Below, piece after piece: positions 1 through 35,983 of a stretch of 35,983 nt of DNA. The translations under genes were made by a program, and so were the position numbers. The notes beneath the pieces were generated by a model. It was given only the letters and a program-made list of their open reading frames with translations. It did not search any database and was not told the origin of the DNA. Each line of letters starts with the position of its first letter. Position 1 is the stretch's first letter. The DNA is taken from NCBI GenBank assembly GCA_016213775.1, contig JACQZR010000151.1, positions 1-35,983 on the forward strand, written 5' to 3'. This DNA is from Acidobacteriota bacterium. GTDB taxonomy: Bacteria > Acidobacteriota > Terriglobia > Bryobacterales > Bryobacteraceae.

Positions 1-178
1 CGGACTGTCCTCATAGAAACGCTGGCACAACCCTTCCACAAAGAGGTCAAACTGATTGCTGTCCAACAGTTGGTTCAGGCGGTCGTAGAACGGGTGTGAG
101 CTTGTCGCGCGGATTTCCGTCGTGGTGAACCACAACCGTTGACTGCCGTTCGCGCCGTTTGCGGGTGCCCATTGCCAT
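1..178 (-). pseudogene. IS1182/IS5-type transposase, N-terminal part, apparently frameshifted
   Basis: Reading leftwards from an ATG at 178, the first dozen codons give MAMGTRKRRERQ, a typical basic start for this transposase group. The family-like continuation (RLWFTTTEIR, then HPFYDRLNQLL, then FDLFVEGLCQRFY) lies in a different frame, which is open from an ATG at 186. A one-base indel near 140-145 explains this best. The alternative is a start at 186 with a divergent N-terminus. The enzyme would catalyse cut-and-paste transposition with a DDE domain, which is out of view. Assignment rests on the HPFY-x-RLN and F-x-FVE-x-LC signatures. Confidence 0.5.
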
Positions 179-246
179 ACTTCCATTCTACGGCTGAAAC
201 ATTTCAGGCTCAATATGTTTTATGCTCGGGAGCCTGACTTTTACCA
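1..246 (-). mobile_element. End of an IS1182-like insertion sequence (cut by window edge)
   Basis: A transposase N-terminus on the minus strand (1-178) is followed by about 60 nt that do not belong to the gene next to it. The neighbouring exported-protein gene (425 downwards) loses its family-like sequence at about 246, so the element's end is placed there. The other end and any target-site duplication lie outside the window. The family is inferred from the transposase N-terminus alone, and the boundary is good to a few bases. Confidence 0.5.
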
Positions 247-425
247 CGGGCTGCTAGGGATCGGTTCGTTCCCGCCTGGCTGATCACTCTGCGGTATGCG
301 GCGATCGCGCCATTGAGATCCCCCTGGACCTCTTCCTTGTGCTGAGCTTCCCCAAGAAGTTTCTCCGCACCGGATTGCGCCAGCGCGTTGATGGTCAGAA
401 ACAGAATAGTGAATGTGTGTTTCAT
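210..425 (-). pseudogene. 5' fragment of an exported TPR-like protein, truncated by the insertion sequence
   Basis: The 71-residue frame starts with a signal peptide (MKHTFTILFLTINALAQS, cleavage after ALA). It continues with a helix pair (around residues 28-59, EVQGDLNGAIAAYRRVI) like the first repeat of acidobacterial exported repeat proteins, in which AAR is normally followed by another helix. After residue 60 the sequence becomes unrelated and stops 11 codons later, inside the presumed IS end. The reading frame is therefore the remaining 5' end of a longer gene. It lies 73 nt downstream of the response regulator on the same strand and may have been the last gene of that operon. The repeat-family assignment is from memory of similar proteins and is moderate. 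Confidence 0.5.
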
Positions 426-498
426 GGTAGGTCCAGCTTAAGGAGACACGGCATGGAGAAGCTTCAAGCGACGTTCAAGCCTGACGCCGATTTCCTCC

Positions 499-1170
499 TC
501 ATGGATCAAAGCGATAGCCCAGCCCCCGAAGACTGATGATATGGCGAGGATGCGCCGGATCGTCCTCGATCTTGGCGCGCAGATTGTTTACGTGCGTATA
601 GACTACACGATCCGTAAGGAACATCTCGGGTCCCCAAACTTTTTTTAGCAAGTCGTCAATAGACAGAATCTTTCCTGGTTCAGCCAGGAAAACCTTCAGC
701 ATTTTGAATTCACGCGCTGTCAGTTCGACCGGTTTGCCCTGCTTGTAGAAGCGGGCGCTCTCAGCGTCGAAGCGGCAATTCCCGAAACCGTGGCCGGCAA
801 CGCCCGGCGTGGCGCGCCGCAGTAAGGCACGTATGCGCGCGTGAAGCTCACCCGAGGCGAATGGCTTTGTCAAATAGTCATCCGCACCCACATCTAGGCC
901 GGTAATCCTCTCATTCTCCCGGCTGAGCGCTGTCAGCATCAGAATAGGAGTCCCGTTGCCCTCGCGCCGCAGCTCACGGCAAACGCTTAATCCGTCCCTC
1001 CCGGGCAGCATCACGTCCAGTAGAATCAGGTCCCATCCGCCGGCGCGGGCTGATTGAAGGCCGGCATCGCCGTCCGAAACAGCCTGAACCGAATAGCCCT
1101 CCGCTTCGAGGTCATCCTGTAGCCCCGCGGCGATCACCGGTTCATCTTCGACAATCAAAATGCGTTTCAT
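499..1170 (-). CDS. OmpR/PhoB-family response regulator
   Basis: A 223-residue cytoplasmic two-domain regulator. The receiver domain (1-118) has the acidic pair E8/D9, phosphoacceptor D52 in LILLDVMLPG, switch T80 and K102 in LTKPF. The C-terminal winged helix (about 128-222) has the RVVYTHVNNLRAKIE recognition helix and the GLGYRF wing typical of OmpR/PhoB. Its ATG overlaps the stop of the kinase gene by four bases (ATGA), so the two are translationally coupled and it is almost certainly the cognate partner. The target genes are unknown; a tandem 11-bp repeat upstream of the kinase (2967-2988) is a candidate autoregulatory site. Confidence 0.95.
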   Translation of the reverse strand: MKRILIVEDEPVIAAGLQDDLEAEGYSVQAVSDGDAGLQSARAGGWDLILLDVMLPGRDGLSVCRELRREGNGTPILMLTALSRENERITGLDVGADDYLTKPFASGELHARIRALLRRATPGVAGHGFGNCRFDAESARFYKQGKPVELTAREFKMLKVFLAEPGKILSIDDLLKKVWGPEMFLTDRVVYTHVNNLRAKIEDDPAHPRHIISLRGLGYRFDP

Positions 1171-2930
1171 GAAGCGACCTCGAAATGTAATGTAAAAGCG
1201 CTGCCTTCTCCCGGCTGGCTTTCGAGGCTGACGCGGCCGCCGTGCGCGCGTGTAATCCGTTGCACCAAGGCAAGGCCGATGCCCGCGCCTTTCACCTTCT
1301 TCGACATCGCACCGGGGACGCGATAGAACCTGTCGAAGATCCTGGACTGCTCGGAAGGCGCGATACCCACCCCACGGTCACGGACGGTGATCGCGACGGC
1401 TCCATTGGCGCAGGATGCCTCCAGCCAGACGACGCTTGATTCCGGCGAATACTTCACCGCGTTGTCCAGAAGGTTCTGTACCGCCGTAGCGAGCGTTACG
1501 CGGTCGGCGCGAATGAGCGGGAGCGATGCGGGTATGTTCAACTCCAAAGACACTCTCTCATGACGGAACCCCTCCGCAATCTCGGTCAGCAACGCCTGCG
1601 GATCGAGTAGCTCAAAGGAGTACGCCTTCTTCTCCGATTCCAGCCGCGAGAAATCCAGCAGGTTCTCCACCAGGCGTGTCAGGCGTGCGCATTCCCCCGC
1701 CATCATGCCGTAGTACTCCCGCTTCCGATCCTCCGAACCGACACGCCCACGCTCGAGAAGGTCCACTAACTGGCGCAGGCCGGTCAGCGGCGAGCGAAAT
1801 TCATGGGAGACGGTGGCTACGAATTCCGCTTGCTGCCGAGCAGTCTCCATCTCATGGCGTACGGCTTTGAACAGGAAGTGAGCACCGAAGGCGATCAGCC
1901 CGAGCATCAGCGCAAGCATAGCCTCAAACCATCGTCTCTGCCGGTCGAAAGCGGCAAGCTGCGGCGGGGCGGAAGTATCCATTCGAATTCCCCAGCCGCG
2001 AGCAAAACTGCGCGGACGAATTGCATCTGCTTCGCCGGTCAGGCCAAAATTCAGCCGTGGGAGCGCCACGCGCGGCCAGATGGACGCGAGCACAGCCTGT
2101 TGAGAAAGGATTACGGCGCGCACACCGGAGGGGGAGTTGCGCCACCAGGCGAAGGATCCGTCAGGGAGCGTGGCCCGCGGAGATTCGACGAACGTGGCGA
2201 CGGTGTCAGCAAGGCGCGTCTTTGCGGCCACTGGTCGCGACTCCGCGTGAGCCGCCTTGCGTAGTTCGGAATCGTAGTATCGAAACAGCGTACGGTGCAT
2301 CGGCCAACGGCCATCCTCCAACTCCTTCAGAAGCGCCAGATCCGGAGAGGTCTCGTATCGCGCGATGAAATGCGACGGCAACTGACCGAGCCGTGTGTCG
2401 GGAAGCCCTAGTAGGTTGCGCCAGGCAGCTTCGGCCTCATGCCCGCGATTCATCTTTCGCAACAGACGGGCTTGAAGAAACATCGACCATTGCGGAGCAC
2501 CGGATGAAGCGCGATAAGCCGCCAGCGCCTTCTCATAGGCCTGATCTCGCAATTCGCAGTGCTGCGCGGCGTCAAGATCGGCAGGTGGCGCTACAGCGTG
2601 CACAGGTCCTGGGTTATAGGAAAGCGCCGCTGCGGGCGCCCACGAGACAGCCTCCGGAGCGGCCTCCACCACCACCATCGGAACCCTCGAAACCTCGGCC
2701 GTCTGGGAAGCTTGCGTCCAGGGCTGGTCCAGTACCCGCAGCAGATCCTCTATCTCCAAATCGAGGTTGGCTGCCGATCGGATGGCCGAAAGCCGCAACT
2801 CGTCGTGGAACTGCTGGGCGGCGCGAGCCCGTTCCTGCTGCAACCCCCTCAAAGCTACCAACGTGAGGATTGCAGCCGGTAAAACAATCGTGAATGTGAA
2901 GAGCAGTGAAAGTGTCCAGCCGCGAGACAT
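1167..2930 (-). CDS. Membrane sensor histidine kinase
   Basis: A 587-residue sensor kinase for the downstream response regulator. Membrane segments lie at about 8-28 and 336-356, with a roughly 300-residue extracytoplasmic sensing region between them that I do not recognise. The HisKA helix carries the phosphorylated H376 in ATVSHEFRSPL. The HATPase_c domain has the N box (NLLDNAVKYS, around 486-495), the G1 box (DRGVGI, 518-523) and the G2 box (GAGIGLAL, 548-555). All catalytic motifs are intact. It is the first gene of a two-gene operon with a 4-bp overlap. No strong Shine-Dalgarno sequence precedes the ATG at 2930. The ligand is unknown. Confidence 0.93.
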   Translation of the reverse strand: MSRGWTLSLLFTFTIVLPAAILTLVALRGLQQERARAAQQFHDELRLSAIRSAANLDLEIEDLLRVLDQPWTQASQTAEVSRVPMVVVEAAPEAVSWAPAAALSYNPGPVHAVAPPADLDAAQHCELRDQAYEKALAAYRASSGAPQWSMFLQARLLRKMNRGHEAEAAWRNLLGLPDTRLGQLPSHFIARYETSPDLALLKELEDGRWPMHRTLFRYYDSELRKAAHAESRPVAAKTRLADTVATFVESPRATLPDGSFAWWRNSPSGVRAVILSQQAVLASIWPRVALPRLNFGLTGEADAIRPRSFARGWGIRMDTSAPPQLAAFDRQRRWFEAMLALMLGLIAFGAHFLFKAVRHEMETARQQAEFVATVSHEFRSPLTGLRQLVDLLERGRVGSEDRKREYYGMMAGECARLTRLVENLLDFSRLESEKKAYSFELLDPQALLTEIAEGFRHERVSLELNIPASLPLIRADRVTLATAVQNLLDNAVKYSPESSVVWLEASCANGAVAITVRDRGVGIAPSEQSRIFDRFYRVPGAMSKKVKGAGIGLALVQRITRAHGGRVSLESQPGEGSAFTLHFEVAS

Positions 2931-2966
2931 TGGTTATCAGAATGCCACATTACCAGCAGACCGGAC

Positions 2967-2988
2967 GTTCAGGTTTCGTTCAGATTTC
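2967..2988. promoter_or_regulatory. Tandem 11-bp direct repeat, candidate response-regulator box
   Basis: Two adjacent 11-mers, GTTCAGGTTTC and GTTCAGATTTC, differ at one base. They sit 37 bp upstream of the kinase start and 30 bp before the divergent gene. OmpR/PhoB-family dimers bind head-to-tail sites with an 11-bp period, so this is a plausible site for the regulator encoded here. Binding is inferred. Confidence 0.4.
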
Positions 2989-3017
2989 TGAGCACGTTTG
3001 TCCGCCATGTTAGCCTG

Positions 3018-3605
3018 ATGTTGTCCCCTGTGCCGATCCTCCTCCTGCTCCTGGCAATCACGCCCCTCCGCGCCACCGGCGTCGAGGTGCAGATCCAGTA
3101 TTCCGTCCTCCAAAAAGCCCTCGCCCAGCAGGCCTTCCCTCAGAGCGGACGCATGTACGTCAAAGGCTCGCAGGACAACAAGTGCAACTTCGCCTACCTG
3201 GAGAATCCCACCGTCGGCGGCATGGAAGGCCACCTCGAAATCAAGGCCCGGTTCACCGGTAAAAGCGCCACCAGCCTTTTCGGATTCTGCCTCGGTCCCG
3301 GTGACACCTTCGACCTCCGCATCATCGCCGTCCCGCAATTTCACAACGGCATGATCCGGCTCGATTCCGTCGAGGTGGAAACCGCCAAGGACGGCTTCTA
3401 CACCAAACGTGTCAGAGAATCGATCCAGGAGAAACTGGCGAAGAAGTTTGAGTACAACGTGACGGAGGATGCAAAGAGGATTCTAGAGAGGAAACTGCCT
3501 GGAGAGACATTTCAACAGCAACTGAGAGACTTTAAGGTTTCGAGCATCCGGGCAACCGCGGAGGCTCTCATCCTCCAACTCGAATTCACGCTGATCGTCA
3601 GATAG
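3018..3605 (+). CDS. Exported protein of unknown function
   Basis: A 195-residue protein with an N-terminal signal peptide (hydrophobic LLLLLAITPL, cleavage near residue 20-22). The mature part is mixed alpha/beta with two Cys (in DNKCNF and GFCLG) that could form a disulphide once exported. It has amphipathic helices at about 130-165 and a C-terminal beta strand (LILQLEFTLIV). An in-frame stop just upstream rules out the ATG at 3007. There is no obvious Shine-Dalgarno sequence. It is divergent from the two-component operon and converges on the anti-sigma gene with 3 nt between stops. I do not recognise the family. Confidence 0.7.
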   Translation: MLSPVPILLLLLAITPLRATGVEVQIQYSVLQKALAQQAFPQSGRMYVKGSQDNKCNFAYLENPTVGGMEGHLEIKARFTGKSATSLFGFCLGPGDTFDLRIIAVPQFHNGMIRLDSVEVETAKDGFYTKRVRESIQEKLAKKFEYNVTEDAKRILERKLPGETFQQQLRDFKVSSIRATAEALILQLEFTLIVR

Positions 3606-3608
3606 AGG

Positions 3609-3872
3609 TCAGTGCGAGCACTTGCCCCCACCCGCCGCGATCCGCTTCTGCAACGCCGCCATCAGGCGGCTCTGGATATCAGCGGGCACCTCCTGCGGCT
3701 CCATGCCCTTGTAGACTTTCAACGTCTTCTTGCAGGTGTCCATCACAACCCAGCAATTGGGACATTCGCTGATGTGGCGCTGAATTTCCTGGCGCATTTG
3801 CGGATCGCAGGTCTCATCGAGAAAGTCGTTGAGTTCCCGCAAAAAGTCCTTACAGGTAAGCAAAGAGATCAT
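3609..3872 (-). CDS. Zinc-finger anti-sigma factor (ZAS domain)
   Basis: An 87-residue protein with the ZAS signature: H33-x3-C37-x2-C40 (RHISECPNC), and an upstream C7 (LTCKDF) that can complete the zinc site. Such proteins bind and hold the ECF sigma factor encoded beside them, often releasing it on redox or envelope stress. No membrane segment follows, so this one appears to be cytoplasmic. The C-terminus ends in GGGKCSH, a second possible metal or thiol site. Its start lies 23 bp inside the sigma-factor gene, indicating coupled translation and a cognate pair. Confidence 0.85.
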   Translation of the reverse strand: MISLLTCKDFLRELNDFLDETCDPQMRQEIQRHISECPNCWVVMDTCKKTLKVYKGMEPQEVPADIQSRLMAALQKRIAAGGGKCSH

Positions 3873-4521
3873 CCCCCTTCTTCTTAAACATTCGCGTCAG
3901 CCGCTCTCGCAGGTCGAGGCGGGCACGCAGGAGGCGGCTCTTCACCGCCGGGATAGACAGATTCAACAGGGAAGCAGTCTCCTCGGTGGAGAGCTCTTCA
4001 ACATCGCGCAGCAAAAACACAGTACGAAACGACGGCTTCAGGTTCTGGATCGCATCGTCAAGAAGCGACCGGAGCTCTTCCTGCGAGTAGCGCTGCTCCG
4101 GATCCCCTTCCCATACGGCAATCTCACGCACGATCGGCTCATCGCCGTTATCGCCCGGATCGTCGAGCGAAACAGTCTTGTCGCCCTTGCGCTTGCGCAG
4201 TTTCATGAGGGCTTCGTTCACCGTGATGCGCACCAGCCAAGTGTAGAATTTCGAATTGCCCTGGAAGCTGTCCAGGTGTTCGTACGCCTTCATGAACGAG
4301 TCCTGCAACACATCCTCGGCATCCTCGTCTGACTGCGTGATTCGCTTGGCAAGCCGGTAGATCTTGCGCTCGTATTGAGTGATCAGTTGGGAGAATGCGG
4401 ACACGTCTCCCCCCTGAGCCTTGGCCACAAGCGCGGATTCATCGAATACAGGAGTATCGGCTGTTTCCATTTCAGTGTTGGGCTGGGTAACGGGCGTTTC
4501 TATCTCCAATATAGCAGCCAT
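3850..4521 (-). CDS. ECF (sigma-24-like) RNA polymerase sigma factor
   Basis: A 223-residue ECF sigma factor. Region 2 (about 36-105) has the ERKIYRLAKRITQSDEDAEDVLQ core-binding helix and the TWLVRITVNEALMKLRKRK melting segment. An acidic linker follows (DDPGDNGDEP). Region 4 (about 155-210) has the LKPSFRTVFLLRDVEELS helix and the IPAVKSRLLRARL -35 recognition helix. I chose the ATG at 4521 (MAAILEIETP), not the longer frame from 4650, because the extra 43 residues run back into the preceding gene and do not look like a sigma N-terminus. It overlaps the anti-sigma gene at its 3' end. Confidence 0.92.
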   Translation of the reverse strand: MAAILEIETPVTQPNTEMETADTPVFDESALVAKAQGGDVSAFSQLITQYERKIYRLAKRITQSDEDAEDVLQDSFMKAYEHLDSFQGNSKFYTWLVRITVNEALMKLRKRKGDKTVSLDDPGDNGDEPIVREIAVWEGDPEQRYSQEELRSLLDDAIQNLKPSFRTVFLLRDVEELSTEETASLLNLSIPAVKSRLLRARLDLRERLTRMFKKKGDDLFAYL

Positions 4522-4568
4522 AAGCCGATTTCCACTCTCATAAGGATGTAACGAGGCGGCGGAAAGTC

Positions 4569-6899
4569 TCACATTTTGTTGCGCACCAGCCACACTTCGC
4601 TCACTTGTGCACCGCGCCCCGCTCCACCCAATCCCGGCGGACGCGTCCATTCCAACTCCAGCGTTCCGCCCCTGGTAGCTTCCGCCGGCACATCGAACTC
4701 CACCGGAGCAATCGGCGCCGGCTTCCTGATGTAGTCGTGAATCTGCTGCGACCCGTTCGCCACCAGCTTGATCGGAATCCCCGGCTGATCCCCCGCGTAC
4801 ACCACCCGCAGTCTGTACCTCGCCTTGGGATCGAGATCCGTGTATCGCATCCGCACCTTGCCGTCGTACATCGTTTCAGCGTGGTTGTACCACGACGTGC
4901 GCCAGCCATCTTGTGGCGTGCGGCTGCCAAAGCCCATCAGTGCCGACCGCAGGAAATCCGGGTCTTTCTCGAACCCGTCGCCAATCACCAGGTGCGGCTG
5001 AGCGAGCATGTTGCCGAGGTCATCATAGAATCCGCCCGGCCCGGGATTGGTCCAATTAACGATCTCATCGAGCATCTTCAACCGGTCGGTTTCATTGCTC
5101 GCAGCGCGGATGCCGGCAAACCGGCCCTTCAGCCAGAACCGGTTATTAAGCGAGTAGTCCACCCCGTCCAGATTCGCGCCGCGCCGGATCGCGATCGCCC
5201 GATATTTGGAGACGCTCAACTGCATCCGGATGCTCTGGAATAAAGCCTCCGCCAATTCGAACACACGCTGGCGCAATTCGCGCACGTTGGCGGGCAGCAT
5301 GTCGGCATCCAGTACGCGCTCCGCCGCCTCCATTGCGCTCAGCGACCCGCGCATCTGCGCCTGTACCAGCTCACCCATCGCCTGTTGTTCCTGCGCCGTC
5401 TCCACCAACAACCGCGCCCGTAGAAACGCATCATAGTAGGCCCGGTACAGGGCTTGTTGAAAACGCCAGTTCAAGCGCAGTTGCGGAGTGGCGGTGCGTT
5501 CCATCTCGCGAAACTGCCCGAGCGTAGTCTCCACCCCCCCATTGCCGGTGAGCGGACCAATCCAGTTGCGCTCCAGCGCGAGCAACCCTTGCGCCATCGG
5601 ATCTGCAAGGTGATGGCCAAAGAAGAAGCGGCTGTACTCCAACAGAATCCCCTTCACGTTGGCATCAGGATCCCAGCCGAGCCCGCTCCACACGAACTTG
5701 TTCACATCGTCGTTGCACCCTTCCGAATAGGTGACAAACCCATTCGTGTACTTGTTATAGGTGCGGAAGATCACAGCCTCGCCAAGTGGACGCGGATTAA
5801 TTCCCTCGCGGCCCTCGGTGGATGCGTACGCCCAATCCCAGCTCTGCGCCGGAAACTGCGCATGCAGACTGTGCGTGATGTCGGGGTAGAACCGGATCGG
5901 ATACCGCTTGGGTATCCGGTTGCGCATATACGGTAGCGGATACATGTTCTGCGGCCCGAAAACAATGCCTGAGAGCCACTTCGGCTCGCCCTGCATGATG
6001 CCGAAGAACTCCTCCATCCACTCTTTGGAGAAGCTCTGCGGAGACATCCACATCTGCGCCTTCGGATGATACTTGTGCAGCAGTTGCGTCTGCTTCTCAA
6101 GCAAAGCCATCAGGTATTTCGGCTGCGTGTGTCCGGGATCGCCGCCGGGCACAAAAATCACATCGATGCGAGGCAGCCGCCGGTAAACTTCCTCCCATTC
6201 CTTCAACGCGAACTCCACGGTCTTCGGATCGCTATAATCCTTGTCCATCGCCGGGTACCAGATGGAAACATCCACCGCGTACTCATCCGCGATACGCGAC
6301 ATCTCCTCCCTCATTTCGATCTTGGGTAGAGGGAAGTGCGGGCTGTCGTCGTCATCATCAGACCGCGGTGGAATCAGCTCAATCGTGTTGTTGCCAAAGA
6401 TCGCCAGCTCGCGAATGTACTGGTCCCACATCGGCACACTCCAGGCATCGTAGGAGTTGGTCTTCGGACGGTAGCCGAGCTGATGTCCGCGCACTTGCGT
6501 CTTCGGCGCCGTGCGCACGGACATCTCATCGAGTTCCAGTTTCTGCCGCTCCATGCGGAACTGCCGCAGCAGATACCCCGCGCCAAAAACGAGTCCGCGG
6601 TCATCGTTGCCGGTCACAGTCGCCACTGCCCGTCCGCCTTGCGCCGACGTGGCAACGGAGAATCCCTCCGCCACGCCGGAGCCTTTGGCCAGCACGATGG
6701 CGGCACGGGTCGCCGCCGCCTGCGTCACTACCTTCAGCCGTAATTGCGTTCGTTTTTCGATTTCCTCGGCGATCATCGTGGCGGTCTTCTTCGCACGCGC
6801 CGGCGGGTTCTCACCCGTCACAATCACCGCATTCCGGAAGTCGAGAGCATAGCAGGAAAGAGCAAAGAGGAAGAGAAGGAGGACTCGTTGGGATGACAT
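4569..6899 (-). CDS. Exported glycoside-hydrolase-like protein (alpha-glucuronidase/hexosaminidase type fold)
   Basis: A 776-residue protein with a signal peptide (residues 1-18, LLLFLFALSCYA). An N-terminal alpha/beta domain (about 20-130) resembles the accessory domain ahead of GH20, GH67 and GH84 barrels. A TIM-barrel-like region follows (about 135-430), with RGHQLGYRPK, NNTIELIPP, FVPGGDPGH and YSEGCNDD. After it come a helical region (about 440-600) and a C-terminal beta-sandwich (about 640-776) that could bind carbohydrate. I cannot fix the catalytic residues, so substrate and exact GH family stay open. The protein should act outside the cytoplasmic membrane on glycans. A TATAAT lies so close to the ATG that the transcript would be nearly leaderless. 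Confidence 0.75.
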   Translation of the reverse strand: MSSQRVLLLFLFALSCYALDFRNAVIVTGENPPARAKKTATMIAEEIEKRTQLRLKVVTQAAATRAAIVLAKGSGVAEGFSVATSAQGGRAVATVTGNDDRGLVFGAGYLLRQFRMERQKLELDEMSVRTAPKTQVRGHQLGYRPKTNSYDAWSVPMWDQYIRELAIFGNNTIELIPPRSDDDDDSPHFPLPKIEMREEMSRIADEYAVDVSIWYPAMDKDYSDPKTVEFALKEWEEVYRRLPRIDVIFVPGGDPGHTQPKYLMALLEKQTQLLHKYHPKAQMWMSPQSFSKEWMEEFFGIMQGEPKWLSGIVFGPQNMYPLPYMRNRIPKRYPIRFYPDITHSLHAQFPAQSWDWAYASTEGREGINPRPLGEAVIFRTYNKYTNGFVTYSEGCNDDVNKFVWSGLGWDPDANVKGILLEYSRFFFGHHLADPMAQGLLALERNWIGPLTGNGGVETTLGQFREMERTATPQLRLNWRFQQALYRAYYDAFLRARLLVETAQEQQAMGELVQAQMRGSLSAMEAAERVLDADMLPANVRELRQRVFELAEALFQSIRMQLSVSKYRAIAIRRGANLDGVDYSLNNRFWLKGRFAGIRAASNETDRLKMLDEIVNWTNPGPGGFYDDLGNMLAQPHLVIGDGFEKDPDFLRSALMGFGSRTPQDGWRTSWYNHAETMYDGKVRMRYTDLDPKARYRLRVVYAGDQPGIPIKLVANGSQQIHDYIRKPAPIAPVEFDVPAEATRGGTLELEWTRPPGLGGAGRGAQVSEVWLVRNKM

Positions 6900-6910
6900 G
6901 TCAATTGTGA

Positions 6911-6951
6911 ATTATATCCGAGCCGCCACTCTTCGCCCCAAGGGATATAAT
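6911..6951. promoter_or_regulatory. Symmetrical divergent promoter region
   Basis: ATTATATCC (6911-6919) and GGATATAAT (6943-6951) form a perfect 9-bp inverted repeat with 23 bp between. Each arm holds a consensus TATAAT -10 box, one facing the glycoside-hydrolase-like gene and one facing the small exported protein gene. No good -35 hexamer is seen on either side, so activators may be needed. Confidence 0.45.
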
Positions 6952-6972
6952 GAGGTCGGAACAGGAGCCACC

Positions 6973-7281
6973 ATGCTGAGAATCTTCCTGGTTTCGTTCG
7001 CTGCGGCGCTGACACTTCTCGCCCAGAGTCAGATCCAAAAAGAGTTCCCGAAGATCTCCGAAGAGCGTATGCAGCGCTTACGCAAAGAGCTGGCACCAAG
7101 AACCACTACCACCGTTCCGCATGCCAGAGTCTGCTCCATCCCGCTGATCGAAGTCCCAGCAGCGAAGACCGATGAGAGGATGGTGCTCCCGCGCGGCAAA
7201 TACGAGTCGAAGATGCCGCTGGTGAACGCCCCCGCCCCCGCCTGTTCCAAGCAATGGATGCAATCGCGCGAATCGAAGTAG
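6973..7281 (+). CDS. Small exported protein of unknown function
   Basis: A 102-residue protein with a signal peptide (FLVSFAAALTLLAQS, cleavage near residue 19). A basic, proline-rich mature part follows, with two Cys (ARVCSIPLIE and PAPACSK). The ATG at 6973 is preceded by AGGAG with 5-nt spacing; a longer frame from 6898 would overlap the -10 box and lacks a ribosome binding site. The TATAAT at 6946-6951 would put transcription start around 6958. Short exported proteins of this composition are common in Acidobacteriota, but I know no function. Its stop lies 3 nt from the convergent isomerase gene. Confidence 0.6.
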   Translation: MLRIFLVSFAAALTLLAQSQIQKEFPKISEERMQRLRKELAPRTTTTVPHARVCSIPLIEVPAAKTDERMVLPRGKYESKMPLVNAPAPACSKQWMQSRESK

Positions 7282-7284
7282 GAT

Positions 7285-8475
7285 TCAGGCGTAGCTCGAC
7301 ACCGCCGCCATGTTCCGTTCGCTCCGCTCGGCGGTCACTCGCTCCAGGTATCCACCGGAACGGAAAGCTGTCAGTGGATTAGCGGGCACATTGCGCGATT
7401 TGCGCCATTCCAGAATCGCCGGTTTCACGTCAGTGGCGAACGCCTCTTGCAGGCACTCCTCCGCCTCCACCAGATCGCATGCCGTCTGCGCCGCCGCCAG
7501 CTTGTCGTGATCCACCAGCATCGACTTCGCGTACAACTCCTGCGCGCGGCACACGCTCTGGATCATCGCCTCGATCTTGCCCTTCAGGTTGTGGCTCTGG
7601 TCGATCATGTACGCGATATCGGCCTGCCCGTCCGTTTCCCATTCCCAATAGCTGATCTCGTGGAAGATGCGGAACAACTGATACGGATCAATCGAGCCCA
7701 ATGTCAGATCATCATCCGCATACCGCCGGTCGTTGAAGTGGAACCCGCCGAGCATTCCCTCCGCCAGCAGCCACGCGACAATCTGCTCGATGTTCTGCGC
7801 CTGATAATGATGCCCCAGGTCCACCAGCACCTTGGCTTGCGGCCCCGCGGCCCGCGCCATCAACAGCGCCATGCCCCAGTCGGCAATATCGGTGTGATAG
7901 AAGGCTGGCTCAAACGGCTTGTACTCCACCAGCATCCGCTGGCCCGGATCGAGGTGCGAGTGCAGTTCCTGCAAGCCGTCAATAAACCAATGCCGCCGTT
8001 TGCGAATGTGCTGCGATCCCGGATAGTTCGACCCGTCGGCGAACCACAACGAAATATCGCGGCTATCGGTGGCATGGCTGATGCTGACGCATTCGATCAT
8101 GTGATCGAGCGCCGCCCGCCGCACCTGCTCGTCCGGATTCCCCAACGACCCGTGCTTGTAAATCTGGTCCTGGAACATATTCGGATTAATCGACCCGATT
8201 CTCACGTTATGCTTTGCCGCAATCCGGCTCACCCCGTGCGTGTCTTCCAATCCGTTCGGGAAGTCCCACAACACATGCACCGCAACCGATGGGCAACACC
8301 CCGTCATCGCATGCACCTGGCCGGCGTCACTGAGCTTCTCTTCAATAGTGGAAGCGGCGGCTGGCTGCAAAAACTTTCCAAAGCGTGTGCCGGTGTTAGC
8401 AAAGCCCCACGACGGGACTTCAATCTCGAAGCGATCCAGTGCTTCCTGTACCTTCTCGCGTTGCGTATCGTTCAT
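7285..8475 (-). CDS. L-rhamnose isomerase-like sugar isomerase
   Basis: A 396-residue xylose-isomerase-like TIM barrel, most like the L-rhamnose isomerase RhaI group from Pseudomonas and Bacillus, which interconverts aldoses and ketoses using divalent metal. Candidate metal and substrate residues lie in MLVEYKPFEP, VDLGHHYQ and GGFHFNDRRYADDDL, the usual Glu, Asp/His and Asp ligands of the fold. A family-typical N-terminus (WGFANTGTRFGKF) is present. I start at 8475 (MNDTQREK), with GGAGG about 10 nt upstream. The extra 25 residues of the longer frame overlap the ribosome binding site and the preceding stop. It follows the methyltransferase gene by 19 nt and is probably in its operon. Substrate specificity is inferred. 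Confidence 0.85.
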   Translation of the reverse strand: MNDTQREKVQEALDRFEIEVPSWGFANTGTRFGKFLQPAAASTIEEKLSDAGQVHAMTGCCPSVAVHVLWDFPNGLEDTHGVSRIAAKHNVRIGSINPNMFQDQIYKHGSLGNPDEQVRRAALDHMIECVSISHATDSRDISLWFADGSNYPGSQHIRKRRHWFIDGLQELHSHLDPGQRMLVEYKPFEPAFYHTDIADWGMALLMARAAGPQAKVLVDLGHHYQAQNIEQIVAWLLAEGMLGGFHFNDRRYADDDLTLGSIDPYQLFRIFHEISYWEWETDGQADIAYMIDQSHNLKGKIEAMIQSVCRAQELYAKSMLVDHDKLAAAQTACDLVEAEECLQEAFATDVKPAILEWRKSRNVPANPLTAFRSGGYLERVTAERSERNMAAVSSYA

Positions 8476-8494
8476 TGACGGGGAACCTCCAAAT

Positions 8495-9478
8495 TTATTG
8501 TAGAGGCTTACACTCCACCATGAACCGGCCTGTCGAAGTGTATCCCGCAACGGCGACTTCCAGCCCCGCGCTCATCGCCAGTTGGCGAAACTCAGAGAGT
8601 CTCCGCTGCTTGCCGCCTACCAGAACCAGCATCAACAATTCCGGCGATACACGCTCTTCGTCGGGCGAGACGCCGTTCACGATCACCACGCGGCCGTTGG
8701 GAGCAGCGGCCTCCGCGCACCGCCGCAGCAGCGCCCGCGCATCGCCATCCGGCCAGTCGCTCAGCACGCTCTTGATGAGGTATAGGTCCGCGCCCGCCGG
8801 CAGCGGCTCAAAGAAACTCTGTCCGGCAGACGATGCGCGATCAGCCACACCAGCGGCTGCAAACACCTCGCCCGACCGCGCCACCGTGCTTGGCAGATCC
8901 ACCAGCGTGCCGCGCACGGCGGGATGCATTCGCAGCACCTCTGATAGGAGAGAACCGGTGCCGCCGCCCACATCCACCACGCTGCGCACCGCATCCCAAT
9001 CGCCGTTGATGAGTACATCGGGATCGGGCTTGCCATGCCCGGCCGGTCCCATCAACGAATCAAAGTCCGCCGATACCTGTGGGTGCGCGGCGAGGTCTTC
9101 CCACCATGGCCGCCCAAAGATCGTGTGGTAGGCCGGCTCACCCGTTTGCACCGCCTGCAGCAGCGTGCTCCACGAATGCGCCATCCGTCCGCCGACGCTG
9201 GTCAGATCGAACCCCAGCCGCGAGCCGGGCTCCATCAAACCTCGTGCCGCGTCGTTCAGTGCAAACACGCCAATCTCGGGTTCGGTGAAAACTCCCTTTT
9301 CCACCAGGTGCCGCAGCACACGGTGCAGCGATTCCGCATGCGCTCCGCACTGCAACGCCAGCGGTTGAATCCCGCTCACACCCGCCAGGATATGCTCGGC
9401 AACGCGCAACGTCACCGCCACATGCAAACACCACGGAGTGGCCAGATCGGCCATCGCCCAGAGGTCCGGATTCGCCAT
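8495..9478 (-). CDS. SAM-dependent O-methyltransferase (acetylserotonin/hydroxyneurosporene type)
   Basis: A 327-residue class I methyltransferase of the small-molecule O-methyltransferase family. A helical dimerisation/winged-helix domain (about 5-95) has LHRVLRHLVEKGVF, as in plant-type and polyketide O-methyltransferases. The Rossmann domain has SAM motif I VVDVGGGTGSL (about 165-175), motif II GTLVDLPS and the post-II DLYLIKSVLSDWPD. In this family a His usually follows motif post-II (KxxLHDW); here it is Ser (KSVLSDW), so the usual catalytic base looks absent. The acceptor is unknown. It is the first gene of a probable two-gene operon with the isomerase. No strong Shine-Dalgarno sequence precedes the ATG. 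Confidence 0.82.
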   Translation of the reverse strand: MANPDLWAMADLATPWCLHVAVTLRVAEHILAGVSGIQPLALQCGAHAESLHRVLRHLVEKGVFTEPEIGVFALNDAARGLMEPGSRLGFDLTSVGGRMAHSWSTLLQAVQTGEPAYHTIFGRPWWEDLAAHPQVSADFDSLMGPAGHGKPDPDVLINGDWDAVRSVVDVGGGTGSLLSEVLRMHPAVRGTLVDLPSTVARSGEVFAAAGVADRASSAGQSFFEPLPAGADLYLIKSVLSDWPDGDARALLRRCAEAAAPNGRVVIVNGVSPDEERVSPELLMLVLVGGKQRRLSEFRQLAMSAGLEVAVAGYTSTGRFMVECKPLQ

Positions 9479-9667
9479 GCCCTATTATCGCGGACGGAGA
9501 CGAGGTAGCTACGGCTGCCGGTCGAACACACGCAGGCTCCGTTGACGCGCCCGCCAATCAGCACCAGCAGCAGAGTTCGCATGCAGGCCACTACGTACCA
9601 GGCAGCAAACCGTTCCGTGCACCAGTTGTAAAAACGACATCCAAAGCTAAATTACAATAGATTCTAT

Positions 9668-10279
9668 ATGCGTCGTTCCACACTGCTGTTGTTGCCACTA
9701 GCGCTCACCCTCATCTCCTGCGAGTCGTCCCCTACCGCCGCCAAGAAGAAGGAACCTGAGAAGCCTCCGGAACCCATCACCGCGATGCAAGCCTTCCAGA
9801 ACATGTTCGGTGCCGCGCGTGCCTGGTCCCCCGACGTCCAGATCCTCCAACTCGCCAGCGTCCCCATTGCTGAGGTGAAAGCCGGTAAAGGTAAGTACGG
9901 CGCCTGGCAAGCCATATTTGTCTCCCCAGGCAAGGGCCGCTCCAAGACCTACACCTACTCTGTTGTGGAAGCAGGCGGCAACCTGCACAAAGGCGTCTTC
10001 GGATTGCCCGATGAAGCTTACTCCCCCCGCGGCCAGACGAAACCTTTCGTGGTTCAGGCGCTCAAGCATGATTCCGATGAAGCCTACGAGGTGGCCGCCA
10101 AGAAGAGCGCCGAACAGTTGAAGAAGTTCCCTGACATGCCGGTCATGTTCCAGCTCGAAATGACTCCGCGCTTCCCCAACCTCGCCTGGCGCGTCATTTG
10201 GGGCGAATCAGTGAGCAGCAGCAGCTACTCCATTTTCGTGGATGCGTCCACTGGTGAGTACCTCGCGACTGCCCACTAG
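9668..10279 (+). CDS. Lipoprotein of unknown function
   Basis: A 203-residue protein with a type II signal peptide (LLLLPLALTLISC, lipobox ending at C18). A charged, proline-rich linker follows (KKKEPEKPPEP). The globular part has PepSY-like features: alternating strands and an ending FVDASTGEYL, where PepSY proteins often have VDA-x-TG. The ATG has no Shine-Dalgarno sequence, and a TACAAT hexamer lies only 9 nt upstream of it, so the mRNA may be leaderless. It converges on the acyl-CoA synthetase gene across an inverted-repeat element. I do not know its function. Confidence 0.75.
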   Translation: MRRSTLLLLPLALTLISCESSPTAAKKKEPEKPPEPITAMQAFQNMFGAARAWSPDVQILQLASVPIAEVKAGKGKYGAWQAIFVSPGKGRSKTYTYSVVEAGGNLHKGVFGLPDEAYSPRGQTKPFVVQALKHDSDEAYEVAAKKSAEQLKKFPDMPVMFQLEMTPRFPNLAWRVIWGESVSSSSYSIFVDASTGEYLATAH

Positions 10280-10339
10280 ACACAGCGCCAGAAATGGTTG
10301 CGAATCCGCTCTCTCAGAGTCTGTCAAAAAAATCCGAAA

Positions 10340-10412
10340 ACCGCTTGCTCGCGCACGGCTCTGTTTCGTATCTGCCAGGCTTATCCTGGCGCACCGCGCG
10401 TCAGCAAGCGGT
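10340..10412. repeat. REP-like inverted-repeat element between convergent genes
   Basis: Outer arms ACCGCTTGCT (10340-10349) and AGCAAGCGGT (10403-10412) are perfect 10-bp complements. They enclose a second hairpin with GCCAGG/CCTGGC arms. The right arm and its flank (10395-10413) recur exactly at 12709-12727. The 73-nt structure could also serve both convergent genes as a terminator, but it lacks a T tract. Confidence 0.55.
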
Positions 10413-10424
10413 CAGGCCAAACAA

Positions 10425-12071
10425 CTAGCCGCGAAGCTGCCTGCGCAAGAACTTGCCGGTCGCTGTCTTGGGAATCTCCTCCACGAAATCCACCACTCGC
10501 GGGACCTTGTAGGTAGCCAGCCGCTCCCGGCAAAACGCAACCAGATCTTCTGCCGTGGCAGTCGCATCCGGGCGTAGCGCAATCACCGCTTTCACCGATT
10601 CCCCTCGATACGGATCCGCAATCCCCACCACTGCCGCCTCGCGCACCGATGGATGCCGGTAGAGAACGTCCTCCACCTCCCGCGGCCACACCTTGTAGCC
10701 GGAGGCGTTGATCATATCTTTCTTTCGGTCAACGATGTAGAACCAACCCTCGCGATCCATGATCGCCACGTCACCAGTGAGAAACCAGCCGTCATGAAAC
10801 GCCGCCGCCGTGGCTTCGGGTTTGTTCCAATACCCTTCAAACACGAAGGGGCCTTTGAGCACCAGCTCTCCTGCTTCTCCGGGCTCGACGACGCGCGACG
10901 GATCAGCCACGTCGACAATTTGAGCCTCGCAATTCGGGATCGGCACCCCGATCGCCAGCGCGCCGCTTTCCCGATGCACCGGCGCGCGCAGTCCATAGGG
11001 AACCGAATGGGAAGGCGAGTTCACTTCCGTCAGACCGTAAGTGTTGTGTATGTAGCAGCCGCATTTTGCTTCAAACTGCTCGGTGATGGAAGGCGCCACT
11101 GCCGCCCCTCCCGTGAAGCACTTCTTCAGGAACCCGCCTCGCTCCGCCGCCGGATCATTCAGCAGCGCGATGTAAGCTGTGATCGACGCAACGGAGAACG
11201 TGGCATGGTAGCGCCTCGCCGCGCGAAACACCTCGCCCGGTTGAAAGCGGTGAAACAACACGAGCGGCATCCCGGTCAGCGCGGCTACTCCAAGGTGCGC
11301 CACTAGACCGGTGATATGGAACAGCGGCGCCATCCCCAACACAGAATCCTCCGGCGTCAGTTCCATCCAGGTACGAAATACGTTCGCGTTGAATGCTATA
11401 TGCCGGTGCAGCCCAATTGACCCCTTCGGCTTTCCCGTGGTCCCGGAAGTGTACACAATATGCGCCATTTGATCGCCACTCAAGGGCACACGGCTTCCGG
11501 CGTCCGGCTCCAGGGAGTATAGCTCGTCCATCAGATCCGTCGTCTCCGGAAACCGCTGGCGCTGCGAAGCCTTCAACGCGCCGGGTACCGGACCAGCCAG
11601 GAAGTCCAACTCGCTGGTGGTAATCGCATGTTGCACCAAGGTCTGCGGAAGGGCCTTTCTCACCTCATCTGCGTAGAGCGATTCCAGGCCGACCCAGACC
11701 GTCGCCCCCGCATCGTTGAGCTGATACTCCAGTTCCTCGGACTTGTACATCGGACTCAGCGGCAGGATTGCGGCACCGCGTTTCCAGGCGCCGTACTGTG
11801 CGATCGCAAACTGCGGGTTGTTCTGCAGCGACAACGCGATCCGATCGCCCGGCCCCACCCCGCGGCGAGCCAGTAGAGTCGCAAAACGGGATGCAAGCTG
11901 CTCCAGCTCCGCGTACGAGAATGACCGGTCAAAGTATTGAATCGCAACCGCTTCCGAAGTTGCCACAGCATGCCGCTCCATGGCGTCGAGCAGCGTCGCG
12001 CGGGGTAGCGGCAGAGTGTGGGGAACGTGGTAGTGACGGAGCCAGGGCCGGGAGAGGTAAGGGTTCGACAT
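10425..12071 (-). CDS. Acyl-CoA synthetase / AMP-dependent ligase
   Basis: A 548-residue adenylate-forming enzyme that activates a carboxylic acid to acyl-AMP and then acyl-CoA. The P-loop-like motif YTSGTTGKPKG lies around residue 207. It also has the NTYGLTEVNSPS motif (A5), the YWNKPEATAAAFHDGWFLTGDVAIMD region (A7) with the ribose-binding Asp, the VDRKKDMINASGYKVWPREVE hinge (A8), and the C-terminal TGKFLRRQLR with the catalytic Lys (A10). Overall it is most like long- or medium-chain fatty acid-CoA ligases; the chain length cannot be told. I start at 12071 (MSNPYLSRP), since the longer frame runs into the divergent Hsp20 promoter region. No strong Shine-Dalgarno sequence is seen. Confidence 0.88.
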   Translation of the reverse strand: MSNPYLSRPWLRHYHVPHTLPLPRATLLDAMERHAVATSEAVAIQYFDRSFSYAELEQLASRFATLLARRGVGPGDRIALSLQNNPQFAIAQYGAWKRGAAILPLSPMYKSEELEYQLNDAGATVWVGLESLYADEVRKALPQTLVQHAITTSELDFLAGPVPGALKASQRQRFPETTDLMDELYSLEPDAGSRVPLSGDQMAHIVYTSGTTGKPKGSIGLHRHIAFNANVFRTWMELTPEDSVLGMAPLFHITGLVAHLGVAALTGMPLVLFHRFQPGEVFRAARRYHATFSVASITAYIALLNDPAAERGGFLKKCFTGGAAVAPSITEQFEAKCGCYIHNTYGLTEVNSPSHSVPYGLRAPVHRESGALAIGVPIPNCEAQIVDVADPSRVVEPGEAGELVLKGPFVFEGYWNKPEATAAAFHDGWFLTGDVAIMDREGWFYIVDRKKDMINASGYKVWPREVEDVLYRHPSVREAAVVGIADPYRGESVKAVIALRPDATATAEDLVAFCRERLATYKVPRVVDFVEEIPKTATGKFLRRQLRG

Positions 12072-12133
12072 GCTCAAAGAGATTGTAGCGAGAGGGCGCG
12101 GCGGGCAGACGTGAAAATTTATAGGAAGATATA

Positions 12134-12162
12134 TTGACAAATATACACTAAGATTTTATTAT
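12134..12162 (+). promoter_or_regulatory. Near-consensus sigma-70 promoter of the Hsp20 gene
   Basis: TTGACA (12134-12139), a 17-nt spacer and TATTAT (12157-12162) form an almost perfect housekeeping promoter. Transcription would start near 12169, giving a leader of about 50 nt. The AT-rich block stands out against its GC-rich surroundings. No CIRCE operator is seen. Confidence 0.75.
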
Positions 12163-12217
12163 TGACTTGTAGGGCGATTCGCCCCGACCACTTTGATGCA
12201 TGAGGAGAATTCACACC

Positions 12218-12658
12218 ATGATTACTCGTTACAACCCCTTCGCTGCTCTGGAGCACTTCCCCGAGTCGCGCCTCTTTACCGACACTCTGTCCCGCTGGCT
12301 GGATGAAACCACTGCCGGCCGTCCCTGGACCCCGCCTGTCGACATCTTCGAAACCGCAAACGAAGTTGTCCTCAAGGCCGACGTCCCCGAGGTAGACATG
12401 AAGGACATCCACATCGAGCTGGAAAACGGCACCTTGACCATCAAGGGCCAGCGCAAGTTTGAATCGGAAAAGAAGGAAAAAGGCTACCATCGCATCGAGC
12501 GCAGCTACGGCAGCTTTGCCCGCTACTTCTCGGTGCCTGACAGCGTGGACCCGGAGAAGATCGCGGCCGCATACAGCAACGGCGTGCTCACCGTCACCTT
12601 GCCTAAGAAGGAGATCGCGAAACCGCGCACGGTGAAGGTGGAACTGAAGGCCAACTAA
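12218..12658 (+). CDS. Small heat shock protein, Hsp20/alpha-crystallin family
   Basis: A 146-residue cytoplasmic ATP-independent holdase that keeps unfolding proteins soluble. The short N-terminal arm (MITRYNPFAALEHF) is followed by the alpha-crystallin domain (about 40-135), starting at WTPPVDIFET and ending at the diagnostic NGVLTVTLPKKE. A short basic tail follows (PRTVKVELKAN), without a clear IxI motif. I chose the ATG at 12218 because GAGGAG lies 10 nt upstream; the alternative at 12200 has no ribosome binding site and would add only six residues. It has its own strong promoter, and a 13-nt GC-rich palindrome lies in the leader. Confidence 0.93.
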   Translation: MITRYNPFAALEHFPESRLFTDTLSRWLDETTAGRPWTPPVDIFETANEVVLKADVPEVDMKDIHIELENGTLTIKGQRKFESEKKEKGYHRIERSYGSFARYFSVPDSVDPEKIAAAYSNGVLTVTLPKKEIAKPRTVKVELKAN

Positions 12659-12708
12659 GGTCACGGCTCCGTAAGCGACTCACTGACAACGACATGAGAA
12701 CCGAGCCG

Positions 12709-12727
12709 CGCGCGTCAGCAAGCGGTC
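12709..12727. repeat. 19-bp copy of the REP-like sequence
   Basis: cgcgcgtcagcaagcggtc is identical to 10395-10413. At this site it follows the Hsp20 gene and is a single arm rather than a paired inverted repeat. Confidence 0.6.
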
Positions 12728-12751
12728 TTCAGAACGTTCACAGCTCCTCGA

Positions 12752-12792
12752 AGAGCGGTCGGGCGCGGAGCAAAAACCCCGCGCCCGGCTCT
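12752..12792. terminator. Strong GC hairpin between convergent genes
   Basis: GGGCGCGG (12761-12768) pairs with CCGCGCCC (12779-12786) around a 10-nt loop. Outer AGAGC/GCTCT arms extend it after a short bulge. It directly abuts the stop of the PQQ-propeller gene. There is no clear U tract on either strand, so it may act as an mRNA end or pause structure rather than a classical intrinsic terminator. Confidence 0.45.
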
Positions 12793-14301
12793 CTATTTGC
12801 CGATCCGGAAGCAGGCCATTTCCGCCGCGTTGCGCACCAGCAGCAAGCCGTTCTCAATGGCCGGATGATTCCAGGTTTTGCCTTCGATGGCCTGGAACTT
12901 CGCCAGCTCCGTATGCTGCTCCGGAGTGGCCTTCACCAGCGCCAGCTCACCGGATTCCGCCAGCACAATAATGTGCCCGCCGGCCAGCATGATCTGTCCG
13001 TAGCCGTACCGCCCGCCCTTCCACATCTGGTTCCCGTCCGTAACCCGCAGGCACGTGAGAATGTTCTCGTCCAACCCATAGATGTAGCCCTCATGCAGTA
13101 CGGCGCTGGAGAACCGCGTTTTCAGCCGTGTGCTCTGCCAGATGGTCTTCACCGCGCTGCCGTTGATCTCCACCAGCGCCGATCCGTGTCCGTAGCCTGA
13201 CGAAATCAACAGCCGGTTGCCTGCGATCAGTATCGGCTGCGAACCGTTCACGTCGTATTGCGTCTCCCATGGGTATTCCCAAAGCAGCTTGCCGTTTTCG
13301 GGATCGAGGCCGACCATCCGTTTCGCGGTAATCGTCACGATCTGCCGCTGGCCGGCCACAGTCAACACCATCGCCGAGGTGTACGATGCCTGGTCGGAGA
13401 GAGCTTTCCACACCACCTTGCCGCTATCGGCCGCATACGCCACCACGGATGCGTCCGTCCCGCCCGGCTGAGCAATCACCTTCCCGTCCACCACCAGCGG
13501 ACTGGTCGCCATCCCCCACTGAATGTTCTGAGCCTGATTATCCGTAAGAATGTTCTTCCCCCAACGCAGCGCACCTGTTTTCGCATCAAGCACACGCAGT
13601 TCCCCGGTCGCGCCCTGCGAGTAGATCACCCCGTTGTGGAAGGTCGGCGTCGCCCGCGGTCCGGGCCCTCCGAGCGATTCCTCAAAGAACGCAGCATAGC
13701 TGTGCGCCCACAGCTCACGTCCGGTGGCGATATCGTAGGCCACCACGGCTTCCTTATCTCGTCGTTGTTCGATGGTGTAGGCGCGTCCGTTTCCAGTAAC
13801 AAATGATGCATACCCGCCGCCGATGGGCTGCTTCCACACCTGCGGCAATCCTTTGGCCGGCCATGCGGTCAGGATCTCGCTTTGCCGGTACACGCCGTCG
13901 CGCAGCGGACCTCGAAAGTCCGTCCAATAGCTGCTCACCGCGGGCGTCGCCACAGCCGCAGGTTGTTCTTTGGGTTGGGGCGTCTCCGCCGCGACCGGAC
14001 TCTCCCTCGCCGCCGCTGGCAACGCGCTCGCCTGCCGGGCGCGGTCGGCCTCCAAAGCAGCCATCCGCCGATCAAAGCTCTGGAACGTGAAGATCGGCCG
14101 GTTACCCGCCCCCGACAGCTCCATCCGCAACCCGAAGAACGCCACCAGATACACTACCGTCAGAACCAACAGCAATACCGTCAGCAACAACTTCTTCCAG
14201 GCCCGCAGCGCAGTCCACCACACCGCTGCGGCACCCAAGGGTGGGATCACCAGCGAAAGTGCAGTCAATGCGATCGGGGAACGATACCAGGTTTGCGTCA
14301 T
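12793..14301 (-). CDS. Membrane-anchored PQQ-like beta-propeller protein
   Basis: A 502-residue protein. Two hydrophobic segments (about 9-33 and 36-57) anchor it. An Ala/Pro-rich linker (about 85-125) leads to a beta-propeller (about 130-500) built of PQQ/pyrrolo-quinoline-like blades: VVAYDIATGRELW, LRVLDAKTGALRW, VVAYAADSGKVVW, MVGLDPENGKLLW. Such domains act as scaffolds or as quinoprotein enzymes; no catalytic Asp or PQQ-binding ring Cys pair is evident, so a scaffold role is more likely. I start at 14301 (MTQTWYRS), which has AAGGA 7 nt upstream. An ATG at 14316 overlaps the upstream stop (ATGA) but has a weaker site. It is probably co-transcribed with the upstream FG-GAP-like gene. Confidence 0.8.
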   Translation of the reverse strand: MTQTWYRSPIALTALSLVIPPLGAAAVWWTALRAWKKLLLTVLLLVLTVVYLVAFFGLRMELSGAGNRPIFTFQSFDRRMAALEADRARQASALPAAARESPVAAETPQPKEQPAAVATPAVSSYWTDFRGPLRDGVYRQSEILTAWPAKGLPQVWKQPIGGGYASFVTGNGRAYTIEQRRDKEAVVAYDIATGRELWAHSYAAFFEESLGGPGPRATPTFHNGVIYSQGATGELRVLDAKTGALRWGKNILTDNQAQNIQWGMATSPLVVDGKVIAQPGGTDASVVAYAADSGKVVWKALSDQASYTSAMVLTVAGQRQIVTITAKRMVGLDPENGKLLWEYPWETQYDVNGSQPILIAGNRLLISSGYGHGSALVEINGSAVKTIWQSTRLKTRFSSAVLHEGYIYGLDENILTCLRVTDGNQMWKGGRYGYGQIMLAGGHIIVLAESGELALVKATPEQHTELAKFQAIEGKTWNHPAIENGLLLVRNAAEMACFRIGK

Positions 14302-14312
14302 GGCAGTGTCCT

Positions 14313-15278
14313 TCATTTTAGCGGGATCGGAATCCGTTCGATACCGTTTCCGCGCACGACGACAATTCCGTCCGGCCCGTCCCAGAACAGCGCCACCACC
14401 GCCGCGCCTTCTCCGAGCAGCTCGCCATTGACGTGCTTGGCCCATCGGAGAATCCTGCCACGCCCGCAACGTTCGCCAACCACAAAACCCTGCTCGCCGG
14501 ACGCAAGCGCTGCCGGGTGATTGAGATCCAAACCTCCCTCCAACCGAGTCTCCTTCCATAACTGCTTGGGGTCCGCGCCTGCGGCGAACAACGCCAGCTT
14601 CGCCGGACGTAATTCTCCCTGCGCCACCACCAGCCTCTCGCCCCACATCACCAGCCGCAGGTGCGCTGCATGCTCCGTATCGTTGTACGTGTTGATCGCG
14701 AAAAGCCGCCAGGGCATCTCAAACGCTTCCGGCGACCGGATCCAGTAATTGCCGCAAAGAATATCCGCGCGGCCATCGCCATCCACATCGTGGAGCAGCA
14801 GCCCCGATTGATACGACGCCGTATAGAACGAGTAGATCTCGCGGTAAGGCCAACGCTCGCCATCCCGCTCCGGCCGCTCGTAGAACCGCACCTGCAAACC
14901 CCGATGGGCCACGAGTAAACCCCGGCGCCCCAACAACGTCGTCGCCAGGCAGTCGGACAATCCGGCCTCCGTGTCAATCCTGGACGTCTGCGCCAATCCG
15001 TCTCCGTGTACCCAAACCAGGTTGTGTCCCTCGCGCAATACCAAGCCCACTGCTCCATCGAGCTCCGCAGTGCATCCGGCGGGCTCAAAACGCCGGCCCG
15101 TGTGCAGCACGCGCACCCGGCCGGACTCCCACTGCATTACCCCATTGCCCCATGCATAGATCGTCCCGCCCACGCGTGCCGCCCCTCGAATCTCACCCAC
15201 TCCCGTCTCGCCGCTGCGCTCGCAGGAGAACACCAAAAGGCATGAACAGACAATCGAAGGCGTGATAATGGCTCTCAT
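14313..15278 (-). CDS. Exported lipoprotein-like FG-GAP/VCBS-repeat protein
   Basis: A 321-residue protein with an N-terminal signal and probable lipobox (LLVFSC, Cys19; the Phe at -2 is unusual). The body looks like a beta-propeller of the FG-GAP/VCBS sort: a clear calcium-loop repeat HDVDGDGRADILCGNYW sits at about 163-180, and weaker blades lie on either side. These proteins fold outside the membrane and often bind other proteins or carbohydrate. It precedes the PQQ-propeller gene with a start/stop overlap or 11-nt gap, so the two exported propellers probably work together. It lies head-to-head with the SirB1-like gene with only 26 bp between. Confidence 0.7.
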   Translation of the reverse strand: MRAIITPSIVCSCLLVFSCERSGETGVGEIRGAARVGGTIYAWGNGVMQWESGRVRVLHTGRRFEPAGCTAELDGAVGLVLREGHNLVWVHGDGLAQTSRIDTEAGLSDCLATTLLGRRGLLVAHRGLQVRFYERPERDGERWPYREIYSFYTASYQSGLLLHDVDGDGRADILCGNYWIRSPEAFEMPWRLFAINTYNDTEHAAHLRLVMWGERLVVAQGELRPAKLALFAAGADPKQLWKETRLEGGLDLNHPAALASGEQGFVVGERCGRGRILRWAKHVNGELLGEGAAVVALFWDGPDGIVVVRGNGIERIPIPLK

Positions 15279-15304
15279 CAGGGATATGCTATTCTAGCCA
15301 CCAA

Positions 15305-16123
15305 GTGCGAGATTTCGTCGAGCTTGTGGTCGGCTGCAATGAGGACATCCCCCTTGATATCGCAGTCCTGGAACTGGCCTCCATCGAATTCCCGGATCTG
15401 GAAGTGGAACCCTGGCTCGGGCTACTCGATTCCTACGCAACCGAGCTCAGCGAGCGCATCCGCCCCTCCGACGACGGCGTCAGTTTTATCTCCGCCACCA
15501 ACCACTACCTGTTTGAAGAACTCGGCTTCCGCGGTAACGACGACGACTACTACTCGCCCCTCAACAGTTGCCTCAACCAGGTGCTGATGGAACGCGTCGG
15601 ACTCCCGATTACGCTCTCGCTGGTCTACATGGAAATCGCCCGCCGCCTCGACCGGCCGGTGCAAGGCATCGGCCTCCCTGGTCATTTCCTCGTCGAATAC
15701 AATGACGGGGAACTCCAGCGCTACATCGCACCGTTTTACGCCGGCCGCATCCTGGAACCCGACGATTGCCTCTCACTCGCCAGCCGCATCACCGGCCTCG
15801 ATCTGAACGGCAATCTGAACGCGCTGGCGCCGGTCTCCAAACGCCAGATGGCGCTCCGCATGCTCAACAACCTGCGTGCCGCCTACCTCCGCCGCAGTTC
15901 GTGGCAGAAAGCGCTGGTGGTGCAAAATCTCCTTGTCGATGCCCATCCGGAGGAAGCCACCGAATACCGCCAGCGTGGCTACCTCCACCTGCAAATGAAG
16001 CACTACCAAGAAGCCGCTTCCGACCTCCACCGCTATCTCTCCCTTTCGCCGGATGCTAAAGATAAGACGGATGTGGAGAAACGCCTCCAGTCGCTGCAAC
16101 GTTGGAAAGCGGGAATGAACTAA
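15305..16123 (+). CDS. SirB1-type transglutaminase-like protein with TPR tail
   Basis: A 272-residue protein of the SirB1/YchA family. The N-terminal domain (about 30-165) has the family features NHYLFEELGFRGN, YYSPLNSCLNQVL and GLPITLSLVYMEIARRL, and GIGLPGHFLVEY with the conserved Gly-His. A C-terminal pair of TPR helices follows (about 185-260). The Cys in PLNSCLNQVL and the His in LPGHF are positioned like a transglutaminase-fold Cys-His pair. The molecular function is not established. The start is a GTG at 15305; no upstream ATG is in frame and the ribosome binding site is poor. A hairpin follows 15 nt after the stop. Confidence 0.82.
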   Translation: MRDFVELVVGCNEDIPLDIAVLELASIEFPDLEVEPWLGLLDSYATELSERIRPSDDGVSFISATNHYLFEELGFRGNDDDYYSPLNSCLNQVLMERVGLPITLSLVYMEIARRLDRPVQGIGLPGHFLVEYNDGELQRYIAPFYAGRILEPDDCLSLASRITGLDLNGNLNALAPVSKRQMALRMLNNLRAAYLRRSSWQKALVVQNLLVDAHPEEATEYRQRGYLHLQMKHYQEAASDLHRYLSLSPDAKDKTDVEKRLQSLQRWKAGMN

Positions 16124-16138
16124 GCCCCGCGTACCCAC

Positions 16139-16159
16139 GCGCAATACCCCCTATTGCGC
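16139..16159 (+). terminator. Hairpin after the SirB1-like gene
   Basis: GCGCAATA (16139-16146), a CCCCC loop and TATTGCGC (16152-16159) make a perfect 8-bp stem, followed by CTTGT. It probably ends the SirB1-like transcript, although the U tract is weak. Confidence 0.5.
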
Positions 16160-16182
16160 CTTGTACTACACTCATATCCCCC

Positions 16183-16210
16183 TAAAGGCCGCCCTCACTT
16201 GCGCCGATGA
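16183..16210 (+). promoter_or_regulatory. Sigma-28 (FliA)-like promoter ahead of the chemotaxis-type operon
   Basis: TAAA (16183-16186), 16 nt, then GCCGATGA (16203-16210) matches the flagellar sigma-28 pattern TAAA-N15-GCCGATAA with one mismatch and one extra spacer base. It lies about 80 nt upstream of the Hpt start. Use by a FliA-type sigma factor is inferred. Confidence 0.4.
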
Positions 16211-16291
16211 GCACAAGTGCGTGGGCTTGCTACGGCCTCAAGCACTTGCAGGGCCACGATTCTAGCGGCATCAGGAGAGGAACTCAACTGC

Positions 16292-16723
16292 ATGGACGAT
16301 CCGGAAATCATCGAAGACTTCCTCATGGAGAGCAATGAAAACCTCGCGCGGCTCGACCAGGAGATGGTGGAGTTGGAAAAACGTCCCAAGGACGCCGCGC
16401 TCCTGGGCAACATCTTCCGTACCATCCACACGATCAAGGGTACCTGTGGCTTCCTGGGCTTCTCTGTGCTGGAACGCATGACGCACGTGGGCGAGAACAT
16501 TCTCGGTCAGGTGCGGAACGGCGACCGTGATCTCACACCGTCGCTTGTCAGCCTCATCCTGGAAATGGTGGAAGGGGTCCGGAAGGAGTTGCGGGCCATC
16601 GAAGCCACCGCTTCCGAGTCGGGAGATTCGCACCACCAGCTCATCGAGCGGTTGCAGGCGGTTTGCGAAGACCGCAAGTCCGCAGCCGTTCCGCAACCTA
16701 CGACGGGAGAGCCGGCGGCATAG
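16292..16723 (+). CDS. Stand-alone Hpt (histidine phosphotransfer) protein, CheA-P1-like
   Basis: A 143-residue four-helix Hpt domain of the CheA P1 type. The phosphorylatable H46 lies in FRTIHTIKGTCGFLGF, the exact CheA/Hpt context. Helices A (about 5-30) and C-D (about 65-115) complete the bundle. The tail (EDRKSAAVPQ...) is short and disordered. No kinase, dimerisation or CheW-like domain follows, so it must receive its phosphate from another kinase. I start at 16292, preceded by AGGAGAGGAA; the longer frame from 16217 lacks a ribosome binding site. First gene of the Hpt-CheY-CheR-CheX cluster. Confidence 0.88.
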   Translation: MDDPEIIEDFLMESNENLARLDQEMVELEKRPKDAALLGNIFRTIHTIKGTCGFLGFSVLERMTHVGENILGQVRNGDRDLTPSLVSLILEMVEGVRKELRAIEATASESGDSHHQLIERLQAVCEDRKSAAVPQPTTGEPAA

Positions 16724-16743
16724 GGAAGGAACTCCCCAAAGAA

Positions 16744-16863
16744 ATGTCCAGGGAAACCGAAAAGAGTAATCAGAAGGCCGGAGCGAGTCGGCCGGAGAGC
16801 GACTGCATCTCCAGTGCCATCGCCTCGGCGTATTGGTGGTTTCAGAACGAAGAAGGGACCTGA
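16744..16863 (+). CDS. Possible 39-residue peptide between Hpt and CheY genes
   Basis: An ATG at 16744 opens a frame (MSRETEKSNQ... ending YWWFQNEEGT) whose stop TGA lies one base before the CheY ATG (TGATATG). The frame fills the otherwise empty 141-nt gap. A GGAAGGAAC lies rather far upstream, so translation is uncertain. I recognise no family. It may be only a leader. Confidence 0.25.
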   Translation: MSRETEKSNQKAGASRPESDCISSAIASAYWWFQNEEGT

Positions 16864-16864
16864 T

Positions 16865-17236
16865 ATGTCAAAAGCAATGGTTGTCGATGATTCCCGGGCG
16901 ATTCGAACGATCCTGGCTCGGATCCTCGGACAGCTCGGCTACGATGTCTGCCAGGCTGCCAACGGCAAGGAGGCCCTCACCGTTCTCCACGACGAGGGCA
17001 ACGTCTCCCTCGTTCTGGTTGATTGGAATATGCCGGAAATGAACGGACTTGAATTCGTGAAAGGCGTCCGGTCCAACAGGGACTATGACGCTGTCAAGCT
17101 CATGATGGTGACCACGGAAACGCAAATCGAGCTGATGATGGTGGCTCTCGAGGCCGGCGCCAACGAATATGTCATGAAGCCATTCACGAAGGAGGTTATC
17201 GAGGACAAGCTCCGCATGCTTGGTGTGCTGCAATGA
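16865..17236 (+). CDS. CheY-like single-domain response regulator
   Basis: A 123-residue receiver domain with no output domain. The acidic pair D8/D9, phosphoacceptor D53 (LVDWNMPEMNG), switch T83 (MMVTTE) and K105 (YVMKPF) are all present, with the CheY-like DWNMP signature. It should take phosphate from the upstream Hpt protein and lose it through the CheX-like phosphatase encoded two genes downstream. A GAAGGGA sits just upstream of the ATG. It may control motility or another taxis-like output; no motor gene is in view. Confidence 0.93.
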   Translation: MSKAMVVDDSRAIRTILARILGQLGYDVCQAANGKEALTVLHDEGNVSLVLVDWNMPEMNGLEFVKGVRSNRDYDAVKLMMVTTETQIELMMVALEAGANEYVMKPFTKEVIEDKLRMLGVLQ

Positions 17237-17316
17237 CCACCCTCGTCAACATAGTCACGGGCATGGGCCGGCTCGTCCTGCCTGCCGAAGAGTCATCTTT
17301 CAGCGGAGGGGAGTAA
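17233..17316 (+). CDS. Possible 27-residue coupled leader peptide before cheR
   Basis: An ATG overlaps the CheY stop (ATGA) and opens a 27-codon frame (MTTLVNIVTG... FSGGE) ending in TAA at 17314-17316. The stop sits within the palindrome just ahead of the CheR start, and GGAGGGGAG lies at the frame's end. It could be a coupling leader for CheR translation. No family is recognised. Confidence 0.2.
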   Translation: MTTLVNIVTGMGRLVLPAEESSFSGGE

Positions 17317-17326
17317 ATCATTTACC

Positions 17327-18181
17327 ATGGCTCTTACAATCACAGATACTGCCAGCCAACCCAAGACGGAAATCCATCCGGACAACTACCGGTTCCTCCA
17401 GGACTACATCTACCGCGAATCCGGCATCGTCATCGATTCGGACAAACACTATCTGCTCGAAGCGCGTCTGATGCCGGTGGCCAGAAAGCAGGAATTATCC
17501 AGCATCGACGATCTGTGCAATCTGCTGAAAGCCACAGTTTCCACGGGCGAGTTGCGGCAGCAGGTGGTAGAGGCAATGACAACACACGAGACCCTGTTCT
17601 TTCGCGACCTCCCCCAGTACGACGCTCTCCGCACCACGATTCTGCCGGCGCTCATCGAGCAGCGTCGCGCGACGGCGCGTCTCTCCTTCTGGTCGGCCGC
17701 GGCCTCCAGCGGCCAGGAAGCCTATTCCCTCGCCATGATCCTCATCGAGATGGGCCTGCGGGATTGGAGAATCGAGATTGTCGGCACGGATCTCTCGGAT
17801 GCGATTCTCGACCGCGCCCGCGCCGGCAGGTTCATGCAGATTGAGGTCAATCGCGGGCTGCCCGTCAGCTACCTCGTCAAGTACTTCACGCGCGCAGGCC
17901 TGGAATGGGAGCTCAAGGAGGACGTACGCAAAATGGTGACGTTCCGCCGGATGGACCTCCGCGACAATCTCCAGACACTGGGCCCCTTTGACGTGGTCTT
18001 TTGCCGCAACGTTCTCATCTACTTTGATACCGAAACCAAACGGCAGGTTCTACAGAGAATCCAGGACACCATCCATCACGGCGGTTACCTTCTGCTCGGA
18101 GGAGCGGAAACGACGCTGAGTCTGGTGGATACCATGGAGCGCGTCATGATCGGGCAGGCGGTAGCCTACCGTGTGCCGTAG
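17327..18181 (+). CDS. cheR: CheR-type protein-glutamate methyltransferase
   Basis: A 284-residue SAM-dependent methyltransferase of the CheR family, which methylates glutamates on chemoreceptors. The N-terminal helical CheR_N domain spans about 15-75. The conserved TTHETLFFRD (85-94) is followed by SAM motif I FWSAAASSGQEAYS (121-134), GTDLSDAIL with the SAM-contacting Asp (153-161) and FCRNVLIYFD (225-234). The family is certain; the substrate is not, since no receptor gene is adjacent. A GTAAATCATTTAC palindrome lies between a GGAGGGGA Shine-Dalgarno sequence and the ATG. Confidence 0.92.
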   Translation: MALTITDTASQPKTEIHPDNYRFLQDYIYRESGIVIDSDKHYLLEARLMPVARKQELSSIDDLCNLLKATVSTGELRQQVVEAMTTHETLFFRDLPQYDALRTTILPALIEQRRATARLSFWSAAASSGQEAYSLAMILIEMGLRDWRIEIVGTDLSDAILDRARAGRFMQIEVNRGLPVSYLVKYFTRAGLEWELKEDVRKMVTFRRMDLRDNLQTLGPFDVVFCRNVLIYFDTETKRQVLQRIQDTIHHGGYLLLGGAETTLSLVDTMERVMIGQAVAYRVP

Positions 18182-18253
18182 CTCCATCCGCTGTATGCCC
18201 GATCTTGTTTGTTCCCGGGTGAAGCTTTCCCGGAGAAGTGGAGTTCTTAAAAG

Positions 18254-18718
18254 ATGGTTTTCCCAGTAGAGTCCTACCAGTCAGAAATCAACCAGATCGT
18301 CGAGGTTGTCTTCTCGACGATGTTAGCCACCGATGTCCGGCCGGACGAAGCGGAAATGACGGTTTGCTACCACCCTTCCGTCACTGCGGCGATCTTCTTT
18401 GCAGGGAGCTGGAAAGGCGCCGTGCTTGTGGAGTGCTCCGTTCTCCAGGCTTGCCATTGGACCGCGAAGCTCGTCTCCATCCCCATACCGGACTCCATCA
18501 CTGACGATGTGCGCGACGCCATGGGCGAGCTGGTGAACATGATCGGCGGCAATCTCAAATCGGTGCTGCCGGTTGGCGTCGGCCTGTCCATGCCAACTGT
18601 TGTCCAGGGCGGGGATTACGTGATGAAGCTCTGCGGCGGTAATCTTGTCAACCGCCGCGTCTTCCATTCCCCGCTTGGCAAGTTCTCCGTCACGCTGATC
18701 GAAGTGGTGGAAAAGTAG
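18254..18718 (+). CDS. CheX-like CheY-P phosphatase
   Basis: A 154-residue protein of the CheX/CheC/FliY superfamily that removes phosphate from CheY-P. The active-site signature is DAMGELVNMIGGNLKS, with E92 and N95 as the conserved ExxN pair. The N-terminal half forms the strands and helix typical of CheX, which has one active site per chain. It is the last gene of the cluster; GGAG lies about 11 nt before the ATG. Together with Hpt, CheY and CheR it makes a module able to receive, reset and adapt a signal but not to start one. Confidence 0.85.
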   Translation: MVFPVESYQSEINQIVEVVFSTMLATDVRPDEAEMTVCYHPSVTAAIFFAGSWKGAVLVECSVLQACHWTAKLVSIPIPDSITDDVRDAMGELVNMIGGNLKSVLPVGVGLSMPTVVQGGDYVMKLCGGNLVNRRVFHSPLGKFSVTLIEVVEK

Positions 18719-18770
18719 CTCCGATCAGAGCAAGGCCGCGGACCAGGGGTGCTGCGCCGCTGATCTCCGA

Positions 18771-18804
18771 TTCGCTAATGTGGCGCGTTCGCTAATGTGG
18801 CGCG
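18771..18804. repeat. Tandem duplication of a 17-bp unit
   Basis: ttcgctaatgtggcgcg occurs twice back to back (18771-18787 and 18788-18804) with no mismatch, followed by a GC step and TTTTTT. It lies between the stops of CheX and the convergent cupredoxin-fusion gene. The TTTTTT may assist termination. Confidence 0.7.
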
Positions 18805-18818
18805 CGCATTTTTTCTGA

Positions 18819-20951
18819 TTATTGTACGATTACTGTCCCCGTCATAGATGGGTGTATCGAGCAGTGGTAATTGTACGTTCCCGGCGCCGCCGGCATGGTG
18901 CTGAATGTCTGGCCATTGCCGAGGACTCCCGATGAGAATTGGCCGCCATCGGCGACGACTGTGTGTTGCGTCCCGTCCAGGTTCGTCCATCTGACCTGTC
19001 CCCCCGCAGCCACGGTGACCGGCGTGGGGGAAAACTGGAACTGTTGGATCGAGACCTGCGCTGTCTGGGGCCCCTGAGGCGGAGTGACAGTCAGAGTGAT
19101 GTTCTGACTGCGCGCCGGAAAACCAAGACTCACCGCGTTCACCGTTATGGTGGACGTGGCCGATGGGCTGTTCGGCTGAGCAGTCAGCGAAAGCGTGGAT
19201 GTAACGCTTCCATTGGCAGGCAAAGTGAAAAGATCCGTATTGAAGGTGGATAAGACGGTGTTCGGCACGTTCGCGAGTCCCAAGGCTACCTGTCCGCTGA
19301 AGTCGTTTTGCGAGGCGACTGTCACCTGGTAAGTGGTAGTGGCTCCGGCGGCGATCGTACGGCTGAGGGGGTTGACGGATATCGTGTAACCTGGTGCCGC
19401 GGGCTGGACGATGGTGGCGGAAATATTCTGATCGTGCACCAGTTGTTGACTTGCCGCGCGCACAGTCATGGTCCCACCGCCGAAAGGGCCGTCCGGTTTG
19501 GCGGTCAGGCGCAAAGCGGAGGTTGCGGTTCCATTGGAGGAAACAAAGACAGACGGTGGAATGAAATCCGCGCTGGCTAGCCCATTCATTCGATTGAGAA
19601 GTGTCAAATCCACCGTCCCCGAGAAGCCATCCCGGGACTGAACGGTGACAGAATATGCGGTGGTTCCGCCCGCAGTGATGACGCGGCTGAGGGGATCCAC
19701 TGAGAGTGAAAAGTTCGGCTGAGGCTGTTGCGGAGCTTGCACGGCAAAATAGCCATTGATATCAATGATCAGATCGGTGGCGTCCGAAGCAAAAACCTTG
19801 ATCGAGCCGTCCGGCCCCGCCGGCACAATCGCCGCATTTGCCACAACAGTGCCTTCGAAAGAGTTCAGCGTCGAAACCAGTGGCTGGGGGCGGTCGCCCG
19901 GCCAGATCGTCACGTACTGAAGGAGCCCGCGAGGAACCGCGGTGATATTGAGAGCGTAGGCGCCCACCTGGAGCGGCACTCCGCAACTGCTTTGGGGGAG
20001 GACGAAGGAGCGGATGGAGCCAGCATTGAGAAAGGGTCCTCCAAATGGGCTCTGCGCTCCCCGCGTGTCCGCGATGCGGCAAGGAGTCAGTGGGAAAAAC
20101 GAGAGAGCAGGAGTACTGCCCGAGGAGCCGAAATACCCGTTCACGTCCATGATCAAATGCGTCGCGCCGGTAGCAAAGGCACTCGTGCCTCCGCTTGTTC
20201 CAGCCGGAGTGATTGCCGCATTCGCTACAACCCGGCCATCCGAGTTCAGTGTTGAGACCGCGGGTTGGGACTGGCTGGACGGCCAGAGCGTCAGAAATGC
20301 GAGAGGCTCCAACGGGACTACCGTTGCATTGAGCGAGTACGCCTGTGCGGATGCCGGAACACCACAAGGGCTCGCCGGAATATTGAAACTGCGTGTTGCG
20401 CTCGCGACGAGCGCCGGACTGCCCAGCGGCCCCTCGCGTGTATCAGCGGCACGGCATGGAGGCAGCGCAAAGAATGGGAACGCACCCGCCTGGCTATCGA
20501 AGTAACCATTGATGTCGATCACAACGTGCGCATCGTTGTTCACGAACACATCAATGCCGCCCCCGGCGCCCGATGGAATGATTGCCGCGTTGGCCACGAT
20601 CCGTCCATCGAACGAGTTCAAGGTTGATACGAAAGGCTGAGGTTGTCCGCTGGGCCAGGCCGTGAGGAATCCGAGTGGACCGCCTGGAACCACGGTGATA
20701 TTTAGCGAGAAAGCCCGGGCTCCCGCCGGAATTCCGCAGGCCGGTCCGGCGACTGGAAAGGTCCTGCGGCTGTTTGCGCTCATCATGGGGCCGCCATTGG
20801 GCCCGACGGCGTTACGGGTATCGGCGATGCGGCACGGCGTCACTGGAATGAACCCTGTCCCCGCGGTGGACTGGCCGCTCACCGTTGGTGCGGTCACCAG
20901 GACGACCGCCCAGAAGAAGATCAGCATGACACTGTATATGTGTTTGAGCAT
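18819..20951 (-). CDS. Secreted multidomain protein: three repeat domains, two Ig-like domains, C-terminal blue-copper domain
   Basis: A 710-residue exported protein with a signal peptide (1-26). Three copies of one domain of about 115 residues follow (about 33-152, 160-274, 284-402). Each has PCRxADTR near its start, a cysteine about 30 residues later (CGxP), an STLNS strand, VANAAI and a closing D(I/V)NGYF. Two Ig-like domains (about 413-515, 522-622) share SVDPLSR/SVNPLSR and AxGxTTxYxVTV. The C-terminal domain (about 631-710) is plastocyanin-like: H663, C697, H700 and M703 form a complete type 1 copper site in QHTVV and YHCSIHPSM. It would act outside the cell or in the envelope, perhaps in electron transfer; the repeat domain's role is unknown. 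Confidence 0.85.
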   Translation of the reverse strand: MLKHIYSVMLIFFWAVVLVTAPTVSGQSTAGTGFIPVTPCRIADTRNAVGPNGGPMMSANSRRTFPVAGPACGIPAGARAFSLNITVVPGGPLGFLTAWPSGQPQPFVSTLNSFDGRIVANAAIIPSGAGGGIDVFVNNDAHVVIDINGYFDSQAGAFPFFALPPCRAADTREGPLGSPALVASATRSFNIPASPCGVPASAQAYSLNATVVPLEPLAFLTLWPSSQSQPAVSTLNSDGRVVANAAITPAGTSGGTSAFATGATHLIMDVNGYFGSSGSTPALSFFPLTPCRIADTRGAQSPFGGPFLNAGSIRSFVLPQSSCGVPLQVGAYALNITAVPRGLLQYVTIWPGDRPQPLVSTLNSFEGTVVANAAIVPAGPDGSIKVFASDATDLIIDINGYFAVQAPQQPQPNFSLSVDPLSRVITAGGTTAYSVTVQSRDGFSGTVDLTLLNRMNGLASADFIPPSVFVSSNGTATSALRLTAKPDGPFGGGTMTVRAASQQLVHDQNISATIVQPAAPGYTISVNPLSRTIAAGATTTYQVTVASQNDFSGQVALGLANVPNTVLSTFNTDLFTLPANGSVTSTLSLTAQPNSPSATSTITVNAVSLGFPARSQNITLTVTPPQGPQTAQVSIQQFQFSPTPVTVAAGGQVRWTNLDGTQHTVVADGGQFSSGVLGNGQTFSTMPAAPGTYNYHCSIHPSMTGTVIVQ

Positions 20952-20984
20952 GAGTCCAACATAGAACGACCATGGAAACCAAAA

Positions 20985-21025
20985 CGTGACGTCCTGGCGG
21001 TCTCTTGGTCCGATTTTCGTTGACG
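20985..21025. repeat. Copy A of a 41-bp direct repeat
   Basis: This 41-bp segment matches 22904-22944 at about 32 positions. Both copies begin CGTGACGTC and end GATTTTCGTTGACG. Copy A lies about 35 bp upstream of the cupredoxin-fusion start. The rest of the 160-bp gap up to the regulator pseudogene shows nothing I can name. Confidence 0.5.
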
Positions 21026-21112
21026 CCCGCGGAGGAGCCCCTGGCCGCCACCACCTGTTACCATAGAGAATAGCATCGGGGCTGCCTCTTTTTCAGTCAG
21101 TCACGGCAGAAC

Positions 21113-22139
21113 ATGATCTCATTCGGGCCATTCCGGCTTGACACGGTCAACCACCGTTTGTGGCGGAACGAAGGACGTGCTCCGTTGACCCCCTAAGCTT
21201 TCGATCTCTTGCGTTATCTGGTGGAACACGCGGACCGGCTGGTCACTCAGGGCGAGATTCTATAGGCGCTGTGGCCAGAGACCTACGTCAATCCGGAAGG
21301 CATTCGAAAGTACATTCTGGAAATCCGCAGAGTCCTTGGCGCACAGCCTGATGGGCAGGTTTTCATTGGGACATTTCCGAAACGGGGATATCAATTCATG
21401 GCTCCTGTGACCGGTGCGCGCGCGGTGGGGCCGCCACTTACGGTCCACGATCCGACCGGGGAAATGGTGGGGCGGGAGGAAGCACTTGCCCGCCTGAACG
21501 GATTCTTGCAGAAAGCATGCTCCGGCCAACGACAACTGGTGTTTGTAACCCGCGATAGCGGGCATTCGCCAAGACAACACTGGTGGACGCTTTCCTGCAA
21601 AGTGCCGCCGCCGTCCGAAGCTTCGGATTGCACGCGGGCAGTGTATTGAGGGTTTCGAGGGTATCGAAGCCTACTACCCAATGCTCGAGGCAATGGGCTC
21701 ACTGCTTCGGGCGCGGAAGCCGGCTTACTGATCCAGGCCCTTGCCAAGCGAGCGCCCACATGGTTGATTCAATTTCCCGGGCTGGTGAAGCCTGAACAAT
21801 GCGATTCTCTGCCCGGCGCCGACCCAAACATGCGCGCACTCGCCCGGGAAGTCAAGTCGCGAGTAGCCAAAGCTGAGAACGATCTCGATGGCGCCCAAAC
21901 ATATATCGGCAATGCCCTCACAATCGTTGACGAGTCCATCATCCCTGTGGCCGCATGGCGAGTCCACACTAGCGCCTGGGACTTGCGCGGAGATAGCGGG
22001 GATCATGCGCGAGCCAGCGCACATCGCGCGCGCGAAGGAACTGATCATGGGTATCGCCGATTCACTGGCACACGACGAGCCGCTCAGGCAATGCCTGCTG
22101 ACAGCCACCCCCGTCCGGAGGCTGTTGGCCGATAAATGA
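21113..22139 (+). pseudogene. Remnant of a winged-helix/AAA+ ATPase transcriptional regulator
   Basis: The frame from ATG 21113 reads as an OmpR/CadC-type DNA-binding domain (FGPFRLDTVNHRLW, then LWPETYVNPEGIRKYILEIRR, then FPKRGYQFMAPV). It is broken by TAA at 21194-21196 and TAG at 21263-21265. An AAA+ start follows (MVGREEALARLN, then QLVFVT). Its Walker A region is disrupted: after the damage KTTLVDAFLQ appears in another frame, and more shifts follow. The sequence then jumps to what look like C-terminal TPR pieces (KSRVAKAENDLDGAQTYIGNAL, WRVHTSAWDL). After a final shift it ends in EPLRQCLLTATPVRRLL at 22139. Intact relatives are about 900-1100 residues, so most of the middle has been deleted. 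Confidence 0.8.
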
Positions 22140-22147
22140 AGTGCGCA

Positions 22148-22606
22148 TCAAAGGCCGAACTGGCGCAGGTGATGATCCGTGTGCAAGTAGCCCCAACGCA
22201 TCCATTCCCATTCCGACATTTTGCCGAATATCGGATGAAGTGTGTCCTGACAACGCGGCCGCGCGCGCGCAAAGCGCGTGATCGACCCAATGAGGTTGCC
22301 CATATCGGAGACGAACTCGTGTGGAGGTGTACCACCGAGTTCCTGGTCCGCCTCTGGGCGCGTTTGGACTCCCTTGGGCCACGGAAGCGGGACGCGGAGC
22401 GCAATTGTCTTGATCACTGCGCGTTGGAGAACACCCGAAGCGGGACTGACTGCGCGTTCGCCGAGACCAAGTCGGAAAGAGTCGTGGAGGTGGCATACCA
22501 TCTGATGCGCGTTCATCCTCCCCCACTTGCCTGGCGAATCCGGTTGAAGGCGCCTTAACCGATCCAGGGTCGCGGTAAAGACAATGGGATCAAGAAATGT
22601 GTCCAT
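22148..22606 (-). CDS. DinB-like / DUF1569 family protein
   Basis: A 152-residue four-helix-bundle protein of the DinB/YfiT superfamily, DUF1569 branch. Family marks are WGRMNAHQMVCHLHDSFR near residue 28-45 and the terminal WGYLHTDHHLRQFGL, whose His residues normally bind a metal; the first His lies in MNAHQM and others in the C-terminal HTDHH. Biochemical roles in this branch are not known; some relatives use bacillithiol or mycothiol. I prefer the ATG at 22606, because GAGGT lies 9 nt upstream and directly abuts the alternative ATG at 22615. It is intact inside an otherwise decayed region. Confidence 0.75.
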   Translation of the reverse strand: MDTFLDPIVFTATLDRLRRLQPDSPGKWGRMNAHQMVCHLHDSFRLGLGERAVSPASGVLQRAVIKTIALRVPLPWPKGVQTRPEADQELGGTPPHEFVSDMGNLIGSITRFARARPRCQDTLHPIFGKMSEWEWMRWGYLHTDHHLRQFGL

Positions 22607-23228
22607 AATTGACATACCTCAGCCGTTGTAGTTTTGCAGCTACGCGAACCAAAATTCGATCACTGTTCACTCCGCAGGTTTACCCTCGCATCGTTCAGGA
22701 ATGAGGCCTTCGACTTCTGGACGCTCCAACGACTGGCTCGATCATACCCTCCTTTGCATCTAACGTGTTGTCTTCGAACTTATTGGCCTCCTTGATGACC
22801 CGGCTACGAGCAGGCGTCTCGCGCTGCGCGAGTGGAAACCGGTTCAGATCGAAGGCGACTCGAAAAGCACAACACCAAAGTAGAGCTATTACAGAGATCC
22901 GAGCGTGACGTCTACGGGGTTTTTGCGTCTGATTTTCGTTGACGGTGCAGACGGCCATCCTCGTGGCGGCCAATCCCAATGCGAAGCGACGCGTACCAGC
23001 ACCTTCTCGCATGTGCGCCATCCCCGATCCCGCCGAAGAGCTTTCTCAAGGTCAGCTCGGATCGATTGAGGCGCGTCTGCGGGCTGCCGCAGTCGGGGAA
23101 GCTCATCCGTGAAGCAGATGAGTTCCTGGCATCAGCCCATGCCCGGCGAAGCCCTGCGGTCCCTGAAAGCCCGCCCGCTGAAGGCAAAACGCGGCCTTGG
23201 AGAGCACAATGTTACGCTGGGTAGAGGA
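22607..23228. other. 622-bp non-coding gap with one repeat copy
   Basis: No convincing gene is seen on either strand. Several short open frames show no recognisable domains or good ribosome binding sites. It holds copy B of the 41-bp repeat (22904-22944). The gap may be the remains of genes lost with the neighbouring regulator. Confidence 0.5.
22904..22944. repeat. Copy B of a 41-bp direct repeat
   Basis: Same orientation and same length as copy A at 20985-21025, with identical 9-bp and 14-bp ends. The GTCAACGAAAATC reading on the minus strand recalls the ends of some IS21-like elements. That link is from memory and uncertain. Confidence 0.5.
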
Positions 23229-24068
23229 ATGTCCTCCCTCTGCATTCGGGGAGCCCGCCAGTTGCTTACACTGCGTGGGGCCGCGGAGCCCCGGCTGGGC
23301 CCGCGCATGATGGACCTCGGTGTCGTACCGGATGGTAGTGTCCTCATCCGGGACGGCTGTATCGTGGAAACCGGAACCACGCGCCGTGTCGCCAACCTCT
23401 CCGCCTACCGCAACGCCGAAGTGATTGACGCCTCCGGTTGCGTGGTGATGCCGGGTTTCGTCGATCCCGCCGTCGACCTGCTGGGAATCCGGGGCACACT
23501 CCCGTCCCTGGTGCGCCGCGCCATACGGCTGGTCCACCACGGCACAACAACCGCCGGAGCGCTAAGCCGCCAGCGGAAACCACTCCATTGCGACGAGGCG
23601 CTGGCCGCCGCCGGTCTCGATGTGGCCTGGGACGTGTCCTGGGAGCCGCGTTGCGGAGCGCTCGCCCACACTCCGCTGCGCAACATGATAGAAGGCTCGG
23701 CGCCGGAGCCGGTCCGCGCGGCCATCCAGCAGGGAAAGCTCGCCGCGCTTTCCTCCGGCTTTCAGGAACCGGGTTCGCCCGCATGCAGCATGCTCGCCTC
23801 GGTCTCGGTTGCGTGCCTGAACGGTGATCTCAGGATCGAGGAGGCCATCGTTGCCGCCACCACCAATGCCGCCCATCTGCTGGGACTGGGCCGCCACGCG
23901 GGCAGCCTCGACCCCGGCCGGCCGGCCGACCTGCTGATCCTCGACGTCGGCGACTACACGAAGATCCCCTTTCACCTCGGTGAGCATCTCATCCGCGCCG
24001 TGATCAAACGCGGTAAGCTTGTATGCCGCTTCAACACTCCCGCCCCCTACGACATATCCGCGGAATAA
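23229..24068 (+). CDS. Imidazolonepropionase-like amidohydrolase lacking metal ligands
   Basis: A 279-residue protein that aligns by eye with imidazolonepropionase (HutI), whose usual length is about 400. The N-terminal composite beta domain (LLTLRG..., then VLIRDGCIVETG) and the C-terminal part (IVAATTNAAHLLGLGRHAGS, then ADLLILDVGDY, then IRAVIKRGKLV) are well kept. The barrel is shortened and the metal site is gone: where HutI has PGFVDxHTH there is PGFVDPAVD (A81, D83), and the Asp of DFNPG is G177 in SGFQEPG. One His (H120 in PLHCDE) remains. The frame is fully open. I start at 23229. It is 18 nt ahead of glutamate formimidoyltransferase, so it sits where a working hutI would. Confidence 0.75.
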   Translation: MSSLCIRGARQLLTLRGAAEPRLGPRMMDLGVVPDGSVLIRDGCIVETGTTRRVANLSAYRNAEVIDASGCVVMPGFVDPAVDLLGIRGTLPSLVRRAIRLVHHGTTTAGALSRQRKPLHCDEALAAAGLDVAWDVSWEPRCGALAHTPLRNMIEGSAPEPVRAAIQQGKLAALSSGFQEPGSPACSMLASVSVACLNGDLRIEEAIVAATTNAAHLLGLGRHAGSLDPGRPADLLILDVGDYTKIPFHLGEHLIRAVIKRGKLVCRFNTPAPYDISAE

Positions 24069-24086
24069 TGGAAGCTTGGAGAATCC

Positions 24087-24998
24087 GTGTCCAGGCAGAT
24101 CATCGAATGTGTTCCGAATTTCTCCGAGGGCAGGGACCCTCGTGTCATTGCAGAGATCGTCGAAAGCGTGCGCTCCGTGCCAGGTGCGGCCCTGCTCGCT
24201 TCTGAATCGGACCCCGATCATCATCGCAGTGTGCTGACCATCGCCGGTGAGCCCGAACCCGTTGTGGAGGCTGCCTTCCGTGCGGCCGCAACGGCGGCTC
24301 TCCACGTGGACCTCAACCATCACCGCGGAGTCCATCCTCGCATCGGCGCTACCGACGTCATCCCGCTGGTTCCGGTTGCCAACATCACAATGGAAGAATG
24401 CGCCGCGCTCGCACACCGCCTGGGCCGCCGCATCTGGAAGGAACTCTCCATTCCCGTCTACTTCTACGAAGCCGCCGCGATGCGCCCCGAACGCCGCCGC
24501 CTGGAGGTGGTCCGCAAAGGAGGCTTCGAGGCGCTGCGCGATGCGGCCGCCGATGCGGCGCGCCAGCCCGACGTGGGTGGGCCGCAACCCCATCCCACTG
24601 CCGGCGCCACCGCAATCGGCGCACGCAAATTCCTACTCGCCTTCAATATCAACCTCGCGACGGCCGACGTCGAGATTGCGCGCGCCATTGCGAAGAGCAT
24701 TCGCACGTCCTCAGGCGGCCTACCTCATGTTAAGGCGATGGGTGTACTGCTCGCGTCACGCGGTTTAGCACAGGTCTCAATGAACCTCACCGACCACGAA
24801 GTCACCCCGCTGCACACCGTCTATGAACTTGTTGCCCGCCAAGCAGCCGCGCATGGTGTTTCCATTGCCGGCAGCGAAATCATTGGGCTGATGCCCGGCG
24901 CCGCTCTCGCGCAAGCCGCGGCCCACTTCCTGAAGTGCGAGAACTACCGCCGCGAGTCGATCCTGGAGTCCCGGCTGATCACAGCCTTGATCGGTTAA
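24087..24998 (+). CDS. ftcD: Glutamate formimidoyltransferase (FTCD N-terminal type)
   Basis: A 303-residue cytoplasmic enzyme that moves the formimino group from N-formimino-L-glutamate to tetrahydrofolate, a late step of histidine breakdown. Start motif ECVPNFSEGRD, HHRSVLTIAGEP, GVHPRIGATDVIPLVP and the FNINLATADVEIARAIAKSIR block all match the family. The formiminotransferase N and C subdomains are complete; the cyclodeaminase domain of the animal fusion is absent, as usual in bacteria. The start is GTG at 24087 with TTGGAG 5 nt upstream. It is in an operon with the HutI-like gene and probably with the SelA-like gene after it. Confidence 0.92.
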   Translation: MSRQIIECVPNFSEGRDPRVIAEIVESVRSVPGAALLASESDPDHHRSVLTIAGEPEPVVEAAFRAAATAALHVDLNHHRGVHPRIGATDVIPLVPVANITMEECAALAHRLGRRIWKELSIPVYFYEAAAMRPERRRLEVVRKGGFEALRDAAADAARQPDVGGPQPHPTAGATAIGARKFLLAFNINLATADVEIARAIAKSIRTSSGGLPHVKAMGVLLASRGLAQVSMNLTDHEVTPLHTVYELVARQAAAHGVSIAGSEIIGLMPGAALAQAAAHFLKCENYRRESILESRLITALIG

Positions 24999-25032
24999 CG
25001 GCTCTGGTAGACTTGTTCGAAGGAATTTCCTC

Positions 25033-26217
25033 ATGGCCAACCGCAGACGTTTTCTCAAGACCATACCTGCCGTCCCCGCGCTAGGCAGCCTCTCCGCAGC
25101 CAGTGCCAAGTCCGCTCCCAAGCGCGACTTCTTCAAGGAACTCGGCGTGCGGCCCTTCATCAACGCCGCCGGCACTTACACCACCCTCTCGGCATCGTTG
25201 ATGCTCCCGGAAGTGGTGGAGGCGCTCCAATACGCCTCCAAACAGTTTGTCCGTCTAACCGATCTGCACGATGCCGTCGGCAAACGGATCGCCGAAATGA
25301 CCGGAGCGGAAGCCGCCATGGTCACCTCCGGAGCCGCGGGCGCGCTTGTCGTCGGTACCGCCGCCTGTGTCGCCGGCAAAGATCCCGACAAGATCCAGCG
25401 GATCCCCGACACCACCGGAATGAAGAACGAAGTGATCATCCAAAGAGTCCACCGCTATGGCTACGATCACGCTGTCCGCGCAGTCGGCGTCAAGATGATT
25501 GAGGTCGAGACCACCGCCGAGCTGGAGCACGCCGTCAGTGACCGCACCGCCATGATGCTCTTCTTCAACGACGCCGACCCCCGCGGGCAAATCAAAGCCG
25601 AGGAATTCGTGCAACTGGGCAAAAAGCACAAGGTCCCCACCTTCAACGATGCCGCGGCCGACGTCCCACCCGTTGAGAACTTCTCCAAGTACCTCAAGAT
25701 GGGCTTTGACCTCGTCACCTTCTCCGGCGGCAAAGGGATTCGCGGTCCACAAAGCGCCGGCCTGCTTCTCGGGCGTAAGGACCTCATTGAAGCCGCCCGC
25801 CTCAACACGTCGCCCTACAGCGACACCATCGGTCGCGGATTGAAGGTCAACAAGGAGGAACTGCTCGGCATGATGGTTGCCGTCGAAGTCTTCACCAAGA
25901 AAGACCAGGCCGCCGAACAGCGCGAATTCGACCGGCGCGTGAAATACATCGCCGATGCCTTGCGCTCCATCCCGACCCTGAAGAGCGAAGTGAAGGTCCC
26001 GCCCATCGCCAACCACGTGCCACATCTTCATCTGCGTTGGGATCAATCCAGGATCACCGTCGCTGAAGTTGTGAAAAAGCTTCGCGCAGGCGATCCCGCC
26101 ATCGAGGTGACCCCTTCCTCAAAAGAAGAACTGATCATCAACCCGTGGATGGCACAGCCCGGCGAGGCGGAAATAGTCGCCCGGCGCCTGCGCGATGTCC
26201 TCTCGGGCAAATCCTGA
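25033..26217 (+). CDS. Tat-exported SelA-like PLP-dependent enzyme
   Basis: A 394-residue fold-type I PLP protein of the SelA/DgaE-like family, relatives of which include L-seryl-tRNA(Sec) selenium transferase and D-glucosaminate-6-phosphate ammonia-lyase. It has a Tat-like N-terminus (NRRRFLKTIPAVPAL), so it may act in the periplasm. Family marks are GVRPFINAAGTYTTL, TGAEAAMVTSGAAGAL and FNDAAADVPP, with the PLP Lys in FSGGKGIRGPQSAGLL. It is not a true SelA on context, because no selenocysteine genes are near; an ammonia-lyase or racemase-like activity is more likely. AAGGAA lies 7 nt before the ATG. It is 34 nt after ftcD and converges on RidA. Confidence 0.82.
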   Translation: MANRRRFLKTIPAVPALGSLSAASAKSAPKRDFFKELGVRPFINAAGTYTTLSASLMLPEVVEALQYASKQFVRLTDLHDAVGKRIAEMTGAEAAMVTSGAAGALVVGTAACVAGKDPDKIQRIPDTTGMKNEVIIQRVHRYGYDHAVRAVGVKMIEVETTAELEHAVSDRTAMMLFFNDADPRGQIKAEEFVQLGKKHKVPTFNDAAADVPPVENFSKYLKMGFDLVTFSGGKGIRGPQSAGLLLGRKDLIEAARLNTSPYSDTIGRGLKVNKEELLGMMVAVEVFTKKDQAAEQREFDRRVKYIADALRSIPTLKSEVKVPPIANHVPHLHLRWDQSRITVAEVVKKLRAGDPAIEVTPSSKEELIINPWMAQPGEAEIVARRLRDVLSGKS

Positions 26218-26220
26218 TTC

Positions 26221-26607
26221 TCAGCTCCTCGGCTTGTACGCGATACAGTCGATTTCCACTTTCATCAGCGGATTGGCGAACTTCGCCTCCACCGTAGTGC
26301 GTGCAGGCTTGTTCTCGCCAAAGAACTCCGCGTAAACCTCGTTCATCGCCCCAAAGTCCCGCCCGTCGCGGAGGAATACCGAGCATTTCACGACATCGGT
26401 CATCGTGGCGCCGGCCGCCTCCAGAATCAACCTGATGTTGTTCAGCGTGAGCCGCGTCTCGTGCTGGATGTCGCCATAGGAGAAATCGTTCACCTTGGGG
26501 TCAATCGGTCCCTGACCCGCAACGAAAATGAAATCCCCGGCCCGCACAGCCGGCGAATACGGTCCGCGAGGAATCGGGCTTCCTGCCGGATAAATCCGTT
26601 CAATCAT
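26221..26607 (-). CDS. RidA/YjgF-family enamine/imine deaminase
   Basis: A 128-residue RidA-family protein. These trimers hydrolyse reactive enamines and imines such as 2-aminoacrylate released by PLP enzymes. It has PYSPAVRAGDFIFVAGQGPIDP near residues 16-37 and TLNNIRLILEAAGATMTDVVK. The conserved Arg lies in ARTTVEAKFA (catalytic Arg, about 103), with the closing KVEIDCIAY. The ATG at 26607 has GGGGAGG 3 nt upstream; a longer frame from 26751 runs through a simple repeat and is not coding. It ends 3 nt from the convergent SelA-like gene, a pairing that fits detoxification of that enzyme's products. Confidence 0.9.
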   Translation of the reverse strand: MIERIYPAGSPIPRGPYSPAVRAGDFIFVAGQGPIDPKVNDFSYGDIQHETRLTLNNIRLILEAAGATMTDVVKCSVFLRDGRDFGAMNEVYAEFFGENKPARTTVEAKFANPLMKVEIDCIAYKPRS

Positions 26608-26645
26608 AAACCTCCCCAAAACGAAGCAAGCGGCAGACCGCCGCT

Positions 26646-26691
26646 TGCCTCTGGCTTCTTGCTTCTGGCTTCTTGCTTCTTGCTTCCTGCT
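26646..26691. repeat. Simple tandem repeat (cttgctt / ctggcttcttgctt units)
   Basis: Two exact 14-bp copies of ctggcttcttgctt (26651-26664, 26665-26678) are followed by a further cttgctt unit. It lies in the 94-bp gap between the NYN-LOTUS gene and RidA. Slippage could change its length. Confidence 0.7.
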
Positions 26692-26701
26692 ATTTTCGCG
26701 C

Positions 26702-28093
26702 CTAATCCGACTTCTTCCGCCGGACCACCTTTCGTGCCGGCTTATGTCCATCCGACGTTTTGCGTGGAGCGCGTTTCCGCACCGGGGCCGGCTTCGGCGG
26801 TGGCGGATTCGGATCCATCATCGTCGGCTGACCTTCGACATACGGTTGCGGACCGTCATCCTCTTCCTCAATCGGCGAAGGCTCCGGCTCAGGCGGCAGC
26901 GCCGGCGGATAGAATTCCGCGCCGAGTGTCACCGTCGCCGAACGGTCCGGATGCCGTTCCAGCCGCACAACAAAGGCGTCCTGGGCGAAGTTCAGAAACT
27001 CGTCGAATGCCTGGAACCCGAAGTTCTTCACGTCAAAATGCGGGAACTCCTCGTGTATCCAGCCATTCAGCTCTTCGATGGAACGCCCGTCTTCCAGCTC
27101 CAGACGGTGATTCTCCAGCACCTCGCGCAGCGTCGGCAGCGCTTCTTCCGGTTTCACCACCGGACCCGACGGACCCTTCCGCTCGATCGTGTAGTGCCCG
27201 CCGTGACCCTTCGCTTCGATCAGATTCGCCCTCTTCAGCTTATCGACAAACTCCGAAAAGCTTCCCGCGCCGTAAGCCTTTTCGCTGAACGCCGGATCCA
27301 ACTGAAGCATCGTCGATTTCAACAGCCCCAGTTGCGGTTTCACTTCACGTCGTTCCAAAACCTGCAGCGCCCGCTCCACCAGCGGCATCGCGTGCGTCAA
27401 TTCCAAAGGCGCCGGACGGTCGCGCTTGTACTTGTCCCGATCGCGATCGCGGTCCCGATCCCGGTCTCTGTCCCGATCCCTGTCGCGGTCCCGGTCGCGG
27501 CGATCGTCGCGGCGATCATCGCGGCGGTCATCACGCCGGTCCTGGAACTGCGGCGGGTGTGGCGGTTGCTGTTGCTGTTGCTGCACCGGCGGAGCCGCCG
27601 GCGGCGGCGGCAGTTTGTCTCCCCGCGCATCTATCAACGATTCGTAGCTGATGAACTCATGGCAATTCTGCTGCAGAATTGTACTCGTGAAGGCTTTGCC
27701 TCCGACGATGAAAATCCGCTTGCCGAATTCCTTCAGCTTGTTTACCAACGGAATAAAGTCGCTGTCGCCGCTGATGATGGCGAACGCATTCACGTGTGGG
27801 TGTGTGAACGCCATCTCCAACGCATCCAGCGCCAGGTTAATATCAGCCCCATTCTTGTCGCCCCTCGGCGACGGATTGCGCTGCACCATCTGCACCGCAT
27901 TCTCGGCCATCTGCCGCGTGGCGGCGTCCTGCCGGCTCCAGTTCGCGTAAGCGAACTTTGCTACCGTGTCTCCGCGTTCCTTGAGCGCGTCGAGCGGCAA
28001 CGACACATCAAAGTCGCGTCGCAAGGTGGACTTCACGCCAATCTCAATATTGTCGTAGTCCACAAATACGGCTATGTTCAGTTTTTCCTGCAT
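26702..28093 (-). CDS. NYN-domain ribonuclease-like protein with LOTUS/OST-HTH domains
   Basis: A 463-residue protein. The N-terminal NYN/PIN-like domain (about 5-150) has the expected acidic metal ligands: D12 in VFVDYDNIE, D84 in KNGADINLALD, and D110/D112 in SGDSDFIPLV. A low-complexity linker follows with poly-Pro, poly-Gln and a long Arg/Asp run. After it are two helical domains (about 240-310 and 330-390: PLVERALQVLERRE..., then PTLREVLENHRLELEDG...) that read as LOTUS/OST-HTH RNA-binding domains. The C-terminal tail is acidic/proline-rich, ending in a basic patch (RKVVRRKKSD). It is likely a cytoplasmic RNA-processing or RNA-decay enzyme. Start at 28093 (MQEKLN) with an upstream GAG. 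Confidence 0.85.
   Translation of the reverse strand: MQEKLNIAVFVDYDNIEIGVKSTLRRDFDVSLPLDALKERGDTVAKFAYANWSRQDAATRQMAENAVQMVQRNPSPRGDKNGADINLALDALEMAFTHPHVNAFAIISGDSDFIPLVNKLKEFGKRIFIVGGKAFTSTILQQNCHEFISYESLIDARGDKLPPPPAAPPVQQQQQQPPHPPQFQDRRDDRRDDRRDDRRDRDRDRDRDRDRDRDRDRDRDKYKRDRPAPLELTHAMPLVERALQVLERREVKPQLGLLKSTMLQLDPAFSEKAYGAGSFSEFVDKLKRANLIEAKGHGGHYTIERKGPSGPVVKPEEALPTLREVLENHRLELEDGRSIEELNGWIHEEFPHFDVKNFGFQAFDEFLNFAQDAFVVRLERHPDRSATVTLGAEFYPPALPPEPEPSPIEEEDDGPQPYVEGQPTMMDPNPPPPKPAPVRKRAPRKTSDGHKPARKVVRRKKSD
27430..27545 (-). repeat. Arg-Asp dipeptide-coding repeat tract
   Basis: Within the NYN-LOTUS gene, four DDRR-type units followed by about a dozen RD pairs are coded by near-identical hexamers (cggtcc/cgatcc variants). 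The protein segment would be a disordered, charge-alternating linker, and the DNA is prone to copy-number change. Confidence 0.8.
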
Positions 28094-28192
28094 TTCACAT
28101 CTCAATCTGTGCGAACTGTATCTTTTGGAATTTCGTTGCGCACGTGGCTCGAGCTACCGGAGTTCGGCTTTCCCCAATTTGAGCAAGGTGTT

Positions 28193-28597
28193 TCAGGCGG
28201 GCTGTCCTGCCCTGGAGCGGATGAACTCGACGATCTCGTCGAGCGATGCCCCAGGCTGATATACCGCCGCAACCCCGTGCTTTTTCTTCAACTCCCCGGC
28301 ATCTTCATCCGGTATGATGCCGCCGACGATCACAGCCACGTCCCTCATGTCTTTGTCCCGCAGCAACTCCATTAATCGCGGCACGATCGCGTTGTGAGCC
28401 CCAGACAGAATACTGAGGCCGATCACCTGTACATCCTCTTGCAGGGCCGCGTTGACAATCATCTCGGGAGTCTGCCGCAAACCGGTATAGATCACTTCCA
28501 TGCCGGCGTCGCGGAGCGCCCGCGCGATTACCTTCGCGCCACGATCATGCCCGTCGAGACCGGGCTTTGCCACTAGAACTCGGATCGGGCTGGCCAT
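28193..28597 (-). CDS. Stand-alone cobalamin-binding domain (methylmalonyl-CoA mutase C-terminal type)
   Basis: A 134-residue B12-binding domain with the base-off/His-on signature: D15-G-H17-D-R-G20 (DGHDRG, the His that ligates cobalt), GLSILSGAH in the second loop and VGGIIPDED. It has the length of the separate small domain/subunit of methylmalonyl-CoA mutase or related acyl-CoA mutases. The large catalytic subunit is not in the window. I prefer the ATG at 28597 (MASPIRV), where homologues start; an ATG at 28612 is possible. Same strand as the NYN gene downstream, with 99 nt between. Confidence 0.88.
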
Positions 28598-28682
28598 TTC
28601 GTCGATACCCAAATTATAAACCAGTCGGCGAGCCGCGACGCGGAGAGGGTGTGACAGCTACTCAGTCGGGAGATTTCGCCCT

Positions 28683-29891
28683 TCACCAATTCGCCGGGGC
28701 GTGATCCCCCGGCAGCATCCGCAAATGCGCTTCCTCCAACCCAGTCAGCTCCAGCGCCGCCGTCAGGCGCGACAGCGATGGAAGGTCCTCATTCGACCCC
28801 GAACAGTGCTCCGCCAGATAGAGCACTCGCGCCAGCAGCGAATCTGTTCGCTCCGGCTGGTGATGGAATTCCACCGCTTGGGCGAGATTCTGTGGCAGCC
28901 GCCAGTGTGCCGCCACTTCCCTTCCCGACTGCGTATGGTCAAATCCGCAAAGAACCGTTTCCGCGAACATCGGCTCGCACCCTTGTTCCAGTAACGCTGC
29001 GTATTGCACCGATAGCTTGGAGTGAAGCTTCCACAGTGCCAGCCTTCCTATGTCATGCATCAGCCCAGCCAGGAACGCCTCCTCGGCATCCACTTTGTCC
29101 GTGGTTCTCGCCAACGCTTCCGCCAGCCGCGCCACTTCCAGCGAGTGATTCCACAGCGGCCTCACCAGTGGGCTTTGAAACATCGGACGGAACGCCGCCG
29201 CCGTGATCACCCGGCAGGACTCCGGCATCCCCATCAATATCACCGCCTGACGGATGGACCGGATCGGCATTGCGGGCGAGTACAGCGGCGAGTTCGCCAC
29301 CTGCAGTATCTCGCCTGCGAGAACCGCGTCCGCGCCGATGATCTCCTCCAGATGGAATCCGCTGGCATTCATGTTCTGCGCCAGTTTCATCGCTCGCAGC
29401 GCAATCGCCGGAAACACCGGAAGCCGCGATACCGCCTGCTTCACATCCGTTAGTTTCACCGACGGAACCACCGCCAGCCCTTCCACCAGCCTCTTGTCAA
29501 AGAAGCCTTCGGTGGCCATCCCCCGCAATTCGTTGACGATCTCCGGGAACGTCATCAACTCATATGGAATGAACTCCCAGCGTTGGACAAAAAAACAGCA
29601 CAGTTCAATCAGCGACACCTCCTCACGCTGAGCCTCGGTGGTCGTCGTCGATTCGTCCTGCGATTCGTATCCCCAGACCTCCGTCAGCAACCGGCCCACG
29701 GTTTTCACGTTAAGTGGGGATCGTCCTTCATGATGCCGTTCGGAAAGCTCGTGTACCGTTCGTTGCCGGTCCATGCTCCATCCAAGCCGTTTTGCCAGCT
29801 CAACGGCCGCAACGCTCACCCGCCTGCAGTGGGCCCGCATCGCTGTTTCCGGAATGTCCACTGGGGCCAGTGGCTTGCACTCGGTTGTCAT
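28683..29891 (-). CDS. HDOD-domain signalling protein
   Basis: A 402-residue cytoplasmic protein. The C-terminal half (about 160-370) is an HDOD domain: LPVFPAIALRAMKLAQ, IIGADAVLAGEILQVANSPLY, SIRQAVILMG, LAGLMHDIGRLALW and VEFHHQPE. HDOD proteins are regulatory relatives of HD phosphohydrolases. Here an HD pair is kept (LMHDIG), so some hydrolase activity cannot be excluded. The N-terminal part (about 10-150) is helical, and I do not recognise it; it may be a sensor or partner-binding region. I start at 29891 (MTTECKP) rather than 29909. It is divergent from the PQQ dehydrogenase gene across 281 bp in which I see no clear site. Confidence 0.85.
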   Translation of the reverse strand: MTTECKPLAPVDIPETAMRAHCRRVSVAAVELAKRLGWSMDRQRTVHELSERHHEGRSPLNVKTVGRLLTEVWGYESQDESTTTTEAQREEVSLIELCCFFVQRWEFIPYELMTFPEIVNELRGMATEGFFDKRLVEGLAVVPSVKLTDVKQAVSRLPVFPAIALRAMKLAQNMNASGFHLEEIIGADAVLAGEILQVANSPLYSPAMPIRSIRQAVILMGMPESCRVITAAAFRPMFQSPLVRPLWNHSLEVARLAEALARTTDKVDAEEAFLAGLMHDIGRLALWKLHSKLSVQYAALLEQGCEPMFAETVLCGFDHTQSGREVAAHWRLPQNLAQAVEFHHQPERTDSLLARVLYLAEHCSGSNEDLPSLSRLTAALELTGLEEAHLRMLPGDHAPANW

Positions 29892-30172
29892 CGCGCTTAC
29901 TGCTCTCATCGGCCGGTTCCGCGTTCGCGAGAGGGATTGCCAGCTTGTGGATTCTTGTACTGAATCTGCGCCCTAATAGTGAGATGGTTGTTTGCGCGTC
30001 CTCCCGAGAACTCTCCTCTCCTCAGTCCCTCACCTTGTTCCTCAATGCCTTTGCGCAGGCGACATCCAGGCTTCCCATTGGACTCACGCCGCTCACGTCG
30101 CCGCCGCCATCCCGCGCATGCGGCAGGCGGTGCCTCCGGATTTCGCGGCACAGACCCTGACATCATAGAGGG

Positions 30173-32029
30173 ATGCTCCGTTTCGTCTTTCTCGTTTTGC
30201 CGGCTGCCAGCCTGTTTTCTCAGAGCCCGAATTACCGCACCTGGGCGGAATACGGAGGCACCGCCGATGCGGCGCAGTATTCCGCCTTGACGCAGATCAA
30301 CCGCCAGAATGTGGGGAAGCTGCAGGTGGCCTGGACGTTCGCCACCGGCGACAACAACCGCTACAACTTCAACCCGCTGGTGGTGGATGGGGTGATGTTT
30401 GTGCTGGCGAAGAGCAACTCGCTGGTGGCTCTGGATGCGGTAACGGGCAAAGAGCTCTGGACACATGCGATTGCGCCCCCCTCGGCTTTGACCAATCGCG
30501 GCATCAACTATTGGGAGAGCAAGGACCGGACGGACCGGCGGCTGCTGTATTCGAGCAACCAGATTCTACGCGCGGTGGATGCGCGGACAGGTAGGCTGAT
30601 TGAGAGCTTTGGGACCAATGGCGGGGTGAATTTGAAGGAAGGGCTCGACCGGGATCCGAAGGAGTTGCGGATTGTGCAGTCGGCGTTTCCGGGCAAGGTG
30701 TTTGAGGACCTGCTGATTCTCGGATCGGCGACGAATCAGGGCTATGGCTCTGCGCCGGGCGATATCCGGGCTTTCGATGTGCGGACGGGCAAGCTGGTGT
30801 GGGCGTTCCATACGGTGCCGCGGCCGGGGGAATTCGGCTACGACACTTGGCCCAAGGACGCGTGGAAACGCGTGGGCGGGGCGAACGTGTGGAGCGAGTT
30901 TTCGCTCGATCCGGTGCGCGCGGTGCTCTATGCGCCGACGGCGAGCGCGAAGTACAACTTCTATGGGGCCGATCGCTCAGGTGCGAACCTGTTCAGCGAT
31001 TGCCTGCTGGCTCTGGATGCGCGGACGGGAAAGCGGCTGTGGCACTACCAGATGGTCCATCACGATATCTGGGATTACGACTTGGCCACTGCGCCCAAAC
31101 TACTCACCGTGACACATGAAGGTAAGAGGGTGGACATCGTCGCGCAGGTGAGCAAACAGGGGTTTCTTTGGGTGTTCCGGCGCGATACGGGTGAGCCGTT
31201 GTGGCCGGTGGAGGAACGCAAGGTGCCGAAGTCCGATATGCCGGGCGAGCAGGTTTGGGCGACACAACCGTTTCCTGTGAAGCCGCCGCCGTTTGCGCGG
31301 CAGAAGTTCACGGTGGATGATCTGAGTCCGTATCTGAGTCCGGAGGACCGGGCGCGGTTTCGTGATGAACTGTTGAGCGCGCGCAACGAGGGGTTATTCA
31401 CACCGCCGGGCAAGCGCAACACGGTGCAGATGCCTGGAAATAACGGCGGGGCCAACTGGAGCGGTGCGGCCATTGATCCGCCGAGCGGGCGTCTGTTTGT
31501 GGTGTCGAAGGATCTGCCGGCGATGCTGAAGCTGGATCGGGATCACAAGCAGGACGCGCTGCTGGCCGCTTCAGCAGGCGAGGGCGAGCGCTATTACAGC
31601 GGCTTCGGGTTCATGCTGGCCAGCGACGGGCTGTCGCCGATTGCGCCACCGTGGACCTCACTCACGGCTTACGATTTGAACAAGGGCGAGATTCTCTGGA
31701 AGATCCCCCTTGGTGAGGTGCCGCACCTGGCTGCCAAGGGGATCAGGAACACCGGCACGCATTATCCCAAGGTGGGGCCCGTGGTGACGGCTGGTGGGCT
31801 GATCTTCACCGGCACGCGGGATAAGAAGGTTCGGGCTCTGGATGTCGATTCGGGGAAGATTCTCTGGGAGCACCAACTGGACGCGGCGTTGGAGGGGATC
31901 CCGGCGGTTTATGAGATTGGCGGGCGTCAGTATGTGGCTTTCTGCGCATCTGCGCAGGTGGGGTTGACGCCGGCGACGCAGGAGAGGATTCGCGGGGCTT
32001 ATGTGGCGTTTGCGCTACCGCGGCAATGA
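30173..32029 (+). CDS. Secreted PQQ-dependent dehydrogenase (quinoprotein alcohol/glucose dehydrogenase type)
   Basis: A 618-residue exported quinoprotein with a short signal peptide (FVFLVLPAASLFS). The eight-bladed propeller runs from WAEYGGTADAAQYS, the family's usual N-terminal motif, to VYEIGGRQYVAF, the usual C-terminal one, with blades LVALDAVTGKELW, IRAFDVRTGKLVWAFH and VRALDVDSGKILWEH. Its nearest type is the membrane-free PQQ glucose/alcohol dehydrogenase family, which oxidises sugars or alcohols in the periplasm and hands electrons to a cytochrome or quinone. No vicinal Cys-Cys disulphide is present, favouring the glucose-dehydrogenase branch. No cytochrome gene is adjacent. The ATG follows GAGGG with almost no spacing. 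Confidence 0.88.
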   Translation: MLRFVFLVLPAASLFSQSPNYRTWAEYGGTADAAQYSALTQINRQNVGKLQVAWTFATGDNNRYNFNPLVVDGVMFVLAKSNSLVALDAVTGKELWTHAIAPPSALTNRGINYWESKDRTDRRLLYSSNQILRAVDARTGRLIESFGTNGGVNLKEGLDRDPKELRIVQSAFPGKVFEDLLILGSATNQGYGSAPGDIRAFDVRTGKLVWAFHTVPRPGEFGYDTWPKDAWKRVGGANVWSEFSLDPVRAVLYAPTASAKYNFYGADRSGANLFSDCLLALDARTGKRLWHYQMVHHDIWDYDLATAPKLLTVTHEGKRVDIVAQVSKQGFLWVFRRDTGEPLWPVEERKVPKSDMPGEQVWATQPFPVKPPPFARQKFTVDDLSPYLSPEDRARFRDELLSARNEGLFTPPGKRNTVQMPGNNGGANWSGAAIDPPSGRLFVVSKDLPAMLKLDRDHKQDALLAASAGEGERYYSGFGFMLASDGLSPIAPPWTSLTAYDLNKGEILWKIPLGEVPHLAAKGIRNTGTHYPKVGPVVTAGGLIFTGTRDKKVRALDVDSGKILWEHQLDAALEGIPAVYEIGGRQYVAFCASAQVGLTPATQERIRGAYVAFALPRQ

Positions 32030-32055
32030 GCGTGGGTATTTTGGTTTTCGGCGAA

Positions 32056-32077
32056 GTCTCGACACGAGTGTCGAGAC
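32056..32077. repeat. 22-bp palindrome, copy 1
   Basis: GTCTCGACAC and GTGTCGAGAC flank a GA centre. The same palindrome with one base changed recurs at 32176-32197, 98 bp further on, so the pair bounds the intergenic segment after the PQQ dehydrogenase gene. Confidence 0.65.
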
Positions 32078-32175
32078 GCTGGAGTTTGTACATTCCGCCG
32101 TCATGTAGGGCGGCCAATCCTGGCCGCGGCTGGACTTTCCAGGCCAGCCCACGCCGGACTTCAGTCCCGCCCATA
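32078..32175. repeat. 98-bp structured spacer between the two palindromes
   Basis: It contains two further inverted repeats, GGCCA/TGGCC and GGCTGG/CCAGCC. With the flanking palindromes the whole 32056-32197 block looks like a composite intergenic repeat rather than a gene. No coding signal fits. Confidence 0.4.
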
Positions 32176-32197
32176 GTCTCGACACGATTGTCGAGAC
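32176..32197. repeat. 22-bp palindrome, copy 2
   Basis: GTCTCGACA and TGTCGAGAC flank CGAT. It differs from copy 1 at one central base. Confidence 0.65.
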
Positions 32198-32242
32198 GGC
32201 ATGATAAGAGCATGCGCACATAGAGCTTCGAATCCTTCCAGA

Positions 32243-33082
32243 TTAGCGATGGAGTCCCTTTGCCTTCAGCCAGTGGATGAGGGCGGCGGGATCGTCGGAG
32301 ATGATGGCGTCCACTTTGGCGGCGGCGAGCTTCTCCCATTCGGACGGGGTGTTGGCGGTCCACGGGACCACCTGCAATCCGGCCGCGTGGGCTTTGGCCA
32401 CCTGGTCGGGAGTAACGATTGTGAGGTGAGGAGAGATGATTCCGGCACCGGCTTCACGGGCGGTGGCGACGAAGTCCTTGGCGACGGAGGCATCGATCAG
32501 GGCGGACAGGCGCAGGTTGGGCATGCGCTTTTTCATGGCGTGGAGGGTACGGAAGTCGAAGGACTGGAGGACGACGCGGCTGGCGAGTTTGTGGCGCTCA
32601 ATGGCTTCTGCCACCAGGCGGACAAACTCCTCCGGGGACAGGGTGAGTTCGGGGTTCTTAGGGGTGATCTTGGTCTCGATATTGAAGTGAAATTCGCCTC
32701 TCGGCGCGAGCGCGAAGACCTCATCGATGGTCGGGACGCGGGTGCCGGGAACGGACTGCTGTTTGGGATAGGCGGGGTTGCCTTTCGCGCCGCAATCCCA
32801 GCGGCGGAGCTCGGCGAGGGTCATCTCGCGGATGACGCGGGTGCCGGAAGGGCCGGTGCAGAATGCAGGGTTCATCCGCGCGTCATGCGACACCACGACG
32901 ACGTTGTCCCTGGTAACTGCCATGTCGAGTTCGATCACGTCAACACCGATGGTAATGGCGTACTCAAAGGCGGGCAAGGTGTTCTCGGGCCGCACGGCGC
33001 GGGCGCCGCGGTGGCCGTGGACCTGGATGGATTCGGCGGCCAGAGTGGTCATCAGAATGCCCGTAAGGAAACTCAGTATCAT
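32243..33082 (-). CDS. Glycerophosphodiester phosphodiesterase (GDPD)
   Basis: A 279-residue GDPD-family TIM barrel that hydrolyses glycerophosphodiesters to glycerol-3-phosphate and an alcohol. The motif HGHRGARAVRPENT places catalytic H24 with R25 and E33/N34. E51 and D53 (VIELDM) bind the metal, and H66 (SHD) is the second catalytic His. The GDPD insertion region (about 70-115) is present. A hydrophobic N-terminus (LSFLTGILMTTLAA) suggests export. Later motifs FHFNIETKI, QSFDFRTLHAM and VPWTANTPSEW also match. It is divergent from the oxidoreductase gene with a 54-bp gap. Confidence 0.92.
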   Translation of the reverse strand: MILSFLTGILMTTLAAESIQVHGHRGARAVRPENTLPAFEYAITIGVDVIELDMAVTRDNVVVVSHDARMNPAFCTGPSGTRVIREMTLAELRRWDCGAKGNPAYPKQQSVPGTRVPTIDEVFALAPRGEFHFNIETKITPKNPELTLSPEEFVRLVAEAIERHKLASRVVLQSFDFRTLHAMKKRMPNLRLSALIDASVAKDFVATAREAGAGIISPHLTIVTPDQVAKAHAAGLQVVPWTANTPSEWEKLAAAKVDAIISDDPAALIHWLKAKGLHR

Positions 33083-33136
33083 GAACGTAGCATATCGAAT
33101 GCGCGTGACATCCCTGTTTCCCGGAGTCGATTTTTT

Positions 33137-34486
33137 ATGAGTGATTTTTCCCGTCGCGATTTTGCCCGCGCGGCTGCGGCCGTTTCGGCGGCCAGTTATT
33201 CACGCATTATGGGTGCCAATGACCGCCTGCAGATCGGCTATATTGGGGTCGGCAATCGTGGCACCCAGGTGCACGAAGCTTTTCTCGAACACGGCGATCA
33301 GGTGACCGTTGCCCTCTGCGATCTGCGTGAGGACTACATGGCGCACAATGCCAAGATCTCGCGCTCTACCCCTAAGCAATACAAGGACTACAAGAAGCTG
33401 ATTGAGGACAGGAACGTGGAGGCGGTGGTGGTGGCCACGCCGGATCACTGGCATGCGCTGATGTTCGTGGATGCCTGCCATGCGGGCAAGGATGTGTACG
33501 TGGAGAAGCCACTGTCTCTGACCGTGCAGGAAGGCAGGCGGATGGTGGAGGTGGCCCAGCAGACCAAGCGGGTGACGCAGGTGGGGATTCACCGGAGATC
33601 AGGGAAGTTTTTGAAAGAGGCGGTGGATTACATCCGGTCCGGTGAGCTCGGGCACATCACGGTGGCCAAGGGCTGGCACCTGCAGAATGAGTGGCCGGTG
33701 GGTGTAGGGACCCCGGCGGATGGGGAATCTCCCGCCAATCATAAGGTGACCGAGGCGGAGTGGGACCAATGGCTGGGACCCGCACCGAAGGTCCCGTTCA
33801 ATCAGAACCGGATGTATTACCGGTTCCGCTGGTTCTACAACTACTCGGGCGGCCAGTTGACCAATTTCGGCGTGCACTACATGGACATGCTGCGATGGGC
33901 GTTGGGGAAAGAGACGCCGCGGGCGGTGACGGCGATGGGCGGCAAGTTCGCGATCAAGGACAACCGCGAGATACCGGACACGATGGAGGCGCTGTGGGAC
34001 TTCGACGGGACGATGATGGTTTTTTCGCAGTACAACGCCAACAACGCGCCGAGCAACGCACAGAATTCCGAGATGGAGATCCGCGGAACCAAGGGCACGA
34101 TGTATCTGCATGGCAACCGGTGGGAGGTAGTGCCGGAGAAGAACACCGACCTTCCACTGGTGGCGCGGTCGCCGATTGACCGGGATCAGGAAAAGAGCTA
34201 CCGGCCGTCGTTCAAGACGTCGTCAGCGACGCCGAAGGTGGTGAAGGGCAGCGCCGATACGGCGTTTCATGCGCGGAACTTTTTGGATTGCGTGAAGTCG
34301 CGGGCCAAGTGCAACTGCGACATTCTGGACGGGCATCGTTCGACGACGGCGACACTGATTGCGGGGATCGCGCTGAAGACGCGGAGCTATTTGGAATGGG
34401 ACGGCAAAGCGGAGAGGTTCACGAATAACGCGGCGGCGAACAAGTGGTTGTCGTACCAATACCGGGCACCTCACAAGTTGGGGTAG
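33137..34486 (+). CDS. Tat-exported Gfo/Idh/MocA-family oxidoreductase
   Basis: A 449-residue NAD(P)-dependent oxidoreductase of the Gfo/Idh/MocA family. A Tat-type start (SRRDFARAAAAVSAASYS) is followed by the Rossmann fold with GYIGVGNRGTQ (about 33-43), VVVATPDHWHA and the signature VEKPLSLT with the catalytic Lys. The C-terminal alpha/beta domain holds NFGVHYMDMLRWALG, with His as the probable proton donor. Family members oxidise or reduce sugars and inositols; secreted Tat forms like this are common in Acidobacteriota and Planctomycetota and have unknown substrates. The start at 33137 has GGAG about 12 nt away. An upstream in-frame extension is only the shadow of GDPD. A classical terminator follows. 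Confidence 0.9.
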   Translation: MSDFSRRDFARAAAAVSAASYSRIMGANDRLQIGYIGVGNRGTQVHEAFLEHGDQVTVALCDLREDYMAHNAKISRSTPKQYKDYKKLIEDRNVEAVVVATPDHWHALMFVDACHAGKDVYVEKPLSLTVQEGRRMVEVAQQTKRVTQVGIHRRSGKFLKEAVDYIRSGELGHITVAKGWHLQNEWPVGVGTPADGESPANHKVTEAEWDQWLGPAPKVPFNQNRMYYRFRWFYNYSGGQLTNFGVHYMDMLRWALGKETPRAVTAMGGKFAIKDNREIPDTMEALWDFDGTMMVFSQYNANNAPSNAQNSEMEIRGTKGTMYLHGNRWEVVPEKNTDLPLVARSPIDRDQEKSYRPSFKTSSATPKVVKGSADTAFHARNFLDCVKSRAKCNCDILDGHRSTTATLIAGIALKTRSYLEWDGKAERFTNNAAANKWLSYQYRAPHKLG

Positions 34487-34513
34487 TCCGGGGGAGAAGC
34501 CGGGAGAGACTTT

Positions 34514-34544
34514 GAGGGCGGTCAGAAATGACCGCTCTTTTTTA
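34514..34544 (+). terminator. Intrinsic terminator of the Gfo/Idh/MocA gene
   Basis: GCGGTCA (34518-34524), a GAAA tetraloop and TGACCGC (34529-34535) are followed by TCTTTTTT. Stem, stable loop and U tract are all present. Confidence 0.85.
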
Positions 34545-34576
34545 TTGGGCTTGGCTCTTGAAAGGCATCCAGAAAT

Positions 34577-34700
34577 GAGGAGGCCCCGGAGCTGGGAACT
34601 TCGGGGCCTTGAGGGGCTAAATACGGCGGGCTGGGTCCCGCCGTCGAGGATGCTGATAAGTCAAATGATGACTTACGAATTGTCCTTTATAGTGCATGCG
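34577..34700 (+). ncRNA. Structured repeat RNA candidate, copy 1
   Basis: Three hairpins. H1: 34581-34591 with 34599-34609, loop CTGGGAA. H2: 34623-34630 with 34637-34644, loop CTGGGT. H3: TAAGTCA (34657-34663) with TGACTTA (34669-34675), loop AATGA. Conserved unpaired links are GAGGGGCTA before H2 and CGAGGATGCTGA before H3. A GTCCTTTATAGTGCATGC tail follows. H1 uses C-G where copy 3 uses T-A; H2 has GGG/CCC where the others have GAG/CTC. The strand is chosen so the structure lies downstream of the terminator and reads like the other copies, but it is not proven. Confidence 0.6.
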
Positions 34701-34830
34701 GGTGGCCAAAGCGGATCACCTGTAAGTTGTTGAAAAACCGTAGCGGAGCGATGGGTTCGTGGGGCAAATGGCACGTACTATGAGATTTCGGCTCACCCAG
34801 GTTCCCCCACATCCGTTGGGGCGGTACCAA

Positions 34831-34957
34831 AAGAGGAAGGCCCTGGGAGCTGGGACTCTCAGGGCCTTTGAGGGGCTATGAACGGCGAGCTGGGTCTCGC
34901 CGCCGAGGATGCTGATAAGTCAATGATGACTTACGAATTGTCCTTTATAGTGCATGC
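34831..34957 (+). ncRNA. Structured repeat RNA candidate, copy 2
   Basis: H1: 34837-34849 with 34856-34868, loop CTGGGA. H2: CGGCGAG (34883-34889) with CTCGCCG (34896-34902), loop CTGGGT. H3: TAAGTCA (34916-34922) with TGACTTA (34927-34933), loop ATGA. Same links (GAGGGGCTATGA, CGAGGATGCTGA) and the same GTCCTTTATAGTGCATGC tail as copy 1. It lies about 180 nt upstream of the small membrane protein gene. Confidence 0.6.
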
Positions 34958-35137
34958 ACGGTGCCAAACGGAAAGCGAGCTAAACTGTGGGAAATCACAA
35001 CGAGAACAAGGCTTTGCGGGCAAACGGAGGGCGCCGGACAATGCGACTTGGGGCATCTCCCCCGAAATGGTTCCCCACCCCTAGGCGAGGTTACCCAATC
35101 GGGCGCAGTTGGCGACTTTCGTGCACTCTCCGGGCGC

Positions 35138-35500
35138 ATGACGTTCGAAAAACGATCACTCGGACTTGCGGTACTCAGTTGGGCACTCGCTTTTGCCGTT
35201 TCCTTTCTTTTGTTCCCCATCAAAGCATCAAACGCGCCGCTGTTCGACGCGGTGATGAATCTTGTGGTGTTGCTGGTGGCCGGGGTGGTGATGCGGCTGT
35301 ACTTCCGGTGGAAGCCGGTGAGTATTAGTTCGGCAATCCAGTTTGGGCTGACGTGCCTGGCGGCGAACCTGATTTTGGACTACCCGATGTTCGCCTACGG
35401 GCCGATGAAGATGACGGCGGGGCAGTACTACTCTGAAATTGGGATCGCGTATCTGATCTATCCGATTTTTGGATGGTGGGCGAGCCGAATGGGGCGGTAG
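35138..35500 (+). CDS. Small integral membrane protein of unknown function
   Basis: A 120-residue protein with four predicted membrane segments (about 9-27, 35-53, 62-82, 97-115) and short loops. Charged residues are few: FEKR at the start, YFRWK between helices 2 and 3, SRMGR at the end. I recognise no family. The ATG at 35138 gives the first hydrophobic segment its proper place; a longer frame from 34961 would add a stretch with unlike composition, and no Shine-Dalgarno sequence supports it. It is flanked on both sides by copies of the structured repeat RNA, so the repeat may regulate it or merely bracket it. Confidence 0.6.
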   Translation: MTFEKRSLGLAVLSWALAFAVSFLLFPIKASNAPLFDAVMNLVVLLVAGVVMRLYFRWKPVSISSAIQFGLTCLAANLILDYPMFAYGPMKMTAGQYYSEIGIAYLIYPIFGWWASRMGR

Positions 35501-35522
35501 GCAGGGAGAAGGTGTCTAAACG

Positions 35523-35650
35523 TGAGAAGGCCCTGGAGCTGGGAACTCCAGGGCCTGTAGAGGGGCTATGAACGGCGAGCTGGGCCTCGCCGCCGAGGAT
35601 GCTGATAAGTCGATGACGACTTAAGTAAGTGCCTATATAAAATGCACCCC
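35523..35650 (+). ncRNA. Structured repeat RNA candidate, copy 3
   Basis: H1: AGGCCCTGGAG (35528-35538) with CTCCAGGGCCT (35546-35556), loop CTGGGAA. H2: CGGCGAG (35573-35579) with CTCGCCG (35586-35592), loop CTGGGC. H3: TAAGTCG (35606-35612) with CGACTTA (35617-35623), loop ATGA. Relative to copies 1 and 2, H3 has G-C in place of A-T, which keeps pairing. The tail has TATAAAATGCA. A further TAAGTTATTGAAAA box lies at 35674-35687, matching copy 1. Confidence 0.6.
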
Positions 35651-35757
35651 GACTGCCATGGGAGACTGTTCCCTAAGTTATTGAAAACACGTGATCGCGC
35701 TCAGACAGTAGTGGGGTATATGCCCCTGCTTGCGCCATATCCCCCAGATTATTACGC

Positions 35758-35983
35758 TCAGCGAAAGGCCCATAGCCGTTTCACAGTCCGTACGTAGAGT
35801 GTTCCCTCCACGACGGCCGGTGTCGCGTAGCAGTCCTCCCCTAGATCGTGCACGCCAAGGACCTCATGATCGGCGCCAGCCTTGCGAATGACCACGTGGC
35901 CGGACTCCGTCACAAAGTAGATCTTGCCCGCTGCGGCAACCGGGGAAGCGTAGATACGGCTGGCGACGTTGCGGAGTCTGCCC
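35758..35983 (-). CDS. C-terminal part of a PQQ-like beta-propeller protein (cut by window edge)
   Basis: The last 74 codons, ending in TGA at 35758-35760, encode beta-propeller blades: ASRIYASPVAAAGKIYFVTESG, with HVVIRKAG, then CYATPAVVEGTLYVRTVKRLWAF. The SPV-x-A-x-GKIYF and TPAV-x-GTLYVR pattern is typical of BamB/PQQ-like propellers, the third or fourth such protein in this window. The N-terminus is beyond the window. It converges on the repeat RNA region. Confidence 0.75.
   Translation of the reverse strand, partial: GRLRNVASRIYASPVAAAGKIYFVTESGHVVIRKAGADHEVLGVHDLGEDCYATPAVVEGTLYVRTVKRLWAFR

Follow-up and report, generated by a model that had tools for sequence, protein, structure and literature searches.

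Three tandem copies of a structured element in a Bryobacteraceae genome: candidate sigma54-dependent small RNA genes related to Acido-1

What kind of element is repeated three times in a 35,983-nt stretch of acidobacterial DNA, and which strand carries its product? The stretch, hereafter the window (contig JACQZR010000151.1 of assembly GCA_016213775.1), had been described in an initial annotation as holding three structured, RNA-like copies read on the plus strand. Our analysis of the DNA makes it probable that the copies are three sibling genes for trans-acting small RNAs (sRNAs) encoded by the minus strand, each about 110 nt long, transcribed from a sigma54 promoter under an enhancer-binding protein (EBP), terminated by hairpin H1, acting by pairing with mRNA together with Hfq, and belonging to a family that includes the Acido-1 motif (Rfam RF01686).

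Copies, structure and distribution

The window contains three in-register copies of about 115 nt each (34577-34690, 34836-34949 and 35526-35639), which bears out the threefold repeat seen earlier. In blastn alignments with copy 2, identity is 87% for copy 1 and 89% for copy 3; the ungapped in-register identities are lower (61% and 80%) because of indels. A blastn search of the 10.96-Mb own genome at E ≤ 0.01 returned no copies beyond these three, and a covariance model (R1), trained on 29 copies in minus-type orientation and modelling just five H1 pairs, recovered the same three copies and no more.

The three hairpins of the initial annotation (H1, H2 and H3) are present in constant order in every copy. 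Read 5' to 3' on the minus strand, each window copy begins with TGG-N10-GC and a TAAGTCnTCATnGACTTA-type hairpin; the linker GCATCC then leads to H2, whose loop is CCCAG, and the linker AGCCCCTC to H1, whose loop contains CCCAG and which is followed by a T-tract (Table 1). The shared loop sequence CTGGG pointed out earlier is correct on the plus strand; the minus strand reads CCCAG. Two features had gone without mention: a conserved promoter with upstream sites past the H3 side, and the minus-strand T-tract past H1.

Table 1. Features of the three copies and their upstream regions in the window. The predicted sRNA limits place the start 12 nt past the C of the -12 element and the end at the T-tract.
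Feature	Position	Strand	Basis
Predicted sRNA, copy 1 (110 nt)	34573..34682	-	R1 86.1 bits (copy in training set); fold z -6.75
5' hairpin, copy 1	34656-34676	-	
H2, copy 1	34623-34644	-	
H1 (terminator-like), copy 1	34581-34609	-	
Sigma54-type -24/-12 element, copy 1 (TGG-N10-GC)	34694..34708	-	sequence pattern
AT-rich conserved element TTTTCAACAACTTA, upstream of copy 1	34723..34736	-	sequence conservation
Upstream palindrome, copy 1 (sole one above 7 bits for this copy)	34760..34775	.	matrix, 12.2 bits
Predicted sRNA, copy 2 (112 nt)	34829..34940	-	R1 85.9 bits (copy in training set); fold z -6.51
5' hairpin, copy 2	34915-34934	-	
H2, copy 2	34881-34904	-	
H1, copy 2	34837-34868	-	
Sigma54-type -24/-12 element, copy 2 (TTTGGCAC-N6-TGCA)	34952..34966	-	sequence pattern
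Upstream palindrome, copy 2	35049..35064	.	matrix, 13.1 bits
Weaker palindrome matches, copy 2	starts 131 and 35 nt upstream of the -24 element		
Predicted sRNA, copy 3 (115 nt)	35518..35632	-	R1 88.3 bits (copy in training set); fold z -5.68
5' hairpin, copy 3	35606-35623	-	
H2, copy 3	35571-35594	-	
H1, copy 3	35528-35556	-	
Sigma54-type -24/-12 element, copy 3	35644..35658	-	sequence pattern
AT-rich conserved element TTTTCAATAACTTA, upstream of copy 3	35674..35687	-	sequence conservation
Palindrome pair, copy 3 (span 35712..35746)	35712-35727; 35731-35746	.	matrix, 13.0 and 17.3 bits

The compensated stem changes reported among the three copies are present in the sequence and extend to homologues. 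We compiled 114 copies (111 distinct rows) from 77 loci, the best and most diverse among the matches listed, and in an alignment fitted to R1, which covers five H1 pairs and leaves H3 out, two-sided changes occurred in 12 of the 13 modelled H1 and H2 pairs. Paired cells amounted to 95.5%, compared with 84.6% in shuffles, none of 500 of which reached the observed value, and with 41–50% when the partners were slid; this covariation supports the earlier proposal of selection on RNA structure. At one H2 pair, 44 rows have A-C, which is a constant feature of the loop AGUCCCCUCC as found in the canonical Acido-1 type. Folded with their flanks, the copies gave z-scores of -4.9 to -6.0 on the minus strand and -3.1 to -3.7 on the plus strand, while in absolute fold stability the plus strand of copies 1 and 2 with flanks is the more stable one.

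R1 matched 101 of 200 genomes of the family at E ≤ 0.01 (66 of 140 good-quality genomes; 46 of the 76 genera sampled) and, at E ≤ 1e-4, 3 of 396 genomes sampled across the phylum, namely the own genome and two weak ones, both scans having been run with stricter filters under which weak matches are lost. The matches in the window and in two further genomes, G012 and G031, are not independent, because those copies were in the training set. Both weak matches, L144 (G485) with 33.7 bits and L145 (G365) with 30.4 bits, lie outside the family. Within the genus, DNA similarity reveals the element in 11 of the 12 genomes, counting the own genome. A pattern scan of named genomes yielded 26 stretches, which carry the label Bryobacteraceae, Bryobacterales, Solibacteraceae or Acidobacteriales or, with no lower rank, Acidobacteria/Acidobacteriota.

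Promoter patterns, T-tracts and the choice of strand

We scanned up to 85 nt upstream of the 114 copies on the minus-type strand and derived expectations by base shuffling. The sigma54 pattern TGG-N10-GC precedes 49 copies (3.2 expected) and the sigma70-type pattern TnGACA-N15-19-TAnnnT precedes 46 (0.71 expected); one copy has both types and 20 have neither. The other strand of the same upstream stretches holds 5 sigma54 and no sigma70 patterns across the 114 copies. Upstream of the copies as oriented in Rfam (70–75 nt examined), the bare TGG-N10-GC was found in 16 of 114 and the sigma70-type pattern in none. Scored against the 12-position sigma54 consensus, sites agreeing at nine or more positions occur at 40 of 114 copies; the Rfam side has such sites at 2 of 114, and a single shuffle had none at 114. 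The consensus of the sigma54-type copies is TTTGGCAC-N6-TGCA, and its fit extends to positions outside those used for selection: T before GC (48/49), A after GC (39/49), and C and A after TGG (39/49 and 42/49).

The two promoter types are unevenly spread among genera. All 23 copies from the own genus are of the sigma54 type, and the three window copies have the -24/-12 element at a fixed distance; among 91 copies from other genera, 25 are of the sigma54 type, 45 of the sigma70 type, one has both and 20 have neither. The spacer of the sigma70-type promoters is 17 nt in 44 of 45 cases, with an extended -10 element (TGnTAnTnT), and 13 of the 18 unclassified copies with enough upstream sequence (20 in all) show a -10 box with at least five of six positions (3.9 expected). 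The own genome carries one rpoN. In two mixed arrays, L117 (G132) and L120 (G201), a sigma54-type copy adjoins a copy with a sigma70-like -10 box, suggesting that promoter types may have been exchanged while the RNA was kept.

At the opposite end of the copies, a run of at least four T residues lies within 16 nt past H1 in 62 of 114 copies, and on the Rfam strand such runs are found past H2 in 0 of 114 and past H3 in 5 of 114, counted in stretches at fixed, approximate places. A cruder T count gave 97 of 113 past H1 versus 53 of 110 past H2 on the Rfam strand. Within the window, the tract is TTTT in copy 2 and just TTT in copies 1 and 3. H1 with its T-tract thus provides the intrinsic-terminator pattern that goes with the sigma54-dependent kind of sRNA.

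Because the promoter patterns and the T-tracts are on the minus strand, we assign the RNA to that strand, which in our judgement is probably correct and runs opposite to both the initial annotation and the Rfam model. Wobble pairs do not confirm this choice. When an RNA constraint acts on one strand only, G-U pairs are expected mostly on that strand; in a strand-symmetric search over distinct stems, with loop-proximal pairs skipped, G-U was kept solely on the minus-type strand in 10 H1 and 8 H2 stems and solely on the Rfam strand in 17 and 11, and with loop-proximal pairs included the ratios were 24:25 for H1 and 9:26 for H2. Fixed-register counts (6:0, 14:9 and 9:6, minus-type to Rfam strand) are noisy, and a count of 47:2 is biased and was disregarded because its structure had been chosen on the minus-type strand. 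The wobble excess, together with the orientation in which Rfam models Acido-1, would fit a functional plus-strand RNA, or the transcription and use of both strands; we nevertheless consider this unlikely, given the near absence of sigma70-type promoters, good sigma54 sites and T-runs at the corresponding places on that strand.

The strand also bears on the suspected binding partner. A CsrA-type protein had been guessed to bind the loop GGA and the linker AGGATG, but the promoter-bearing strand reads UCC and CAUCC there, with CCCAG in the loops; on the strand assigned here the CsrA idea is not supported, and a plus-strand RNA with CsrA-type loops was set aside on account of the promoters and T-tracts.

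Upstream palindromes and genomic setting

A palindrome, TGGGnGATATCnCCCA, was found upstream of 41 non-redundant sigma54 promoters with a log-likelihood of 300, compared with 26.0 and 27.5 for two shuffled sets. With a matrix trained on these same promoters and a threshold of 7 bits, at least one site was present at 48 of 49 sigma54 promoters and at least two at 42 of 49, and 87 of 109 sites start 60–105 nt upstream of the -24 element. The background is 0.12 per 150 nt, and the palindrome is present at 6 of 45 sigma70-type and 3 of 20 unclassified copies. When the matrix was built from 26 promoters of other genera instead, 22 of 23 own-genus promoters still had a site, versus 10% of shuffles. 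Upstream palindromes of this kind are typical of an enhancer-binding protein, suggesting that they are candidate activator sites.

The own genome has 31 matches to PF00158, 26 of them above 160 bits; since PF00158 also matched in 14 of 14 control genomes, only the stronger matches are taken to mean activators. The locus and its genome therefore offer both the activator sites (palindromes) and the activator genes (the stronger PF00158 matches) that belong to a sigma54-dependent sRNA. A tblastn search with three own-genome activators against 39 array regions found an activator gene in one region only, at the edge of L217.

The own genus additionally shares TTTTCAAnnACTTA-like DNA upstream of the RNAs; its commonest spaced pair is seen at 15 of 49 promoters and at no more than 5 in shuffles. 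We presume that this DNA and the AT-rich elements of copies 1 and 3 (Table 1) are IHF-site-like, and IHF binding is our guess.

Scanning the own genome for TTTGGCAY-N6-TGCA gave 12 matches, compared with 2 in a reversed control. One of them, L231 (G000:C215:15470, plus strand), is a further sigma54-type promoter that shares the palindromes of the RNAs and lies in a gap flanked by an ORF of 445 aa and a sulfatase-like one. Searching 11 congeners for its 521-base region gave no match, so L231 did not reveal the regulon. Elsewhere in the genome, three sigma54-type promoters (L226-L228; G000:C60, 19831, 21637 and 22325, minus strand) are clustered inside 2.5 kb; each precedes a small ORF, the ORFs having similar starts, and each has another type of upstream palindrome, TAACCGnnCGGTTA, which suggests a different activator and a paralogous gene set.

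We examined the context of the arrays in the 39 regions, counting ORFs rather than annotated genes; a duplicate array and three arrays without a downstream ORF were removed, leaving 35. The next downstream ORF of at least 130 aa is convergent in 22 of these distinct arrays, the window's included, whereas in 13 it shares the strand of the array; overlap with an ORF of this size was seen for four distinct arrays. As far as ORF orientation indicates, most arrays are not leaders. A cis-acting element, that is, a leader or terminator region of a neighbouring gene, would suit the 13 same-strand cases, yet we regard it as very unlikely in view of the convergent majority and of the fact that every array copy has its own promoter pattern and its own hairpin with a T-tract. 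Between copies 2 and 3 of the window lies a small membrane-protein-like ORF (35138-35497, plus strand), antisense to the direction of the RNA and without a Pfam match.

Palindromic hairpins, tandem copies and near-symmetric wobble counts could equally be features of a mobile or repeat element (MITE- or REP-like) with palindromes acting as DNA. This we hold to be highly improbable: the 11-Mb genome has three copies in a single place, two kinds of promoter pattern are conserved at fixed distances, and the Pfam matches of nine neighbour proteins scanned include no transposase-type family. Confinement of homologues to transposon ends, which the initial annotation had raised as a counter-indication, does not agree with one place in this genome and an occurrence across most of the genera sampled.

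A nitrogen signal was considered because glnE adjoins the RNA in the genus. The gene lies near the RNA, in divergent orientation, at 10 of 11 congeneric loci (10 genomes); in seven of them no other conserved gene is nearer on that side, and in three an ORF intervenes. The window's genome is different: its glnE sits on a separate contig, where 6 kb of sequence on its upstream side holds none of the three RNA copies, and a different ORF adjoins the array. In genomes of other genera, glnE does not neighbour any of the RNA places listed: it lies on a separate contig or, in G062, about 200 kb off. Palindrome matches do occur among the 17 amtB loci scanned, and those upstream of amtB that were examined (in 11 of the 17 loci) are inside conserved coding-looking DNA; no sigma54 promoter was seen before amtB in these loci. 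Nitrogen control is thus unsupported beyond the glnE synteny in the genus. A conserved AT-rich motif of the type ATAGAAAnnnGTAATCnnnCCGATAGAAAnnnTTTTCTTGT lies just upstream of amtB in several family genomes (L188, L191, L194, L195, L197 and L198).

Acido-1, a proposed mechanism and known parallels

At Rfam cut-offs, a scan of the whole window gave no matches. With a relaxed threshold, Infernal aligned RF01686 over its full length to all three copies (model positions 1-64 of 64, both hairpins and the linker), with scores of 30.1, 26.1 and 19.7 bits that do not reach the gathering cut-off of 50. The window copies are remote relatives of Acido-1 and not members by score; of the possible match suggested earlier, the kinship stands on the end-to-end alignment, and membership fails at the cut-off. 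Acido-Lenti-1 (RF01687), the other acidobacterial motif named at the time, is absent among the region's Rfam matches at E ≤ 5.

A search of 61 related genomes with RF01686 gave a match at E ≤ 1 in 31, although the weak matches are partly noise, as 4 of 14 control genomes also match at this threshold. Two genomes exceeded the cut-off, and the scores (84.5, 77.6, 75.8, 74.3, 48, 45, 44.4, 43.6, 40.9, 40.6 and lower) run without a gap between the over-cut-off copies and the window-like copies. For the own genome, copy 1 and a place on a different contig appeared among these matches, whereas copies 2 and 3 did not. At the over-cut-off copies in G031 and G012, RF01686 and R1 match the same places on opposite strands.

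Weinberg et al. 2010 (PMC2864571) describe Acido-1 as a probable RNA that is probably not cis-regulatory, and in the literature searched neither Acido-1 nor RF01686 is named anywhere else. Acido-1 and the window copies share two hairpins in the same order, loops and a linker that are C-rich on the RNA strand, the bacterial family, and tandem copies, which are present in both over-cut-off genomes. They differ in that the window copies have an additional 5' hairpin and a sigma54-type promoter, whereas the promoter of the four over-cut-off copies (in G031 and G012) is of the sigma70 type. In both, the transcription signals are on the strand opposite to the Rfam model. A larger Bryobacteraceae family that includes Acido-1, with the Rfam model describing the complementary strand, is part of the explanation that we consider probable. 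The analysis adds to Acido-1 the strand assignment, predicted boundaries of the genes, the 5' hairpin, a class of copies with sigma54 promoters and activator sites, and the wide occurrence in the family.

As a working model, a signal would act through an enhancer-binding protein at the upstream palindromes, upon which sigma54 polymerase would transcribe the three copies, each from its own promoter, and each sRNA would end at its own intrinsic terminator, H1. The RNA would expose C-rich segments, namely CCCAG in the two main loops and the linkers AGCCCCUC and GCAUCC. These loops and linkers resemble the anti-Shine-Dalgarno sequence, and the segments would most likely pair with the G-rich ribosome-binding sites of target mRNAs, helped by Hfq, which is present in 14 of 14 genomes tested. 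The initial annotation had one ligand or protein contacting both loops; for C-rich loops on a separately promoted RNA, we infer that base pairing with mRNA is the better fit.

A more specific version, towards which we lean slightly, holds that Acido-1 is on the wrong strand in Rfam and represents one branch of a Bryobacteraceae-wide family of sibling sRNAs in which sigma70 and sigma54 promoters have been exchanged with the RNA kept, and that in the own genus one enhancer-binding protein drives one to three redundant copies simultaneously, amounting to a Qrr-like switch in Acidobacteriota. An Rfam family without an assigned function gains a testable gene model here, with a strand, a start, an end, a promoter class and an activator site. 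If the proposal is true, annotation based on Acido-1 names the wrong transcript and target searches that start from it seek the wrong pairing, and Acidobacteriota would have a defined sigma54-controlled sRNA regulon.

The proposed arrangement has parallels among characterized sRNAs. The Qrr sRNAs of Vibrio are likewise several near-identical siblings that depend on sigma54 and an enhancer-binding protein (PMC4211561, PMC10162802); the qrr genes lie apart, whereas the window copies are in tandem, and the likeness is one of gene layout, with no homology claimed. GlmY and GlmZ of E. coli are sibling sRNAs under sigma54 (PMC4211561, PMC6075780), in other bacteria and with another genetic layout, so that here too the likeness is one of kind and not of homology. 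According to a title in the reference list of PMC4211561, GlmY has overlapping sigma54 and sigma70 promoters, which provides a precedent for the two promoter types found in the present sRNA family.
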